64,000 nucleotides of DNA from assembly GCF_013487865.1 (NCBI RefSeq), contig NZ_CP047409.1, positions 1,736,001-1,800,000 on the forward strand, in the 5' to 3' direction. This document shows, in pieces, positions 1 to 64,000 of the stretch (the stretch's first letter is position 1; each line of letters begins with the position of its first letter). Source of the stretch: Lactobacillus johnsonii. Its GTDB lineage: Bacteria; Bacillota; Bacilli; Lactobacillales; Lactobacillaceae. The notes under the pieces were generated by a model. It searched no databases. It saw only the letters and a list, made by a program, of their open reading frames with translations, and had not been told where the DNA came from. Position numbers and translations under genes: made by a program.

Positions 1-460
1 TCAATACCTGAACAAAATCATTACCTGTATAATTGCGAATTCGCTTTGTGTATTTTCTAGCCACATTATATAGGGGTTCATTATACACACACCAGCCTGC
101 ATTCTTGATACTCATGTAACCAACAAATCCAACGTGTGGATTTCCTCGATAATTATTGCCAACAAAAGACGATACATGCTTGATATTCGATGACAACTCT
201 AATTTACTTACATTAATATCATAGTATTTCAACAACATCGCAAGTGAGGTAACCTCACAACCATTTGGTAAGTCTGGTAATTGGTTTACTAAGGGAACAT
301 TTAACTTCTGTTCTGGTTTTAAAGTAAGCCAATCATATTCATTTTGAAATCTTTTAAAATTAAATCCTAAGGCGATTACTCCAGCAGTAATTAACAATAT
401 AACTGTATACAGAATTCTTCTTCTACGCCGATATTTTCTAGCTCTATTTAATCTTTTCAT
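1..460 (-). CDS. C39-like cysteine peptidase domain protein, membrane anchored (C-terminus outside window)
   Basis: The reading frame opens at ATG 460 and runs off the left edge, so only about 153 residues are visible. The N-terminus is very basic (five consecutive Arg near residue 11) and is followed by one hydrophobic segment at about residues 16-33, which suggests a type II anchor with the rest outside the cell. The motif LPNGCEVTSL places a likely catalytic Cys at residue 68, and NPHVGFVGYM follows. Both are typical of the Peptidase_C39_2 (YvpB-like) family of papain-fold proteins. The catalytic His would lie beyond the window edge. Family call is by motif; substrate unknown. Confidence 0.65.
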   Translation of the reverse strand, partial: MKRLNRARKYRRRRRILYTVILLITAGVIALGFNFKRFQNEYDWLTLKPEQKLNVPLVNQLPDLPNGCEVTSLAMLLKYYDINVSKLELSSNIKHVSSFVGNNYRGNPHVGFVGYMSIKNAGWCVYNEPLYNVARKYTKRIRNYTGNDFVQVL

Positions 461-635
461 GCTAAGTATTTTAACTATTATGCATTAAGTCTGTCAAAAT
501 GCATAAGAATTAAATAGATTTAATTTATGTGTTAGTTTTTGCAAAAGAATGAAGTCTATTTAATTTATATGCTAAATGATACTGCAAATTAAATAGAATT
601 AACTTTAAATCCTTATCTGCTTACTTGAATAATAA
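461..635. other. AT-rich intergenic region with repeated TTAAATAGA-type words
   Basis: No gene is seen. The stretch repeats related words in both orientations (AATTAAATAGATTTAATTTA near 510, CTATTTAATTTATATGC near 556, AAATTAAATAGAATTAA near 586), which can pair with each other. It lies upstream of the minus-strand C39-like gene, so it may hold that gene's promoter, but I cannot assign one. Confidence 0.3.
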
Positions 636-669
636 AAAATCCCTCTTACCAAGATCTAAGAGGGATTTT
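636..669 (-). terminator. Intrinsic terminator of helD
   Basis: The arms CCCTCTTA (641-648) and TAAGAGGG (657-664) are extended by AAAAT/ATTTT, with an 8-base loop. On the minus strand a T-run follows the stem just after the helD stop codon. The hairpin is nearly symmetric and could also stop plus-strand transcripts. Confidence 0.85.
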
Positions 670-673
670 ATTT

Positions 674-2968
674 TTACTTATTTACGTAAGTTTTTTCATC
701 TAAATTATCAAACAAAGGACTCTTCTCACCTGTATAAATCAAATCTAATTTATACATTGCACGTGAAGCAATGGTGTAAAGCAATTGAGTTTCATCTAAT
801 TGATGATAGTTCTCTTTTGAAACACCCCAAGCAACTACTGCATCAAATTCTAGTCCTTTAGCAAGATAGGATGGCATTACTAAAGTACCAGGCACTAAAC
901 GCTGATTTGCCGACCCAATCAAAGTTGCCTTAATCTTTCTTTTTTTTAATACTTTAGCAACTTCTTGAGCTTCAGCCAATGTCTTAGTAATAATTGCCGT
1001 TGTTAGCTTTTGTTCATCGTTTTCTACCAATATATCTTGCAAGGCACTGTATTCTTTTTCAATACTATCGTGCTTGTAAAAGGCTGGCTTTGGGCCACGT
1101 CTATCAAAAGCTTCAATCTTTTCACCTTGACGCAAGATTTGCTTAGTGAAGTTAGTTATTTCCTTAGTTGAGCGGTACGACTTCGTTAATTGAACAACAT
1201 CAGTCTTCTCTGGATCAAATAATTTAGAAATCTGACTCAAAAGTGTTTTACTTTCATCTTTAGTAAAAATAGCTTGATTCAAGTCACCTAACATCGTGAA
1301 CTTAGCTCTAGGGAAATTGTACTTAAGATATGCTAATTGGAAGGGAGTGTAATCCTGGATTTCATCAATAAAGGCATAGCGCATTTCATAATCTGTTCTA
1401 CGTCCAGTTACTAGATCATAGAGGTAAAGGTAAGGTGAGATGTCGGCCATCTTGATCTTTCCAGCTTTAAACCGCTCTTTAACATTTTCAATATGAGCTT
1501 CCCACTCTTCTTGAGTAATATCCCATTTACTTAAGTCAATTATCTTAGGAACGGTACGCAAAAAACGTAAGTATTGTGCACGAATATTTAAAAAGCGATT
1601 CTGACGAATCTTGCGACTAACTTGCTTTAATTGATTAATTACAATCTTACGAGCTAAAAAGTGCTCTTCTTTTTCACTAGATTCAAATTCTTGATCAGGG
1701 CGATCATACAGCTTATTTAATTGTTCTTGATCCAAAGATTCAATAGTTTTATCAACCCATGCCTTCTTAGTTTCTGGTTCAATTCTGCGATTCAAGCTAT
1801 TAATCAAAGCTTCTTTTGTAGCTTCAATTCTATTTCTCAGATGGTAGTTTTCATTAAAGCCGTAGTAAATTTCCTTGATCTTTTCCTTATCAAAAAATGG
1901 CTTTTCCTTACTCTTAAAGTAAATGTTCTTAAAAATCAAACCATTCTTTTCAAGATGTTTAGCATAGCGAGTTACTGCATTAAAGAATTGCAATGAATTC
2001 TTCAAGTTAACAATCTTATCGTTTTGCTCATTATCTTCGAATTGCTCAAATAAGTTTTCAACGTTCATTCCTGGAACACGGCGCGAAACAAACTGCCAGT
2101 AAGTCATTTGAACCATATTCTGTTCTCCCATTTCCGGAAGAACATTTTTAACATAATCATTAAATAATTGATTTGGGCTGAACATAATAACATCGCTAGA
2201 AGTCAAATTACCACGGTAGCGATATAGTAAGTAGGCCACACGCTGCATAATGGCAGAAGTCTTACCCGAACCAGCAGCTCCTTGAACAAATAAAAGATCA
2301 GCACTAGTATTTCTAATAATTTTATTTTGCTCACGTTGAATGGTAGTCACAATTGACTTCATCTGTGTAGATGATTTTTCATTCAAGACATTTAGGAGCA
2401 TTTGATCCCCAATGGATTCATTGGTATCAAACATATTAGTAATCTTGCCATCTTTAATTAAAAATTGACGTTTCTTAGTCATATCAACAGTTTGCACACC
2501 ATCTGGTGCATTATATGATACTTTTCCTAATTTTCCATCATAGTAAATAGATGATATTGGGGCACGCCAATCATAGATTAAAAAATGATCTTCTTTATCT
2601 GCAAAAGACCCTAATCCAATATAAATAGTTTCTGGCTCTTCATTAGGTTCTTGAAAATCAACTCTTGCAAAATACGGCTTCTTTTCTAAACGCTGCAAGG
2701 TCGATAATTGCTTAGCTGAATGTTGCCAGGCATTTTGTCTTTCAGCTAACATTTGTTGTTGCTGGTGAATAGAAAGTGCAGTATCCATTGAAGTGGAGTA
2801 GCCATCATAATCTAATTTCACATCATCAAAAAAATGTGAGTTGATATTTTGAGCTTCATTTTGTGCATGTTCGATTGAATGATCAAGCTCTTTTTCTTTC
2901 TTTTTAATTAAACCAAGAACATCATCTAAATGCTTTTGTTCTTTTTGTTGTTCAGTTTCTTTTACCAA
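674..2968 (-). CDS. helD: RNA polymerase recycling motor ATPase HelD (UvrD/Rep-like superfamily 1)
   Basis: HelD removes stalled RNA polymerase from DNA using ATP. The N-terminus is a charged coiled coil (about residues 10-60) that in the family reaches into the polymerase secondary channel. A Walker A motif GAAGSGKTS lies near residue 238, and a Walker B-like FIDEIQDYT lies near residue 575 in a UvrD-type C-terminal core. Total length (about 765-770 residues) fits the Bacillus family. An ATG at 2992 lacks a ribosome binding site, while TTG at 2968 has GGTGA seven bases upstream and gives the usual family N-terminus, so I prefer the TTG. The gene stands alone with its own terminator. A cre-like sequence near 3023 has two mismatches to consensus. 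Confidence 0.85.
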   Translation of the reverse strand: MVKETEQQKEQKHLDDVLGLIKKKEKELDHSIEHAQNEAQNINSHFFDDVKLDYDGYSTSMDTALSIHQQQQMLAERQNAWQHSAKQLSTLQRLEKKPYFARVDFQEPNEEPETIYIGLGSFADKEDHFLIYDWRAPISSIYYDGKLGKVSYNAPDGVQTVDMTKKRQFLIKDGKITNMFDTNESIGDQMLLNVLNEKSSTQMKSIVTTIQREQNKIIRNTSADLLFVQGAAGSGKTSAIMQRVAYLLYRYRGNLTSSDVIMFSPNQLFNDYVKNVLPEMGEQNMVQMTYWQFVSRRVPGMNVENLFEQFEDNEQNDKIVNLKNSLQFFNAVTRYAKHLEKNGLIFKNIYFKSKEKPFFDKEKIKEIYYGFNENYHLRNRIEATKEALINSLNRRIEPETKKAWVDKTIESLDQEQLNKLYDRPDQEFESSEKEEHFLARKIVINQLKQVSRKIRQNRFLNIRAQYLRFLRTVPKIIDLSKWDITQEEWEAHIENVKERFKAGKIKMADISPYLYLYDLVTGRRTDYEMRYAFIDEIQDYTPFQLAYLKYNFPRAKFTMLGDLNQAIFTKDESKTLLSQISKLFDPEKTDVVQLTKSYRSTKEITNFTKQILRQGEKIEAFDRRGPKPAFYKHDSIEKEYSALQDILVENDEQKLTTAIITKTLAEAQEVAKVLKKRKIKATLIGSANQRLVPGTLVMPSYLAKGLEFDAVVAWGVSKENYHQLDETQLLYTIASRAMYKLDLIYTGEKSPLFDNLDEKTYVNK

Positions 2969-3136
2969 AATTACGTCACCTATTTCTAGCATTAGTAAAA
3001 ACGTTGCATATTATTTTATCATATGTATACGCTTTCTAAAAGAATTTATAATTTTCAGAAAGTCTCAACTGTTATTTAGTCTTTTCTTAAATAATTAGTT
3101 TTATAATTAAATAAAATTACATTGCGAGATGAGAAA

Positions 3137-3781
3137 GTGAAACGATTTTTTAAAACAATTCTAGTTCTAGCCCTCCTTTTTGTAGGGCTTGAGTTCGCCT
3201 ATCAAAAAGCAGCTCCAGAAATTGAAAAAACATTTGGAACTAGAAATCCCCTCCCCTATCTAACTGCAAAAGTACAGCAATTTATTTCACCTGAAAAAAT
3301 CCAAAATGATGATAAAAATGCAGACAGTTCTAAAGGCCATACTTTTGACTCTAATACAGCTACTGTCTACATCGATCTTTCCGATCCAACTCTAAAACAA
3401 GCTGCACTTGATGGAATTAATGTTTGGAATAATACAGGTGCCTTTAATTTTAAAATCATAAACGATAAAAATAATGCCAAAATCATTATTAAGTCAATGA
3501 ATGATGGTGAAACGAATGCGGCTGGATTAACTGATACTCAATACAACTCTTTAACTGGACACTTACTTAAGGCTACGGTTCGTTTAAATTCATATTATCT
3601 TTTAAATCCAAGCTACGGCTACAATAATGGCCGGATTGTGAATACAGTTGAACATGAATTAGGGCATGCAATAGGATTAGGTCATAAAGACGGGATTTCA
3701 GTTATGTATCCACAAGGATCTTTCTACACAATTCAACCAAGTGATGTCCAAGATGTTAAAAAATTATATCAAGAACAATAA
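3137..3781 (+). CDS. Membrane-anchored matrixin-like zinc metalloprotease
   Basis: The frame is open from TTG 3122, but GTG 3137 has a GAG-rich weak ribosome site and directly precedes the signal anchor (KRFFKTILVLALLFVGLEFA), so I choose 3137. The C-terminal half carries HELGHAIGLGH, the HExxHxxGxxH zinc signature of metzincins, followed by a Met-turn in SVMYP, which places it with M10-type matrixin-like peptidases. The middle (TVYIDLSDPTLKQAALDGIN) matches the start of such catalytic domains. It lies convergent to a small membrane protein gene, from which a shared terminator separates it. Substrate unknown; it probably acts outside the membrane on cell-surface or secreted protein. Confidence 0.8.
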   Translation: MKRFFKTILVLALLFVGLEFAYQKAAPEIEKTFGTRNPLPYLTAKVQQFISPEKIQNDDKNADSSKGHTFDSNTATVYIDLSDPTLKQAALDGINVWNNTGAFNFKIINDKNNAKIIIKSMNDGETNAAGLTDTQYNSLTGHLLKATVRLNSYYLLNPSYGYNNGRIVNTVEHELGHAIGLGHKDGISVMYPQGSFYTIQPSDVQDVKKLYQEQ

Positions 3782-3810
3782 GAGCGACTCAATGCTGAGA
3801 GTCGCTCTTA
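3781..3810. terminator. Bidirectional terminator
   Basis: AGAGCGACTC (3781-3790) pairs with GAGTCGCTCT (3799-3808), a perfect 10-bp stem with an 8-base loop, lying between two convergent genes and overlapping both stop codons. Confidence 0.85.
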
Positions 3811-3990
3811 TTTCATATTTTTCTTTTTTAATTGACTTTGCTTTTTAAAATATGGAATCCAAAATGTTATCACGTAACCAACTGCAATTCCAACAAAAGT
3901 CCAAACCATAATATTTTTGACGAATAAGCCAATAAACAGACCAATTAAGCCAAAAATTCCAATAATAAATGATTGATCAAGTTGCTTCAT
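3808..3990 (-). CDS. Small two-helix membrane protein
   Basis: This 60-residue protein has two hydrophobic segments (about 8-25 and 28-47) and a Lys-rich C-terminus (YFKKQSQLKKKNMK). The start at 3990 is preceded by a good ribosome site (GGGAAGGAAC before ATG). It ends in the same hairpin that terminates the facing metalloprotease gene. I do not recognise a family. The topology suggests both ends in the cytoplasm. It may simply be a small membrane accessory protein. Confidence 0.65.
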   Translation of the reverse strand: MKQLDQSFIIGIFGLIGLFIGLFVKNIMVWTFVGIAVGYVITFWIPYFKKQSQLKKKNMK

Positions 3991-4042
3991 GTTCCTTCCC
4001 TCATTTCTCTCTTAACTATAGCAAAGGTATATTATTATAAGC

Positions 4043-4058
4043 ATATTTTTAGACTTAA
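4043..4058 (+). repeat. 16-bp direct repeat, copy upstream of the P-type ATPase gene
   Basis: ATATTTTTAGACTTAA occurs here and again at 6903-6918, just after the ATPase stop, so the two identical copies bracket this gene. The words are AT-rich, so chance is possible. Confidence 0.5.
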
Positions 4059-4188
4059 ACTGTCAGTTATTTTATACTATATTTCATAAATATAATTAGC
4101 TTTAAATGTATAAATAGCAATATTTCATAAAGCTATACAAATTAAAATTATTCATTTTTAATAATAAGAAAGGAATGGTATATCCTTT

Positions 4189-6873
4189 ATGGATAGTCAG
4201 AAACAACCTCCCGCGTATTCTCAAACAAAAGACGAGTTATTTTCAAATCTAGAAACAAGCTCAGCTGGTTTAAGCGAGCCAGAAGTTGACAGACGGTTAA
4301 AAAAATATGGGCATAATATTCTAAATGAAAAGCCTCCCAAGTCAATTTTAAACATGCTCAAAGAGCAAATCTTTGATCCAATGATTTTAATTTTATTAGG
4401 GGCAGCTACTTTTTCAGCCCTTTTAAATGAATGGGTAGAAGCTGGTGTAATTGTCTTCATTGTGATAATCAACTCTATTATTGGTATTATCCAAGAAAAG
4501 AAAGCCCAAGCTTCTCTTGCCGCTCTAAAAACAATGAGTGCTCCAACTGCAACAGTAATTAGAAATGGATCTGAAAAAATTGTTTCAGCTAGTGAATTAG
4601 TAGTCGGCGATCTAGTTATCTTAACCAACGGTGATATGGTGCCAGCGGATCTACGTTTAACTCAATCCAATAACTTGAAAATTGCTGAAGCTTCTTTAAC
4701 CGGAGAGTCAATTGCCAGTGAAAAGAATGCAGCTGCTGTTCTTTCTCCTGATTGTCCCTTAGGCGATAGAAAAAATATAGCCTACACTTCTTCAATTGTT
4801 ACTTATGGTCGAGGAAGTGGAATTGTAACTAAAACTGGGATGAATACAGAAATTGGTCAAATTGCTGGAATGCTAGAAGACGATGATACTAGTGATACTC
4901 CACTGAAGCGGAAACTTAACGCTGTGGGTAAAATTCTAACAATTATTGGTTTAATCATTTGTGTTTTAATTTTTGCCATCGGCGCTTTTTATGGACGTCC
5001 TCTTCTACCACAATTTTTAGTAGCAATTTCTTTAGCTATTTCAATTATTCCAGAAGGACTTCCAGCAACTGCAACCATCATTATGGCACTTGGAGTACAG
5101 CGAATGGCTAAGGAACATGCCTTAATCAAAAATCTACCAGCAGTTGAAACACTTGGAAACGCAACAGTTATTTGTTCTGACAAAACAGGAACTCTAACGT
5201 TAAACAAAATGACAGTAACTCATTTAGCTAACGGAGATGATTTCCTTAACAAAAAGATCTTAAAAGCTCAAAAAGCAGTAAAAAACAATAATGCTTATAA
5301 AGACTTAATGTATGCTGCTAGTCTTTGTAATGATGCTTCTCTTAGTCCTGCTAGTCCAGAAGAAATTATTGGTGACCCTACAGAAGGGGCCTTAATTCCA
5401 CTAGCACAAGATTTTGGATATTCCGTTTCTAGCTTAAGAAAAGAATATCCAAGACTTGGCGAATATCCTTTTGATTCAATTAGAAAACGTATGTCTACAA
5501 TTCATGAAATAAACAATGAATATGTTGCCTATACTAAAGGAGCACTGGACGAATTACTACCACTCTGTGACTACATTGCTACAAGCAATGGAATGCAAAA
5601 ATTAACTAAGACCGATAAAGAAAACATTTTAGCCTTATCACATAAGATGTCTGACCAAGCCTTGAGAGTTTTAGGTTTTGCCAGCCGAACCATTTTGAAT
5701 TTACCGCAAGAAAATGAAGATAGTGAACAACATTTAGTTTTCTTAGGAGCTGTTGGGATGATTGACCCAGCTAGAGATGAAGTTAAAGCATCAATCAAAA
5801 TGGCTCGCGAAGCAGGCATTAAAACTATTATGATTACTGGTGACCATAAAAATACTGCGGTTGCTATTGCTAAAAACTTAGGTATTTATGCTAATGGAAA
5901 TACTGTTATTTCTGGTACTGAACTAAACGAAATGACAGATAGTGAATTAGATCAAGCAGTTAAGTCAACCACAGTTTTTGCTCGTGTTTCACCTAATGAT
6001 AAGTTAAGAATTATTCAAAGCTTAAAGCGAAATGAAGAAGTAGTAGCTATGACCGGTGACGGAGTTAATGACTCACCCGCTTTAAAAGCAGCTGACATCG
6101 GAGTTGCTATGGGTGTTACTGGTACTGACGTCGCTAAAGATGTTTCAGACATGATTTTACTTAACGATAGTTTTACAACTATTACTGCCGCCATTAAAGA
6201 AGGACGAAAGGTTTACCGCAATATTCAGAAAGTAATTCAATTTTTACTAGTCGGTAATATTGCAGAAATTACTACTTTATTTATTGCTACCCTCTTTAAT
6301 TGGGACGCGCCACTACTTGCTGTTCATATTCTTTGGGTCAATTTAGCTACCGCCAGCTTACCTGCTCTAGCTTTAGGAGTAGACCCCGCAAGTAAAAATA
6401 TTATGAAGCATAAACCAGTGAAGACTGGAACCTTATTTGAAAGAGATCTAGTCTGGCGTGTTATCGGCCAAGGAATCTTTGTTGCCTTAATGACACTATT
6501 AGCTTACTGGATTGGAGACACTTTTGATAATCCGATTGCTGGTCAAACAATGGCCTTCTGTGTTCTAGCTTTATCTCAAATGCTCCGCGCATTTAATCAA
6601 CATTCTAATACTGATCCGATTTGGATTAGAGGAAACAAAATTAATATTTGGTTAATTGTATCCTTTATCGTTTCAGCAGTTTTAATGGGAGTTATTCTAT
6701 TTACTCCTAACTTACAATCTCTCTTTCATTTGACTAACTTGACATCAAGACAATGGCTAGTAGTCATCATTCTTTCTCTATTCTCAATCTTACAAGTTGA
6801 ATTAATGAAGCTAATCAAGCGATCTGTTAAAGCTCGTCAACAAAGCCGAGCATTAGAATCAGTCACAGATTAG
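4189..6873 (+). CDS. P-type cation-transporting ATPase (P2, Ca2+-ATPase-like)
   Basis: This 894-residue pump has the expected order of motifs: cation ATPase N-domain, TGES (171-174) in the actuator domain, PEGLP (288-292) in M4, phosphorylated Asp331 in DKTGTLT, a nucleotide domain, TGDGVND in the P-domain, and C-terminal helices. Length and motifs fit the P2A/PMCA-type calcium pumps. M5 keeps GNIAE, matching the Asn and Glu of SERCA. In M6, however, the usual NLxTDxLPA reads NLATASLPA: Ala722 replaces the Asp that helps bind Ca2+ in SERCA. Transported ion is therefore uncertain. The start codon sits within a weak hairpin (AAAGGA...TCCTTT). The gene is monocistronic. Confidence 0.8.
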
Positions 6874-6902
6874 CACATTATATTAATAGAACTTTAGCAA
6901 GT

Positions 6903-6918
6903 ATATTTTTAGACTTAA
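6903..6918 (+). repeat. 16-bp direct repeat, copy downstream of the P-type ATPase gene
   Basis: Identical to 4043-4058 (ATATTTTTAGACTTAA). The rest of the 6874-7035 gap shows no gene. Confidence 0.5.
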
Positions 6919-7035
6919 TAGCAAAGACCTTGTACAATAAAAATATAAGTTTAACACTTACATAAGCATAAAGGCATAATTAACTTTATGCTTTCTACTT
7001 TTCTGTAATCAAATAGCTAACACATTTTAAATATA

Positions 7036-7080
7036 AAAACAGCCAAATTACTCTATCTTGAGTAGTTTGGCTATTTTTAT
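7036..7080 (-). terminator. Terminator of the RpiR-family regulator gene
   Basis: AGCCAAATTACTC and GAGTAGTTTGGCT (7041-7072) form a 13-bp stem with one G-T pair, flanked by A and T runs on both sides. It serves the minus-strand regulator gene and could also act for plus-strand transcripts. Confidence 0.8.
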
Positions 7081-7102
7081 TGTCAGAATTTAACTTTTTA
7101 TG

Positions 7103-7921
7103 CTAAATAGATTTTTTCATAACTGCTGCAAGTGCCTGCTCCTTAATTTTATCTACATCAACTTTATTAAGCTTTTCATATTCTCGCGCTAAAACATCGC
7201 ATAAATATAATTGTGATACCTGACCAGCTACGGTACCAATATTCATAAATTCACTAACGGACGTCTGCAAGCTTACATCCCCTAATTGAGCAATCGGTGA
7301 CGTAAGATCGTTAGTAATAGCAATAATTTTAGCGCCGTATTCTTTAGCAACTTTGAGTGAATCATAAGTGTCTTTAGTATGACCAGAAAGTGATAAGCCA
7401 ACTACTAGGTCATCTTTACTTAATAAGGTCGCAACTTGAACTTGAATATGCGGATCAGACTCCGCATTGGCAATCAAACCAATTCTAAGCCAGGTTCTTT
7501 CATAGTCTCTAGCTGATTCGCTTGAGTGACCCAAACCAAAAATATGGATTCGGCGTGCTTTAGCTAATAAACTAACTGCTTGTTTTAAAACAGCAGGATT
7601 AATCAATTCTTCTGTTTTTTCAATTGAAGAAATTAAAACTTTACTACTTAACTCTGAAGATGTTTGAGCTTCCTCATGACTTTTTGAGGTAGTCATCATT
7701 GAATCTTGTGCTAAAGCTATTTTTAGATCCGAGAAACCTGAATAGCCTAATTTTTTACAAAGTCTAACAATTGTGGCATCTCCAGTATTAGTTGCAGTCC
7801 CTAGCGACTTAATCGTGTCATAAATCACATGTTCAGTATGACTCGCAATATAGTTAGCCAATTTATTTTCTGACTTAGTTAGCTTGTCTTTATTTTGATT
7901 GTATCGCTGTATAAATTCCAT
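7103..7921 (-). CDS. RpiR/MurR-family transcriptional regulator (HTH_6 plus SIS domain)
   Basis: The 272-residue protein has an N-terminal RpiR helix-turn-helix domain (about 1-77; NTGDATIVRLCKKLGYSGF is the recognition region) and a C-terminal SIS sugar-phosphate binding fold (about 105-245; RIHIFGLGHSSESARD and VGLSLSGHTKDT are the binding loops). Regulators of this family sense phosphosugars. It is divergent from nanE and the PTS gene, so it probably controls them, with ManNAc-6-P or GlcNAc-6-P as the likely effector by analogy with NanR of Gram-positive bacteria. The effector and the sign of control are inference. Confidence 0.85.
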   Translation of the reverse strand: MEFIQRYNQNKDKLTKSENKLANYIASHTEHVIYDTIKSLGTATNTGDATIVRLCKKLGYSGFSDLKIALAQDSMMTTSKSHEEAQTSSELSSKVLISSIEKTEELINPAVLKQAVSLLAKARRIHIFGLGHSSESARDYERTWLRIGLIANAESDPHIQVQVATLLSKDDLVVGLSLSGHTKDTYDSLKVAKEYGAKIIAITNDLTSPIAQLGDVSLQTSVSEFMNIGTVAGQVSQLYLCDVLAREYEKLNKVDVDKIKEQALAAVMKKSI

Positions 7922-7949
7922 TGTCTCACATCCTGATTATAACTATATC

Positions 7950-8049
7950 ATGCTTTTATAAGAAAACGCTTGCATAAAAATAAAATTCATTATATTATTT
8001 CTTCGGGAGGAAAACTCCAAAATAATATTTATTTGGAGTATATTTACAA
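7950..8049 (+). promoter_or_regulatory. nanE-PTS control region: cre-like site and palindrome over the ribosome site
   Basis: AGAAAACGCTTGCA near 7960 matches the CcpA cre consensus at all but two positions. ACTCCAAA (8014-8021) and TTTGGAGT (8032-8039) form an 8-bp inverted repeat, the right arm of which contains the nanE ribosome site. A second GGAG at 8006-8009 can pair with CTCC at 8015-8018 in an alternative hairpin. The palindrome could be the regulator operator or an RNA element. Both readings are inference. Confidence 0.45.
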
Positions 8050-8742
8050 ATGAATAAAGAAGAATTTATTAACAAAATCCATGGTGGCTTAATTATTTCA
8101 TGTCAAGCTTTGCCAGGCGAACCATTGTATACAGAAGAAGGCGGAATTATGCCCCTAATGGCTAAAGCGGCCCAAGAAGCAGGCGCAACAGGCTTAAGAG
8201 CAAATTCCGTTAGAGATATTAAACAAATTAAAAAAATCGTTGATCTTCCAATGATTGGAATTATCAAACGGGACTATCCACCAGAAAAGCCCTATATTAC
8301 TCCAACTATGAAAGAAGTAGATGAATTAGTTGAAACTGGCGTAGAAGTAATTGCAATTGATGCAACTTTGCGTCCAAGACATGATGGTAAGACAGTAAAT
8401 GAATTCATTAAAGAAATAAAAACTAAGTATCCAAATCAACTTTTAATGGCTGACACTTCAAATTTTGAGGAAGCAAAAAATGCTTATGAGGCAGGCGTTG
8501 ATTTTGTTGGTACTACGCTTTCTGGCTACACTGAAGAAAGTCCTAAAACTGATCACCCAAACTTTGATTTAATTAAAGCTCTAGTTGATGCAGGTCTTCC
8601 AGTAATTGCTGAAGGGAAAATCCATACTCCAGAACAATTAAAGCAAGTTATTGACATCAACCCAGCAGGAATTGTAGTCGGAGGAGCAATCACTCGCCCA
8701 TTACAAATTGCTAAAACTTTTACTTCAGTTTTTGAAAATTAA
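8050..8742 (+). CDS. nanE: N-acetylmannosamine-6-phosphate 2-epimerase
   Basis: NanE interconverts ManNAc-6-P and GlcNAc-6-P in the cytoplasm, feeding sialic acid or ManNAc carbon into amino-sugar catabolism. The 230-residue protein is a complete TIM-barrel member of the family; typical segments include [16 protein letters not shown] at the N-terminus, [25 protein letters not shown] with the family's catalytic-loop residues, and [13 protein letters not shown] near the phosphate site. It is the first gene of an operon, 27 bp ahead of a PTS EIICBA gene, which suggests that the phosphorylated substrate comes from PTS import. No nagA, nagB, nanA or nanK is in this window. Confidence 0.92.
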
Positions 8743-8769
8743 CCGAGCGTAACGAAACGAGGCGTAATC

Positions 8770-10836
8770 ATGTCTAAGAAATTTTCTCATATTGGCCAAG
8801 CCTTCTCACAACTGGGGCAAGCCTTTATGCTTCCAATAGCCATTTTACCGGTAGCCGGCCTTCTCCTAGGGCTAGGCGGAGCCTTAACCAATAAAGCTGC
8901 TGTCACCTCTTATCCTTGGCTTAATCAAGAATGGCTTCAAACAATTCTAAAGATAATGAATTTTGCAGGAAGTGCTGTTTTTAATAACTTAGCTCTTATT
9001 TTCTCAATTGGTTTAGCAGTTGGCTTAGCAAAAGGGGATAAAGGAACAGCTGGCTTAGCAGGTGGCGTTGCCTATCTAGTATATACAGCCACAATCTCAG
9101 GACTACTCCAACTATTTTCACCTAAAAACACTATTGATACAGGAGTATTAGGTGCAATTGTGATTGGCTCAGTTGTTGCCTACCTACATAATCATTATCG
9201 CAAGGTAGAATTACCACAATTCTTAGGCTTTTTTGGTGGTTCAAGATTTATTCCTATTATTTCATCTTTAGCTGCGATTGTTATTGGTGCTATCTTCTTC
9301 ATTATTTGGCCACCAATTCAAAGCGGTTTAACTAGTGCAGGTTATGCAATAGCTAAAATGGGAAGTTTGGGAAGTTTTCTATATGGCTTCTTGCTTCGCT
9401 TAACTGGAGCAGTTGGTCTACATCACACAATTTATCCAATGTTTTGGTACACAGCCCTAGGTGGAACTGCAGATGTAGCTGGTAAAACTGTTGTTGGTGC
9501 TCAAAATATTTTCTTTGCTCAATTAGCTGATCCTAATCACCATGGTTTGTTTACTTACGGTACTAGATTTTTTGCTGGTCGTTTTGCAACTATGATGTTT
9601 GGTCTTCCAGGGGCCGCTTTAGCAATGTACCTTTGCTTACCTAAGAGAAACCGGAAGACTAACGGTGGTCTATATCTTTCAGGTGGTTTAACCTCATTTT
9701 TAACTGGTATTACTGAACCAATTGAATATACTTTCTTATTCGTAGCACCTTGGTTATATGTTATCCATGCTTTTCTCGATGGATGTTCATTTTATGTTGC
9801 TGATATCATGAATATTAGAATCGGAAATTCATTCTCTGGTGGTTTAATTGACTATCTTCTCTTTGGTGTCTTACAAGGAAAAGATAAAACTAATTGGCCG
9901 AATGTCTTAATTATGGGAGTTATCTGGTTCTTCCTTTACTTCTTTATTTTTACTTTTTGTATTAAAAAATTCCATGTTGGTATTCCAGGAATGGTTGTAG
10001 AAGAAAATCAAGATGCTGAAAAAATTATGTCAGACAGCCCCAAGACTGATGACAAACTATACAACGAATCTTGTGAGATTATCACTGCTCTTGGCGGTTT
10101 AGAAAATATTGAAACTGTCTCAGCTTGTGCAACCAGATTGAGAGTTTCTTTAAAGGATAATAGTTTAGTTAATGATGACGTATTTAAAATGTTGGGCGCT
10201 CCTGGAGTATTAAAAGTTGCCGGTGGTGTTCAAGCTATTTTTGGTGGAAAAGCCGATCTATATAGTCAAGAAATTAATGACATTCTCGCCCATACAGATA
10301 TGCAGCCCGTAAATAATCCACAAGTGGATAAAGTTTCTAATCCTCAATCAAATTCTGTGCATAAGTCAGAAGAGATTATTTTCAAGGCACCTGTCAAGGG
10401 AACTTTTGAAGATATATCTCAAGTTAATGACGAAGTATTTTCACAAAAGATGATGGGTGAAGGATTTGCAATTAAACCGGAAAATGGAAAAATTTATAGT
10501 CCGGTTAACGCTACAGTCGTATCCATTTTTAAAACAAAACATGCTGTAGGTCTTAAAACCGACTCTGGTTTAGAAGTTATGCTTCATCTTGGAATAGACA
10601 CTGTTGAACTAGAAGGTAAGCCATTTACCTTAAAGGTAAACGAAGACGATCAAGTAACTCCAGAGACACAGTTAATTGAAATGGATCTAAAACAAATTGA
10701 AACTGCTAAAAAAGATCCAACAGTTATGACTCTTATTACTAATAGTAGTGAAAGAGTTGAACAAGTCGAAGATATCGTTACAAGTGGACAATTAGTTGAG
10801 GCACATAATGAAGTCTACTCCGTAACTACTAAATAA
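8770..10836 (+). CDS. PTS EIICBA permease, glucose/N-acetylglucosamine family
   Basis: This single-chain transporter imports and phosphorylates a sugar. The order is EIIC (about 1-410, multi-helix membrane domain with GITEPIEYTFLF), EIIB (about 425-500, phosphocysteine Cys453 in ACATRLR) and EIIA (about 535-680, phosphohistidine His606 in MLHLGID). The architecture is that of the glucose superfamily. Its place behind nanE and opposite an RpiR regulator points to an amino sugar such as ManNAc or GlcNAc rather than glucose, but the sequence alone does not settle this. It ends in a strong terminator, so nanE and this gene form a two-gene operon. Confidence 0.85.
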   Translation: MSKKFSHIGQAFSQLGQAFMLPIAILPVAGLLLGLGGALTNKAAVTSYPWLNQEWLQTILKIMNFAGSAVFNNLALIFSIGLAVGLAKGDKGTAGLAGGVAYLVYTATISGLLQLFSPKNTIDTGVLGAIVIGSVVAYLHNHYRKVELPQFLGFFGGSRFIPIISSLAAIVIGAIFFIIWPPIQSGLTSAGYAIAKMGSLGSFLYGFLLRLTGAVGLHHTIYPMFWYTALGGTADVAGKTVVGAQNIFFAQLADPNHHGLFTYGTRFFAGRFATMMFGLPGAALAMYLCLPKRNRKTNGGLYLSGGLTSFLTGITEPIEYTFLFVAPWLYVIHAFLDGCSFYVADIMNIRIGNSFSGGLIDYLLFGVLQGKDKTNWPNVLIMGVIWFFLYFFIFTFCIKKFHVGIPGMVVEENQDAEKIMSDSPKTDDKLYNESCEIITALGGLENIETVSACATRLRVSLKDNSLVNDDVFKMLGAPGVLKVAGGVQAIFGGKADLYSQEINDILAHTDMQPVNNPQVDKVSNPQSNSVHKSEEIIFKAPVKGTFEDISQVNDEVFSQKMMGEGFAIKPENGKIYSPVNATVVSIFKTKHAVGLKTDSGLEVMLHLGIDTVELEGKPFTLKVNEDDQVTPETQLIEMDLKQIETAKKDPTVMTLITNSSERVEQVEDIVTSGQLVEAHNEVYSVTTK

Positions 10837-10855
10837 CTTTAATCCCTCTATAAAC

Positions 10856-10896
10856 AAAAAATGTACTCAAGTTTCCATTTTCTTGAGTACATTTTT
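10856..10896. terminator. Terminator after the nanE-PTS operon
   Basis: AAAAATGTACTCAAG (10856-10870) pairs with CTTGAGTACATTTTT (10882-10896). The perfect stem is flanked by A and T runs and lies between convergent genes, so it can act both ways. Confidence 0.9.
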
Positions 10897-10909
10897 ATGT
10901 TCTTTTATT

Positions 10910-11674
10910 TTATCTAGTAGTAATATCTACATCTAGTTCAATTGGACAGTGATCTGAGCCCATAATATTATTTAAGATTTTAGCATTAGTTAATTTATCT
11001 TCCAAATTATTCGATACTAGGAAGTAATCGAGTCTCCAGCCAAGATTTTCTGCCCGAGCTTCCTTATCACGATAGCTCCAATAAGTATACTTAGCTTCAT
11101 CTGGGTGGAAGTAACGGAAAGTATCAATAAAACCAGCATTTAACAATTCAGAAAATTCTTTTCTTTCAATACCAGTAAATCCTGGACGGTGGTGGTTATC
11201 ATCTGGTTCAGCTAAATCAATTCTCTCATGAGCAACACTCATATCTCCGCCAATAATTACTGGCTTGTATTGCATTAATTTAGTAACGTAATTTCTAAAA
11301 GTCTGTGCCCATAATTCTCTGAAGTCTAATCTTTGAAGCTTTTCTCCTGAAAATGGTACTTGAACATTAATAAAGTAAAAGTTTGAAAACTCTAAAGTAA
11401 TGCTTCTTCCTTCACCATCAACTTCTGGAACACCGAAGCCATTAGCCACAGTAATTGGTTTTTCTTTTGTAAATACTGCAGTGCCGGCATAGCCTTTTCT
11501 TTCAGCATAATTCCAATATTGATAGTATCCTGGTAAATCAATTTTTACTTCATTTGGTTCAACACGGGTATCTTGTATTCCAAAAATATCTGCATCTAAA
11601 TCAGTAAACGTATTAACAAAGCCATGACGTAAAGCAGACCGTAAACCATTTACATTCCAAGACATAAATTTCAT
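10910..11674 (-). CDS. exoA: Exodeoxyribonuclease III / AP endonuclease
   Basis: A base-excision repair enzyme that cuts DNA at abasic sites and has 3'-5' exonuclease activity. It is an EEP-fold protein of 254 residues with the family motifs: MKFMSWNVNGLRSAL at the start, a metal-binding Glu region (DIFGIQDTR; usually LQETK, here Asp replaces Glu), GGDMSVAHERID, and C-terminal GSDHCPIELDV with the catalytic Asp-His. The frame extends seven codons upstream to 11695, but the ATG at 11674 has GGAAAGAAG in front and gives the canonical N-terminus. The Glu-to-Asp change at the metal ligand is conservative and found in some homologues. Confidence 0.88.
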   Translation of the reverse strand: MKFMSWNVNGLRSALRHGFVNTFTDLDADIFGIQDTRVEPNEVKIDLPGYYQYWNYAERKGYAGTAVFTKEKPITVANGFGVPEVDGEGRSITLEFSNFYFINVQVPFSGEKLQRLDFRELWAQTFRNYVTKLMQYKPVIIGGDMSVAHERIDLAEPDDNHHRPGFTGIERKEFSELLNAGFIDTFRYFHPDEAKYTYWSYRDKEARAENLGWRLDYFLVSNNLEDKLTNAKILNNIMGSDHCPIELDVDITTR

Positions 11675-11765
11675 AATAATTCTTCTTTCCATCACAAAAT
11701 AATAGGTCTTATCAACTCAATTGTACAAACTTAATTCCCATAGATGAAATATTTCGACCTAAAAA

Positions 11766-11794
11766 ATCGGATTAACTATTTAAGCTAATCCGAT
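11766..11794 (-). terminator. Terminator of the small membrane protein gene
   Basis: ATCGGATTA (11766-11774) and TAATCCGAT (11786-11794) form a 9-bp stem with A and T runs on either side, just past the stop codon of the minus-strand gene. Confidence 0.85.
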
Positions 11795-11800
11795 CTTTTC

Positions 11801-12142
11801 TTATCTTGTCTTTAAATGCCAAACAAAGAATCCAATTCCAATTACTAATGCTAAAATTCCGGTCCAAATTAAACCAGCATAAAAGCCGCCAATAATTCCT
11901 AGAATTCCAGCAACAATCATCGCTAAGCCAGCAATATCACCGCCTAGCCCATCACTATTTTCAGTTGAAACATAAACAATACCGCTAGCCATAAACAGAC
12001 CGCAAAGGAGAACTCCAATAATTCCTGCTACCATGTTTTTCTCAGCAATTATCCCCAAGAATCCACCTAGTAGTCCCTGAATAAATAGCCAAACTGAATA
12101 GACAATCATTAAAATTCCAATTACTAATTTTGTAACTCTCAT
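11801..12142 (-). CDS. Four-helix small membrane protein
   Basis: The likely start is ATG 12142 (MRVTKLVIGILMIVYS), which has AGAGGGG upstream; an in-frame ATG at 12196 would add 18 polar residues without a ribosome site. The 113-residue protein is almost wholly hydrophobic with about four helices rich in Gly and Ile (for example AGIIGVLLCGLFMASGI and IGGFYAGLIWTGILALVIGI). It resembles small DUF308- or DUF4064-like membrane proteins, but I cannot assign it firmly. It is monocistronic. Confidence 0.65.
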   Translation of the reverse strand: MRVTKLVIGILMIVYSVWLFIQGLLGGFLGIIAEKNMVAGIIGVLLCGLFMASGIVYVSTENSDGLGGDIAGLAMIVAGILGIIGGFYAGLIWTGILALVIGIGFFVWHLKTR

Positions 12143-12245
12143 AAAAACCCCTCTTCTTTCACCTATTAAGTTAATATACTTAGGCCGAATATTCAAAATT
12201 TTTGATACAATACTTCTATGCTATAAATGAAAGACACAAAACATA

Positions 12246-12461
12246 ATGAAAATATTTGAGTTTATTGGATTAAGTATTTATTTAGTGCTAATTGCGATTT
12301 TAATAGTTCGTCAAGTTAATGTAAGTCGTAATTTTAGAAATAATAAAATTGATGAAGAAACACATCAGAAATTAACTAAAAGAAACACAATTTTATTAGT
12401 TATAGTAGGTATTCTACTGATTTTATTTTTATATACACCGTTTAAAATTTTGATTTTTTAG
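12246..12461 (+). CDS. Small membrane protein, two helices
   Basis: The 71-residue product has helices at about 5-22 and 48-66 separated by a polar, charged loop (RNFRNNKIDEETHQKLTKRN). There is no strong ribosome site before ATG 12246, so expression level may be low, but the composition is that of a real membrane protein. It lies 42 bp ahead of the phosphatase gene and could share its transcript. Function unknown. Confidence 0.5.
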   Translation: MKIFEFIGLSIYLVLIAILIVRQVNVSRNFRNNKIDEETHQKLTKRNTILLVIVGILLILFLYTPFKILIF

Positions 12462-12503
12462 ATTTGTTATAATGTAAATTAGTGTTATTCAAGGAGTTTA
12501 CAA

Positions 12504-13154
12504 ATGAAGAGAATTTATATTGTTCGTCATGGTCAAACTTATATTAACCGCTACGATAAAATGCAGGGTTGGTGTGACACACCCCTAACCGATGAAGGAA
12601 TCCAAGGTGCAAAAGATGCAGGTAAAGCTTTGAGTGAAGTTCCTTTTGATATTGCTATCTCAAGTGACTTAAAAAGAGCTAGTGATACTTGCGATTATAT
12701 TATTAATGAAAATTGTAACCGAGATGAGTTGCAACACATTGCAACACCATTTTTTAGAGAACAATTCTATGGCTTCTTTGAAGGGATGAATTCAGACGAA
12801 GCATGGCGTATGATCGGTGGACCTCACGGTTATCCAAGACGAGATGAACTACTTAAAGAAGTGGATATCAACACGATTAAGGACTACATGAAAGAAGCAG
12901 ATCCATATCATGAAGCTGAAAATGCAGAAGAATATTGGAATCGCGTCGATAAAGGTTTTGACTTAATTAGTCAATTAGATGGTGCTGAAAATATTCTTCT
13001 TGTTACCCATGGCTTTACAATCAGAAGTATTGTTTCTCGTTTTGCTCCTGGAGAATATAATTTAGCCCATGGTCCAAGAAATGCGTCAATTACAATTATG
13101 AATATGACTGACAAGGATATGAAGATTACTTCCTATAATAAAATGTCAGTATAG
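12504..13154 (+). CDS. Histidine phosphatase family protein (phosphoglycerate-mutase-like)
   Basis: The 216-residue protein has the catalytic RHG motif right at the start (IYIVRHGQTYINRYDKMQGW), a second-site acid in FREQFYGFFEG, and the distal catalytic His in LLVTHGFTIRSI. This fits the GpmB-like branch of cofactor-dependent mutases/phosphatases. Substrate unknown; such proteins often act on small phosphate esters rather than in glycolysis. A ribosome site AAGGAG precedes ATG 12504. It is followed at once by the end of an IS1182 remnant, which supplies a terminator-like hairpin. Confidence 0.85.
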   Translation: MKRIYIVRHGQTYINRYDKMQGWCDTPLTDEGIQGAKDAGKALSEVPFDIAISSDLKRASDTCDYIINENCNRDELQHIATPFFREQFYGFFEGMNSDEAWRMIGGPHGYPRRDELLKEVDINTIKDYMKEADPYHEAENAEEYWNRVDKGFDLISQLDGAENILLVTHGFTIRSIVSRFAPGEYNLAHGPRNASITIMNMTDKDMKITSYNKMSV

Positions 13155-13159
13155 TAAAA

Positions 13160-13445
13160 GTGTCTGGGAAAAAACTAATTCTCAGGTACAAAAAGACGAT
13201 CAAGCCAACTCTTAATTTGAGTAGCTTGACCGTCTTTTTTTTTCTATTTTTATTTGCACATAAAGCAGATCGGTCTTTGGACCATCTTCTGTGCCAATAC
13301 TTGCTTAAGTTCATCATCATCAAGGCTATTCCTACATCAGTTTCAACCTTCTTTTTACCTCTTAGATGAGTTCGGCGCATGCCAAAGACGTTCTTCAAAT
13401 GTCCAAAAACTGGCTCGACATCATACTTTCTCATGCTGTTTTTCT
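13160..13445 (-). pseudogene. IS1182-family transposase remnant (C-terminal part)
   Basis: The minus frame reads YDVEPVFGHLKNVFGMRRTH and then KKKVETDVGIALMMMNLSKY, the conserved C-terminus of IS1182-type DDE transposases. Everything upstream (catalytic core and start) is missing, so this is a dead end-fragment of about 90 codons. The outer end near 13160 (AAGTGTCTGGGAAAAAACT) looks like the element terminus. It abuts the stop codon of the minus-strand ABC permease at 13445 and lies between two convergent genes. Confidence 0.75.
13190..13240. terminator. Hairpin in the IS remnant acting as terminator
   Basis: AAAAGACGATCAAGC (13191-13205) pairs with GCTTGACCGTCTTTT (13224-13238) and is followed by a T-run on the plus strand, so it can terminate the phosphatase gene; the opposite strand also has a T-run. 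Confidence 0.8.
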
Positions 13446-15313
13446 TAATCTTCTTTTTGTAAAACAATATGTTGATATAAAACTACTGTTAATAAGTAGT
13501 AAAGTACGTAAAGTACTCCGAAAATAGTGAATGGAATCCACAATTTATCATAGGTATTCATTCCTAAAATAGACTTGAATAATTGAAGTCCAAATAAAAC
13601 GTCAACTACTCCTAAGGCCGCAGGTAAAGCAAATAAAATTCCAATTTCTTTTGCAATAGATGCTTTTAAGAGGCTCTTTCTTGTTCCAACCTTCCAAAGC
13701 ATTTGATATCTTGGTTTATCGCTATTTGCTCCAGATAAAACTTTAAACATCAATGTTGAAGCAAGCATTGCTAAAAATGCTAGTCCTAAGAAGAAGCCCA
13801 TGAATTCAAAGCCAGAAGTCATACTTGAAACTAAGCGATATTGGGCTGATTTAGAGTTAGATAGATTTATGTTAACTGCGTCTTTATCGACTTCTGGTGA
13901 ACTCATCATTTGAGTTGCTGATAAGTTTTGGAGTTTCTCAATATTATTAAAGTTACTTCTAAAATTGTTAACTCTTAAAAGTTCAATTTTATTTTCCTTG
14001 GCATTTACTTGGTTATATTGGTTTTGGGAAACAATTTTAACTTGTGCACCCGCATATGGTGTTAGAGACATCAATTGATATTCTGCATCATTAACAGGAC
14101 TTGATTTTTTATTCTTCAAATCATTTACAGTTATACGTCTGGTATCATAATGATTCATACCATTTTTTCTTGAATAACGTTGATACATAATCTTGTTATT
14201 CTCAAGTTGATTTTCTGAAATATAAAGCACTCTATTTTTTTCTTTTCCTTTGCCTTCTACTACCATCTTATAGTCAAATGGCGTAGTAGACTTCACAGAA
14301 ACTTTCTTTAATTGATTATCTACTTTTTTATTATGACCATACAAAACAACATCATAATAGGTACTTTGCATTGACTGTTCAGTCATATTATTAAAGTTCA
14401 AACCAACTGTAATTGCTCCTAAAGCAAGAGCAAATAATAATGAGACAGTAGATAAAATTCGAGTATAATCACTTAATCTAAACTTAAGTTGTCCTAAAGT
14501 GAAGGAATGTAACTTCTTATCTTTGTAAGCTAAGTTTTTACGAAGTAAATCAATAATTGCCGTAAAGAAAGAATCAAAAGTAAAGTAAGAACCAAAAACG
14601 ATTGTAAAGAAGGCTATTGGAATAGTTTTTGTTCCTAATTTTGCTGCATGCATCATTACCCAGTAACCAATAGCAAGTAACGCAATTCCTAAAATAGCTT
14701 CAATAAATTTCCATAATTTATTTCTATGTAATTTAACTGTTTTTTGATCTTCATGAAGTAAATTGATCACATTTGATTTAACTAATTTATGACGGTTCCA
14801 AAAAGCAGCTAAGAAAAATATAATTGCAAAGAAAGCGATTGTCCAAAGTAAAGCCAGTAAGTAAAAACCAACAAATTTATGGATTTGCAATCCCAGCTGG
14901 GAAATCAACACACTGGAAACTCCCTGTGTTAAGCCAACCCCTAAGACTGTACCCAATAAGGTAGCCAGTAAGCCAACAACAAGAGTTTCTGTAAAAATTA
15001 ATCTTCCAATTTTGCTTGTTCTAGCTCCTAACATCATATACATTCCATAATCTTTTTGTCTCATACTAAGCAAAAAGCTATTGGCATATACAATATAAAC
15101 AAAAGTAATAATAGAAAGTAATGCAATCCCAAAACCAAAAACAATTCGGGTAATTTGGAAGGCAATGCTTAATGAATCCTTTAAGAAAGCTGGGTTTGTA
15201 GCTAGAGTCATAAACATATAAAAGATGGCACTAGCAAAGGTTAAGCCTGAAAAAAGGACTAAATAGTCTTTGAACCGGCTTTTAATTCCGGTTAATGATA
15301 ATTTCCAAAGCAT
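13445..15313 (-). CDS. BceB-type ABC transporter permease (FtsX family)
   Basis: The 622-residue membrane protein has an N-terminal group of helices with an FtsX-type domain (about 60-180), a large extracytoplasmic loop in the middle (about 305-500) and a C-terminal FtsX helix group. This is the layout of BceB-like permeases, which work in antimicrobial peptide resistance or lipid-linked target protection. It follows the ATPase gene by 19 bp and forms its operon partner. No BceRS-type two-component system is adjacent. Its 3' end is directly abutted by an IS1182 remnant, so its last few residues may have been changed by that insertion. Confidence 0.85.
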   Translation of the reverse strand: MLWKLSLTGIKSRFKDYLVLFSGLTFASAIFYMFMTLATNPAFLKDSLSIAFQITRIVFGFGIALLSIITFVYIVYANSFLLSMRQKDYGMYMMLGARTSKIGRLIFTETLVVGLLATLLGTVLGVGLTQGVSSVLISQLGLQIHKFVGFYLLALLWTIAFFAIIFFLAAFWNRHKLVKSNVINLLHEDQKTVKLHRNKLWKFIEAILGIALLAIGYWVMMHAAKLGTKTIPIAFFTIVFGSYFTFDSFFTAIIDLLRKNLAYKDKKLHSFTLGQLKFRLSDYTRILSTVSLLFALALGAITVGLNFNNMTEQSMQSTYYDVVLYGHNKKVDNQLKKVSVKSTTPFDYKMVVEGKGKEKNRVLYISENQLENNKIMYQRYSRKNGMNHYDTRRITVNDLKNKKSSPVNDAEYQLMSLTPYAGAQVKIVSQNQYNQVNAKENKIELLRVNNFRSNFNNIEKLQNLSATQMMSSPEVDKDAVNINLSNSKSAQYRLVSSMTSGFEFMGFFLGLAFLAMLASTLMFKVLSGANSDKPRYQMLWKVGTRKSLLKASIAKEIGILFALPAALGVVDVLFGLQLFKSILGMNTYDKLWIPFTIFGVLYVLYYLLTVVLYQHIVLQKED

Positions 15314-15332
15314 AATTATTTCCTTTCTAATC

Positions 15333-16079
15333 TTAGCGTCTACCTAATTCTGCAATAATTTCTTGATAAAATTCTTCTCTACTTTTACCATCTTTTTTAA
15401 TTTCTTTTCCGATCTTACCATCTTTAATAAAAAGAATTCGACTAGCATATGAGGCGGAATACGGATCGTGCGTAACCATTAAGATGGAAACTTTATCATT
15501 TTCATTTAGACCCTTCATTGTTTCAAGTAATTCAGTCGCACTCTTTGAATCAAGTGCCCCAGTTGGTTCATCCCCATAAAGAATAGCTGGTTCATGAACC
15601 AAGGCACGCGCTGCTGCAACACGTTGTTTTTGTCCACCAGAGATTTCTGCTGGATACTTATTTAAAATATGATCAATCCCTAGTCGCTTAGCAATCTTAT
15701 CAACTTTAGGACTAATCTGACTACTCTTCACATTTTGAAGTGAAAGAGGAAGAGCAATATTTTCACGATTTGTTAGGTTTTCTAATAAGTTGAAATCTTG
15801 AAAAATAAAACCAATTTCTTGACCACGAAAGTCTGCCATTTGATTTTTATTTAAGCCAGTAATGTCACGGCCATTAATGTATACATTTCCAGTTGTAGGT
15901 TGATCTAATGTAGATAAAATATTTAACAAAGTGGTTTTACCAGAACCAGATGCACCCATGATTCCAACAAATTCACCACGTTCCACATCAAAGCTGACGC
16001 CCTTTAAAGCTTGGTATTGTTTTTCACCTTTTTTACCATAAGTCTTAGTAATATTTTGAACTTGAACTACTTCACTCAT
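15333..16079 (-). CDS. BceA-type ABC transporter ATP-binding protein
   Basis: The 248-residue ATPase has Walker A (GASGSGKTT, about 42-50), a Q-loop (FIFQDFNLL), the signature SGGQKQRVAAARAL, Walker B (ILYGDEPTGAL) and an H-loop (MVTHDP). This is the MacB/LolD/BceA class that pairs with FtsX-type permeases. ATG 16079 has AGAGGAG ahead. Its promoter region carries a long palindrome (16098-16127), so expression is probably controlled by a repressor encoded elsewhere. Confidence 0.9.
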   Translation of the reverse strand: MSEVVQVQNITKTYGKKGEKQYQALKGVSFDVERGEFVGIMGASGSGKTTLLNILSTLDQPTTGNVYINGRDITGLNKNQMADFRGQEIGFIFQDFNLLENLTNRENIALPLSLQNVKSSQISPKVDKIAKRLGIDHILNKYPAEISGGQKQRVAAARALVHEPAILYGDEPTGALDSKSATELLETMKGLNENDKVSILMVTHDPYSASYASRILFIKDGKIGKEIKKDGKSREEFYQEIIAELGRR

Positions 16080-16097
16080 TTTGGCTCCTCTTTTCGT

Positions 16098-16165
16098 TAT
16101 AGTGTATTACGTACCTGTTACACTATATAATACAGACACCGTGTAAAAAAGTAAAGCTTGTTTTT
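16098..16165 (-). promoter_or_regulatory. Promoter and palindromic operator of the BceAB-type operon
   Basis: On the minus strand, TTTACT and TATTAT are separated by 17 bases and fit a sigma-A promoter. The spacer contains ACACGGTGT. Directly downstream, TATAGTGTA and TACACTATA (16098-16106 and 16119-16127) form a perfect 9-bp inverted repeat with a 12-base spacer. The AGTGTA...TACACT layout resembles the operator described for GntR-family YtrA of Bacillus. No regulator gene is adjacent. Confidence 0.6.
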
Positions 16166-16244
16166 CAATTTTTTCATCTTTTCTTCTTTTCTTCTTGTAT
16201 AATAGAAACCGTAATTATAAATAAAATATGAAATGAGGTATAGA

Positions 16245-16289
16245 ATGCAGGGAAGCCACTTCTTCAACCCACCTCCTAAATTTATGTAA
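16245..16289 (+). CDS. 14-residue leader peptide MQGSHFFNPPPKFM
   Basis: This short ORF starts at ATG 16245 with GAGG six bases upstream and ends at TAA 16287-16289. It encodes Met-Gln-Gly-Ser-His-Phe-Phe-Asn-Pro-Pro-Pro-Lys-Phe-Met. The Pro-Pro-Lys codons (16272-16280) are exactly the anti-Shine-Dalgarno arm of the hairpin covering the ribosome site of the permease gene 38 bases downstream. Triple proline is a known ribosome-stalling sequence. Together this suggests a translated regulatory leader, where stalling or passage of a ribosome opens the hairpin. The ORF and hairpin are seen in sequence; the mechanism is inference. Confidence 0.6.
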   Translation: MQGSHFFNPPPKFM

Positions 16290-16317
16290 ATGATAATAGT
16301 ATAGGATTTTTAGGAGG
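16272..16317 (+). promoter_or_regulatory. Ribosome-site-sequestering hairpin of the APC permease gene
   Basis: CCTCCTAAA (16272-16280) and TTTAGGAGG (16309-16317) are perfect complements with a 28-base loop. The right arm is the full Shine-Dalgarno sequence (AGGAGG, 16312-16317) for the TTG start at 16327; the left arm lies inside the leader ORF. Confidence 0.7.
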
Positions 16318-16326
16318 AAAATATTT

Positions 16327-17775
16327 TTGGATACTTTTGATGAGGCACAAAAACGTAAAAAACTAACTTGGCCCGTGATTGCCTTAATGGACTTTGTTAC
16401 AGTTATTGGTTTTGATGACATTATCTATAACTTTCAAAATCAAGGATTAGCGGTAGTTAGTGACTGGATATTACTGTTAATTCTATTTGTAGTTCCATAT
16501 GAATTAATCGTTGGACAACTGGGAGCTACTTTTTCAGATGATGGTGGAGGCTTATCTTCTTGGCTAAGACATACCTCTGGGGATCGAATGGGCTATATTA
16601 CTGCTTGGTGCTACTGGGTAGTTTCACTACCATATTTAGTTGATGTAGCTAATTCAACAGTCGTTTCTTTTGCGTGGCTTTTTAAAGGACATGCATTAAG
16701 TGACAAGGAAATGAGTAATTGGGCTTTTGCTTTATTTACGGCAATTATTTTTGTTATCTTTATCTTTTTCCAACACCGCTTTGCTAACTCGCTACAATGG
16801 TTATCTATCATCGGTGGTGGTGCCATGTTTATCATGACCATTCTTTTTGTAATTATGACTATTGTATATTTGGGTGAAGGCCGCAGAATTGCTACTCAAC
16901 CTTTCCATTTCAAGAATTTCTTACCAACTTTTGATATGAAATTCCTAATGTCATTAGGATTATTAATCTTTGCCATGAACGGGGCTGAATTTGTTGCTCC
17001 TTATGTTACTGAGATGAAAGATGGCCCTAGAAACTTCCCTAAAGCAATGTACATGCTAGCAATCATGACAGGTTTTCTAACTATCTTTGGTTCATTTGCA
17101 CTAGGTGTCTTCTTTAATGCACATCACTTACCTGACGACTTAAAGATGAATGGTTCTTATTATGCCTTCCAAGCCATGGGTGAAAAATTCGGTATGGGAA
17201 AATTTTTCTTATACACTTTCATCATTACCCAAGCTCTTTATATGCTAGCCCAACTAGCCGTTTTAGTTGATGGTGGTGCTAGAATCTTCTTATCAGATAC
17301 TGCCAAAAAATACTTACCAAAACAATTGACTAAGACTGATAAAAACGGCTTACCAATCAATGGGTATTGGCTAACAACAGGAATTTGTTCTGTACTTCTA
17401 TTTTTGAGTGCTACTCTTCCTTCAGTAAATGATATTTTTAATCAGTTATTAAACTTAAACGGAATTGTTTCTCCGTATGTTACTGGATTACTCTTCTGGG
17501 CATTTATTAAAATTAGACTTCACCCAGAAAAATTCCCATCTCAATACGTTTTCATTAAGAATAAAACCTTTGCTGTTATTGTCGGCTGGTGGTGTTTAAT
17601 TATTACTGTTACCGGGGCAACATTTGGGATCGTGCCAATCGATGCTAAAGCGGGCTCATCTACTTGGTGGCATATGTTAATCTTAAATATTGTTGAACCA
17701 CTTTTGATGATCGGTTTAGGTGTGCTCCTACCATTAATTGCTAAATGGCAAAGAACAAGAGAAAAACAAAATTAA
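16327..17775 (+). CDS. Amino acid permease, APC superfamily
   Basis: The 482-residue protein has about 12 hydrophobic helices and resembles the glutamate/GABA-antiporter-like branch of the APC superfamily (LTWPVIALMDFVTVIGFDD at helix 1, with the unwound GF segment, and NGAEFVAPYVTEMKDGPRNF in the middle). TTG 16327 is the start, 9 bases after a perfect AGGAGG. Substrate is not evident. Translation is probably controlled by the leader ORF and hairpin just upstream, which makes the leader's amino acid content (His, Phe, Asn, Pro) a hint, though not proof, of what is sensed. Confidence 0.85.
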   Translation: MDTFDEAQKRKKLTWPVIALMDFVTVIGFDDIIYNFQNQGLAVVSDWILLLILFVVPYELIVGQLGATFSDDGGGLSSWLRHTSGDRMGYITAWCYWVVSLPYLVDVANSTVVSFAWLFKGHALSDKEMSNWAFALFTAIIFVIFIFFQHRFANSLQWLSIIGGGAMFIMTILFVIMTIVYLGEGRRIATQPFHFKNFLPTFDMKFLMSLGLLIFAMNGAEFVAPYVTEMKDGPRNFPKAMYMLAIMTGFLTIFGSFALGVFFNAHHLPDDLKMNGSYYAFQAMGEKFGMGKFFLYTFIITQALYMLAQLAVLVDGGARIFLSDTAKKYLPKQLTKTDKNGLPINGYWLTTGICSVLLFLSATLPSVNDIFNQLLNLNGIVSPYVTGLLFWAFIKIRLHPEKFPSQYVFIKNKTFAVIVGWWCLIITVTGATFGIVPIDAKAGSSTWWHMLILNIVEPLLMIGLGVLLPLIAKWQRTREKQN

Positions 17776-17778
17776 AAC

Positions 17779-17810
17779 AAAAGCCAAATCATTAGTAGAT
17801 TTGGCTTTTA
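17779..17810 (+). terminator. Terminator of the APC permease gene
   Basis: AAAAGCCAAATC and GATTTGGCTTTT form a 12-bp stem with a 7-base loop, three bases past the stop codon. Confidence 0.9.
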
Positions 17811-18410
17811 TTATAGTTTAATAACATAACAATGTGTGAAAGCCTTTTATTTGCTATTCTGATATTAAGGTTTTATATTTATAAATGAAGGCAGTCTTCA
17901 TAGAGAAGTAATAAATAACATATATTTATTGCTATTACTTTATATAAATATTTAGTAATTATATCAAGAAGAAGTTTTTGACATTCTGAATCATAATAAT
18001 CATTCACTATTTTCACTACTTTTTCCCATCTATAGTTCAATAAAATTAAAAATAGTGAAAGTTATTGTTAGTAAAAATACAGTTTAACTAAATTCTTCAG
18101 GAAGCTGAAATATATTTTAGTGTATAGCTTCAGTTTAAACTATGTATTACAAAGATAATAAATTTGTCACCCTATATACCCTTAAGTCGTGAGCTTTCCT
18201 ATTCCCCCATAATTGTATGGCTTAAGTGATTTTCTTAATTAACTACCTTTGATACAGTCAGTTTAATTTCATTTACAAGTATAAAATTTATTATGATTTC
18301 AGGATAACAACTATATACTCCACTCATATTTATGTGCACGGTTAATTAAAGTAATTATCTCTATTCGGATATTACCGTGTTCAAATATCCTAAAGGTCAC
18401 TTCATTTTTA
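17811..18410. other. 600-bp AT-rich region without a gene, left of the ISL3 element
   Basis: I find no convincing ORF. There is an inverted pair TTCACTATTTT (near 18003) and AAAATAGTGAA (near 18049). The right edge contains the left arm of a terminator interrupted by the insertion sequence. Since that terminator points to the plus strand and the permease already has its own, something untranslated or decayed may have been transcribed here. Confidence 0.4.
18393..18403 (+). terminator. Left arm of a terminator split by ISL3 (right arm 19880-19890)
   Basis: AAGGTCACTTC here pairs over 11 positions, including G-T pairs, with GGAGTGGCCTT at 19880-19890, which is followed by TTTT. Removing the ISL3 element and one 8-base duplication rebuilds a normal plus-strand terminator with loop CATTTTTC-like sequence. 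Confidence 0.65.
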
Positions 18411-19871
18411 GGCTCTTTTGCAAATCCTGTTGATGGATAATTTTAAGAAGGAATTAAGCAGCTAAGAAATAGATGTTTGATTCCTTTTCTTTTATAATAT
18501 TTTCTTCAAGTCTAATTCTAATTAATAAATGTTTGAAATTTCTATAGCCATAAGCAGTACGTTCAATTTGTTTAATCTTGCGGTTAACTCCTTCAAGACA
18601 ACCATTAGAATAAGTTGAGGTAATACCGTTTAGGACACCAGAATAATTACGTTTAAAAGTTAATAGAGTTTGATGCATTTGTTTACCAACACTTTGTTTT
18701 GAATGAAGTAGATGGATAACTTTCTTTTCATCGTTATCCTGAATAGCAGTCATAAAGTCTTGCATAACCCAATAAGTATTTTCTAAGGTTTGGTCACAAT
18801 CTAAACCATCTAAGACAACATGTTCCTGAGTGAGAGAGTCTTTAAAGTGCCAATCGTAGTAGGGAGTAGTCTTATTAAGTTTGTCATATTTCATGAGATA
18901 AAGCTTCCAAGGAGACTTTAAAAGCTTATATTCATGGCTTTGCTTTTTAAATTGCTTCATGATTTGAACTCTGAAAATATTAAACGATCTAGTAAGCATT
19001 TGAACCATATGAAAACGGTCAATAACTATCTGAGCATTTGGAAATAATTCTCTAGCAACTAAAGGATAATAACAATTAAGATCCATAGTTACTGTTTTAA
19101 CCATTGCACGAGCTTTAGGAGTGAACTTGTAAAAATAGCGTAGAATATCAGGTTTGAAACGAGTTCTAAGAATTTGAACAACTTTGTGAGTATCACCATC
19201 TAGACAAATAAAGTGAAGCTTTTTGCCTACACCTTTGAATTCATCAAAAGCTAAGTGTTCAGGGAGATGATCAAAGTCATCATAGAACTTAGAAGAGCAG
19301 GCTTCTAATACTCTTTGAACCGTGTTGACAGATACATTATGTTTTCTAGCAATACTAGTCATTGAACGATCTTCAGTAAGAGCAGAAAGTATTTTTCGCT
19401 TAGACGTGTTAGAGATATAGCAGCCTTTATTAATAAGGTTAGATTGAGCCATAGATCTTTTTAAACAGTCATTGCAGAGAACACGTTGTTTTCTTAATCC
19501 GATAGTAACGAGCTTACTAGCATCAGCAGTAATGAAATGAACGTTAGAAACGTAATGACCATTATGCTTAAGATGAGTAGAACTACAATAAGGACAAGTA
19601 GGCTGGATCAGCTCAGCTAAATATATTTTGTAAATCTTACCGTTAATATTTTCATTTGAATAATCAGAAAAAATAATGTTTTTATCTTCAACATCAAGAG
19701 TAAATTTAATATAATCATTTAAAGAGGACATAGTTTGAATCTCCATACACTTAATTGAATTGGTCGAAGAAGGATTTTAAGTAAGAGAGGACTATGGCCT
19801 CTTTTTTTACGTAAAAAAATCCTGTCGATAGAATATCATAGATATTCATCAACAGGAAAAATTATACAGCC
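18411..19871 (-). mobile_element. ISL3-family insertion sequence, complete copy 1
   Basis: Terminal inverted repeats are GGCTCTTTTGCAAATCCTGT at 18411 and, read inward from 19871, GGCTGTATAATTTTTCCTGT; both continue TGATG-ATA. The element is 1461 bp with one transposase gene. Flanking octamers CATTTTTA (18403-18410) and CATTTTTC (19872-19879) match at seven of eight positions, fitting the 8-bp target duplication known for ISL3. The target is a terminator loop. Confidence 0.88.
18454..19746 (-). CDS. ISL3-family transposase (copy 1)
   Basis: This 430-residue protein has the family layout: an N-terminal zinc ribbon (CPYCSSTHLKHNG at about 36-48 and a second pair CNDCLKR), a helix-turn-helix (NVSVNTVQRVLEACS) and the DDE_Tnp_ISL3 catalytic domain (FDEFKGVG for the first Asp region, TMDLNCYYP and the C-terminal GCLEGVNRKIKQIERTAYGY with the Glu). 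The frame is intact, and the terminal repeats are complete, so the copy may be active. It is about 97 percent identical by eye to the second copy at 39436-40722. Confidence 0.92.
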   Translation of the reverse strand: MEIQTMSSLNDYIKFTLDVEDKNIIFSDYSNENINGKIYKIYLAELIQPTCPYCSSTHLKHNGHYVSNVHFITADASKLVTIGLRKQRVLCNDCLKRSMAQSNLINKGCYISNTSKRKILSALTEDRSMTSIARKHNVSVNTVQRVLEACSSKFYDDFDHLPEHLAFDEFKGVGKKLHFICLDGDTHKVVQILRTRFKPDILRYFYKFTPKARAMVKTVTMDLNCYYPLVARELFPNAQIVIDRFHMVQMLTRSFNIFRVQIMKQFKKQSHEYKLLKSPWKLYLMKYDKLNKTTPYYDWHFKDSLTQEHVVLDGLDCDQTLENTYWVMQDFMTAIQDNDEKKVIHLLHSKQSVGKQMHQTLLTFKRNYSGVLNGITSTYSNGCLEGVNRKIKQIERTAYGYRNFKHLLIRIRLEENIIKEKESNIYFLAA

Positions 19872-20024
19872 CATTTTTCGGAGTGGCCTTTTTTGTGTCA
19901 AAATTGATTTTTATTTAAAAAGAAATTATAATTTTCATACTATCAAATAAAGGAATGGTTATGATGATTTTTTAAGTTATTAACTCTACGTAGAAATACT
20001 ATTTTTTGAAAGCAGGTGAATTAT

Positions 20025-21305
20025 TTGATCGACAATCAACCAAAAAAAATTAAAGCATTTATTGCGGGCGTAAATTTAAATGATCCTAATTTTGACTATT
20101 ATATGACTGAGCTAAGAGAATTAGCACTTGCCAACAACCTAGATGTTGTCGGTCAAGCAAGCCAAAAGGCTGAGAATATCGTTGCGGGAACATATTTTGG
20201 CGTTGGTAAACTTAATCAAATTAAAAACATGGCTCAAGAATTACATACTAAAACCTTAGTAATTAATGATGAACTTTCGCCAACTCAAATTAGAAATATT
20301 GAGAGTATGACAAAACTTAAAGTGCTTGATCGAACTGAATTAATTTTAGAGATTTTCTCTAATCGTGCACGTAGTAGACAAGCTAAACTACAAGTTCAAC
20401 TTGCTAGATTACAATATGAACTGCCTCGGCTTCATCCATCAGAAAACAATCTAGACCAACAGCGTGGTTCTGGTGGTGCAAGTGGTGGGTTTGCTAACCG
20501 TGGTTCTGGTGAAACTAAACTTGAATTAAATAGACGAACTATTGGTAAACAAATTAGTACAATTAAAAAAGAACTAAAAGATATTAGCAAACAGGAAGAA
20601 ATAAAGTCTGCTAGACGAAACAATTCCCGTCTGCCACAAGTTGCCCTCGTTGGCTATACTAATGCTGGAAAATCAACAACGATGAATGAGTTGTTGAATG
20701 TCTTTAGTGATGAAGCTTCTAAAAAGCAAGTATTTGAAAAAAATATGCTATTTGCGACTTTAGATACTAGTGTTAGAAGAATTGACTTAAAAGATGACTT
20801 AAGTTTTATCCTTTCAGATACCGTTGGTTTTATCTCCAAGTTACCTCATAACTTAATTGAATCATTTAAAGCTACTTTGCAAGAAGCTAAAGATGCTGAC
20901 TTGATAATCAATGTCGTAGATGCTTCCGACCATAATATGGTTCAAATGATTAAAACGACGCAAAAAGTTCTAGATGAGTTGAAAATTACCAATGTACCAA
21001 TGATTACCGCTTATAATAAAGCTGACTTAACAGATCGCAATTATCCACAAATTGAGGGAAATGATATTTTATATTCAGCTAAAGATCCCGAATCAATTAA
21101 GCAACTAGCTGATTTAATTGTTAAAAAAGTTTTTGATAATTACGAAAAGGTAAACTTAGTCTTACCTTTATCAGACGGTAAAAATTTAGCCTATCTTCAT
21201 GAATATGGTCAAATTTTAAATGAAGATTTCAAAGATGATGGCCTTCATGTTACAGTAAGACTATCACCAAAAGATCTAGAAAAATTTAAAATTAAGACCG
21301 TTTAA
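20025..21305 (+). CDS. hflX: GTPase HflX, ribosome-associated
   Basis: HflX is a GTPase that binds the 50S subunit and rescues stalled or hibernating ribosomes under stress. The protein has the N-terminal HflX domain, a Gly-rich linker (RGSGGASGGFANRGSGETK), the helical section, and a G domain with G1 GYTNAGKST, G3 DTVGF and G4 NKAD. The usual DTVGFISKLPHNLIESFKAT signature is present. TTG 20025 has AGGTG seven bases upstream and gives the family-like N-terminus; a GTG three codons earlier (20016) overlaps that ribosome site and is less likely. It is monocistronic with a terminator after it. Confidence 0.92.
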   Translation: MIDNQPKKIKAFIAGVNLNDPNFDYYMTELRELALANNLDVVGQASQKAENIVAGTYFGVGKLNQIKNMAQELHTKTLVINDELSPTQIRNIESMTKLKVLDRTELILEIFSNRARSRQAKLQVQLARLQYELPRLHPSENNLDQQRGSGGASGGFANRGSGETKLELNRRTIGKQISTIKKELKDISKQEEIKSARRNNSRLPQVALVGYTNAGKSTTMNELLNVFSDEASKKQVFEKNMLFATLDTSVRRIDLKDDLSFILSDTVGFISKLPHNLIESFKATLQEAKDADLIINVVDASDHNMVQMIKTTQKVLDELKITNVPMITAYNKADLTDRNYPQIEGNDILYSAKDPESIKQLADLIVKKVFDNYEKVNLVLPLSDGKNLAYLHEYGQILNEDFKDDGLHVTVRLSPKDLEKFKIKTV

Positions 21306-21309
21306 CAAA

Positions 21310-21345
21310 CAAAAAAGCGTAGATTTTAAAATCTACGCCTTTTTC
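21310..21345. terminator. Terminator between hflX and the L,D-transpeptidase gene
   Basis: GCGTAGATTTT followed directly by AAAATCTACGC (21317-21338) is a perfect palindrome, with A-run before and T-run after, serving both convergent genes. Confidence 0.88.
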
Positions 21346-21348
21346 ATA

Positions 21349-22557
21349 TTATTTATAAATAATTACAGCTTCGTTTTTCTCTACATTATCCCAAACTTTG
21401 GGAGCATCACTTGGTCTTAAGTTAACACATCCATAAGAACCATCATTTAGATAAGCTGTTTTTGACCAATTCTTTCGCCAACTATTATCATGGAAGCCGC
21501 AACCGGTTAATGTAAATGGCATCCAGTATTTCACATCAACTGAGTATTTCGAACCATCATCATTTGTTCCCTTTAAAACACTCGGAGATTCTTTATAGTG
21601 AATATACCAAACTCCAGTAGGTGTTTCTAGGTTCTTATGAGCAATCTTAGTTTCCACTGTACCTGTAACAATTGTGTCTAATGTTAGCACACATTTACCG
21701 TTCTTGTAGACCCACAGCTTTTGATCAGTTAAAGAAACAACAACATAATTATTACCAATTCCATTATTGCTTAAACCATAACCAGTTCCATAGGTACTAA
21801 AACCTTCACCATAGATATAGTTTTTTCCATTAAGGTTTTGAACGTTATTGGCTAATGCATCCTCAACACTAGCTAATAATTTCTTTTCATTAATTGCCCA
21901 TCCATAGCTTTCATTCTTAACCTTCGTAACTTGACCATTCGGAAGCTTGAAGTCATAAGATTTATGAAGAGTAGATACTTCTTTGTTAATGTTGTTAATT
22001 TTATCTTCTAGAATTTTTGTATCTAAAAATATGTACTTATTATTTCTATATGATACATTTGGAAATACTTCTGCCCTTTTAAATACAAAAGACTCGCCAT
22101 TTACAGTATATTTTACTTGCCGATCTTTAATCTGATTTAATTTATCCTTTGCCTTTAATAAAGCATCATTTTGAAAATTCCATTTCTTTCGGCTAGGGTA
22201 GCGAGTATGTTGAGTTTCAAAATATGATTGAACTTTTTTACTCGTAATTACTTTATTACCGGTCTTCTTTAATACGACTTTATCTCCCTCTAAAATCGCA
22301 TCATTTTTTGCCTTTTCATTTATTTTTGCAGTAGCTTTTTTGACCGTTAGCTTTCCAACAGGAATATCATAAATTACAACATTCGGATTAAAGTGATTAG
22401 AATTAAATTTTTCTGCTTCAGCATTTCTCTTAGACTGAATATGACCAAAAATTAACCAACCTATTAAAATTATTATTAAGCCAATTAAAATACCTATTAG
22501 CCACTTACGATAGTTATTTGTGGAATGGGTATTTTTTTCTTCGTTTTTATTATTCAT
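21349..22557 (-). CDS. L,D-transpeptidase (YkuD family) with membrane anchor
   Basis: The enzyme crosslinks peptidoglycan stem peptides or attaches proteins via L,D bonds, acting outside the membrane. After a short polar start there is one transmembrane helix (about 20-42, LIGILIGLIIILIGWLIFG), a PG_binding_4-like region (about 100-240) and a C-terminal YkuD domain. The catalytic motif GSYGCVNL places the nucleophile at Cys377 and the preceding HDNSWR gives the His region. Length of 402 is below typical Enterococcus Ldt proteins, probably because only one spacer domain is present. Next to it lies a cell-wall hydrolase gene, but each has its own signals. Confidence 0.88.
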   Translation of the reverse strand: MNNKNEEKNTHSTNNYRKWLIGILIGLIIILIGWLIFGHIQSKRNAEAEKFNSNHFNPNVVIYDIPVGKLTVKKATAKINEKAKNDAILEGDKVVLKKTGNKVITSKKVQSYFETQHTRYPSRKKWNFQNDALLKAKDKLNQIKDRQVKYTVNGESFVFKRAEVFPNVSYRNNKYIFLDTKILEDKINNINKEVSTLHKSYDFKLPNGQVTKVKNESYGWAINEKKLLASVEDALANNVQNLNGKNYIYGEGFSTYGTGYGLSNNGIGNNYVVVSLTDQKLWVYKNGKCVLTLDTIVTGTVETKIAHKNLETPTGVWYIHYKESPSVLKGTNDDGSKYSVDVKYWMPFTLTGCGFHDNSWRKNWSKTAYLNDGSYGCVNLRPSDAPKVWDNVEKNEAVIIYK

Positions 22558-22601
22558 TAAAAATACCTATTTCCTTAAAAAAGTTCTTTTAATTATATCA
22601 C

Positions 22602-22634
22602 AAAAAAGAAGGTTAATCTTCTGATTAACCTTCT
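22602..22634 (-). terminator. Terminator of the NlpC/P60 gene
   Basis: GAAGGTTAATC (22608-22618) and GATTAACCTTC (22623-22633) form an 11-bp stem; on the minus strand a T-run follows. It lies between the NlpC/P60 stop and the L,D-transpeptidase start. Confidence 0.88.
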
Positions 22635-22660
22635 AAAATAACTATCTTTATTTCAATTTA

Positions 22661-23782
22661 TTAGTTTACACGGATTGCGTAATCTGGCATGAAGTAACTT
22701 GAGATAGAAGCTTGAGTTACGTTTTGACCTGGTTGTGGTGCGTGTACGTATTGATTGTTACCTACGTAAATAGCATCGTGGTAGTCACCCCACATTAAGA
22801 TATCACCAGCTTGTGCTTGGCTAACAGAAATGTGTTGGCCTGCACCAGCTTGTTGGTAAGTAGTACGTCCAACATTCTTACCAGCTTGGCTGTATGCGTA
22901 TTGAACTAAACCAGAGCAGTCGTATGCGTTAGGACCAGTTGCACCCCATACGTAAGGCTTACCAATTTGTGATTGTGCTGCGCTAACTACAGTTTGTGCA
23001 GTGCTGCTGTTTGATTGAGTTGAAGCTTGTGGCTTAGCAGTTTGAGTAGTTGCTGCTTGACTTGAAGCTTGTTGAGCTGGTTGTTGTGCAGGCTTTGCAG
23101 CAGTGTTAGTTTGTGCTGGTGCAGCTTGAGTGTTAGCTGAAGCAGTAGTTGCAGTTTGTTGTGCAGGTTGGGCTACTGGAGCAGTTGCTTGTTGTACGTT
23201 TGCTGCAGTATTAGTTTGTACAGGTGTAGTAGTTGCAACAGATGCAGTGTTAGCTGAAGCAGTAGTTGCAGTTTGTTGTGCAGGTTGGGCTACTGGAGCA
23301 GTTGCTTGTTGTGCGTTGTTAAGATTTGCTACTGGAGCTTGTGCAGCATTATTGTTTGCAACGTTAGCTGCAGGAACTTGACTTACAGCAGTAGCAACTG
23401 CAGATAAGTCAGCAGTAACTGCGATTGGAGCTTCTTCTTCAACGTTGTCAGATGAAATCCATTGATTTCCACCTAAGTTGTACCAAGTTTCACCCTTAGC
23501 AGTCTTAACTTTCTTGTATGTCTTCCAACTTGATTGGTGTGGTAAGTACTTACCAGTTTGTTGCTTACCATCTTCGTAGCTGTTCCAAACAGCAATACTT
23601 TCACCAGTCTTAGAGTTTACCTTTACAACACCAATTTCTTTTGCAGGTGCTTGAAGAGTAGAAGCTTGAGCAGTACTGTTAAAAGATAATGAGTTTAACT
23701 TAGCTGCACTTAAAGTTGCAATACCTGCAACAGCGAATGAAGCAGCAGTTGTAAATTTGATTACTTTAGATTTGATAGTCAA
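22661..23782 (-). CDS. Secreted NlpC/P60 peptidoglycan hydrolase
   Basis: This D,L-endopeptidase-type enzyme cuts cell-wall stem peptides. It has a signal peptide (about 1-40, ending near AQA), an SH3-like wall-binding domain (about 45-117), a long Ala/Gln/Thr linker with an internal repeat (about 125-260) and the NlpC/P60 domain (about 262-373). Catalytic residues are Cys289 (YDCSGLVQYAY), His335 (HDAIYVG) and His347 (YVHAP). TTG 23782 is the start, seven bases past GGAGGA. Upstream lies a sequence matching the WalR box, consistent with wall-homeostasis control. The gene is monocistronic. Confidence 0.92.
   Translation of the reverse strand: MTIKSKVIKFTTAASFAVAGIATLSAAKLNSLSFNSTAQASTLQAPAKEIGVVKVNSKTGESIAVWNSYEDGKQQTGKYLPHQSSWKTYKKVKTAKGETWYNLGGNQWISSDNVEEEAPIAVTADLSAVATAVSQVPAANVANNNAAQAPVANLNNAQQATAPVAQPAQQTATTASANTASVATTTPVQTNTAANVQQATAPVAQPAQQTATTASANTQAAPAQTNTAAKPAQQPAQQASSQAATTQTAKPQASTQSNSSTAQTVVSAAQSQIGKPYVWGATGPNAYDCSGLVQYAYSQAGKNVGRTTYQQAGAGQHISVSQAQAGDILMWGDYHDAIYVGNNQYVHAPQPGQNVTQASISSYFMPDYAIRVN
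23130..23195 (-). repeat. 66-bp direct repeat inside the NlpC/P60 linker, copy A
   Basis: Identical by eye to 23247-23312. The encoded linker segment (QQATAPVAQPAQQTATTASA) appears twice, so length variation by slippage or recombination is likely between strains. Confidence 0.8.
23247..23312 (-). repeat. 66-bp direct repeat inside the NlpC/P60 linker, copy B
   Basis: Second copy of the 23130-23195 unit, in the same reading frame and orientation, 117 bp away. Confidence 0.8.
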
Positions 23783-23818
23783 GGGTTATTCCTCCATAAA
23801 ATTCATTTGCTAATTATC

Positions 23819-23858
23819 AACATAGCCGTCATTAATTAACTAAAAAGTTATGCTATGT
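23819..23858 (-). promoter_or_regulatory. Leader hairpin upstream of the NlpC/P60 gene
   Basis: ACATAGC and GCTATGT form an outer 7-bp stem and AACT/AGTT can pair inside. It lies within the likely 5' untranslated region of the NlpC/P60 gene, about 40 bases before the start codon. It could stabilise the transcript of this abundant secreted protein; function is inference. Confidence 0.4.
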
Positions 23859-23900
23859 GTCTCTTTTTTTAATTGACAATGGTTATTGTAGGGTATAAAT

Positions 23901-23917
23901 ATTACAGCCCTGTTACA
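23901..23917 (-). promoter_or_regulatory. WalR-type box upstream of the NlpC/P60 gene
   Basis: On the minus strand the sequence is TGTAAC-AGGGC-TGTAAT, which fits the WalR (YycF) consensus TGTWAH-N5-TGTWAH without mismatch. Another TGTAAC half-site lies just upstream (near 23935). WalR controls cell-wall hydrolase genes in Gram-positive bacteria, which fits the encoded enzyme. Confidence 0.65.
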
Positions 23918-23974
23918 AAGCTAAATCATTGTCGTTACATTTAGCTTATTATCAGCCTTTTTCATATTCAAAAT

Positions 23975-24532
23975 CTATTTATTTTCTAGCTTTGTTACGA
24001 TCTTATCTAGTGCTTTAGCTGTCTTTTCCCAGTTGTCATTATTTAATACATGGGCTTTTTTAGCAAGTTCATCTGACAAATGTAAATCACGCTTAAATTC
24101 AAAACTATTTAATCTTTTATCAATTTCACTAGCTTTATCTCCGCGTCCTAATAATCGCTTTTTTAGAACTGAAAAATCTGAAACAGTTAAATAAATAAAA
24201 TATGCTTGCTTCCCTAATTTTTCTAAATAGGACTTAACTCCGTCAGTCTCAACAATTAAAGAAACCAAGTCATTCTTTGCCCAGGCTTTTTCTAAAGCTT
24301 CTTTACTTGAGCCATATTGATATTCCCCATATTTTACATGTTCAAAGAAATGAAGTTTTTTAAAACTCTCATCAGTTTCAAAATAATATGACTTTCCAGG
24401 AATTTCTCCTTGTCTAATTGGCCGAGTAGTATGTGTTACTACACGCGGAATATTATATTTTTCCGTTAAGTATTTTGAGACTGTTGTCTTTCCTACTCCA
24501 CTTGGTCCCGCAATTATGATAATTCTTTGCAA
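23975..24532 (-). CDS. Guanylate kinase family protein
   Basis: The 185-residue product begins ILQRIIIIAGPSGVGKTTVS, with a P-loop GPSGVGKT, followed by VVTHTTRPIRQGEIPGKSYYF, the GMP-binding segment of guanylate kinases. The frame is open further upstream to 24652, but the added 40 residues have no domain and overlap the start region of the divergent gene; TTG 24532 is preceded by CGGGAGAG seven bases away and gives the family N-terminus, so I choose it. Since lactobacilli usually have another, essential gmk next to rpoZ, this is probably a second, specialised paralogue; its substrate is not certain. Confidence 0.8.
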   Translation of the reverse strand: MQRIIIIAGPSGVGKTTVSKYLTEKYNIPRVVTHTTRPIRQGEIPGKSYYFETDESFKKLHFFEHVKYGEYQYGSSKEALEKAWAKNDLVSLIVETDGVKSYLEKLGKQAYFIYLTVSDFSVLKKRLLGRGDKASEIDKRLNSFEFKRDLHLSDELAKKAHVLNNDNWEKTAKALDKIVTKLENK

Positions 24533-24622
24533 AATATTACTCTCCCGCTTGAAATCGACTATTATATATAATAGTATTTCACTATTGTAAAACATTTCTG
24601 TACAGAAAAGGGAGTTTTTTAA

Positions 24623-24916
24623 ATGAAAAAAGCTGATGTAAAAATTGGTCAAATTTTAGCTGCTACTTCTGAGGAAGAACTTAAGCATCCTTTTCAAGGA
24701 AAAGTAGAAAAAATTTATGAAAATTCTGCTTTGCTAGCTATCACTTCATATGACCCAGAAGATGAATCTTCAGTTAATGAATTAAACAATAAAATGGTCA
24801 TTAACTTCAAGAGCTTAAAGAAGGTAAAATCACCTGCCCGTGGAAAGACTGCCACAACAAACGATGTAAAGATTTCTAAAGTTGAACCTGACAAAAAGGA
24901 TAAAGAATCAAAATAA
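24623..24916 (+). CDS. DUF2187-like small protein
   Basis: The 97-residue protein begins KKADVKIGQILAA, with GKVEKIYENSALLAITSYDP and NNKMVINFKSLKK, the pattern of the KOW-like DUF2187 (YkvS) family: a small beta-barrel followed here by a lysine-rich disordered tail (about 70-97). GGGAG lies in front of ATG 24623. It is divergent from the guanylate-kinase-like gene and 48 bp ahead of the O-antigen-ligase-like gene, possibly in one transcript. A nucleic acid-binding role is suggested by the KOW-like fold and tail, but remains inference. Confidence 0.6.
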   Translation: MKKADVKIGQILAATSEEELKHPFQGKVEKIYENSALLAITSYDPEDESSVNELNNKMVINFKSLKKVKSPARGKTATTNDVKISKVEPDKKDKESK

Positions 24917-24964
24917 AATTAAGCCTAAATAATTTTTTATTTTATCAAAGGAACCTAAAATCAC

Positions 24965-26491
24965 ATGAAAAAACGGCTTCAAACATTCTTATTTTGGTTT
25001 ATTTTAGTTCAGCCATTTTTAGATATTTATTGGTTATCTAGGCCACCACTTCTAAAATTTTCAATACCTACTATTTTGAGAGTCTTAGGAGTTTTTATTG
25101 CTATTATTTTATTCTTTAGTATCAAAAATAATTGGCAAAGATTCAGAAAACAATGGTGGATTATAGCTTATATTGGAGTTTTAATCTTATACTCAATCTG
25201 TCACCTAATTTCGGTAAAAAATTTTACTGGTGTGGACGCAACAGGTTTCCATTACTCAGCTAAAGTTGAAATTTTTTATCTAGTGAGAGCTTGTCTCCCA
25301 CTGATTGTTATCTATATCACTTCATATAGCGAATTTCAGGCTAAATACTTCTTCCGAGTAATCCAGGATATTTCAGGCATATATTCATTAACAATTGTTA
25401 TCTCGAATCTATTTCTTTTCTCATTAACTTCATACCATACTACTGAGGCTAAAAGAATTAGCGCTAATATTTTTTCTTGGTTTACTCAAACAAATTATCC
25501 TTTCAATGCCTTAGCTTCTAAAGGAATTTTCTTTCAAGCTAATACTTTATCGGCTATTTTGTTTATGATTATGCCTATCATGCTCTATGTTCTTTATAAA
25601 GAGTTCAATCTTTTGAATATAGTTTTAGTGAGTACTCAAGCATTAGCAATGCTAATGCTTGGAACAAAAGTTGGGAATTTTGGCCTAATTATTAGCTTAG
25701 TAGTATTTTTATTAGTCTTCTTAACTCATAGTTTAATTTTAAAGAATACTAGATTTTCAGCCAAATTCTTAATTACATTAATTTGTATACTCACTGCTTC
25801 GGCTGCTATTTTTCCTTATAGTCCAACTCTCAGAAGATCTTCACTTGAAAGTAGTGTAGCTCAAAAGAGAAGTAATCTTGGCGACAAAAAGAGGCTTGAT
25901 CAAGAACTTAATGCTGGATTGGAAAGATATAAGGGCAAGAAACAAGAAGAATATCTAAAAGACTTTATCAAGAAAAATTACTGGGTATATTCTTTAAAAC
26001 ATGATCTAGTATTGGAGCATTACACTTATCAAAATGATCCTTACTACTGGCTTGAAGTGATGAAGAGACCAGCAAATGAACGCCTAAATTATCGACATCT
26101 AGAAAAAGATATCTTAAGTCGAGTTATGAGAAATGATAAAAATAAATCAAATAAATTGTTTGGCATTTCCTTTAGCCGTGAAAATAATATTGCCCCACTA
26201 GAACGAGACTTTTTAGCACAATATTATTCAATGGGAATATTAGGAGTCATCCTCTTAGAGGTTATTTACTTATTTATTCTAGGCTATGGCATTTTTTATT
26301 GGTTGTTCAATAAAAAAATAAGATCCTTTTTAAACTCTTCACTATTACTATCAGGTGGATTTATCTTGTTTGCTGCTTTTTATGCAGGTAATGTACTTGA
26401 ATACTTATCAGCAACTTTAGTAATGACATTTATATTAGGATTTTTATTACAAAATATTCGCTATAGTCGTTATCCGGAAAATATCTTCTAA
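24965..26491 (+). CDS. O-antigen ligase-like polytopic membrane protein
   Basis: The 508-residue protein has about ten or more hydrophobic segments and one long extracellular section (about 290-410). The motif region FFQANTLSAILFMIMPIMLY and the late LAQYYSMGILGVILLEVIYLF pattern resemble the O-antigen ligase / Wzy_C family of enzymes that join polysaccharide or glycan chains at the outer membrane leaflet. No polysaccharide gene cluster surrounds it, so it may decorate a cell-wall glycopolymer made elsewhere. Family assignment is moderate, role unknown. Confidence 0.6.
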   Translation: MKKRLQTFLFWFILVQPFLDIYWLSRPPLLKFSIPTILRVLGVFIAIILFFSIKNNWQRFRKQWWIIAYIGVLILYSICHLISVKNFTGVDATGFHYSAKVEIFYLVRACLPLIVIYITSYSEFQAKYFFRVIQDISGIYSLTIVISNLFLFSLTSYHTTEAKRISANIFSWFTQTNYPFNALASKGIFFQANTLSAILFMIMPIMLYVLYKEFNLLNIVLVSTQALAMLMLGTKVGNFGLIISLVVFLLVFLTHSLILKNTRFSAKFLITLICILTASAAIFPYSPTLRRSSLESSVAQKRSNLGDKKRLDQELNAGLERYKGKKQEEYLKDFIKKNYWVYSLKHDLVLEHYTYQNDPYYWLEVMKRPANERLNYRHLEKDILSRVMRNDKNKSNKLFGISFSRENNIAPLERDFLAQYYSMGILGVILLEVIYLFILGYGIFYWLFNKKIRSFLNSSLLLSGGFILFAAFYAGNVLEYLSATLVMTFILGFLLQNIRYSRYPENIF

Positions 26492-26497
26492 ATAATT

Positions 26498-26543
26498 AAA
26501 AAGACCTTATTTCGAATTTTATTTATCGAAATAAGGTCTTTTT
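26498..26543. terminator. Terminator between convergent genes
   Basis: AAAAAGACCTTATTTCGA and TCGAAATAAGGTCTTTTT form a perfect 18-bp stem with a 10-base loop. T-runs exist on both strands, so it serves both flanking genes. Confidence 0.92.
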
Positions 26544-26561
26544 ATTACCAAATTATCTTTA

Positions 26562-27188
26562 TTATTTTAATTCTCTTACAAAAGTACGGTCAGGTACTCT
26601 AATTAAATAGTATTTAGCTGCTGTCTTACCAGCATGCATTCTTAATCCATTCTGCCAGTTTTTCTTATATATAGCCGTATAAGTGGCCACATATGCATTT
26701 TGATAGCGTGCATCTGCTTGAACTAATTGCTTAGATGAATAAGGAATAGCTCCCGCTTGAACAGACATTGGGTTTTTTCCGTCAGAAATTGTAGCATAAT
26801 TACTCGTAACAGTTACTCTGTTTCCGTTACTATAAAAAGTATATGTCTGAATTGGAGTCTTTTTATTGTCAGATTTAGCGGTGACATAGTATGAGCGTTT
26901 ATTGCCTGCTGTTAAAATTAATGGCTGATATTCAATTTTACTAGATAAAACCTGTTTATTTTCTAAATTAGGATTGTAAAATAAAGTAATGCTAAACATA
27001 TAGATCGCACCGCATAACAGAAGTAAAACTTCTAAAATATCTAATAAGGTAGTTTTCCATTCAAATCGTTTGCGATCTTTAACAATCATTATTAAGTGAC
27101 GTTTTCGAATATTTTGTACAATAAAAATTAAATATAAAACCAGGATTAACCAGGCCAAAATACCTAAAATATTCCATCCAAGTGTCAT
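26562..27188 (-). CDS. Hypothetical membrane protein with two N-terminal helices
   Basis: The 208-residue protein has helices at about 4-25 and 49-70 and then an extracellular domain of about 135 residues rich in beta-type sequence (SYYVTAKSDNKKTPIQTYTF). It may belong to the lactobacillar LVIS_2131-type family, but I hold that only loosely. No catalytic motif is visible. It is transcribed alone, opposite to nrdI, from which about 140 bp separate it. Function unknown. Confidence 0.6.
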   Translation of the reverse strand: MTLGWNILGILAWLILVLYLIFIVQNIRKRHLIMIVKDRKRFEWKTTLLDILEVLLLLCGAIYMFSITLFYNPNLENKQVLSSKIEYQPLILTAGNKRSYYVTAKSDNKKTPIQTYTFYSNGNRVTVTSNYATISDGKNPMSVQAGAIPYSSKQLVQADARYQNAYVATYTAIYKKNWQNGLRMHAGKTAAKYYLIRVPDRTFVRELK

Positions 27189-27329
27189 AGGGAACCTCCA
27201 TTTTCTTTAAGTTAAGTATACGGTACTTAGTGGCGTTTTTAAAACTTTTTTTGATTTGACTTTAACTTTAAAAATCGCGACAATTGAATATGTAGAAGGT
27301 AGTTTTAGTATATAACGATAGGCAAAACT

Positions 27330-27791
27330 ATGGTAAAAATAGCTTTTTATACAATTACAGGACAAACGCAACGGTTCATAGATAAAACAGGGCTTGATGC
27401 ACATCGGATTGAGGATGCCCATCCTCAATATCAAATGAATGATAAATATATTTTGATTTTACCTTCATATCAAGACTTTATGATGGATTCTGTTGTTGAT
27501 TTTTTAACATATAAAGATAATAAAAAAAATCTTTTAGGATTAATTGGATGTGGTAATCGTAACTTTAACGATCTTTTTGCTCAAACGGCCAAAAAAATCT
27601 CCGTTACATTGCATGTTCCTATTCTTTACTTATTAGAACTTAGTGGCAATTCGACCGATGTCAAAAATGTACGTCAAATTGTTATGGAAGCTCGAAAAAA
27701 AGAAAAAGGTACACAGAAAGATTTACCAATTCAAAATCCATCTCTTATCAATATTAGTTTCTTAAGTGACTTCAGGCAGAAAAATGAATAA
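27330..27791 (+). CDS. nrdI: NrdI-like flavodoxin
   Basis: NrdI is an FMN protein that supplies oxidant to activate class Ib ribonucleotide reductase R2. The 153-residue protein shows FYTITGQTQRF (the FMN phosphate loop region), YILILPSY and GLIGCGNRNFNDLF, which correspond to the SSTSENTHRF, LILPTY and GSGNTNFG segments of classical NrdI. Residues differ at several places, so it is a divergent member. It overlaps the start of the R2-like gene by 8 bp, implying translational coupling. No nrdE or nrdH is in the window, which is unusual for this gene. Confidence 0.78.
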   Translation: MVKIAFYTITGQTQRFIDKTGLDAHRIEDAHPQYQMNDKYILILPSYQDFMMDSVVDFLTYKDNKKNLLGLIGCGNRNFNDLFAQTAKKISVTLHVPILYLLELSGNSTDVKNVRQIVMEARKKEKGTQKDLPIQNPSLINISFLSDFRQKNE

Positions 27792-28725
27792 AAAACCTTA
27801 TTATAAAGCAAACAACTGGAACACTGTAGAAGAGCAAGTAGATCGTTCTGCTTGGGCGAGATTAAATGATATTGTTTACGAACCTCGTCGTGTTTCAATT
27901 GACAAAGACAAAAATGAATTTTTACAGCTTCCTAAAGAGGAACAAACTATGCTTTTACATAGTTTTGGAGCTTTAACTCTTTCCTCTACTCTTCAAATGA
28001 ACGTAGCTCTATCTGAAATTAAACAGGATGCTGAGAATTCTGAGGAAAGTGCTGTATACAACGGTCTACAATACTTAGAATCAATTAACAATAAGGCTTA
28101 CAGTTATGTATTAGCTGAACTTTCCGATTCTGAAAAGCAGGAAGAAGCATATGAATGGGCAAATCAAAATCCCTACTTACAAAAAAAGATGAAACTTTTA
28201 AATACAGTTTATCAATCAGGAACTGCTATTCAGAAAAAAGCTGCTCATGTTTTTCTATCAACTGGGCTTTATCATTCTTCATTTTTCGGTCCCTTATATT
28301 TATTTGGACAACATAAGTTACCAAGAACAGCGGAATTAATTAAGTATGCTCTTAGAATCACAACTTTAAATGGTATTTATACAGGTATTAAGTTTCGGCG
28401 AGATTTTTTCAAACTTTCTAAGAAAGAGCAGAAAAAAGTTCATGATTGGGTATATTACTTATGTGATAAATTATATGACAATGAGCTTAGCCATATTAAA
28501 TTATTGTATAATCATACTGATCTAGAAAATAAGGTTGAGCATTATATTCATTACACCTTAAATAAAGCTCTTATGAATTTAGGTCAAGAGCCAAAATATC
28601 CGGAAAATGTCGAAACTTTAGATCCAATTTTGACAACTGGTTTGATGGAAAGTGCAATGATTGAAGATTTCTTCTTTTACACTAATGCCCATCCGATCTT
28701 GAAAATGCGTGAAATAATAAAATAA
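27784..28725 (+). CDS. NrdF-like protein with a disabled metal site
   Basis: The 313-residue protein aligns end to end with class Ib R2 (NrdF), with near-constant offset of one from E. coli numbering and shared blocks such as LYDNELSHI and NKALMNLGQEP. The six metal ligands of NrdF (D67, E98, H101, E158, E192, H195) correspond here to Ser68, Glu99, Asn102, Ser159, Thr193 and Asn196, so five are lost. The radical Tyr position is kept (Tyr106). The C-terminal acidic tail that docks on NrdE is absent; the protein ends at LKMREIIK. The start ATG 27784 lies inside nrdI; a GTG at 27766 is less likely. It cannot be a normal R2; function unknown. Confidence 0.8.
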   Translation: MNKKPYYKANNWNTVEEQVDRSAWARLNDIVYEPRRVSIDKDKNEFLQLPKEEQTMLLHSFGALTLSSTLQMNVALSEIKQDAENSEESAVYNGLQYLESINNKAYSYVLAELSDSEKQEEAYEWANQNPYLQKKMKLLNTVYQSGTAIQKKAAHVFLSTGLYHSSFFGPLYLFGQHKLPRTAELIKYALRITTLNGIYTGIKFRRDFFKLSKKEQKKVHDWVYYLCDKLYDNELSHIKLLYNHTDLENKVEHYIHYTLNKALMNLGQEPKYPENVETLDPILTTGLMESAMIEDFFFYTNAHPILKMREIIK

Positions 28726-28756
28726 GGAGTTAGCCTTTATGCTAACTCCTTATTTT
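28719..28756. terminator. Terminator shared by the nrdI/NrdF-like pair and the facing gene
   Basis: AATAAGGAGTTAGC (28721-28734) pairs perfectly with GCTAACTCCTTATT (28741-28754), loop CTTTAT. It overlaps the end of both convergent genes. Confidence 0.9.
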
Positions 28757-29235
28757 GTCTTCTTAGTTTTTTCTTCTGGCTTTTGATAATTACGAATTAC
28801 TTCAATCTTTTCTTCAATTGCTTTAACTAATAATGCACTATATTTTTCTGGATCAGCTACGATCTCATTACTTGAACCCAAGATATCAATTCGGAAGTGA
28901 GAAACATTTACATATTCTGAAATAGTTTCAAAATAAATATTTACTTCATATTCATCCTCATTGTTACAAAAGTTGCTAATTTTTTTATAGTTAGCAAATG
29001 GAAGATTAATGATATTACTTTCAAGGGCAAAAGTCATTGGTCTTCTTCCACTAATGGCCAACTGCGTTTGAATGAGAGAATCATGTTTAAAAGCTTGCAC
29101 AGTTTCACTAATCATTTTAGTTGCAATATTTTTTAATTTTGTCTTGGTTATTTCGCTATATTTAATTGTCTCAAGATCTTGAAGATAATCTTGTTCTTCA
29201 ATTTTTTTAGTTATTTCTTCTTGTTTAATTTTCAC
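28750..29235 (-). CDS. Hypothetical cytoplasmic protein, 161 residues
   Basis: The protein has a charged helical N-terminus (about 1-60, repeated Lys/Glu with coiled-coil tendency), a mixed central part with aromatic beta-type segments (DEYEVNIYFETISEYVNVSHF) and a Lys-rich end. There is no signal peptide or membrane helix. I do not recognise a family. It lies between the R2-like gene and mazEF but on the strand of mazEF, and is separated from mazF by about 85 bp, so a shared transcript with mazEF is possible. Function unknown. Confidence 0.6.
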   Translation of the reverse strand: MKIKQEEITKKIEEQDYLQDLETIKYSEITKTKLKNIATKMISETVQAFKHDSLIQTQLAISGRRPMTFALESNIINLPFANYKKISNFCNNEDEYEVNIYFETISEYVNVSHFRIDILGSSNEIVADPEKYSALLVKAIEEKIEVIRNYQKPEEKTKKTK

Positions 29236-29320
29236 GATAAAAATTCCTTTGTGTATCCTTTTTCATTACTAAGATACTCAATAAATCTTTTTCATGCAAC
29301 TACAAAAATTAACTACTCGT

Positions 29321-29662
29321 TTAATCAAGTTGCAAAGCAAAACTAAGTAATTCCATTACTTTAAGCATATCTTCTGGTCTAAGATGATCTGCTGGTTTTT
29401 CATCTAGCAATCTCATTCTAGAAAAAGTTTGAATTTGAGCTGCATTTACACGACCATGAATATGATATCCGAACAAGTCTAAGTAGGTAGGGAAATGATT
29501 ACCGTGGGATGTAATTGGACAAACCATTAGATAATTAGTCTTTTCATTATATGAATTAGACGACACTACTACAGCAGGATGTTTTCCCTTCATTTCTTGT
29601 CCAACTGACGGTGAAAAATCCGCCCACACAATATCTCCCTGTTTAAATTTATTCTTCGGCAT
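29321..29662 (-). CDS. mazF: MazF-family endoribonuclease toxin
   Basis: The 113-residue toxin begins MPKNKFKQGDIVWADFSPSV, followed by GQEMKGKHPAVVVSSNSYN, which is the MazF/PemK beta-barrel core with the conserved Arg/Lys region and Ser; ICPITS-like VCPITSHGN follows. MazF cuts mRNA at short sequences. The frame is open further upstream to 29734, but ATG 29662 has GGAGG ten bases ahead and a family-like start. It overlaps mazE by 14 bp, giving translational coupling as usual for toxin-antitoxin pairs. Confidence 0.88.
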   Translation of the reverse strand: MPKNKFKQGDIVWADFSPSVGQEMKGKHPAVVVSSNSYNEKTNYLMVCPITSHGNHFPTYLDLFGYHIHGRVNAAQIQTFSRMRLLDEKPADHLRPEDMLKVMELLSFALQLD

Positions 29663-29900
29663 GACGTAATTCCTCCATAGCCATATTTTCCCAAGCTTCC
29701 CTTTCTGGTCCTGGTACATCTTCAAATTTAGCATCGGAGGTATAAGGATTAGAAATTTTCGGTATTAAGATCAAACTTCCATCAGACTTCTGATGAATTG
29801 CATACTCAGTTCCTACCTCTACTTTAAAAGAAGCAGGTAGTGAAAAGCCAACTGAATTACCGACCTTTTGAGTTACAATATGATGAATAGATATTTTCAT
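29649..29900 (-). CDS. mazE: MazE-family antitoxin
   Basis: The 83-residue protein has an N-terminal AbrB/SpoVT swapped-hairpin DNA-binding domain (about 1-48; QKVGNSVGFSLPASF is the typical core, and SDGSLILIPK closes it) and an acidic C-terminal tail (about 50-83; DAKFEDVPGPEREAWENM) that in the family wraps around the toxin. It binds its own promoter and neutralises MazF. It sits directly upstream of mazF, as expected. Confidence 0.88.
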   Translation of the reverse strand: MKISIHHIVTQKVGNSVGFSLPASFKVEVGTEYAIHQKSDGSLILIPKISNPYTSDAKFEDVPGPEREAWENMAMEELRHAEE

Positions 29901-29944
29901 AAGTTTTTACCTCATTAAGTTACTTTCAAAGATATTGTAGTACT

Positions 29945-30123
29945 AAAAAAGACTAACTTTCAAAAGAAAGCTAGTCTTTTTTGCGAGAAACATACAAAAG
30001 TATGTCAGGGTCTTTGTTTCACAGCCAAAGTAGCCCATCATCAGCACTTCCCGTGCTTTGACTTCTAAAGTCTAGATGATCTCCGTCAAAGAACGCATCT
30101 CGCGTTTTCCTCGACTCGTCGCA
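29945..30123 (-). ncRNA. Structured non-coding RNA candidate, about 180 nt
   Basis: On the minus strand an extended -10 (TGGTATAAT, 30138-30130) overlaps the stop codon of the upstream ThrE-type gene, and a strong terminator (AAAAGACTAGCTTTC...GAAAGTTAGTCTTTT) ends at 29945. In between, no ORF of note exists, but there are many helices: closing GCGAGA/TCTCGC, ACATAC-TTTT-GTATGT, GCAC-GGGAA-GTGC, a GGG/CCC plus CTTTG/CAAAG arm, and CTTTGAC/GTCAAAG competing with ATCATC/GATGAT as a possible pseudoknot. I cannot match it to SRP RNA, RNase P, tmRNA or a riboswitch class. 6S RNA has similar size but I cannot confirm it. Confidence 0.55.
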
Positions 30124-30130
30124 ATTACTA

Positions 30131-30601
30131 TTATACCAAATTTTTCTTATTTTTTCTATTTTGACGCTTCTTGAAAAAGATTTCTCCAATTAACTGTGCA
30201 AGCATAAAACCCATCGCTATTGCTATCGTGACAATTGCTACGCGCAGGATCAGATCTTCTGCATCAGATAATTGACCTTCTACCATCGCACGTACCGCCT
30301 GGTAGGCCGGTACACCTGGAACTAAAGGAACTACACCTGGAATATTAAAAACAGTTACTGGACACTTTTTAATACGAGCAAATACCAGCCCTAAAAATCC
30401 AACACACAGGGCTCCTAAAAGATTAGACCCCAATCGGCCAACACCGATTCGATTTGCCAGCCAGTATAGAATCCAACCTGCACTTCCGCTAATGCCACAT
30501 AAAACTAAGGCACGGTGCGGGACGTTAATAATTAATCCAAATCCAACAGCTGCAAGCCATGCAAATACTAAATTAATAATTATTTCTAACCAAAAAGGCA
30601 T
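30131..30601 (-). CDS. Threonine/serine exporter family protein, small subunit (ThrE_2/DUF3815)
   Basis: The 156-residue protein has about five hydrophobic helices (LEIIINLVFAWLAAVGFGLI at the start) and the conserved VPLVPGVPAYQAVRAM segment of the C-terminal half of ThrE exporters. Its ATG overlaps the stop of the larger partner (TAATG), so the two are translationally coupled. Together they rebuild one complete ThrE-like exporter of amino acids such as threonine or serine. An upstream ATG at 30616 is possible but the coupled start fits better. Its stop codon overlaps a promoter for the ncRNA candidate. Confidence 0.85.
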   Translation of the reverse strand: MPFWLEIIINLVFAWLAAVGFGLIINVPHRALVLCGISGSAGWILYWLANRIGVGRLGSNLLGALCVGFLGLVFARIKKCPVTVFNIPGVVPLVPGVPAYQAVRAMVEGQLSDAEDLILRVAIVTIAIAMGFMLAQLIGEIFFKKRQNRKNKKNLV

Positions 30602-31383
30602 TACATTACACCCCACAACAACTTAATTGCAATACCAATTCCGCCACCTAAAGCAATTGCTGTTAGAACAGCCTCGGTGGTCCGAGCCATTCCTGATAAT
30701 AAGTCGCCACCAAACAGATCACGTAATGCATTAGTGATTGCTACACCGGGCACTAAAGTCATCAAGGAACCAATCAAAATATTATCAACTACAAGCTTAG
30801 GGAAGATTTTACACGTCAAAATAGTAATAACTCCCATAAATATTGCAGTTACCATCTCAGCTAGGAAGCGAATACTAGTATAGCGCTTAATAGCTAAATA
30901 AAGAGCATAAGATACTCCGCCGATTACAGCAGCGGCCGGAAAATCAATCCAGTCATAATCATCCATAAACAAGACCATTAAAGTAGGGCTTAAAATAGCC
31001 GCTCCAATAATTTGAAGCCATATAGGAAAATCTGGAATCGAAATGGAAACTTGCTTTAAACGCTCTTGTAATTCTTTTAATGTTATTTCTTTAGCCGCAA
31101 ATTCGCGTGACAATTCATTAACTCGATCTACTAATTCTAAGTTAATATTTCTTTTTTTAACTTGTGTAACCTGAGTATAAGAGTGTTCACCCAAACTCAT
31201 AAAAATTCCAGTTGGAGTCGTAAAACATCTTGCACCAGTAATTCCGGCATTACGTGCTATTCTCATCATCGTATCTTCAACTCGATAAGTTTCACTACCG
31301 CCTTCAATCATTAATCTCCCTGCTTTTAAGCAAGTATCTAAAACCTCAGCAGCATAATCTTGGCTTACCCGCTCTTTATCCAT
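30601..31383 (-). CDS. Threonine/serine exporter family protein, large subunit (ThrE_1/DUF1212)
   Basis: The 260-residue protein has an N-terminal cytoplasmic region (about 1-110; DTCLKAGRLMIEGGSETYRVEDTM is the family signature) and five helices afterwards with TLVPGVAITNALRDLFGGDLLSG matching the ThrE N-terminal half. It exports small amino acids together with the small subunit, by analogy with split ThrE systems. It lies 16 bp downstream of the ABC-F gene, on the same strand, so it is probably in one operon with it. Confidence 0.85.
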   Translation of the reverse strand: MDKERVSQDYAAEVLDTCLKAGRLMIEGGSETYRVEDTMMRIARNAGITGARCFTTPTGIFMSLGEHSYTQVTQVKKRNINLELVDRVNELSREFAAKEITLKELQERLKQVSISIPDFPIWLQIIGAAILSPTLMVLFMDDYDWIDFPAAAVIGGVSYALYLAIKRYTSIRFLAEMVTAIFMGVITILTCKIFPKLVVDNILIGSLMTLVPGVAITNALRDLFGGDLLSGMARTTEAVLTAIALGGGIGIAIKLLWGVM

Positions 31384-31399
31384 TTCAATCCTCTAACTG

Positions 31400-32947
31400 T
31401 TATTCATTATTCATTTTTTCAATGTCAATCGTCTTATCCACCCAATTTCCTCTAAAGAAATCTCTTTCGTGGCTAACAATAATTACTCCACCATTAAATT
31501 CAACAATTGCCTTTCTTAAAGAATCTTTTGTAGCAATATCTAAGTGATTTGTTGGTTCATCTAAGAATAGTAAATTAGATGGTTCAAACTGCATCTTAGC
31601 TAGCTTAACTTTCTCTTGTTCTCCACCAGAAAGTTCTTTTAACGGACTCATGGCTTGCTGTGCTGTTAATCCCATTCTCGCTAAAGCTTGCCGTAATTCT
31701 CTAGGACGCAAACGTGGAAATTCTTCTTGTAAATATTGCAAAGGCGTCATATTTTTATTAGGCCAAGCCAGATCTTGTTGAAAATAAGCAAGTTTTGCTG
31801 TTGAAGATAATTCAAAACTACCATAAATTGGTTTTAACTTTCCTAGTACAGTCTTTAGTAGTGTCGTTTTCCCAATTCCATTAAAACCTGTTACAGCTAC
31901 TTTTTCTCCATTTCCGACAGAAAAATTAAATGCTGATTTTACTAAAGCTTGTTCATATCCAATTATTAAATCTTGAGTTTGCAAAAGTAAGTTTGATGCG
32001 GTATCAACATAAGGAAAAATAACATGGGCCTTTCTATTATTTTGTGGTGGTGTTAAAATTTCCATCTTCGCTAGTTGTTTTTCCCGAGATTTCGCACTTT
32101 TAGATCTAGAACCAGCCTTATTTTTTCTAATATATGCTTCAGTCTTTTGAATTTTTCTCTGCTGGTTGGCATAAGCCTTTAAATAACTTTCTCGATCAGC
32201 TTCCTTTTGACGAAGTGCATGCTTTAAATCACCTGTATAGCGCGTAATAGTTCCAAAATCAATGTCAATAATACAGTTGGTGATTCTACCTAAAAAATCA
32301 TAATCGTGTGAAACAACGATAAATGCTCCCTCAAAGTTATTCAAATAGTCAGCAAGCCAGTCAATATGATTAACATCTAAGTAGTTTGTCGGCTCATCTA
32401 AAACCAGTACGTCTGGATTTTGCAAAAGCAGCTTAGCTAAGATTAACTTAGATCTTTGTCCACCAGAAAGTTTTGATACATCCCGGCTATAACCCAAATC
32501 CGCTAATCCTAGTCCTGTCGCTACGCGGTCAATTTTGGTATCAATATCGTAAAATTCTTTTTCCTCAAGTAAAGTCTGAATCTTCCCTGCCTTTTCTAAG
32601 AGAACTTCATCCCCATTTTCACCATATTTCACATAGAGTTCATTTAATTCTTTTTCTTTTTCAAAAAGATCACTAAACGCAGTTTGCAAAAATTGTTTAA
32701 GCTCTATACCTTCTTCAAGTTTGGCATACTGATCTAAATACCCAACATGAATTTTATTTTGCCATTTAACCTCGCCATTATCTTGAGTAATTTCACCGGT
32801 CAAAATCTTAATTAAAGTTGATTTACCAACTCCGTTTTGCCCGGTTACCCCCATATGGTCTTCTTTATTTAAGACAAAATTTGCGTCTTCATATAAAGTT
32901 TTATCAATAAATGTCTGACTTAAATTTTTAACTGTTAGTAAACTCAT
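31400..32947 (-). CDS. ABC-F family ATPase, ribosome-acting
   Basis: The 515-residue protein has two ABC ATPase cassettes and no membrane helix. Walker A motifs are GQNGVGKST (about 37-45) and GFNGIGKTT (about 354-362); signatures are LSGGQRSK and LSGGEQEK; Walker B motifs VLVLDEPTNYLD and LLFLDEPTNHLD. Between them lies a charged linker (about 235-310; KIQKTEAYIRKNKAGSRSKS) that in the family enters the ribosomal E-site. ABC-F proteins act in translation or antibiotic protection. It starts with ATG overlapping the stop of the upstream membrane protein (TAATG). Subfamily cannot be set by eye. Confidence 0.88.
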   Translation of the reverse strand: MSLLTVKNLSQTFIDKTLYEDANFVLNKEDHMGVTGQNGVGKSTLIKILTGEITQDNGEVKWQNKIHVGYLDQYAKLEEGIELKQFLQTAFSDLFEKEKELNELYVKYGENGDEVLLEKAGKIQTLLEEKEFYDIDTKIDRVATGLGLADLGYSRDVSKLSGGQRSKLILAKLLLQNPDVLVLDEPTNYLDVNHIDWLADYLNNFEGAFIVVSHDYDFLGRITNCIIDIDFGTITRYTGDLKHALRQKEADRESYLKAYANQQRKIQKTEAYIRKNKAGSRSKSAKSREKQLAKMEILTPPQNNRKAHVIFPYVDTASNLLLQTQDLIIGYEQALVKSAFNFSVGNGEKVAVTGFNGIGKTTLLKTVLGKLKPIYGSFELSSTAKLAYFQQDLAWPNKNMTPLQYLQEEFPRLRPRELRQALARMGLTAQQAMSPLKELSGGEQEKVKLAKMQFEPSNLLFLDEPTNHLDIATKDSLRKAIVEFNGGVIIVSHERDFFRGNWVDKTIDIEKMNNE

Positions 32948-33330
32948 TATTTTCTCTCTTTTTCGTTTGATATCTGATGCTGCTGATCATATTCTTGAAG
33001 CGCATTTAAGACTTTTGGCCATTGTCTTTTAGGGATAATTAATTGAAGCTTATTGTGATAGATGGGAAAATCACTAGCCTTCATTCCGGTTATTTTTGCA
33101 AGTTGTTCATCTGTTAAATGATATTTGGCTACAATTGCCTTAATTTCATAAGAAGCATGCCCTCTAAAATATGACAGAACATAAAAGAAAGCCGCAAAAA
33201 TTCCAGCACTTAAAATAGCCATCGATACAGAAAAATGGAAGGTTCTCTGTGCAATAAAAAACACTGCAATAAATGCAATAAGGGCTGATATTACTCCATA
33301 AATAACTGGAAAATACTTAGTTTGCTTCAT
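32947..33330 (-). CDS. Hypothetical two-helix membrane protein
   Basis: The 127-residue protein (start ATG 33330, preceded by AAAGGATGATG) has two hydrophobic helices (about 8-28 and 33-52) and then a soluble domain (about 60-120; KAIVAKYHLTDEQLAKITGM looks helical, with NKLQLIIPKRQWPKVLNAL). The frame goes up to 33366 but without a ribosome site. Its stop overlaps the ABC-F start by the TAATG arrangement, implying co-translation. Family not recognised. Confidence 0.6.
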   Translation of the reverse strand: MKQTKYFPVIYGVISALIAFIAVFFIAQRTFHFSVSMAILSAGIFAAFFYVLSYFRGHASYEIKAIVAKYHLTDEQLAKITGMKASDFPIYHNKLQLIIPKRQWPKVLNALQEYDQQHQISNEKERK

Positions 33331-33554
33331 TTTTTCATCATCCTTTTTATTACACTGATCTTTCAAATATTACATTAAATTTACGTAATTGAAGTTTTTG
33401 TAAAAAAATGTAAATTTCGCTTTAATTTACTGCAATAATCCTCTTCTATAATACAGTTTGTTAAGTAAATTAAAAACGACTTTTTAAATATCACTAGTGT
33501 AACATGATTACCATTTAATTATTACTAAATTTAAACTTAAAAGGAGTAAACACT

Positions 33555-33827
33555 TTGACACACAAGAAGGGAATTTCAACAGCGCTTATTGTATTATTGG
33601 GCTTTGGCTTTTTAACTAATTCAGTTACCACTTCCCAGGCAGCTGATCAAGATACCAATTTTAATGTGTCTAAAAGCCTAGTTGAAAATACCATTAAACC
33701 AACTCTCCTAAGTAAAAAATTCAAAGAAGATCAAATAAAAGAAGAAAAGGAAAATAAATTAGCCGATATCAAGTTCGAAGAAAAAAAACTTAATCAAGAA
33801 AATACAAATTCTGAACTAGATAACTAA
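33555..33827 (+). CDS. Small secreted hypothetical protein
   Basis: The 90-residue product starts at TTG 33555, six bases after AAAAGGAG. It has a clear signal peptide (KKGISTALIVLLGFGFLTNS) with probable cleavage after TSQA, leaving about 60 residues that are charged and helical with many Lys and Glu (EDQIKEEKENKLADIKFEEK). It has no Cys and no known motif. The long AT-rich leader region before it carries paired TGTAAA-like words. It might be a small secreted or wall-associated peptide. No family recognised. Confidence 0.5.
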   Translation: MTHKKGISTALIVLLGFGFLTNSVTTSQAADQDTNFNVSKSLVENTIKPTLLSKKFKEDQIKEEKENKLADIKFEEKKLNQENTNSELDN

Positions 33828-33893
33828 AACTTTACAAACAACAGTTGCAGTTACGGGCTAAAATCACTAAGATAGAATCATCAACAGATATAC

Positions 33894-33930
33894 TAAAAAA
33901 AGCAGTTAGCATTTCGCTAGCTGCTTTTTT
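33894..33930. terminator. Bidirectional terminator
   Basis: AAAAAAGCAGTTAGC and GCTAGCTGCTTTTTT form a long stem with loop ATTTC and one mismatch, between the small secreted protein gene and the facing LCP gene. Confidence 0.88.
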
Positions 33931-33931
33931 C

Positions 33932-35056
33932 TTAATTACCATCCCATGGAATAGTGTCAGAATCTTTATCATAAATTACATAATTTCTAAAGTCTTCTGG
34001 ATCATTCCAATTTAAACCTTGCTGCAGACTATTTTGCCTTGTTTCTTGATTATGGAGTTTTTCCTGTTTTAATCCTAAACTAGAACGAACTAAATCTGAT
34101 ACACGTTGTAGTTCCTTTGTAGCGGCTACTTGCATTGCTGCCGCTCCAATCCAAACATTATGTCCTTGAATATAGCCACTCTTAATATTCTGAGTACATC
34201 CGCGGTAATTCATTGCAATTGAAAGCATATCATCAAAGGTCAGATTAGTTTTAACATACTTGGCAAAGACCTTAAGAATCTTGCGATAGTTAGTGATTGA
34301 ATTAACTGACATCCCTTTACGTACAATGTCATTAATTACCTGTCTTTGTCTCATTTGTCGACCATAGTCACCTTTTGGATCTTCTTTACGCATCCGCACA
34401 TAGTCTAAGGCCTCTTTACCATTTAAGTGCTGCTTCCCCTTCTTAAAATGCGTGTGATAAGTAAAGGTAAATGGCACATTAACATCTACTCCGCCCAAAG
34501 CTTCTACCATACTTTCTAGAGCCTTCATATTAACTTCCATATAGTAGTTAACTGGTGTATTTAAAAGTGCTTTTACTGTCCGAGTTGCTCCTTTGCTTCC
34601 GCCAACTTGATAAGCAGAGTTAACCCGGAACATGTAGTACTTCCCTTCTCCACTTCCGTCACCTTTGATATCGGCTAACAAGTCTCTGGGAATTGAGGTC
34701 ATTGTTGCTTCTTTTTTCTCTGGATTCATAGTTGCTAAGATCATCGTATCGGAATTACCCCGGTCATGCCTGCCTTCAATTCCTTGATCAACGCCAAGAA
34801 TTAGAATTGAAATTGGCTTTTTCTGAGAAATCAATTGCGATGTTTTTCCTGTTCCTCGATAAGCTTGTTGAACTGAACTCATAGCCGAGAAATATGCATG
34901 AGCAAAGTAAGCTACGCTTCCACAAACAAGTAAAATTGATAAGAGACCTACCAAACGAGCAAAATTATTTCCATTTTTATAATCTTTTTTACTCGCCGCA
35001 AACACATTATTTCTTCTTAGTTTTTGGCGTGGTCTTTTGGGTTCCTCAGGTCTCAT
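33932..35056 (-). CDS. LytR-CpsA-Psr (LCP) family glycopolymer ligase
   Basis: LCP enzymes attach teichoic acids or capsule chains to peptidoglycan outside the membrane. The 374-residue protein has a basic cytoplasmic N-terminus (RPEEPKRPRQKLRRNN), one transmembrane helix (about 37-56) and an LCP domain (about 85-235) with SILILGVDQG, SDTMILATMNPEKKEATMTSIPRD and MRKEDPKGDYGRQMRQRQV, which includes the conserved Arg and Asp residues binding the pyrophosphate lipid. AGAGGAG precedes ATG 35056. It is transcribed alone and divergent from pepF. Confidence 0.9.
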   Translation of the reverse strand: MRPEEPKRPRQKLRRNNVFAASKKDYKNGNNFARLVGLLSILLVCGSVAYFAHAYFSAMSSVQQAYRGTGKTSQLISQKKPISILILGVDQGIEGRHDRGNSDTMILATMNPEKKEATMTSIPRDLLADIKGDGSGEGKYYMFRVNSAYQVGGSKGATRTVKALLNTPVNYYMEVNMKALESMVEALGGVDVNVPFTFTYHTHFKKGKQHLNGKEALDYVRMRKEDPKGDYGRQMRQRQVINDIVRKGMSVNSITNYRKILKVFAKYVKTNLTFDDMLSIAMNYRGCTQNIKSGYIQGHNVWIGAAAMQVAATKELQRVSDLVRSSLGLKQEKLHNQETRQNSLQQGLNWNDPEDFRNYVIYDKDSDTIPWDGN

Positions 35057-35219
35057 TAATTTTTAACTCCTCTGAAAATCAGCTTACCTTTTCATAATAC
35101 AAAATTACTTAGTTAAGCGCATTAAATTCATTATTAAAAAAATTTTATTTTTTAGCAAGCGAAATAATGTTCTATAATGATGATTAATAAAAATTATATG
35201 GTAGAAAGAAGGACAAGGT

Positions 35220-37028
35220 ATGGCTATTCCAACAAGAAATGAAGTATCTGATGATCTCAAATGGGATCTTAGTCGTGTTTTTAAAGACGATCAGGAATGG
35301 GAACAAGAATATAATCGGGTCGCAACCGAAATTAAAAATTTAGGTAGATTTAAGGGAAATCTTGCTAAATCTGGTCAAGATTTATATGAGGGGATTACAG
35401 AAATTTTATCTGTGAATCGTCGTTTAGAAAAAGTGTACGTTTATGCTACTATGTCAAGCGACGTTGATACTAGTAATACTCATTATCTAGGCCTTGTTGC
35501 TAAAGCTCAAAGCTTAGCTAACCAGATGAGCGCCGCTATCTCTTTTGTCGATCCTGAAATTTTATCTATCCCAGAAGAGACACTTGCTAAATTTATGCAA
35601 GATGAGCCCCGTTTAAAAGAGTATCAACATCGACTTGAACAAATTACTAAGAAACGTCCTCATACTTTACCAGCAAGTGAAGAAAAAATTATTGCCGCTG
35701 CTGGAGATGCAATGGGAACTTCCGCTAATACTTTCAATGTTTTAACTAATTCTGATATGGAATACGGCTATGTTCAAGATGAAGACGGAGAGATGGTCCA
35801 ATTATCTGATGGCTTATATTCACTTCTAATTCAGTCACAAGATAGAAATGTTCGCAAAAATTCATTTGATGTTATGTATGCAAGCTATGGTCAGTTTGAA
35901 AATAGTCTCGCTTCAACTCTATCAGGTGAAGTAAAGGCCCACAATTTTAATGCTCAAGTACATAAATATAATTCTGCTCGAGAGGCTGCTTTAAGCGAAA
36001 ATGGCGTACCAACTACTGTTTACGATACATTGATCAAAGAAGTAAATAGTCACTTAGATCTCCTTCATCGCTACGTTAGTTTAAGAAAAAAGATTTTAGG
36101 TCTTTTTGACCTACAAATGTATGATATGTATGTTCCATTAACAGGTGAGCCAAGTCTTTCTTATAACTTTGAAGAAGCAAAAAATGAGGCTAGACGAGCC
36201 TTAGCTCCACTAGGAAAAGATTATTTAGAGCATGTTGACTATATCTTTAATAATCGTGTAATTGATGTAGTTGAAAGCCAAAATAAGGTAACCGGTGCTT
36301 ATTCTGGTGGTTCCTATGATACTGATCCATATGAATTATTAAATTGGGAGGATAATCTTGATTCTCTCTATACCCTAGTTCATGAAACTGGACACTCAGT
36401 GCATTCCTGGTATACAAGAAATACTCAGCCATATGTATATGGAGACTACCCAATTTTTGTTGCTGAAATTGCATCAACAACTAATGAAAATATTTTAACT
36501 GAATACTTCTTAGATAAGATTACTGATCCTAAAACAAGAGCATTTGTTTTGAATCATTATCTTGATTCATTTAAGGGCACACTCTTCCGTCAAACACAAT
36601 TTGCAGAATTTGAGCAGTTTATTCATGAAGCCGACGCAAATGGTCAACCATTAACTGCCGATGTTCTTGATGAATTTTATGGTAATTTAAACCAAAGATA
36701 TTATGGTGATAGTGTAGAACCAGGCGGAGATATTGCTAAAGAATGGGCACGGATTCCTCACTTCTATTACAACTTCTATGTTTACCAATATGCAACAGGT
36801 TTTGCTGCTGCTACAGCCCTTGCAAATAATGTTGTTCATGGTACTGACGAAGAACGTACGGCTTATATTAATTTCTTAAAGGCCGGCTCTTCAGATTATC
36901 CAACAGAAATAATGAAACATGCTGGTGTCGATATGACAAAGGCGGATTACTTAAGAGACGCATTTAATACTTTTGAAAAACGACTTAATGAGTTTGAAAA
37001 AATCGTTAATGAATTAAAAACAGTTTAG
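35220..37028 (+). CDS. pepF: Oligoendopeptidase F
   Basis: PepF is a cytoplasmic M3-family zinc endopeptidase that cuts imported oligopeptides. The 602-residue protein has the N-terminal helical PepF domain and the zinc motif in LVHETGHSVHSWY (HExGH) with the downstream Glu in YPIFVAEIASTTNE. Length and motif spacing are typical. It has an AAGAAGGA-like ribosome site before ATG 35220. Its native terminator, originally 16 bp on each arm, has been split by the island at 37080, leaving only the left arm at 37054-37069 close by. Confidence 0.93.
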   Translation: MAIPTRNEVSDDLKWDLSRVFKDDQEWEQEYNRVATEIKNLGRFKGNLAKSGQDLYEGITEILSVNRRLEKVYVYATMSSDVDTSNTHYLGLVAKAQSLANQMSAAISFVDPEILSIPEETLAKFMQDEPRLKEYQHRLEQITKKRPHTLPASEEKIIAAAGDAMGTSANTFNVLTNSDMEYGYVQDEDGEMVQLSDGLYSLLIQSQDRNVRKNSFDVMYASYGQFENSLASTLSGEVKAHNFNAQVHKYNSAREAALSENGVPTTVYDTLIKEVNSHLDLLHRYVSLRKKILGLFDLQMYDMYVPLTGEPSLSYNFEEAKNEARRALAPLGKDYLEHVDYIFNNRVIDVVESQNKVTGAYSGGSYDTDPYELLNWEDNLDSLYTLVHETGHSVHSWYTRNTQPYVYGDYPIFVAEIASTTNENILTEYFLDKITDPKTRAFVLNHYLDSFKGTLFRQTQFAEFEQFIHEADANGQPLTADVLDEFYGNLNQRYYGDSVEPGGDIAKEWARIPHFYYNFYVYQYATGFAAATALANNVVHGTDEERTAYINFLKAGSSDYPTEIMKHAGVDMTKADYLRDAFNTFEKRLNEFEKIVNELKTV

Positions 37029-37053
37029 TAAAAACACAAATATATTTGTAAAC

Positions 37054-37069
37054 AAAAAGTTCTTGATCT
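37054..37069 (+). terminator. Left arm of the terminator split by the island (right arm 48241-48256)
   Basis: AAAAAGTTCTTGATCT here is the perfect complement of AGATCAAGAACTTTTT at 48241-48256. Without the island and one CTGAG repeat the locus reads as a 16-bp stem with an 8-base loop between pepF and the facing lactate permease gene. Confidence 0.85.
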
Positions 37070-37074
37070 AATTT

Positions 37075-37079
37075 CTGAG
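37075..37079 (+). repeat. Candidate target duplication CTGAG, left side of the island
   Basis: CTGAG occurs immediately left of the IS3-family left end (37080) and again at 48238-48242, immediately right of the last IS3 end, as expected if the outer ends come from one insertion event. IS150-type elements usually duplicate 3-4 bp. Confidence 0.6.
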
Positions 37080-37128
37080 TGAAGTTAACCCCCAGAGTTG
37101 GACATAAATCCAACCTGGGGGTTTTACT

Positions 37129-37656
37129 ATGAGCAAATATGCAGTTGAAACTAAATTAAAAACAATTGAATTATATAAAAAAGGTCTTGGGAGTAGACAG
37201 ATTCAATGTAACTTGAATATCCCATCACATTCTACAATTGATAGATGGATTATATTATTTAAGAAATATGGAAAAGCTGGTTTAATTACAAAACGTACTC
37301 GTAAAAAATATAGTGGTCAATTTAAATTAGAGGTTTTAAACTGGAGGAAAGAACATAATGAAAGCTATCAAGCCACCGCACTAAAATATGGAATCTCTAA
37401 TACTGGAATTATTGCAAACTGGCAACGTGCCTATGAAGAAGGTGGTATTGATGCCCTCTTTATTAAGCAAGGAAGACCAACTATGCATAAGAAAGCTAAA
37501 CATAAAAAAATAAATAAAAGTGAACTGTCAGAGCTTGAAAGATTAAGACTAGAAAATCGAGCTTTATACGTTGAAGTTGAATACTTAAAAAAATTAGATG
37601 CCTTAGTTCAGAAGCGCGGACATCTGAAGAAGAAAGACGAATCATCACAGAACTAA
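37129..37656 (+). CDS. IS3-family transposase OrfA (copy 1)
   Basis: The 175-residue protein has two helix-turn-helix segments (LGSRQIQCNLNIPSHSTIDRW and ATALKYGISNTGIIANW) and a C-terminal leucine-zipper-like coiled coil (LSELERLRLENRALYVEVEYL). OrfA binds the IS ends. The run TTAAAAAAATTAG near 37590 is a likely -1 slippage site used by this family to make the OrfAB fusion. OrfA is intact here, although OrfB is not. By eye the first 390 bases of the element match those of copy 2 at 47393. Confidence 0.85.
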   Translation: MSKYAVETKLKTIELYKKGLGSRQIQCNLNIPSHSTIDRWIILFKKYGKAGLITKRTRKKYSGQFKLEVLNWRKEHNESYQATALKYGISNTGIIANWQRAYEEGGIDALFIKQGRPTMHKKAKHKKINKSELSELERLRLENRALYVEVEYLKKLDALVQKRGHLKKKDESSQN

Positions 37657-37950
37657 GGCAAGAATACAAATTTAGTCTAAAGGAGATCCTCCCTTTTACT
37701 AGTCTTTCTAAGAGTACATATGAATATAAAAGCCATCCAAAGGTCAAAAAGCTTAGTGATAAAAAGCTTGTATCACTAATTACAGATATTAAGAAACGTA
37801 ATTCTGGGTATGGCTATTGGACAGTAACTGATGCTTTAAAACGTACATACAATTTGATCATCAATCATAAACGTGTATATCGATTAATGAAAGAATATAA
37901 TCTGTTGGCTAAAAAATATGGCTCTTTTGCAAATCCTGTTGATGGATAAT
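37595..37950 (+). pseudogene. IS3-family OrfB fragment, truncated by ISL3
   Basis: In the -1 frame relative to orfA the sequence reads RTSEEERRIITELRQEYKFS through RNSGYGYWTVTDALKRTYNL and HKRVYRLMKEYNLLAKKY, the HTH_21 part of OrfB. At 37920 it passes into ISL3 and stops at TAA 37948-37950. The rve/DDE domain is gone. Confidence 0.8.
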
Positions 37951-37979
37951 TTTAAGAAGGAATTAAGCAGCTAAGAAAT

Positions 37980-39443
37980 TGATATGAACCCCGAAATTCG
38001 GACAAGAATTTCGAGGTTTTTATTATGTCTAAATTATCTAAGCAAGACAAAATTGACATCTACAATAATTGGAAGCATTATCATAAGTCACTATCTCAAC
38101 TAGGTAGAGAATATGGAGTAAGACCTGACAATTTATATTATTTAATCCGTCTAATAGACCTTCACGGCTTAGAAATTTTGAATAAATCATATTCTTCTTA
38201 TTCAGTAGAATTTAAGAAAACTGCCATTAAAAGAATATTGATTAACGATGAACCAGCGAATCAAGTTTCATTAGACTTGGGATTGCCAAGCTCAGGTATG
38301 ATCTATAATTGGCTTCGCAAATATAAAGAGGATGGGTATAATGTCATTAATCATAAGAAAGGCAGACCACATCATGAAAAGCAAAGACCAACAAATCAAA
38401 GAACTACAAAAACAAGTAAAAGACTTAAAACAAGAGAATCTCAAGCTTACTGTCGAAAACGAATTTGTAAAAAAATTGAGCGCCTTAGTTTCCAAAAGAA
38501 AAAACCAAAAGCACCAGAAATAGCTCAGGTGGTTACTGAACTAAGGCAAGAACTTCATGTAACCGTCAGTTTCATATTAAATGTAATCAATTCTAATCCT
38601 GATTTACCTCACTTATCTAAAAGTAATTATTACTATGTTCTAAAACAAAATGATAAAGATTCAAAAAATCATCAGATCATGAAACGTATCAAAGAAATAT
38701 TTGAAGAACATAAACATCGCTACGGCTATAGAAGAATTACAGCTCAATTGCACATTGAAGGAATTAAAATCAATCATAAGAAAGTAAAGCGTCTGATGAA
38801 AAAGATGCATTTATTTGGTATTGCCATTAGACGTAGAAAAAGATATTCAAGTTATCGAGGAACTGTAGGTGAAATCAAACCTAATTTGATCTGTCGCAAT
38901 TTTTTAGCCATTTTACCAGATAGAAAGTGGTATTCAGATATAACTGAGTTTCATTTAAACGGCGAAAAATTATATTTATCACCAATTATGGATGGGTGTA
39001 CCCATGAGATAATTTCTTATACATTAAGTCGCCGTCCAGTTTTAGAACAAGTAATGACCATGCTTGACCTAGCTTATAAAGCTCATCCTGCTCTAAATGG
39101 TCTTATTTTTCACACTGATCAAGGATGGCAATATCAACATTCTACCTTTCAAAAATGGCTTACAGATCATGGTATTGAGCAATCAATGTCTAGAAAAGGT
39201 AATTCATTAGATGATGGATTAATGGAAGGATTTTTTGGTATCTTAAAGCGAGAAATGTGGTATGGCTTTGAAAAAAATTTTAAGAATTTAGATGAACTAG
39301 AAGATGCAATCAAAGAGTATATTTATTACTATAATAATTTTAGAATTAAGAGCTCAATAAAAAACCATACTCCGATTCAATATCGAAATATGGTTTTAAA
39401 TCAAACAGTTTAATAATATGTCCTAATTTTTGGGTTCATATCA
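37980..39443 (+). mobile_element. Second type of IS3-family element nested in ISL3
   Basis: The ends TGATATGAACCCCGAAATTC and, inward from 39443, TGATATGAACCCAAAAATTA are inverted repeats. AAT occurs on both outer sides (37977-37979 and 39444-39446), and the ISL3 sequence joins exactly when one AAT and the element are removed, showing a clean insertion with a 3-bp duplication near the end of the ISL3 transposase gene. Confidence 0.88.
38025..39413 (+). pseudogene. IS3-family transposase orfAB with a frameshift in orfA
   Basis: The 462-codon open frame reads a normal OrfA start (about 1-115; two HTH) and a normal OrfB end (about 165-462; rve domain with WYSDITEF, HTDQGWQYQ and a late Glu in DDGLMEGFFG). 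Between them, about 50 residues (EKQRPTNQRTTKTSKRLKTR and following) are not protein-like, while the +1 frame (38344-38523) encodes the expected coiled coil (KDQQIKELQKQVKDLKQENL). A one-base indel near 38370 therefore shifted orfA, and the long frame is an accident because orfB is normally in the -1 frame. Activity is doubtful. Confidence 0.75.
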
Positions 39444-40722
39444 AATAGCTGTTTGATTCCTTTTCTTTTATAATATTTTCTTCAAGTCTAATTCTAATTA
39501 ATAAATGTTTGAAATTTCTATAGCCATAAGCAGTACGTTCAATTTGCTTAATCTTCCGATTGACACCTTCAAGACAACCATTAGAGTAGTTAGAAGATAT
39601 ACCGTTTAGGACACCGGTATAATTATGCTTAAAGGTCAGTAGTGTTTGATGCATTTGTTTACCAACACTTTGTTTTGAATGAAGTAGATGGATAACTTTC
39701 TTTTCATCGTTATCCTGAATAGCAGTCATAAAGTCCTGCATAACCCAATAAGTATTTTCTAAGGTTTGGTCACAATCTAAACCATCTAAGACAACATGTT
39801 CCTGTGTTAGACAGTCCTTAAAATGCCAGTCGTAATAAGGAGTAGTCTTATTAAGTTTGTCATATTTCATGAGATAAAGCTTCCAAGGAGACTTTAAAAG
39901 CTTATATTCATGGCTTTGCTTTTTAAATTGCTTCATGATTTGAACTCTGAAAATATTAAACGATCTAGTAAGCATTTGAACCATATGAAAACGGTCAATA
40001 ACTATCTGAGCATTTGGAAATAATTCTCTAGCAACTAAAGGATAATAACAATTAAGATCCATAGTTACTGTTTTAACCATTGCACGAGCTTTAGGAGTGA
40101 ACTTGTAAAAATAGCGTAGAATATCAGGTTTGAAACGAGTTCTAAGAATTTGAACAACTTTGTGAGTATCACCATCTAGACAAATAAAGTGAAGCTTTTT
40201 GCCTACACCTTTGAATTCATCAAAGGCTAAGTGTTCAGGGAGATGATCAAAGTCATCATAGAACTTAGAAGAGCAGGCTTCTAATACTCTTTGAACCGTG
40301 TTGACAGATACATTATGTTCTCTAGCAATGCTGGTCATTGAACGATCTTCAGTAAGAGCAGAAAGTATTTTTCGCTTAGAAGTGTTAGAGATATAGGAGC
40401 CTTTATTAACCAGATTAGATTGAGCCATAGATCTTTTTAAACAGTCATTGCAGAGAACACGTTGTTTTCTTAATCTGATAGTAACGGGCTTACTAGCATC
40501 AGCAGTAATGAAACGAACGTTAGAAACGTAATGACCGTTATGCTTAAGATTAGTAGAACGACAATAAGGACAAGTAGGCTGGATCAGCTCAGCTAAATAT
40601 ATTTTGTAAATCTTACCGTTAATATTTTCATTTGAATAATCAGAAAAAATAATGTTTTTATCTTCAACATCAAGAGTAAATTTAATATAATCATTTAAAG
40701 AGGACATAGTTTGAATCTCCAT
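39436..40722 (-). CDS. ISL3-family transposase (copy 2), last residues changed
   Basis: The protein is nearly identical to copy 1 (18454-19746), with the zinc ribbon CPYCRSTNLKHNGHY, HTH and ISL3 DDE domain. Only the end differs: the nested IS3 element enters the last codons and supplies a TGA, so the C-terminus is NSYLI instead of NIYFLAA. The catalytic domain is intact; the protein may still work, but the element's left end is displaced by 1.46 kb. Confidence 0.88.
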   Translation of the reverse strand: MEIQTMSSLNDYIKFTLDVEDKNIIFSDYSNENINGKIYKIYLAELIQPTCPYCRSTNLKHNGHYVSNVRFITADASKPVTIRLRKQRVLCNDCLKRSMAQSNLVNKGSYISNTSKRKILSALTEDRSMTSIAREHNVSVNTVQRVLEACSSKFYDDFDHLPEHLAFDEFKGVGKKLHFICLDGDTHKVVQILRTRFKPDILRYFYKFTPKARAMVKTVTMDLNCYYPLVARELFPNAQIVIDRFHMVQMLTRSFNIFRVQIMKQFKKQSHEYKLLKSPWKLYLMKYDKLNKTTPYYDWHFKDCLTQEHVVLDGLDCDQTLENTYWVMQDFMTAIQDNDEKKVIHLLHSKQSVGKQMHQTLLTFKHNYTGVLNGISSNYSNGCLEGVNRKIKQIERTAYGYRNFKHLLIRIRLEENIIKEKESNSYLI

Positions 40723-40909
40723 ACACTTAATTGAATTGGTCGAAGAAGGATTTTAAGTAAGAGAGGACTATGGCCTCTTTTTTTACGTAAAAAAATCCTG
40801 TCGATAGAATATCATAGATATTCATCAACAGGAAAAATTATACAGCCGCATTTATTTAAAACTAACGTCCAACTTTAGGGGCTAGCTTCATAGCTTAGTT
40901 GGCTTTTTT

Positions 40910-43780
40910 CTAATATTCATTTGTTGTTACAGTAACTACTTGCTCATCATTCAATTTCACCTGATACTTAAATTTTTCAAGTAAGCGCCCATATGAAATG
41001 CAATATAGCACGCCTTCTTTCGAAACCATAGTGATGTAATTAGGCTTGAATGGCAGCCTTAAGATATCATCCGCAATCGCCTTTACTGAATTTACCTCTC
41101 CAATATAATTAGGTGAAATATTCATGTTGCTCCACTGTTTACTTAAAGCGTTGCGATATTCTAAATTGCTGCCAATCTGATTGAAAATGCAGTAGCGATA
41201 ATCCGTGCCCTTAGTATAGTGATCTTTCCACATTTGATATCTCTTGGCAAAATCAGTCAAAGTATCATTTTCCTTTACTTCCCAAGGTAGGGTAGCGTGA
41301 ATATCTCCAATTACATCGCTAGCATCAAAGTTCGAAAACTTCCTGATATTCAAAGCGATCTTTCCCGTAATCTTCTTCATCTTATGATCTTTCATCATCG
41401 CTTGTGACAGTAAGTAAAGACCGTTAATGTAAATTTGATCCGTCGTTTTAGCAGGGCAGGCGAATTTTGTGATATAGAGTCGACCGTCTTCTTTAGTTAA
41501 ATTGAGTTCTTCCTGCGTTTGAGGTACCAAAGAAAGGGCCGCCTTTAAATCAGTACTTTGATTAACTTCTTGAACAAAACTCATAAATTCAGCGTAAGAA
41601 CTGGACTTAATTTGCTCAATTTTCAAATTTCCTTGATACAAATCTACGAATATTTTCTTCAATTTGTTAGAAGAAGAGGCATCTAGAGCGTGGTGTGAAA
41701 AGACAATGTTTAACTCCTGCTTCTTCATATTGAAAATAAGGCAATGAATTGGCGAACCAGGCTTAGAATACATCACTTTTTCTAAGTCAGTTTCGGAAAA
41801 GCTGTTTGCGGTAACAAGTGAGATTGGAGCTGGATTGATTATCTTCTTGAAATATAGTTTACCGTCTCGATCTTTAAACCAAGCAAATTTCAATAGATCT
41901 ATCTTAGTAGTTAAATCAGTAAAAATCTGTCTAATTTTCTGAATTTCTTCAAAGTTAATTGTCGGAAAAGATACTCTTAGCAGGTCAAAAGATGGTTTTT
42001 GTTGTGAAAAGAGACTCTGCTGCGTTGATGAAGCAGTAATTTTCGCATCCTCATAGCTGCTCGAAAAGTTTGCAAACAGCAATTTAAGATTAAGTAAGTC
42101 AGCTTCACTTGCTTGCTCGCGAGTCTCTGCAGCCGTATTTGTTTGCGTATCTTGCTTGTCAATATATGCTGCCAAGCGCTCAAGCGTGTTCAACAGTGAG
42201 AACTGGGCATCATCAATCTGAATCTTAAAAGTATTTTCTACATCAACAATGAAGCGCACTGAATCCAGAGAATCCAGCTCTTTAATTTCATTAACGTGGT
42301 ATTTGGCTATCAACTTTTTCAATTCGTCTAAAGTGTTAGAGCTATCAGTAGTCAAAGACCGATTATAATACTCGTCGATCATTCTTTGCGTATCAATCTT
42401 ACGGTTGTAGGTGTACAAGAAATGATCGACCTTAATAATTATTGGATTGAGATAAGTTGGCAGTTTACTTTTAATCTCAGCTTCTTTATCTTGCGAACTA
42501 ATGTAAAAAATATAGATTCGCTTGTTTTTGAACTTCGCAATTGCTGTGGTAACATCAGCGATTTTCGATACTAGAGTTTGAATTTCACCTAATTCCACAC
42601 GGATTCCGTTAACTTGGACTTGATCGTCTTCTCTTTCTAGGAAAAGTAGCTCACCGTTTTGTAAAATTTCTACCTTATCACCAGTTTTATAATAGCGTTC
42701 ACCGTCAAGAGTGATGAAGCTTGAGCTATTTTTAACAGAATCTAAAAGATAGCCGTCTGTTACGCCGCTTCCGCCAATATATAATTCACCTTTTTTTGCT
42801 TCATTATTGTTTGCATCAAGGACTTTTACCTTTCCCTCTGGTAATGGTCGCCCAATCGGTACGTATTCTTCTTCATTTTCAGTTACCTGATGATAAGTAG
42901 CATAGACAGTTGTTTCAGTCGGACCATAAAGATTAAAAACTTTGCATCCCTTATTAAGCGCCCGTTTCAATTTTTTTGCCAGATTAATCGGAAATGCTTC
43001 ACCGGCTACCATCAGAAACTTGAGTTTATCAAAGGCTTCAGGACCAACGATATCAAGAAGTGCCTCCGCAAATGAAGGGGATAAGGAAAGGTGCGTTATT
43101 TGCTTTTGATTAATTAATTTGGGAATTAGCCTGATACTCTCTGAATTAGAAGGACTTGTTGGGAGACAAACCAGCTCGGCACCGGCAATAACGGGCGACA
43201 GAAGCTCTGTTAATGAAACATCAAAAGAATAAGGCGTTGAAAATAAAAATTTGGTCGTCTCGTTGACGTTAATTAATGAGTACAGTCTTGTAAGGATCCA
43301 CTTTAGATTGCTTTCTGTCAGAAAAACTTTTTTAGGAATGCCGGTACTGCCAGAAGTAGAGAGGATGTAGACATTTTTTTGCGAGAATGGTTTAGCTTTA
43401 AAGTCGGCGTGATTATTCTGATTGAAACGATCAACTTGAATGATATTTTTCTGCTTAAGTGTGGCAGGTAAGTCAGTTATTAAAGCATCCCATTGAACTT
43501 CTTTTACACGATCAGTGGCTTCAGGTAGGTCTAACGCTGATACAAGTGGCATAGGGATGCGGTTGGATAGCCAAATCCCAATTACTGTGGGCAGTACAAA
43601 ACGGGTATCTTTTAAATAAAAGGGAACGATGTCCTGAGCATTTTCCTCATCAAGTTTAGCGGCTAATTGCTGGGCAATATTGAAAATTTCTTGATAGGTA
43701 TAATCACCATTTGGTGATTTAACTGCCACTTGATCAGGAGTATTCTGGCTGCGTTGAATAAAATTATCAATAATAAACAT
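40910..43780 (-). CDS. NRPS-like protein: adenylation, carrier and condensation-like domains
   Basis: The roughly 956-residue protein starts with an amino-acid adenylation domain (about 1-475): core STSGSTGIPKK, FDVSLTEL with the substrate-carboxyl/amine-region Asp, NLYGPTETTVYATY, YYKTGDKVE, and the catalytic Lys in YNRKIDTQRM. A carrier domain follows (about 480-545) with the phosphopantetheine Ser in ELDSLDSVRF, then a condensation-like domain (about 575-956) with HHALDAS, close to HHxxxDG. So it should activate one acyl/amino acid, load it, and transfer it to an acceptor; no thioesterase or second module exists. ATG 43780 (after AAAGG) is chosen over GTG 43792. Base composition looks richer in GC than its neighbours. 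Product unknown. Confidence 0.82.
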   Translation of the reverse strand: MFIIDNFIQRSQNTPDQVAVKSPNGDYTYQEIFNIAQQLAAKLDEENAQDIVPFYLKDTRFVLPTVIGIWLSNRIPMPLVSALDLPEATDRVKEVQWDALITDLPATLKQKNIIQVDRFNQNNHADFKAKPFSQKNVYILSTSGSTGIPKKVFLTESNLKWILTRLYSLINVNETTKFLFSTPYSFDVSLTELLSPVIAGAELVCLPTSPSNSESIRLIPKLINQKQITHLSLSPSFAEALLDIVGPEAFDKLKFLMVAGEAFPINLAKKLKRALNKGCKVFNLYGPTETTVYATYHQVTENEEEYVPIGRPLPEGKVKVLDANNNEAKKGELYIGGSGVTDGYLLDSVKNSSSFITLDGERYYKTGDKVEILQNGELLFLEREDDQVQVNGIRVELGEIQTLVSKIADVTTAIAKFKNKRIYIFYISSQDKEAEIKSKLPTYLNPIIIKVDHFLYTYNRKIDTQRMIDEYYNRSLTTDSSNTLDELKKLIAKYHVNEIKELDSLDSVRFIVDVENTFKIQIDDAQFSLLNTLERLAAYIDKQDTQTNTAAETREQASEADLLNLKLLFANFSSSYEDAKITASSTQQSLFSQQKPSFDLLRVSFPTINFEEIQKIRQIFTDLTTKIDLLKFAWFKDRDGKLYFKKIINPAPISLVTANSFSETDLEKVMYSKPGSPIHCLIFNMKKQELNIVFSHHALDASSSNKLKKIFVDLYQGNLKIEQIKSSSYAEFMSFVQEVNQSTDLKAALSLVPQTQEELNLTKEDGRLYITKFACPAKTTDQIYINGLYLLSQAMMKDHKMKKITGKIALNIRKFSNFDASDVIGDIHATLPWEVKENDTLTDFAKRYQMWKDHYTKGTDYRYCIFNQIGSNLEYRNALSKQWSNMNISPNYIGEVNSVKAIADDILRLPFKPNYITMVSKEGVLYCISYGRLLEKFKYQVKLNDEQVVTVTTNEY

Positions 43781-43788
43781 ACTGAAAA

Positions 43789-45063
43789 TCACCTTTCTGT
43801 TTTATATTTAGTTCCTTTTCTATGAAATACTAGATAGAGAGGACCTACATTAGAAATTAAATATGCTATGCTACTTTCAAACGCTAGAAGGAAATTATTT
43901 ACCGGTAATTTTCCATGTAAATTTTTCGCGATTGAATTAGATAGCCAGAATCGAATAAATGTGGTAGTTAGATAAACTAAAGTAAAAACTAGTGCTAATC
44001 CACTATTTATAAAAATAAGAAATACAAAGATAACTAGATAAAAGCTAGGTAGTAATAGCCATGCAAAGGCTCCTCTTACTTGATTTAGATAATAAAGAAA
44101 AGTATTCAATTGTTTAGTATCTTTATTCTTACTTAATATTTGATAAATTTTTTTATTATCAGACAATGTTTTGAACCAATTAGCATTTTGTTTAGCAAGT
44201 ATTTGAATATTTTTAGGAGATTCCCCATATTCCAAGGCAAATAATGGTTCAATTATAATTCCCTGACTTCTTAAATAGAAACTAAGATAAATATCTTCAC
44301 ACCAAAATTCAGTATTAAAGCCACCTATTCGTTTTAAATAATCAAATCTGACAAAAAGTCCATGGCCTACAACATGATTCCTTAAGAAAATAGAAGGTAA
44401 TATAGCATTTGTTAGTCCATTTATTAATTCAAAATTAGTTTGATAAACAGCGAAGCCTTGCATAATTGGACTTAACGTATTTAAGTTAGAGAAAAATGCA
44501 GAATATTCTTGCATAATTAAAGGAAAATGCTTCTTTAGGGCAACTGTTTTTGCCTGAAGGAATGCGTCTTTTCCGGGGCGACTATCGGCATTATAGACAC
44601 AGAAATAGGAGCTTTTCTCATCAATATCATACATTTTATAAATTGTATCGAATGCATAATTTAATTGATCAGCCATCATGCCATTTACTCCAGGATAGTT
44701 TAAAAGTTTAATGTCTTTATAACTATCTGATGTATCAATCTTTTCTTTTACAATGTCAAATGTAGTTTTTCCTTGATTGGTTCGCAATTTTTCTTTATCA
44801 GTAGTTACGATGAATAATTTTGCATCAATTTTTGTACTAGTAATAATATTTACAAAATCATCTATCGTTCTATTAATTATCTTTTGTTCTTGTAAACATG
44901 GAATAACTATAAAGAATTTTGGTTTTTCATCTCTAGTTTCTTTAAAGCTCACAGCATTATTTTTATTTTGCTTTATTTTTTTATTCACTAGCATTGTTCT
45001 AGCTATGTGCCACAAACATTGTAGTAGCATTAGAAACATTATTAATTCTGCTATTGTTGTCAT
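43789..45063 (-). CDS. Family 2 glycosyltransferase, membrane bound
   Basis: The 424-residue protein has an N-terminal helix (about 5-25), a cytoplasmic GT2 catalytic domain (about 48-310) with KFFIVIPCLQEQKIINRTID, the acidic motif VYNADSRPG, the acceptor-site motif FWCEDIYLSFYLRSQG, and NANWFK close to the Q/RxxRW position, and then about four C-terminal helices. It resembles processive or lipid-directed GT2 enzymes. GAGGAGGG precedes ATG 45063. Its TGA lies a few bases before the NRPS-like start, and the kinase gene is 35 bp upstream, so the three form an operon. It likely glycosylates a lipid or extends a glycan; the substrate is unknown. Confidence 0.78.
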   Translation of the reverse strand: MTTIAELIMFLMLLQCLWHIARTMLVNKKIKQNKNNAVSFKETRDEKPKFFIVIPCLQEQKIINRTIDDFVNIITSTKIDAKLFIVTTDKEKLRTNQGKTTFDIVKEKIDTSDSYKDIKLLNYPGVNGMMADQLNYAFDTIYKMYDIDEKSSYFCVYNADSRPGKDAFLQAKTVALKKHFPLIMQEYSAFFSNLNTLSPIMQGFAVYQTNFELINGLTNAILPSIFLRNHVVGHGLFVRFDYLKRIGGFNTEFWCEDIYLSFYLRSQGIIIEPLFALEYGESPKNIQILAKQNANWFKTLSDNKKIYQILSKNKDTKQLNTFLYYLNQVRGAFAWLLLPSFYLVIFVFLIFINSGLALVFTLVYLTTTFIRFWLSNSIAKNLHGKLPVNNFLLAFESSIAYLISNVGPLYLVFHRKGTKYKTER

Positions 45064-45098
45064 AATCAGCCCTCCTCAATAAAATTTGATGAGTTAAA

Positions 45099-45737
45099 TC
45101 ACAAACTAGTGATTTGTTTTAAAGCCTCATCATAGACATCCCGTGGTGAAAGATTTGATGTATCAATTAGTGCCTTTTTCATATCTAATTCTTGAAATTC
45201 TTTTTCTAATATTTCTTCTTGCTTTTGTCTTGTACTTTCTTGAGTCCAAACACTTAAAAGGTGATGATTCCGTTCCAAATTTCTCTTTGATGAAGCAGAG
45301 CAATCAGCTTTTAATAGTAATAGCAAGTCCGGACTGTATAATTTATATCGTTTAGCTTTTTCTATAAAATCGTCTAAAAACTCTAACGATTTATTATATG
45401 TTCCAGATATATTAGAAGATTCGAAAGCAAATGCTGTCGCAACGATTGAATAGGGTGATTTATCAATTACAACATTTTGTCCATGATCAGCAAAATAATT
45501 TGCATCAAACCATTTATCAAATTCTAGGTCAAATAATATTTCCTGATTCCGTAATTCTTCTTGAATATTTTTAGGAACATATAAAATATTATCTCCTTTT
45601 TCATTTAACCTATTTTCTAGATATCTTATTGATTCAGGAACAATTTTATAACCTAGTTGTTTTGATAAGTTATTACATAAAGTAGTTTTACCTGAATTCG
45701 ATATGCCATCTATAAGTATTATTTTTCCTCTACTCAT
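45099..45737 (-). CDS. P-loop kinase, deoxynucleoside/thymidylate kinase-like (AAA_18 type)
   Basis: The 212-residue protein has a Walker A motif (GISNSGKTT, about 10-18), VVIDKSPYS like the DRS motif of nucleoside kinases, and a basic lid (SASSKRNLERNHH). Cytoplasmic. In this operon it may phosphorylate a sugar, alcohol or amino-acid derivative that serves as a precursor for the glycosyltransferase or NRPS-like protein, but this is inference from context alone. It is the first gene of the operon, divergent from the exporter gene. Confidence 0.65.
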   Translation of the reverse strand: MSRGKIILIDGISNSGKTTLCNNLSKQLGYKIVPESIRYLENRLNEKGDNILYVPKNIQEELRNQEILFDLEFDKWFDANYFADHGQNVVIDKSPYSIVATAFAFESSNISGTYNKSLEFLDDFIEKAKRYKLYSPDLLLLLKADCSASSKRNLERNHHLLSVWTQESTRQKQEEILEKEFQELDMKKALIDTSNLSPRDVYDEALKQITSL

Positions 45738-45882
45738 AATATCTTCCTTTCTTAAGAAACAAGATTCATAACTTTTTTGTTAAAGCTTTTTTAATAGTGC
45801 TATAATTTATTAACAATCATTTATTTTAATTAATTTTATTCTCATTTATTTCAAAGTCAATACTTTTTATGAAGGTGATTCA
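45738..45882. promoter_or_regulatory. Divergent promoter region of the island cassette
   Basis: This 145-bp AT-rich stretch separates the kinase-GT-NRPS operon from the MFS gene. The only clear elements are the ribosome sites at each end (AAGGTGA before ATG 45883 and AAAGGAAGATATT-like on the minus strand). No operator palindrome was identified. Confidence 0.4.
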
Positions 45883-47109
45883 ATGACAGAAGAAGCAAAA
45901 TTAACAAAAACGGAAAAGCTAAATACGGTTAAGGTTACTACCAGTAATGCGATTTCGAAATTTGGTGATGTTTTATTTGACTACGTAAATACAGTATTTC
46001 TTTCTTCTATTCCAAATGGAGGTTTGTGGCTGTCTTTCTACCAAAGTAGTGAAGTTTTTATCAGCGTATTTTTTAATTTTTGGGGAGGTGCTGTCTCTGA
46101 CAGTGGTAATAGAAAGCGAATTATTTTTCATTGTGATTTGATTAGTGGATTTATTTGTCTTATATTAGCAATTTTTATTCCTAAGGTATTTTTTATTTAT
46201 GCGATTATACTTATCAATATTGCACTAGCGATAATCACGTCATTTCGAAGCCCAGCATATAAAGCGATTTTTAGAGAAATTGTTTATAAAGAACACATTA
46301 ATACTGTTAATTCTATTTTGGAAATTGTAAAAGAAATTGTTCAAATTGCTGGACCTAGTTTAGCTTTGTTGATCGCTAATTTTTTCGGTAATAGAATCGC
46401 ATTAGTTTTAGATGCAGTTTCATTTTTTGTTTCAGGTTTACTCATAAAGAAGCTGACTATTTTAACAACGCAACCTAATAAAAAGCACAAGAAAAATACC
46501 CTTTTTCAAATTAGAGAAGGTTTTCAATATATTCTGACTAATTCGCAAATAATGATGATTATCATTTTCTCTAGTATTGTGAACTTTATCATTGCCGGAT
46601 ATAATTTGATTCTACCTTTTTCAACTTATGCTTTTAGTGGGACAACTTTAAAGGCGTATGCAGTTTTTTTAACTGCTGAATCTGTTGGTGGTCTAATTGG
46701 AGCCTCAGTATCAACTTTTCTGAAAAGGGAACCCACAACAAATCGGCTTATTTTATTTATTACACTATGTGGAGCTTCACTAATTTTTGTGCAACAATTA
46801 TTTCAACTATCGCATTCTATTATTCTTGTAGCGACGTTAATCGTCCTATTTAATCTTTTTTTGTCGATCTTCAATATTCAATTTATGACATTCATTCAGA
46901 TTAAGACTGATATTAATTATATAGGCAGAGTTTTTGGAATTATTTTTTCGGTTGCAATTCTCTTTATGCCTTTCGGTACTTTTTTCTTCCAAAGAATTTT
47001 TGATCTTAAAAATCCTTATAATTACTTAATTTTAGGACTTTCGTTAGTCGTTATATCTTTGTTCACTTTTGGGATCACCTTTTTATTTGCTCTAAAAAAG
47101 AAAAATTAA
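45883..47109 (+). CDS. MFS transporter, efflux type (MFS_3-like)
   Basis: The 408-residue protein has about 12 hydrophobic helices and the inter-helix motif GGAVSDSGNRKRIIFHCDL of the major facilitator superfamily between helices 2 and 3. It resembles MefA/EntS-type exporters of macrolides and siderophore-like peptides. It is divergent from the NRPS-like operon, so it probably exports the cassette's product or confers self-resistance. The sequence is AT-rich and the end is followed by degenerate insertion sequence remains. Confidence 0.8.
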   Translation: MTEEAKLTKTEKLNTVKVTTSNAISKFGDVLFDYVNTVFLSSIPNGGLWLSFYQSSEVFISVFFNFWGGAVSDSGNRKRIIFHCDLISGFICLILAIFIPKVFFIYAIILINIALAIITSFRSPAYKAIFREIVYKEHINTVNSILEIVKEIVQIAGPSLALLIANFFGNRIALVLDAVSFFVSGLLIKKLTILTTQPNKKHKKNTLFQIREGFQYILTNSQIMMIIIFSSIVNFIIAGYNLILPFSTYAFSGTTLKAYAVFLTAESVGGLIGASVSTFLKREPTTNRLILFITLCGASLIFVQQLFQLSHSIILVATLIVLFNLFLSIFNIQFMTFIQIKTDINYIGRVFGIIFSVAILFMPFGTFFFQRIFDLKNPYNYLILGLSLVVISLFTFGITFLFALKKKN

Positions 47110-47392
47110 TATCAAAAAAATGGCCCACGCAATGTCAATGTTTTAACTTAATGACATTGATTAATGACAGCTTGGTCTATTTATAAAGGTGTCAAAATGA
47201 AAAAGTGTCTGAGAAAATTCAGAAATAAAAAAATGCAAGAACCTATTTATATGCATCTATGCGAAATATGTTTGATAAAGGGTAAAACGAGATAATGATA
47301 TCAGAAAAAGAATATTCCAAAAATTAACGTTAAAAGAAGTATTAAAATGGCAATTGAAAAGTATAATCAAAACTAAAACAGTCGCCCGAAGG
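47110..47392. other. Degenerate junction sequence between the MFS gene and IS3 copy 2
   Basis: No complete gene is present. AATGTCA and TGACATT near 47140 can pair. AAGTGTCTGAGAAAATTCAG at about 47204 resembles the IS1182-type end at 13159 (AAGTGTCTGGGAAAAAAC), so a trace of another element may lie here. A short open stretch reads RKRIFQKLTLKEVLKWQLKS but has no start and I do not recognise it. Confidence 0.4.
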
Positions 47393-48237
47393 TGAAGTTA
47401 ACCCCCAGAGTTGGACATAAATCCAACCTGGGGGTTTTACTATGAGCAAATATGCAGTTGAAACTAAATTAAAAACAATTGAATTATATAAAAAAGGTCT
47501 TGGGAGTAGACAGATTCAATGTAACTTGAATATCCCATCACATTCTACAATTGATAGATGGATTATATTATTTAAGAAATATGGAAAAGCTGGTTTAATT
47601 ACAAAACGTACTCGTAAAAAATATAGTGGTCAATTTAAATTAGAGGTTTTAAACTGGAGGAAAGAACATAATGAAAGCTATCAAGCCACCGCACTAAAAT
47701 ATGGAATCTCTAATACTGGAATTATTGCAAACTGGCAACGTGCCTATGAAGAAGGTGGTATTGATGCCCTCTTTATTAAGCAAGGACTTATGTAGTGGCG
47801 AAATTATCAGCTACACAATTACTGATCGACCACTAACACAATATGTTATTCAAGGCTTAAGGGAAGTTTTTAAAGCACGTCCCGAGCTTCAATATCGCAT
47901 GACCGTCCATAGCGATCAAGGCATTCAGTACCAATCTAACGCATATCGGCACGAATTAAGAAAGCATAATATTTTTCAAAGTATGTCACGTAGAGCAACT
48001 TGTCATGATAATGCGGCTATGGAAAGCTTTTTCCATACTATGTAAAGTAGAAATAGACTATTACACACATCACTTTAAAACAAAGAAAGAACTAATTAAA
48101 CGAATGGAAAATTGGATAAAATATTATAATCAAGAAAGAATCAGACACAAGAAAAAAAGCCTGATTCCGATAGAATATCGAAATCAAGCTTTAAAAGCAT
48201 TTATTTAAAGCTAACGTCCAACTTTAGGGGTTAGCTT
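47393..48237 (+). mobile_element. IS3-family (IS150-like) element, copy 2, internally deleted
   Basis: The left end at 47393 is the same as copy 1 (TGAAGTTAACCCCCAGAGTT), and the right end before 48237 carries AACGTCCAACTTTAGGGG and TTAGCTT. It is about 845 bp, with roughly 0.6 kb missing from the middle of orfAB, and is in direct orientation with copy 1. Its right side is followed by CTGAG as found left of copy 1. Confidence 0.85.
47442..48208 (+). pseudogene. IS3-family orfAB with internal deletion and frameshift
   Basis: OrfA reads normally for about 115 codons, then jumps at 47785 into the middle of orfB (LCSGEIISYTITDRPLTQYV), skipping the coiled coil, slippage site and first catalytic Asp. 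A second break occurs near 48040 (after AAMESFFHTM), with the remaining KVEIDYYTHHFKTKKELIKR in another frame. It is dead. Confidence 0.88.
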
Positions 48238-48242
48238 CTGAG
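48238..48242 (+). repeat. Candidate target duplication CTGAG, right side of the island
   Basis: Matches 37075-37079 and abuts the right end of the IS3-family copy 2. Confidence 0.6.
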
Positions 48243-48256
48243 ATCAAGAACTTTTT
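48241..48256. terminator. Right arm of the terminator split by the island
   Basis: AGATCAAGAACTTTTT complements 37054-37069 exactly. It lies next to the stop codon of the lactate permease gene, which has now lost its hairpin. Confidence 0.85.
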
Positions 48257-48259
48257 ACT

Positions 48260-49783
48260 TTATACTAATTTAGTAATCAAACCAACTAAGTATAGAAATA
48301 CACAGGTAATTAACAAGTATATACTGCCCCACTTAGTTGTTTCTTTTAGAATCTTTCCTTCTAAACCTTCTTTATTAATTGCACCAGTAGCTACTGCAAT
48401 ATTCTGTGGTGATAACATCCCAGCAGTTGCACCAGTCATATTTGAAGCAACAATCCAATATTTGCTTACTCCTAATGATTGAGCAGCAGAATACTGTAAG
48501 TTACCAAATAGAACATTGGCTGACGTTGCAGAGCCTGTTAAGAATGTTCCTAGAGCCCCAATTAATGGTGCAAATAAAGGATAAGCTGGTCCAAGTAAGC
48601 TTACTAAGGCTACCGCTAATGCTTTAGTCATTCCTGCATATACCATAACTTTAGCTAAACCCACAATTGCACAAACTGTAATTGTTGTCATCCCAATTGT
48701 TTTCAAAACATTGAGCAAGATTTTGAACATTTGGCTTAAGCTTAAGCCTTGAATCTTTCCTCCAATTATTCCCGCTAATAAAATTAATGTTCCTGGAGAG
48801 GAAAGCCAATTAATTGGTAAATCATTAGGATTTTTTCCTAAGTAAACATGTAAGTGAGTAGTTACACTAGTTAAAAAGTTATTCACAGGTGGACAAAGAG
48901 AGGAAGCCAGTAGAACGAAAATAAAAACCAAAATAAATGGTGAACAAGCCTTGATAATTTCGCTGACACTTTCATTTTCTACTTCCTCTACTGAACCAGT
49001 TTTTCTTTTAGTCAGCCAGACAGTAACTAAAATTGAAAACAATGATCCGACTAAGGCTGGAAGCTCAGCCCCAGTAAACTTAGCCATAATAACTTGCGGA
49101 ATTGCCATTCCAACCCCTGACATTAAAGTAATAAAAACAATACCTTTCAGGGCCTTAATACTTTTGCCAGTAAGAATAACTAAAATAAAAGGTACTAAAA
49201 TAACTAAAATGACCAATTGCAAGGTTACAATAAATCCTAATTGCACATCATTAAGATTAGTTACTTCAGCTAATGTCAAAACTGGCAAGCCAATTGCACC
49301 AAATGCAGTTGCCGTACTATTGGCAACCAAACAAATTACTGAAGCTTGGATCGGTTCTAAACCTAAGGAAATTAAGATTCCTGCACAGATTGCTACAGCA
49401 GTCCCAAAACCAGCGATAGATTCTAGAAAGCCACCAAAGCCCCAAGCAATTATTAATACTAAAATTCTTTTATCGGTTGTGATTGATGATAATAATTTCT
49501 CAATCGTCCCCATACTACCTGAATCAGTTGTAATCTGATATACAAAAAGCGCAGCCAGAATTACATACATGATCGGCCAAATTCCCATTATAATACCTTC
49601 TAAAGCTCCAGAAAGAGTATTAATTATGGGTTGTTTAAACATTAAAACAGCATCAGCAATTGTAATAATTAAACCAATCGTACATGCCCTTGAAGCCGGC
49701 ATTCCAATAATTCCAAGAGAAATTATCAACCAGATGATTGGCACTAAGGCCCATAAAAAATTTATCCACATAGTTTTCCTCAT
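48260..49783 (-). CDS. lctP: L-lactate permease (LctP family)
   Basis: The 507-residue polytopic protein imports or exports lactate with protons. It shows the family segments WALVPIIWLIISLGIIGMP, ILIAWGFGGFLESIAGFGTA and GTFLTGSATSANVLFGNLQ, along with about 12-14 helices. ATG 49783 has GATGAGG upstream. It is transcribed alone; the terminator that formerly followed it is split by the island at 48237, so read-through into the IS3 remnant is likely. Confidence 0.9.
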   Translation of the reverse strand: MRKTMWINFLWALVPIIWLIISLGIIGMPASRACTIGLIITIADAVLMFKQPIINTLSGALEGIIMGIWPIMYVILAALFVYQITTDSGSMGTIEKLLSSITTDKRILVLIIAWGFGGFLESIAGFGTAVAICAGILISLGLEPIQASVICLVANSTATAFGAIGLPVLTLAEVTNLNDVQLGFIVTLQLVILVILVPFILVILTGKSIKALKGIVFITLMSGVGMAIPQVIMAKFTGAELPALVGSLFSILVTVWLTKRKTGSVEEVENESVSEIIKACSPFILVFIFVLLASSLCPPVNNFLTSVTTHLHVYLGKNPNDLPINWLSSPGTLILLAGIIGGKIQGLSLSQMFKILLNVLKTIGMTTITVCAIVGLAKVMVYAGMTKALAVALVSLLGPAYPLFAPLIGALGTFLTGSATSANVLFGNLQYSAAQSLGVSKYWIVASNMTGATAGMLSPQNIAVATGAINKEGLEGKILKETTKWGSIYLLITCVFLYLVGLITKLV

Positions 49784-49843
49784 CTAAAAAAGCAATACTA
49801 TTTAATTTTATCCTTTTTCCACATATTAAGGAAATTTAAAAAC

Positions 49844-49878
49844 AAAAAACCTGCAAGAGCAGAGAGCCCTTGTAGGTT
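49844..49878 (-). terminator. Terminator of the metal ABC operon
   Basis: AACCTGCAAG and CTTGTAGGTT (49848-49878) form a 10-bp stem with one G-T pair; on the minus strand a T-run follows. It lies 14 bp past the permease stop codon. Confidence 0.85.
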
Positions 49879-49891
49879 CTAAATAACAGTT

Positions 49892-50683
49892 TTATTTCTT
49901 AAAAGCATGAACGCCATAAACAAATAAATAAATTCCAACTTCAATAATCGAAATAAAGAAAGTGACCGGTAAATTAGTTACGTATCCTAAAACTAAACCT
50001 GCCCAAACTCCAAACAATGCGATCCCAACTGACCAACATAACATAGCAGGAATTGTCTTACCTAAGTAGCGAGCACTTGAAGATGGCAAAGTTAATAAAA
50101 TAAAGACTAATAATGATCCGACAACTTGTGCACCAATTGAAACAGCTAAAGCCAAAGCAATTAAAAATACTACTGAAACTAAGCTTGTATTAATATGATG
50201 GCTAACTGCCCCTACATGATCAAATGAATCATAGTTTAACTGTCTTAAAACTAGGAAAATTATTGCTAAAACAAAGAGAGAAAGAACAACTAGTTGAATG
50301 ACTCCATCTCTATCAACTCCAATAATTGAACCAAATAAGATGTTAGTCGCATAGCGACTATTACCGCCAGCAATAGCTAAAAATAGTACACCCAAGCCAA
50401 TAAACAAGGCTGAAATCGCACTAATTGCGGATTCTTTCTGATCACTTCTCATGGATAATTCACCAACACTGATTGAGCCAAGCAAAGTAAAAAGAACCAT
50501 GCCCCAGAGAGGAACCCAACCAATCCAAACCGCAAAAGCGGCTCCGGCAAAACCAATTTCTGATAGAGTGTGAGCTAAGAATGAAAAACTTCTAGCTACA
50601 ACATATACACCCACTATTCCACAGGTAATAGCAATAAAAGTACTAGCTAGAAATGCATAGCGCATAAAATCATATGCAAACAT
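49892..50683 (-). CDS. Metal ABC transporter permease (ZnuB/MntB family)
   Basis: The 263-residue membrane protein has about eight helices of the ABC-3 family (FLAHTLSEIGFAGAAFAVWIG near the start is the coupling-helix region, and VGSLLVFILLTLPSSSARYL near the end). It forms the channel for Zn2+ or Mn2+. Its ATG overlaps the last base of the ATPase stop codon, so both are translationally coupled. It is the last gene of the operon. Confidence 0.9.
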   Translation of the reverse strand: MFAYDFMRYAFLASTFIAITCGIVGVYVVARSFSFLAHTLSEIGFAGAAFAVWIGWVPLWGMVLFTLLGSISVGELSMRSDQKESAISAISALFIGLGVLFLAIAGGNSRYATNILFGSIIGVDRDGVIQLVVLSLFVLAIIFLVLRQLNYDSFDHVGAVSHHINTSLVSVVFLIALALAVSIGAQVVGSLLVFILLTLPSSSARYLGKTIPAMLCWSVGIALFGVWAGLVLGYVTNLPVTFFISIIEVGIYLFVYGVHAFKK

Positions 50684-51342
50684 TATTCTTCACCCACCTC
50701 TTCAGTTAAGTCTTTAATTTTACCAGCAATTAAACCTTTATCCTTAAATAAAAGATAATCTTTCATATATTTCTTAGCTAGAGGAATGTCATGAGTTGTA
50801 AACAAAACAGTCATTGCGTGTTTTTCGTTTAAGTGCTTAATCAATGACATTAACTCTTCTTTAGCAACTGGATCTAAGCTAGCTGTTGCCTCGTCTAAAA
50901 TAATGAAGTCTGGTTTATCTAACAAAGCTTGAGCTAAATATGCACGCTGCTTTTGACCTCCGGAAGCTTCGCCCATCCTAGTATTTTGAATATCTAGTAA
51001 ATGGGTCTCTTTTAAAATTTGATTTACTCTCGCCTTCACCCGAGCGTTCTTAAATAAAGGAGTATTAAGTTCTACAAAGGCCCGGATTGAGAGGGGATAA
51101 TCAGCATCCAGATTTCTAAATTGAGGTACATAACCAACTTTTGTATCCGGCGCAAACTTAAACGATCCTGTCGTTGGTTGTAACATTCCCATCAAAATTC
51201 TAATCAAGGTTGTTTTTCCTGTACCATTTGCACCAAGTAGAGCTGTCATCGACCCCTTCGATAGGGTAAAATTCAAGTCTTTAAAAATTACCTTATCCTC
51301 AAATTTCATCCCCAGGTCTTTAACTGTTAATATATCAGTCAT
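50683..51342 (-). CDS. Metal ABC transporter ATP-binding protein
   Basis: The 219-residue ATPase has Walker A GANGTGKTT (about 35-43), the signature ASGGQKQRAYLAQAL, Walker B FIILDEATASLDP and an H-loop TTHD. It powers the permease next to it. The ribosome site GAGGAG precedes ATG 51342; the substrate-binding protein gene lies 38 bp upstream. Confidence 0.92.
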   Translation of the reverse strand: MTDILTVKDLGMKFEDKVIFKDLNFTLSKGSMTALLGANGTGKTTLIRILMGMLQPTTGSFKFAPDTKVGYVPQFRNLDADYPLSIRAFVELNTPLFKNARVKARVNQILKETHLLDIQNTRMGEASGGQKQRAYLAQALLDKPDFIILDEATASLDPVAKEELMSLIKHLNEKHAMTVLFTTHDIPLAKKYMKDYLLFKDKGLIAGKIKDLTEEVGEE

Positions 51343-51380
51343 CTCACTGCTCCTCTTCTCATTTAATAACCTGATCCCAT

Positions 51381-52280
51381 TTAATTCTTTTGAATATCAG
51401 CTAGTTTTTGATAATTTTCTTTCATCCAAGCTAAGTAAGTAGTGTTATTAGGAATAGTTTCCCGAACATTTAAAACTGGAACATTGTTCTTTTTTGCAAG
51501 TTTAACAAAAGACTTAACTGTTGAGCTACTTGCCTGAGTATTATTAACAAAAAAGGCAATCTTCTTTTGTTTAATAGAATTGTTCATTTCATTAATCGTC
51601 TTAGGACTAGGATCTGTACCATTTTCGATAGCTTCTTCAAATTCCTTATCGCCTATTTTATAGCCAGCTTCTTGCAAAGCATAGTCAAAGACTGGTTCAC
51701 TAACAAAAACTGGTTTTTGATCACCCTTATTAGCCTTAGCTAGCTGTTTGATTTTGTCGATCTTGGCTAAGTATTTTTCGCCATTTTCCTTAAAATAAGC
51801 GGCATGCTTCTTATCTAACTTAGATAAACGTTTAACCAAATAATCAACGTACTTAGTTGGCATATCTAAATTGTACCAAATATGTGGATTATCTCCGCTC
51901 TTTAATCCCATCAAGTCTTCACCGACTAAGACAGGCTTTTTATCAACAGATTTCGCTAACTTATTCATCCATGAATCATAACCTAGCCCATTTGCAACGA
52001 TAATATTTGCCTGAGCTACCTTTTTAGCATCTGCTGTTGTCGGATCAAAATCGTGTGGATCAACGCTACTTTTATCAATAATTGCAGTCGCTGTTCCATA
52101 TTTTCCAACAATATTTTTAGCAATATCTGAATAGACATTAGTTGTTGTAACTATCGAAATCTTATTTGATTGACTAGTAGAGTTCTGCTTATTCGAACAT
52201 CCTACTGTTATCAATGATAAAAGCGTCACTAAGGCCATAATAGAAATAAATTTTGTAATTTTAGAGTTAAAATTTTGCAT
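51381..52280 (-). CDS. Metal-binding lipoprotein of the ABC transporter (cluster 9)
   Basis: The start ATG 52280 lies eight bases after a perfect AGGAGG; the frame extends six codons further without a site. The signal peptide ends in a lipobox (ITVGCSNK) so the mature protein is lipid-anchored. The cluster A-I fold shows ligands His in DPHDFDP, His in NPHIWYN and, at the third position, Glu in SEPVFDYAL. Glu at this place is seen in Mn-binding PsaA-type proteins, while Zn types usually have His. The fourth Asp is not evident (VNNTQASSS). So the metal is Mn2+ or Zn2+. First gene of the operon. Confidence 0.85.
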   Translation of the reverse strand: MQNFNSKITKFISIMALVTLLSLITVGCSNKQNSTSQSNKISIVTTTNVYSDIAKNIVGKYGTATAIIDKSSVDPHDFDPTTADAKKVAQANIIVANGLGYDSWMNKLAKSVDKKPVLVGEDLMGLKSGDNPHIWYNLDMPTKYVDYLVKRLSKLDKKHAAYFKENGEKYLAKIDKIKQLAKANKGDQKPVFVSEPVFDYALQEAGYKIGDKEFEEAIENGTDPSPKTINEMNNSIKQKKIAFFVNNTQASSSTVKSFVKLAKKNNVPVLNVRETIPNNTTYLAWMKENYQKLADIQKN

Positions 52281-52310
52281 AAATATCCTCCTGTGCAAAA
52301 CAAAAAAGCA

Positions 52311-52378
52311 TTAAGTTAGAAAATTCAGCATAAGTTCTAACTTAAAGTTAGACTAAGCTAATTTTTTTATTATGTCAA
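52311..52378 (-). promoter_or_regulatory. Promoter and operator of the metal ABC operon
   Basis: TTGACA (complement of 52373-52378) is followed by 17 bases and TAGTCT, a weak -10. TCTAACTTAAAGTTAGA (52336-52352) is a perfect 17-bp palindrome overlapping the -10 and start site; a further half-site TTAAGTTAGA is at 52311-52320. The layout suits a repressor site for the ArsR-type or another metalloregulator. Confidence 0.6.
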
Positions 52379-52397
52379 CATTTTTCTAGATAGACAA

Positions 52398-52429
52398 ATA
52401 GCACCAAGACGTCTCAGACTTGATGCTAT
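52398..52429. terminator. Hairpin after the ArsR-type gene
   Basis: ATAGCACCAAGAC (52398-52410) and GACTTGATGCTAT (52417-52429) pair with few mismatches. There is no long T-run, so it might be a weak terminator or a structured leader element; the remainder of the 52281-52582 gap shows no gene. Confidence 0.4.
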
Positions 52430-52582
52430 CAATAAGTGTAAATAATAAAAAATTTTGCTGAATTTTTAATTTAATGCTTTTTCTCTAAAATTACATCTTT
52501 ATATAAACATATTTTTATATGTTTGTCAAAAGTGTTTAGAAAAAAGACAGTCAAAATTGCTGTGATTATTCAAGCTTTTAAA

Positions 52583-52870
52583 CTAAAAATCTTCGTTAAC
52601 ATGCCGTCTCAAGACATCTAGAATCTTAATTACATGCTTATCTTCTAAACTATAGTAGCGCTCTTGCTTAACTTGCTCACTCTTAACTAGCTTAGCCTCT
52701 TCCAAGATCCTCAAGTGTCTAGAAATAGCTGGCTGACTAACATCAAACTGTTTTACCAAGTTATTTACACTACTTTTTTGATTGTCATTTAAGTAATAAA
52801 GAATTTGAATTCGAATGGGATGATTCAAAGCTCTAGTAACTCGAATAATTTGATCGTTCAACTTGTTCAC
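52583..52870 (-). CDS. ArsR/SmtB-family metalloregulator
   Basis: The 95-residue winged-helix repressor has the ArsR HTH (FDVSQPAISRHLRILEEAKL, about 43-62). It has no Cys. In the last helix, D-K-H and, 11 residues on, H-V-N-E match the Asp/His and His/Glu zinc ligands of the alpha-5 site in SmtB, which suggests a Zn2+ (or Co2+) sensor. It lies directly upstream of the metal uptake operon on the same strand but is separated by about 300 bp and the palindromic operator. Metal binding usually releases such repressors from DNA, so control of an uptake system would be unusual. Confidence 0.85.
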   Translation of the reverse strand: MNKLNDQIIRVTRALNHPIRIQILYYLNDNQKSSVNNLVKQFDVSQPAISRHLRILEEAKLVKSEQVKQERYYSLEDKHVIKILDVLRRHVNEDF

Positions 52871-52891
52871 CTATCTCAACTTATATTTAAT

Positions 52892-53677
52892 TTATGAGAG
52901 TAACTCAAGAATTTTCTTTTGCACACTTGATTCTTCACTAGATCCAATGATTTGATTAGCAGCTTTCTTTGCATCTGGAAGAGCAGTCGCCGTAGCAAAG
53001 CTGGTACCCGCAAACTTAAGCATACCAACATCATTACCACTATCACCAAATGTTACCATTTCACTAGATTTAATCTTAAGCTTTTTACCCAAATATTCTA
53101 AACCTACAGCTTTATTCATTCCTTTAGTCTGCATATCAATAGCAGTACTTGCACCTGAAACAAAACCAATCTGTGGATAGTCTTCTCTAAGTTTATCTAA
53201 AACCTTAGGCATCTCATCTTCTGGAACACGAAGACTTACTTTAAAAATACGATCATCGATATCGTTAAAGCTATCAACAACTTGAATTTTCTTAACGTAC
53301 TTTTTTAGATCTTCCGCAAATTCTTTTCCACTGCTTTTTTCAACATATGCACTAGTTACACCAGCAACAATAGCGTTATATGGTAATTTTTCCACAATTT
53401 CAAGCATTGTTTGATAATCCTCCTCAGATAAATCAGATATTTGAAGAATCTCATTTCCATGAGCTACTAACGCACCATTCTCAGCCACAAAATACATATG
53501 CTTATTAGCTCTTGGAAAACGATCGAGGATATTCTCATACTGATTACCACTGGCAATAACAAATTTTATATCACGATCCTGCATGATTTGAAATTCTTTT
53601 TCAAAGAGCTCCTTATCATAAGTCTTATCTTCTCTTAGCCACGTACCATCCATATCAGTTGCAATAAGCTTAATCAT
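52892..53677 (-). CDS. Cof-type HAD-superfamily phosphatase
   Basis: The 261-residue cytoplasmic hydrolase has the nucleophile motif DMDGTW near its N-terminus, motif II IASGN, a C2-type cap domain, and the acidic GDSGNDVGML at the end. The Cof/YbiV group dephosphorylates sugar phosphates, FMN or pyridoxal phosphate. ATG 53677 fits the family start; a GTG at 53689 is an alternative. It ends 21 bp before the ArsR-type gene begins, so the two could share a transcript. Substrate unknown. Confidence 0.85.
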   Translation of the reverse strand: MIKLIATDMDGTWLREDKTYDKELFEKEFQIMQDRDIKFVIASGNQYENILDRFPRANKHMYFVAENGALVAHGNEILQISDLSEEDYQTMLEIVEKLPYNAIVAGVTSAYVEKSSGKEFAEDLKKYVKKIQVVDSFNDIDDRIFKVSLRVPEDEMPKVLDKLREDYPQIGFVSGASTAIDMQTKGMNKAVGLEYLGKKLKIKSSEMVTFGDSGNDVGMLKFAGTSFATATALPDAKKAANQIIGSSEESSVQKKILELLS

Positions 53678-53722
53678 TTTCAGTCTCACTTTCCACTTTT
53701 ACTATCCACACTCCACTATACT

Positions 53723-53752
53723 AAAAAACGCCACCCGGAGGTAGCGTTTTTC
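53723..53752 (-). terminator. Terminator of the adhesin gene
   Basis: AAAAACGCCACC and GGTAGCGTTTTT form the stem with loop CGGA; on the minus strand a T-run follows, 24 bp past the adhesin stop codon. Confidence 0.88.
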
Positions 53753-53776
53753 ATAAAACTATTTTATTCAACTAGT

Positions 53777-56700
53777 TTAATCCTTTTTGCGTTTTCTCGT
53801 GCCTGCTAAGCCTAAAATTGACGCAATGGTTGCTAAACCTAGTCCAATAATTCCTGCATTAGAATGTTTATGACCCGTTTGAGGCAATGAGACATCCTCA
53901 GTTGTAGCTGCTTCTACTGTACCAGGTTCTTTGTTTTCCACAGTTTCTACTTTATTAATAGTAGTATCAATGGAAAATTGTTCTGGAAGAATAGGAGCAT
54001 CATTCGTTGATTCAGTTGGAGTTTCAACTTTATCTGGAGCTTCTGAATCTACAGGATCCTTTGGTTCTTCTGGATCCACTGGGTCAACAATATCCTTATT
54101 GTAAACTACAGTTTCAATAATATCGTCAGTATTACTATCTATATTTTCAAGACTGCCAATTTCTTTCCTATCTGGAGTGTAGCCGGTAATATCTGGAGAA
54201 ATGACTTGTATAAACGTAGTTCCATCAAGTGCTGTCCATTTAATTCCATCGGAAATCTTTCGGCCATCTTCATCTAAGATAATAACTTCGCCAGTTACTT
54301 TATCAATAATGGCTGTACCACGGAATCTTAACTTTTGAACTACGTCATCTTTTGCTTTAGTCCCATCTGCATAAACATATTTAATTGTACGGGTAATCGT
54401 TTTATCTAAAGCTATTGAATCAAATGGATATTTTGGTCCATCTGGATTGTCTGGATTAATTGGATCTTCTTCAGTGAATTTATCATCAGGAGTAACTGTA
54501 ACTGTTCCATGCTTGAAGATTACATAGAAGGTCTTTGTATCTTCACCGAATTCTCCACCACTATAGCCATTCTTGACTAATTCATAGCCTAAGCTTTCAT
54601 AGTATTTAATCTTATCTGCTGTACTGTAGTTAATTGTTTCGTTGTACTTACCATTAACTACTGCAGTTTCTAATTGTTTACCTGTAGTCTCATCAACATA
54701 GATAATTTCAGCTTTAGCTGCATTTGCAGTGTAGATAACTGTTGTTTCTAGGTTCTTACTATCTTGGTTGATTCCTTCAACTGCACTAACTACTCCTTTA
54801 TCTGGGCTGTAGCCTACAATTGTTGGAGAAACTACTTCGATAAACGTTGTTCCATCACTAGCGGTCCAAGTTAATTTACCTAGAATTGGGTTTCCATTTG
54901 CATCAAGCTTTACATTGCCATTTTCGTCGATTTCTACATATTGACCAGTTACCTTATCAATCACACCTGAACCAACAAAAGTTAAAGTTTGTGTGTGACT
55001 TGGCTTAGCTGTTGTTCCATCTGCATAAACATAGTGGACAGTATTAGTTACATCCTTGTTTAAGTTAGCAGAATCAGCTGGGTATTTTGGCCCATCTGGA
55101 TTGTCAGGATTAATTGGTTCATCTGGCTTACCTGGTTTTTCTGGAGTTATAACTACTGTTCCATGCTTGAACGTTACATAGAAAGTCTTTGTGTCTTCAC
55201 CAAATTCTCCACCAATATAGCCATCCTTGACTAATTCATAGCCTAAGCTTTCGTAGTATTTAATCTTATCGGCTGTACTGTAGTTAATTGTCTCGTTGTA
55301 CTTACCATCAACTACTACATTTTCTAATTGTTTTCCTGTACTTTCATCAACATAGATAATTTCAGCCTTAGCTGCATTAGCTGTATAGACAACTGTTGTT
55401 TCTAGATTCTTACTATCTTGGTTAATTCCTTCAACTGCATTAACTACTCCTTTATCTGGAGTGTAGCCGACAATTGTTGGAGAAACTACTTCGATAAATG
55501 TTGTTCCATCACTAGCTGTCCAAGTTAATTTGCCTGGAATTGGGTTACCATTCTCATCAAGCTTAACATTACCGGTTTCATCAACTTCTATATATTGACC
55601 AGTTACCTTGTCAATCACACCAGAACCAATGAAAGTTAAAGTTTGTGTGTGACTTGGTTTAGCTGTTGTTCCATCTGCATAAACATAGTGAACAGTGTGA
55701 GTTACATCTTTATTTAAAACACCTGAATCAGTTGGATATTTCACATCTCCCCCTGGATTGATATTTTCACCAGGTTTTCCAGGATTATCTGGATGCACAT
55801 GAACAACACCATGCTTGAACGTTACATAGAAAGTCTTTGTGTCTTCACCAAATTCTCCACCAACATAACCATCTTTGACTAATTCATAGCCTAAACTTTC
55901 ATAGTATTTAATCTTATCTGCTGTGCTGTAGTTAATTGTCTCGTTGTACTTACCATCAACTACTGCAGTTTCTAATTGCTTGCCTGTAGTCTCATCAACA
56001 CAGATAATTTCTGCCTTAGCTGCATTTGCAGTGTAGATAACTGTTGTTTTTAGGTTCTTACTATCTTGGTTAATTCCTTCAACTGCATTAACTACTCCTT
56101 TATCTGGAGTATAGCCTACAATTGTTGGAGAAACTACTTCGACAAATGTTGTTCCATCACTAGCTGTCCAAGTTAATTTGCCTGGAATTGGGTTACCGTT
56201 CTCGTCAAGCTTAACATTACCATTTTCATCGACTTCTACATATTGACCAGTTACCTTGTCAATCACACCTGAACCAACAAAAGTTAAAGTTTGTGTGTGA
56301 CTCGGCTTAGCTGTTGTTCCATCTGCATAAACATAGTGGATAGTATTAGTTACATCCTTGTTCAAGTTAGCAGAATCAGCTGGGTATTTTGGTCCATCTG
56401 GATTGTCTGGGTTAATTGGTTCATCTGGCTTGCCTGGAGCTTCTGGATTTACAACTACCGTTCCATGCTTGAACGTTACATAGAAAGTCTTTGTGTCTTC
56501 ACCGAATTCTCCACCAACATAACCATCTTTGACTAATTCATAGCCTAAGCTTTCGTAGTATTTAATCTTATCTGCTGTGCTGTAGTTAATTGTTTCGTTG
56601 TACTTACCATCAATTACTGCAGTTTCCAATTGCTTGCCTGTAGTCTCATCAACATAGATAATTTCTGCATTAGCTGCATTTGCAGTATAAGTAACCACAA

Positions 56701-59700
56701 TTACCTTGTTTGGAGTATTTTCAGTTACAGAACTTCCAGAAACCCAAGTTTTATCTGCTGTATAACCAGCTAGAGTAGGTGATATTACTTCAGCAAATTT
56801 CGGATCTGTTATATCTGCTATCCAAGTAAGTGTCCCTTCAATTGGTTGTTTATTTTCATCAACAACAATCTTGCCATTTTCATCAAGAACTACATATTTT
56901 CCAGTTGTTTTATCTACAACACCGTATGCTGTAAATTTGATATTTTGCTTATTACTTTCAGCTGCGGTACTACCATTTTCAAAAACATATTGAATCTCTT
57001 GAATTACTTCTTTAATGTAATCTTCTGATCCGTAAGCAGGGCTATCGGGATTCGTTGGATCAATAATGATCAAATCTCTAGTTAAATGAATTGTAAAGTT
57101 ATTCTTAGCTTCATCTGCAGAATAGTAGTAATCTTTACCAAATTCATAGTCACTACTTACAAGTTTGTATCCACTTTCTATAAACAGGTTAAGGACATTT
57201 TCATGGTTTTGTTTCCAGTTAATTTGATGATCCACTTTACCCTGTACTTCATCCCTACTGATAACTAGTCCAGTTACATCATCAATGTATTGGATGCTAG
57301 CTCCTGTTTGATTTGCATAATAAAGAACTTCTTCAGTGATATTATCAGAACTTCCACTTACTATCTTAGCTTCTACAATTCCTCTATCTGTGCCATATCC
57401 TGTAACCTTTGGTGATTCTACTTGAGCAAAAGTATAGTTCATATCGCCAGCTTCAGTTATCCAAACGATATCACTAATCCAAGCTTTATCAACAAAGTCA
57501 TATTGGCCCGTTCCAATAAATGTAACTTTTTGAGTAACAGAATTTGCAGCTTCTTGGCCTTTATTAGGTCCATCCGCATAAACATAAGTAATCACTCGGT
57601 TTACTTCTTTATTTTGTGTATTTTCAGCGATTTTATGTTTTAAAACAACCCTAAAGTCATTACAGCCAGGATTGTACTCTGCATCCCCAAATGTTGTGGC
57701 ATAAGTTAAAGGATTACTTACTAGGATATAGTTATTATTTTCATAGTCTTTGATGCTATTTAAAACATTCTCAATTATTTGATAGTTAATTACTTCCCGG
57801 TAATTACCAGCAATATTGATAGTTGATCCAAGTTGCTTATTAGAAGTTTCATCCCAAAAAGTAATTGTACCAACTTGTGCTTTTTTCTCATAAACAATAT
57901 TTTCTACTCTATGCTTTACATCCTGATCTACTTTATCTGCAGTACTCCATTTTTGCGTAGTAGTGTAACCAACAATATCTGGAGATTTGATCGATTCAAA
58001 GACATCCGTCTTAGAAGTCCACTGTAAACTAGCGTCCTTATTGGTAATTTCAATAGCAATTAAGTAACCATCATCGTGTTCAACTTCTGTTACTTCTACA
58101 ATCTTTCCAGTCACTTTATCACGATAACCATTCGTCTTGAAAATGGCTGTTTGTGTAACTGAATCATGTAGCTTATTACCAACCCCATCTACATAGTTGA
58201 TAATTTTATCTACAGATTGTGATTCATTAATTTCTTCAAGACCATGCTTTAACTCAATCTTAAATTCTAAATCTTTTACATCAAATTTTGTTCCTGGTTT
58301 AAAATCATTGCTAATAACTACATATCCTCTATCAATCAAGTCTTGGAGTGTAGTACTTAAGTCAACAAAATTAATTACAGAATATACTTTTCCAGTTGCA
58401 TTTAATTCTGCAACTTTACCACCATTATTCTCTAAATTATCTAAATCAACAATGGTAATTGTAGCTTTAGCATCCTCACGTAAACGATATACAACCTTGA
58501 TATCTTTACCCGGATCTTCTGGAGTTACAAATTCAATATCAGCAATATATCCCTCAATAACCGGTGTATAGGTTAGACCAGCCTTAGTCGGATCATCTTT
58601 ATCATTGTTAAATTTTACAGATGGATGAATTTCTTTCCCGTTTTCATCAACTAAAATTAAAGAACCTAATTCTTTATAAACAAACTGTACTTCATGAGCT
58701 GAGTCAGTTACAAATGGGTTTCTTGCTGTGTAATTATTATGAGAGAACTTAACTGATTGACCAGCTTCTACAGTATGGCTTTCAATAACCTTAGTCATGT
58801 CTTTGCCATCATACATCAAAACTTCCATCTTACCAGTAGCGTCAATTTGACGGTAAACTACTGTATAATCTACAGTTAATTGATCAATAGTACCTTCATT
58901 TTTATCTCCAGCACTGTAGTATACTTTCTTATAGTAACTACCATCTCCAAATTGAGAAAGTGTTCCAGTAAATGAACCAGTAGGAAGTTTTGAAGCATCT
59001 AAGTAAAAGCCATTAATTAGCTGTTTGTATTGATCAACGTTGTCAACAATAAATCCTTGCCCAGTCCAACCAGATACGTTAACGTTTGGATATTTATCAG
59101 TGCCTGGAATTTCTATTAAATTGCCATTTTGATTGTAATAGTATTTAATCACAGACTGTTCAGTATAAACTGGGATAATTTCACCAATTGAACTCGCATC
59201 TATGCTAGTACTATTGCCTAGACAATATTCAATTCTTGTACTTCCCACAACTGTACTAGCGTTTCCAACAGGCGTTTCACTTCCATTAATAGAAATATTA
59301 GATTTACCACTGTTAACTACTAAAAATTTTACAGTGTGCCACCCATTGACTACATCAATATTCTTAAAATGGCCTGCTTGAATAGTATGGGTAGACAAAA
59401 TTTCAGTAAAACTATTGTCAGTTACATATGCATAAAGATTGTCATCGGATAGATTATTTCGATTTACAGACAAGATAAGCTTTTTGTTATCACTACTCAC
59501 AAAACTTGTACCATTCAAGTTTAAAATTTGATAAATGTACCTATTATCACCAATTAAATCTCCCGCTTTTTTCGGATAATTATCCGCATCTGTTCCCAGA
59601 ATAGTTACAGCAGCTTTACTTTGAACTTCCTTAGCATTTGACTGAATAGTCGTATTTTCTTTAACTACTGATTCTTCAATTGGAGAAACTTCATTTTCAA

Positions 59701-60391
59701 CCTTAGTTTCAGCTTCAATAGGCTGATCTGCTTCTACAGATACAGTATTGTTTTCTACCTTCTCAGCTGGTTGTGTTTCTTCTACGGAAACTGTATTGCT
59801 TTCTACGCTTTCAACTGGCTGTACATCTACAGAAGCAGCATTTTTCTCTACGTCTTCAACTGCTTGAGCTTCTTCTACAGGAGTAGTATTTTCAACTAAA
59901 TTAGTTTCAGTTGTATTAGTATTTTGATTTTTTACTGCTGTGTCTCCATTAATTGACTCAGCATTATAAGTTACTACTTCGTTAGTTGCTTGTTTGTCTA
60001 CATTATCTGTTTCTACAGAAGAAATCGACCGATCATTTTTTACTTCTTCATTACCAGTCTCACCAGAAGCAGTTACATCATTTTCTACTTCATTATTTTC
60101 TTCTGCCGACATAACTTCTGTTTGATTGTCAGTAGTAGATATACTCTGTTCCTCAGTATTTACTACGTTATCCATCGTCTCTGTTATGTCACTAGCTGTA
60201 CTACTTTCGACTTTTACGCTTTCCTCTGGAGCAACTGTAGTGTCAGCTTGAGCTTCCTGATTATTAACCCCCATAAAGGTTAAACCAATTAATACAGAAG
60301 CAGCCCCTACAGTAAACTTACGAATAGAGAAGCGTTGCTTTTGCGGTCTAATTTTTCGCATTTTTTCACTATAATTGTTCTTGGAAACCAT
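53777..60391 (-). CDS. YSIRK-signal, LPXTG-anchored mucin-binding (MucBP) adhesin
   Basis: The 2204-residue surface protein begins with a YSIRK-type signal (RFSIRKFTVGAASVLIGLTF), followed by a low-complexity Thr/Glu/Val stretch to about residue 260 (repeats of PVEEAQAVEDVEKN type), a globular segment, and many MucBP-like repeats with alternating beta domains. It ends with LPQTGHKHSN, a hydrophobic helix and RKRKKD for sortase anchoring. Four near-identical long units lie at about residues 1230-2030. In one, ICVDETTGK carries Cys in place of Tyr. It should bind mucus glycoproteins. GAGG lies before ATG 60391. Transcribed alone; the 290-bp upstream region has no gene. Confidence 0.92.
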   Translation of the reverse strand: MVSKNNYSEKMRKIRPQKQRFSIRKFTVGAASVLIGLTFMGVNNQEAQADTTVAPEESVKVESSTASDITETMDNVVNTEEQSISTTDNQTEVMSAEENNEVENDVTASGETGNEEVKNDRSISSVETDNVDKQATNEVVTYNAESINGDTAVKNQNTNTTETNLVENTTPVEEAQAVEDVEKNAASVDVQPVESVESNTVSVEETQPAEKVENNTVSVEADQPIEAETKVENEVSPIEESVVKENTTIQSNAKEVQSKAAVTILGTDADNYPKKAGDLIGDNRYIYQILNLNGTSFVSSDNKKLILSVNRNNLSDDNLYAYVTDNSFTEILSTHTIQAGHFKNIDVVNGWHTVKFLVVNSGKSNISINGSETPVGNASTVVGSTRIEYCLGNSTSIDASSIGEIIPVYTEQSVIKYYYNQNGNLIEIPGTDKYPNVNVSGWTGQGFIVDNVDQYKQLINGFYLDASKLPTGSFTGTLSQFGDGSYYKKVYYSAGDKNEGTIDQLTVDYTVVYRQIDATGKMEVLMYDGKDMTKVIESHTVEAGQSVKFSHNNYTARNPFVTDSAHEVQFVYKELGSLILVDENGKEIHPSVKFNNDKDDPTKAGLTYTPVIEGYIADIEFVTPEDPGKDIKVVYRLREDAKATITIVDLDNLENNGGKVAELNATGKVYSVINFVDLSTTLQDLIDRGYVVISNDFKPGTKFDVKDLEFKIELKHGLEEINESQSVDKIINYVDGVGNKLHDSVTQTAIFKTNGYRDKVTGKIVEVTEVEHDDGYLIAIEITNKDASLQWTSKTDVFESIKSPDIVGYTTTQKWSTADKVDQDVKHRVENIVYEKKAQVGTITFWDETSNKQLGSTINIAGNYREVINYQIIENVLNSIKDYENNNYILVSNPLTYATTFGDAEYNPGCNDFRVVLKHKIAENTQNKEVNRVITYVYADGPNKGQEAANSVTQKVTFIGTGQYDFVDKAWISDIVWITEAGDMNYTFAQVESPKVTGYGTDRGIVEAKIVSGSSDNITEEVLYYANQTGASIQYIDDVTGLVISRDEVQGKVDHQINWKQNHENVLNLFIESGYKLVSSDYEFGKDYYYSADEAKNNFTIHLTRDLIIIDPTNPDSPAYGSEDYIKEVIQEIQYVFENGSTAAESNKQNIKFTAYGVVDKTTGKYVVLDENGKIVVDENKQPIEGTLTWIADITDPKFAEVISPTLAGYTADKTWVSGSSVTENTPNKVIVVTYTANAANAEIIYVDETTGKQLETAVIDGKYNETINYSTADKIKYYESLGYELVKDGYVGGEFGEDTKTFYVTFKHGTVVVNPEAPGKPDEPINPDNPDGPKYPADSANLNKDVTNTIHYVYADGTTAKPSHTQTLTFVGSGVIDKVTGQYVEVDENGNVKLDENGNPIPGKLTWTASDGTTFVEVVSPTIVGYTPDKGVVNAVEGINQDSKNLKTTVIYTANAAKAEIICVDETTGKQLETAVVDGKYNETINYSTADKIKYYESLGYELVKDGYVGGEFGEDTKTFYVTFKHGVVHVHPDNPGKPGENINPGGDVKYPTDSGVLNKDVTHTVHYVYADGTTAKPSHTQTLTFIGSGVIDKVTGQYIEVDETGNVKLDENGNPIPGKLTWTASDGTTFIEVVSPTIVGYTPDKGVVNAVEGINQDSKNLETTVVYTANAAKAEIIYVDESTGKQLENVVVDGKYNETINYSTADKIKYYESLGYELVKDGYIGGEFGEDTKTFYVTFKHGTVVITPEKPGKPDEPINPDNPDGPKYPADSANLNKDVTNTVHYVYADGTTAKPSHTQTLTFVGSGVIDKVTGQYVEIDENGNVKLDANGNPILGKLTWTASDGTTFIEVVSPTIVGYSPDKGVVSAVEGINQDSKNLETTVIYTANAAKAEIIYVDETTGKQLETAVVNGKYNETINYSTADKIKYYESLGYELVKNGYSGGEFGEDTKTFYVIFKHGTVTVTPDDKFTEEDPINPDNPDGPKYPFDSIALDKTITRTIKYVYADGTKAKDDVVQKLRFRGTAIIDKVTGEVIILDEDGRKISDGIKWTALDGTTFIQVISPDITGYTPDRKEIGSLENIDSNTDDIIETVVYNKDIVDPVDPEEPKDPVDSEAPDKVETPTESTNDAPILPEQFSIDTTINKVETVENKEPGTVEAATTEDVSLPQTGHKHSNAGIIGLGLATIASILGLAGTRKRKKD
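54490..56700 (-). repeat. Tandem long repeats of about 650 bp in the adhesin gene
   Basis: The word CCATGCTTGAA recurs near 54508, 55161, 55809 and 56463, spacing about 648-654 bp, and the DNA between is nearly identical between units. Each encodes about 217 residues (a MucBP pair with the block NYSTADKIKYYESLGYELVK). High DNA identity suggests recent duplication or gene conversion. Confidence 0.85.
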
Positions 60392-60680
60392 AATTTTATC
60401 CTCATACTTCTAGTATTAGGTGAGTATTAAGTTATAGCTTTCTTGCTAGTAAAGAGCATATATAAAGCGCTTATTTTCACCTTTATAATAATTTTTTTTT
60501 ACATTAAGTAAGTATACGAACAATCTATGATTTAATTATGTACAATTTATGATATTTATGTGAATTTGCAATTTATTTATGTCTATATTTTGTTTATATA
60601 TCAATAAGAATGCGATTTCATTAAACAGCAATATTAAATACTATACGATTTAATATTATATATACATTATTTATTAAACA
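60392..60680. other. AT-rich region upstream of the adhesin gene
   Basis: No gene is seen. The only visible features are the GAGG ribosome site next to 60400 and a weak AAGCGCTT core at about 60463 that resembles the centre of a cre site but fails at the outer positions. Confidence 0.35.
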
Positions 60681-60719
60681 AAAAAGTAAGATTCTAAATT
60701 TTTCAGAATCTTACTTTTT
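60681..60719 (-). terminator. Terminator of the fructose operon
   Basis: AAAAAGTAAGATTCT and AGAATCTTACTTTTT (60681-60719) pair perfectly with a 9-base loop; on the minus strand a T-run follows, just after fruA. Confidence 0.92.
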
Positions 60720-60731
60720 AATTAGTTATTT

Positions 60732-62717
60732 TTATTCATCCGGGTCTTCAGAAACAGGTTTCTTCCAGAAACTCATAATTAGACCAGCTACAATTGAACC
60801 AACAATTGTAGCTACGAAGTAAAGTAAAATGTGGTTAGATAATGGAGATACCCATAGTCCTCCGTGAGGAGCTGGTACTTGGATATGCCATAGTCCAACA
60901 AGTAAACCACCAACTGCTGAACCAATTACGCAGGAAGGAATTACACGACCTGGGTCAGCTGCAGCGAATGGAATAGCACCTTCAGTAATGAATGAGAAAC
61001 CTAAAATCCAGTTTGATACACCAGCACGACGTTCTTCTTTAGTGTAACGGTTCTTAAAGAAAGTAGTACCAATTGCAGTAGCAAATGGAGGAACCATACC
61101 ACCAACCATAACAGCTGCCATCATAACTGCAGCAGTTGCAGAATGTGGGTCGTTAGCAAATGCACCTGAAGCAAAGACATAAGCAGCCTTGTTGAAAGGA
61201 CCACCCATATCGATAGCCATCATACCAGCTAAGATCATTGTCAAAATTACAAGATTACCAGTACCCATACTGTTCAAGAAGTGGGTAATAGCGAAGTTCA
61301 CTGAACTAAAGATTGGGTTGATGATGTAGAACATAATCAAAGCAATGAACAACAAGCCCAAAATTGGGTAAAGCAACATTGGCTTCATACCTTCTACTGA
61401 TTTTGGAAGTTTAGCAAATAACTTCTTCAATCCAATCATCATATATCCAGCAATGAAACCTGCAGCGATACCACCTAAGAATCCAGCTGGAGAGACAGCA
61501 TGTGCTTGTGCGTTAACTTGTAAGCCGTTAGTACCGTTAACAATGGCTGCCATGTATCCACCAACAAATCCTGGCATCAAGGCAGGTAAGTCGCCGATTG
61601 ATTCAGCAATATAAGCGGCTAACACAGGAACCATAAATGCAAAGGCTAAGTTACCAGCACTATTTAAGAAAATAAATGCAGGGTTCTTAGCGCCACCAGC
61701 CATATAGTTTTCCACTATGAAGGAGATGGCCATTAAGATACCACCACCAATAACGAATGGAAGCATGTGGCTAATACCACTCATCAAGTTCTTGTAGATA
61801 GATGCCCACAAACCTTGTTTTTCTTTTGCACCATCATCGCTAGAACTTGCACTACTATCAGCATGGTAAATTGGAGCCTTATTTTCTAAGATATCCTCGA
61901 TTAACTCTTTTGGATGGTTAATACCATCTACAACAGGCTTCATAATAAGTTCTTTACCATTGAAACGTGGCATATCAACTTTTTTATCAGAGGCAATGAT
62001 GACACCTTTTGCTCGCTTAATTTCTTCTGGAGTAAGCTTATCCTTTACACCTTCAGAACCGTTAGTTTCAATACGAACATCAACGCCTAATTTTTTACCA
62101 GCCTTAATTAAAGCTTCTTGAGCCATATAAGTGTGTGCAATACCATTGATACATGCAGTAACACCAACAATTAAAGGCTTTTGCTCGCTAGCAGGCTTAG
62201 ATGCTTCTTTTGCAGCTTCGGCCTTTCTCTTTTCGGCATCGGCCTTGTCCTGAGCATCCTTTTCAGCTTCTGCTTTTTTAAAGATATCAATAACTTCTTC
62301 TGGTGTAGTTGCTGCCTTTAAAGCATTAACAACATCTGGATTAATTAATAAACTTGATAACTTAGCTAAAGCTTGTAAGTGTGTGTTATCAGCACCGGCT
62401 GGTGCAGTAATCATAAAGAATAAATGAACTGGTTGTCCATCAAGAGCTTTATAATCAATTCCTTTAGGACTTTTTGCAAATAAAACAGCGGCACGATTAA
62501 TGTACTTGTTTCTTGCGTGTGGCATGGCGATTCCCTCACCAATACCAGTTGTTGATTCTTTTTCACGAGCCCAGATTGATTTAATGAATTCCTCTTCGTT
62601 ATTTACAACACCTTGCTTTACTTCAAGATCAGCCATTTCTTTAATAGCTTCTTCTTGAGTAGTAGCCTTCAGATCCATAATCATTAAATCAGGACTTAAA
62701 AGATCTTCAATTTTCAT
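60732..62717 (-). CDS. fruA: PTS fructose EIIABC
   Basis: The 661-residue chain imports fructose as fructose-1-phosphate. The order is EIIA (about 1-150; His67 in AMPHARNKY), an acidic/Ala-rich linker (about 150-178), EIIB (about 182-280; phosphocysteine Cys189 in VTACINGIAHTYM, where Ile-Asn replaces the common Pro-Thr) and EIIC (about 300-655; FMVPVLAAYIAESIGDLPAL). It is the last gene of fruR-fruK-fruA, 40 bp behind fruK, with AGGATAGGGAG ahead of the ATG. Confidence 0.92.
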   Translation of the reverse strand: MKIEDLLSPDLMIMDLKATTQEEAIKEMADLEVKQGVVNNEEEFIKSIWAREKESTTGIGEGIAMPHARNKYINRAAVLFAKSPKGIDYKALDGQPVHLFFMITAPAGADNTHLQALAKLSSLLINPDVVNALKAATTPEEVIDIFKKAEAEKDAQDKADAEKRKAEAAKEASKPASEQKPLIVGVTACINGIAHTYMAQEALIKAGKKLGVDVRIETNGSEGVKDKLTPEEIKRAKGVIIASDKKVDMPRFNGKELIMKPVVDGINHPKELIEDILENKAPIYHADSSASSSDDGAKEKQGLWASIYKNLMSGISHMLPFVIGGGILMAISFIVENYMAGGAKNPAFIFLNSAGNLAFAFMVPVLAAYIAESIGDLPALMPGFVGGYMAAIVNGTNGLQVNAQAHAVSPAGFLGGIAAGFIAGYMMIGLKKLFAKLPKSVEGMKPMLLYPILGLLFIALIMFYIINPIFSSVNFAITHFLNSMGTGNLVILTMILAGMMAIDMGGPFNKAAYVFASGAFANDPHSATAAVMMAAVMVGGMVPPFATAIGTTFFKNRYTKEERRAGVSNWILGFSFITEGAIPFAAADPGRVIPSCVIGSAVGGLLVGLWHIQVPAPHGGLWVSPLSNHILLYFVATIVGSIVAGLIMSFWKKPVSEDPDE

Positions 62718-62757
62718 GAAAATAACTCCCTATCCTAACTGTATTATTTAGTTTTAA

Positions 62758-63672
62758 CTACTTTACTTCTTCAACTGTAATTTGTGGTAAAACAGCATCA
62801 ATTTGACTCTTAACTGCAATATCTTCAGTAAATGCAGTAGCACCACCACAAGCAGATCCGACTTTCAATGCTTCAACAACATTATGAGTCTTGTAATAAG
62901 TACCTACAAAGCCGGCAATCATTGAATCTCCAGCGCCAACTGAGTTAACAGCAGTACCAACAGCAGCACTTGCATGGTAAATATGATCCTTAGTTACTAA
63001 GTATGCACCGTCGCCAGCCATAGAAATCATGACGTTTTGTGCACCCATGTCTAAAAGTTTCTTAGCTGCTTCAAGCATTTCTTGATCATTAGCAAAGCTT
63101 GTATCAAATAATGCTGCTAATTCATGATGGTTAGGCTTAATAACTAATGGGTGGTACTTCAAAGTTGCAAGTAAAGCTTCCCCAGTAGTATCAATTGCAA
63201 ATTCAGCACCAGCTTCTCTGATAGTTGGTAATAATTGTTCATAGAAGTCAGTTGGTAAACTTGGTGCTAAACTACCACTTAATACAACAATATCGCCTTC
63301 ATTAAGATCATCCAAACGCGCCTTAAATGCAGTAATTTCTTGTGCATCAATCTTTGGACCAGCCGCATTAATTTCAGTTTCTTTTTGAGCATGAATTTTC
63401 ACATTAACACGGGTATCGTCAGAAATAGTTACAAAATCACTTTCAATTTTTTTAACGTTTAATTGGCGAACTAATTCTTTGCCAGTAAAACCACCAACAA
63501 ATCCCCAAGCAGTGTTATCAACATCAAGTTGGTTCAAAATTTGAGAAACATTAATTCCTTTACCACCAGCTAAAAATTGACAATCATTTGAACGGTTAAC
63601 ACTACCAGCTTCCACCTTTTCTAATTGCATAACATAGTCTAATGCTGGATTAACTGTAACAGTATAAATCAT
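62758..63672 (-). CDS. fruK: 1-phosphofructokinase
   Basis: FruK phosphorylates fructose-1-phosphate to fructose-1,6-bisphosphate. The 304-residue PfkB-family protein begins MIYTVTVNPALDYVM, has FLAGGKGINVSQIL (substrate site) and ends with VNSVGAGDSMIAGFVGTY, which contains the catalytic Asp and the anion hole. Its ATG overlaps the stop of the upstream regulator gene (ATGA), showing translational coupling. It belongs to the fructose operon. Confidence 0.94.
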   Translation of the reverse strand: MIYTVTVNPALDYVMQLEKVEAGSVNRSNDCQFLAGGKGINVSQILNQLDVDNTAWGFVGGFTGKELVRQLNVKKIESDFVTISDDTRVNVKIHAQKETEINAAGPKIDAQEITAFKARLDDLNEGDIVVLSGSLAPSLPTDFYEQLLPTIREAGAEFAIDTTGEALLATLKYHPLVIKPNHHELAALFDTSFANDQEMLEAAKKLLDMGAQNVMISMAGDGAYLVTKDHIYHASAAVGTAVNSVGAGDSMIAGFVGTYYKTHNVVEALKVGSACGGATAFTEDIAVKSQIDAVLPQITVEEVK

Positions 63673-64000
63673 GACCGAGCCTCCTCAACTCTGATTCGTT
63701 CAGGTAAGATATTTTCTTTACCTGTACTTAAATTGTTAGTGATGAGTATTGCCTCATTGATATGTGCAAAACTTGCAAAATTTGCTGCACCAATCTTACT
63801 ACTATCCATTAAAATAAAAGATTCTTTAGCCTGCTTAATCGCAGCTTTTTTTATACCAGCTTCTGCTGGATCTGGCGTAGTAAATTGACCATCTGCTGTT
63901 AAACCATTAGCTCCAATAAATGAAACCGTAAAGTTCATTTCTTGTAGCTGCTTCATGGCTGTGTTGCCTACGACTGCATGCGTTTCAAGCTTAGCCTCGC
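63669..64000 (-). CDS. fruR: DeoR-family regulator of the fructose operon, C-terminal part
   Basis: The gene enters from the right edge; about 110 residues are visible, starting in ETHAVVGNTAMKQLQEMNF and continuing as SFIGANGLTADGQFTTPDPA, which belongs to the sugar-phosphate-binding DeoR C-terminal domain. The HTH half is outside. An internal ATG at 63956 is not the start. In the family FruR senses fructose-1-phosphate and represses its own operon. It overlaps fruK by 4 bp. Confidence 0.88.
   Translation of the reverse strand, partial: EAKLETHAVVGNTAMKQLQEMNFTVSFIGANGLTADGQFTTPDPAEAGIKKAAIKQAKESFILMDSSKIGAANFASFAHINEAILITNNLSTGKENILPERIRVEEARS

Follow-up and report, generated by a model that had tools for sequence, protein, structure and literature searches.

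A metal-site-deficient R2-like protein and its NrdI partner in Lactobacillus: a candidate flavin/oxygen module outside ribonucleotide reduction

The window analyzed here is the whole stretch of 64,000 nucleotides from Lactobacillus johnsonii that corresponds to C1:1736001-1800000 of genome G000 (1,995,616 bases, one contig); the neighboring sequences place this genome near L. johnsonii and L. gasseri. Within it, two overlapping genes encode an NrdI-like flavodoxin and a protein with the R2/NrdF fold (Table 1). A preliminary description of this DNA, made from its letters, had proposed the same two reading frames, and both assignments are borne out by the profiles PF07972 and PF00268. The NrdI-like protein also passes the curated NrdI model TIGR00333, for which the cut-off is 74.65 bits. 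The R2-like protein matches the R2 superfamily profile over residues 10-275 and passes the NCBIfam model NF007183 (PRK09614.1-2; cut-off of 320 bits), and does not pass the class Ib NrdF model TIGR04171 (246.6 bits versus a cut-off of 355). Its length of 313 residues is counted from the ATG; the mechanical list of open reading frames begins the frame at a GTG at position 27766. The 8-base overlap makes translational coupling of the two genes probable.

Signals flanking the pair were also examined. The promoter-like site ahead of nrdI is considered weak because the scan gave 12 such sites compared to 8.6 (sd 3.4) in shuffled sequences. In the acidophilus-clade loci, a stretch of about 30 bases, GTACATTAGATTTATTAGGGA, is found ahead of the nrdI start codon and is near-identical in seven loci. 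When the conserved upstream stretches were viewed by eye, this one included, no known regulator box was recognized. Two small overlapping genes lie at window positions 29321-29900 on the minus strand, by eye similar to a MazF/PemK-type toxin and an AbrB-type antitoxin; these occur only in close relatives of the window (families 15 and 16, eight genomes).

Table 1. Positions in the window of the NrdI/R2-like gene pair, its neighboring signals, and selected residues. Residues belong to the R2-like protein except where NrdI is named; conservation is given for full-length members of the family.
Feature	Position	Strand	Basis or conservation
Promoter-like site TTGACT-17-GACAAT	27256..27284	+	9/12 matches; inside stretch conserved in nine gasseri-clade loci
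nrdI-like gene, 153 aa, FMN flavodoxin	27330..27791	+	PF07972 113.4 bits; TIGR00333 92.6 bits; PDB NrdI matches
NrdI residues 46-53 SYQDFMMD, FMN-side loop	27465..27488	+	alignment with described NrdIs
NrdI residues 142-147 ISFLSD, in C-terminal extension	27753..27770	+	alignment
Overlap of nrdI-like and R2-like genes, 8 bases	27784..27791	+	ORF coordinates
R2/NrdF-like gene, 313 aa, dimetal site absent	27784..28725	+	PF00268 169.5 bits; NF007183 382.4 bits
Ser68, D67 ligand position	27985..27987	+	87/87
Glu99 (E98), sole ligand retained in the window's protein	28078..28080	+	87/87
Asn102, H101 ligand position	28087..28089	+	N/A/T across family
Tyr106, NrdF radical tyrosine (Tyr105)	28099..28101	+	87/87; deleted in 15 shorter proteins
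Ser159, E158 ligand (channel gate) position	28258..28260	+	S/E/N across family
Tyr163-His164, where E. coli NrdF has Phe162 (pocket) and Tyr163 (channel)	28270..28275	+	Y163 87/87, H164 86/87
Thr193, E192 ligand position	28360..28362	+	86/87
Asn196, H195 ligand position	28369..28371	+	N/S/G/C across family
YTNAH, residues 299-303, conserved new C-terminus replacing NrdE-docking tail	28678..28692	+	alignment
Terminator-like inverted repeat after pair	28717..28758	.	reads on both strands

Residues 5-299 of the R2-like protein can be aligned with solved NrdF structures, in agreement with the full-length relationship to class Ib R2 that had been proposed. Alignment with E. coli NrdF returned the same reading of the ligand positions as before (S/E/N/S/T/N, with Tyr106 kept at the radical position), such that one of the six class Ib ligands D, E, H, E, E, H is retained in the window's protein. 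We examined these positions in 87 full-length members of the family, consisting of 28 copies from genomes together with 59 protein clusters from P0001-P0083 that are 295 residues long or longer; the remaining 24 clusters were dropped as too short (including 13 of 281 residues). The 87 members are not independent because genome copies and protein clusters overlap. Asn103 and Ala189 are present in all 87, in addition to the conserved residues of Table 1. Among the 28 genome copies, all intact, Ser68 and Glu99 are invariant and Thr193 is found in 27, with Ser in the remaining one. The other three ligand positions vary, position 102 being Asn or Ala (14 copies each), position 159 Ser, Glu, or Asn (12, 14, and 2 copies), and position 196 Asn, Ser, or Gly (19, 8, and 1 copies). 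The original statement that five of six ligands are lost therefore holds for the clade of the window, but not for the 14 of 28 copies that keep Glu159, in which four are lost.

The canonical NrdFs of other Lactobacillaceae genera differ from the family at most of these positions, all 20 of those aligned having D/E/H/Y/E/E/H at the ligand and radical sites (D68, E99, H102, Y106, E159, E193, and H196), together with A103, F163, Y164, and I189. We take position 189 to be the equivalent of Ile234 of E. coli NrdB. Tyr163 presumably sits where a Phe-to-Tyr change (F208Y) in E. coli R2 (NrdB) yields DOPA. Overall, 64 of the 313 positions are invariant (at least 27 of 28 genome copies); these include 8 of 14 cavity and channel positions (hypergeometric p 0.002) and 4 of the 7 positions formed by the six ligands and the tyrosine (p 0.03), p values that serve as a guide only because the positions, although derived from the literature, were chosen after the alignment had been viewed. 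The pocket is not wholly fixed, because position 159 (S159/E159/N159) and other pocket positions vary.

In class Ib R2 proteins, a channel leads from the FMN of NrdI to the metal site, and in B. cereus R2b it is lined by Ser162, Tyr166, Lys263, and Asn267 (excerpt of PMC9462851). Tyr166 closes the channel, and the radical tyrosine sits in a pocket sealed by Phe165 and Phe169 (excerpt of PMC6754363); Gln70 of E. coli NrdF likewise lines the channel (excerpt of PMC7615503). Residue numbers for the channel and pocket follow the published papers, and docking, channel, and pocket were read off the alignment. Gln71 of the R2-like family is invariant in the alignments made, and the genome copies retain Lys261 (27/28), Asn265 (26/28), and Phe167 (25/28). 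The channel tyrosine is replaced by His164, the pocket phenylalanine by Tyr163, and the channel serine position (160) is variable. The radical-transfer aspartate (position 192) is absent from all 87 members, the position reading I, G, V, S, or T, and the radical-transfer tryptophan (position 32) is either kept or exchanged for Tyr. As had been noticed from the window, there is no NrdE-docking tail; the alignment ends in a new short C-terminus, in which Tyr299 and Asn301 are found in 87/87 full-length members and His303 in 79/87, the other 8 having Asn. These alignments suggest that the family has largely kept the oxidant route and has lost the metals and the exit to R1.

We also compared the NrdI partner with its canonical counterparts. 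The FMN-side loop SYQDFMMD was considered as a radically new element and then dropped, the canonical Lactobacillaceae NrdIs being SYDDDMMD-like. Judged from the alignment, the new part of the orphan NrdI is its C-terminal extension, which occurs in the orphan NrdIs but in neither the 9 canonical Lactobacillaceae NrdIs nor the class Ie NrdI of the alignment.

PF00268 matched 31 places in 75 Lactobacillus genomes, two of which are class Ie. The R2-like gene is found in 29 of these genomes, and the other 46 have no R2 match. An nrdI gene, intact or broken, adjoins it in 29/29 cases, and so the ligand pattern (S/E/x/x/T/x for the family) does always travel with nrdI. There is one chromosomal site, with the same flanking genes around the pair in 30 loci (the 29 and a remnant in G058); in G054 one side is a contig edge. 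Syntenic regions were fetched for 38 of the 46 genomes without R2, and both flanks were in reach in 34. The flanks of these 34 regions are separated by 44-216 bases in 28, by 526-554 bases in 4, and by 2.1-4.0 kb in 2 (homologous ends). An HMM search (E 0.01) detected no remnants of either gene in the 38 pair-negative regions. The flanking genes were not taken as partners because they are adjacent to each other also in genomes that lack the pair. When the pair is mapped on a 64-row tree of three flanking proteins, its distribution requires at least 5 changes; the pair may be old with losses, or may have moved among lineages at the same site.

A family profile run over 397 Lactobacillaceae genomes found members in Lactobacillus. 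Among the matches listed, those from outside Lactobacillus scored at most 331.7 bits and ended before the new C-terminus, and the 20 that were checked are canonical. In an R2 tree built by a quick method, with long branches flagged, the 18 orphans included form one group (SH-aLRT 100) that is positioned beside the canonical Lactobacillaceae NrdF (96) on a stem of 1.82, apart from class Ie. With respect to a phage origin, a scan of viral contigs gave 190 pattern matches, of which 0 were confirmed as a relative.

We examined which ribonucleotide reductases (RNRs) accompany the pair. G000 has no match to PF02867 (the NrdE/NrdJ barrel family), lacks class II, and contains one class III NrdD; the sole R2 found is the R2-like protein without a metal site. 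The best NrdH profile match in this genome is 26.1 bits, below the curated cut-off of 85.75, consistent with the lack of nrdE and nrdH noted near the pair. Of the 75 genomes, 73 (all but G120 and G121) were searched with PF02867, and NrdE proved absent from 26 of the 28 R2-like-bearing genomes tested. Strong NrdE matches were found only in G020 and G042, where they belong to nrdFIE operons with a class Ie VPK R2. The question raised at the outset, whether a normal nrdHIEF set is found in the same genomes, thus has a negative answer in most cases. These class Ie operons (L071 in G042, 6492-10084; L072 in G020, 6982-10571; both minus strand) lie apart from the metal-free orphan pair of the same genome. 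No match for NrdE, NrdJ, or NrdD was found in 17 of 73 Lactobacillus genomes, some of them incomplete, and several Lactobacillus species therefore probably live without ribonucleotide reduction. The R2-like-bearing genomes without a matched RNR are G005 (one contig, 99% complete), G009 (99%), and G034 (71%). With NrdE lacking in G000 and no RNR class matched in the near-complete G005 and G009, the pair does not serve as class I R2 in these genomes.

These data bear on the possibility that the pair regulates or inhibits another RNR, such as class III, or acts as an oxygen guard for it. NrdD is found in 25 of 29 genomes with the R2-like gene as compared to 15 of 46 without (Fisher p 5e-6). However, the association was lost on the tree and was rejected: across 5 independent pairs, 2.0 changed in the same way, 0.3 in the opposite way, and 2.7 showed no difference. 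Class II was not associated with the R2-like gene (13/29 versus 18/46, p 0.64), and G005 and G009 keep the pair without any RNR match, with a dN/dS for NrdI of 0.12 between them. We consider a role in regulating another RNR unlikely. Regulation of the real R2, one of the roles raised in the preliminary description, finds no support as a general function, given that genomes lacking NrdE hold no other R2.

A second alternative is that a different metal site, for example a mononuclear one, has been rebuilt by Glu99 and His164, joined by Glu159 in half of the family. The near-invariance of Glu99 and His164 (Table 1) and the presence of Glu159 in 56 of 87 full-length members (14 genome copies and 42 proteins) would be compatible with such a site. 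Against it, position 159 is Ser or Asn in the other 31 members, and, close to the old site, the orphan-specific residues listed include no other newly acquired and invariant His, Asp, Glu, or Cys, making a rebuilt site quite unlikely as judged from these residues.

The selection acting on the pair was estimated from dN/dS. Median values are 0.073 for the R2-like gene (15 pairs, dS<1.2) and 0.061 for nrdI (36 pairs), the pairs not being independent. Within the gasseri clade the values are 0.067 for the R2-like gene (30 pairs) and 0.053 for nrdI, and those of three flanking genes are 0.064, 0.040, and 0.046. The pair is under ordinary purifying selection in most lineages, with a few lineages decaying. 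The R2-like gene is an intact single frame in 28 of 29 genomes, the exception being a frameshift in G030. Of the 29 nrdI genes, 26 are intact; the three broken ones, in G012, G031, and G053, accompany an intact R2-like gene. G058 contains remnants of both genes and no PF00268 match. The R2-like frames without an intact nrdI could represent recent breakage or an NrdI-independent role. In addition, the 13 clusters of 281 residues (P0008-P0020) carry an in-frame deletion of 32 residues that removes the Tyr106 helix with Glu99 and Tyr106, and the same gap is found in two still shorter proteins. Near L. johnsonii the pair seems to fail by different routes, by deletion of the Tyr106 helix (P0018, named L. 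johnsonii) versus a broken nrdI (G012). In G061 (probably L. taiwanensis), NrdI and the R2-like protein are found in one 474-residue frame, either a real fusion or an assembly error; the single frame arises because an A-run is one base shorter than in the near-twin G006, and this shortened run may be an assembly error.

The broken, frameshifted, deleted, and remnant copies, along with the absence of NrdE from most genomes and of R2 from 46 of 75, are points in favor of a decaying relic, left by a class Ib operon from which nrdE disappeared. This interpretation is weakened by the selection data: both genes are intact at 25 of 29 loci, their dN/dS of 0.05-0.08 is like that of the neighboring genes, Ser68, Asn103, Tyr163, His164, Ala189, and Thr193 are fixed over deep divergence, and both partners have new conserved C-termini. 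We therefore regard a relic as very unlikely. Random substitution and decay, named at the outset as an outcome that would count against a new function, apply in part: three of the six ligand positions vary and a few lineages are decaying, whereas the changes at the other three are constant or almost constant and most lineages show purifying selection.

Class Ie R2 proteins (VPK and QSK variants) share with the orphan family an incomplete dimetal site, an NrdI partner, and a retained radical tyrosine; they replace E98/E158/E192 by V/Q, P/S, and K, keep D67 and both histidines, and serve NrdE (excerpt of PMC11846895). Our class Ie controls read D/Q/H/Y/S/K/H (P0104) and D/V/H/Y/P/K/H (the L. kefiranofaciens R2). 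In contrast, E98 is retained in the orphan family, and the substitutions fall on D67, both histidines, and E192 (to Thr), in support of the distinction drawn earlier; the two are on separate branches. That the orphan is a class Ie-like metal-free radical R2 serving a distant R1 is most improbable. In its favor, Tyr106 is retained along with an NrdI partner, DOPA is formed by class Ie R2 with NrdI, and nrdIF pairs dependent on a distant nrdE are reported (excerpt of PMC11846895); against it, 26 of 28 tested genomes lack NrdE, the D191 equivalent and the docking tail are lost, and the ligand pattern is complementary to that of class Ie.

The closest known system is the class Ib NrdF of other Lactobacillaceae, which is nearest in the tree and shares with the orphan its fold, length, adjacent NrdI, Tyr106, Glu99, Q71, K261, and N265. 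The orphan R2-like protein differs by substitution of D67, both histidines, and E192, as well as of E158 in many copies, by the lack of the radical-transfer aspartate, the docking tail, and usually NrdE, and in that its NrdI is more conserved than the R2. For this last comparison, 20 canonical regions were fetched, NrdI was found in 11, and two doubtful ones were dropped. In the resulting 9 operons, the mean identity is 79% for NrdF and 54% for NrdI, with NrdI higher in 0/36 pairs (77%, 47%, and 0/55 if the two doubtful operons are included). In the orphan pairs (24 genomes, G061 left out), the mean identity is 53% for the R2-like protein and 75% for NrdI, with NrdI higher in 275/276; the order of the two proteins can be compared between the sets but the absolute identities cannot, because several genera are represented in the canonical set but a single genus in the orphan set. 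Constraint is thus inverted relative to class Ib, NrdI being the slower-evolving partner in the orphan pair. The greater constraint on NrdI leads us to propose that the activity under selection resides in the flavin protein, for which the R2-like protein has turned into a platform.

The R2-like protein thus lacks the six-ligand site, the radical-transfer aspartate, and the docking tail, and the pair is co-inherited at one locus and lost together. Ribonucleotide reduction is disfavored because the R1 route and NrdE are absent, and the evidence speaks against the production of deoxynucleotides by the orphan pair; its work is probably a different redox job outside RNR. A metal-free radical protein in the RNR sense, the first of the functions raised in the preliminary description, is unlikely because the radical-transfer aspartate and the tail are lost. 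The best candidate among the functions raised there is an unrelated use of the fold, combined with an NrdI-type flavin. Our preferred reading, to which we assign a probability of roughly 0.45, is that an NrdI-R2 module may have left ribonucleotide reduction and been repurposed in Lactobacillus as a metal-free flavin/oxygen module. Against this reading are the dispensability of the pair (46 of 75 genomes without R2), the broken nrdI genes (n=3), the frameshifted R2-like gene (n=1), and the deletions of the Tyr106 helix.

If the module has been repurposed in this way, NrdI would still dock on the R2-like dimer and place its FMN at the entrance of the former oxidant channel, where Q71, K261, and N265 are kept and the tyrosine is replaced by His164. 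The reduced flavin would be the working redox center, held and tuned by the R2-like protein. Reduced NrdI would meet O2 at the channel mouth on the dimer, and superoxide or peroxide would enter a metal-free pocket gated by His164. The redesigned pocket would offer an acid, Glu99, and two tyrosines, Tyr106 and Tyr163, along with S68, T193, and N103. It might consume reduced oxygen, or control its production or timed release. Alternatively, a pocket tyrosine might be oxidized to a lasting cofactor, as occurs in class Ie with its one tyrosine. The specific version of this second output, in which the oxidant made by NrdI passes His164 and oxidizes the Tyr106/Tyr163 pocket to give a tyrosine-derived redox cofactor for use outside RNR, is rather unlikely.

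R2lox retains an Mn/Fe site and forms a Tyr-Val cross-link with it, and we know of no NrdI partner for R2lox. It is an R2-fold protein employed outside ribonucleotide reduction (excerpt of PMC6399176), a use of the fold that the orphan R2-like protein would share. Our searches of the open-access literature gave no account of a metal-free orphan NrdI/R2-like family; lactobacilli appear in the RNR literature for other reasons, in the excerpts concerned for the plasmid NrdD of L. plantarum and the class II enzyme of L. leichmannii.

R2 is usually viewed as the radical donor of R1 and NrdI as the activase of R2, and genome annotation follows this view. NF007183 names its members ribonucleotide-diphosphate reductase subunit beta, a function with which the residues and the missing NrdE are at odds here. 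Genomes that lack NrdE, two of them near-complete and without any matched RNR, maintain a conserved NrdI-R2 pair. If the pair is redox-active, the NrdI-R2 channel would be in use outside DNA-precursor synthesis, and the pair would provide a test bed for how oxidant chemistry can arise that, like that of class Ie, needs no metal. An annotation of 'RNR subunit beta' in Lactobacillus need not mean aerobic ribonucleotide reduction, and this bears on the oxygen and nucleoside needs predicted for gut and vaginal lactobacilli.
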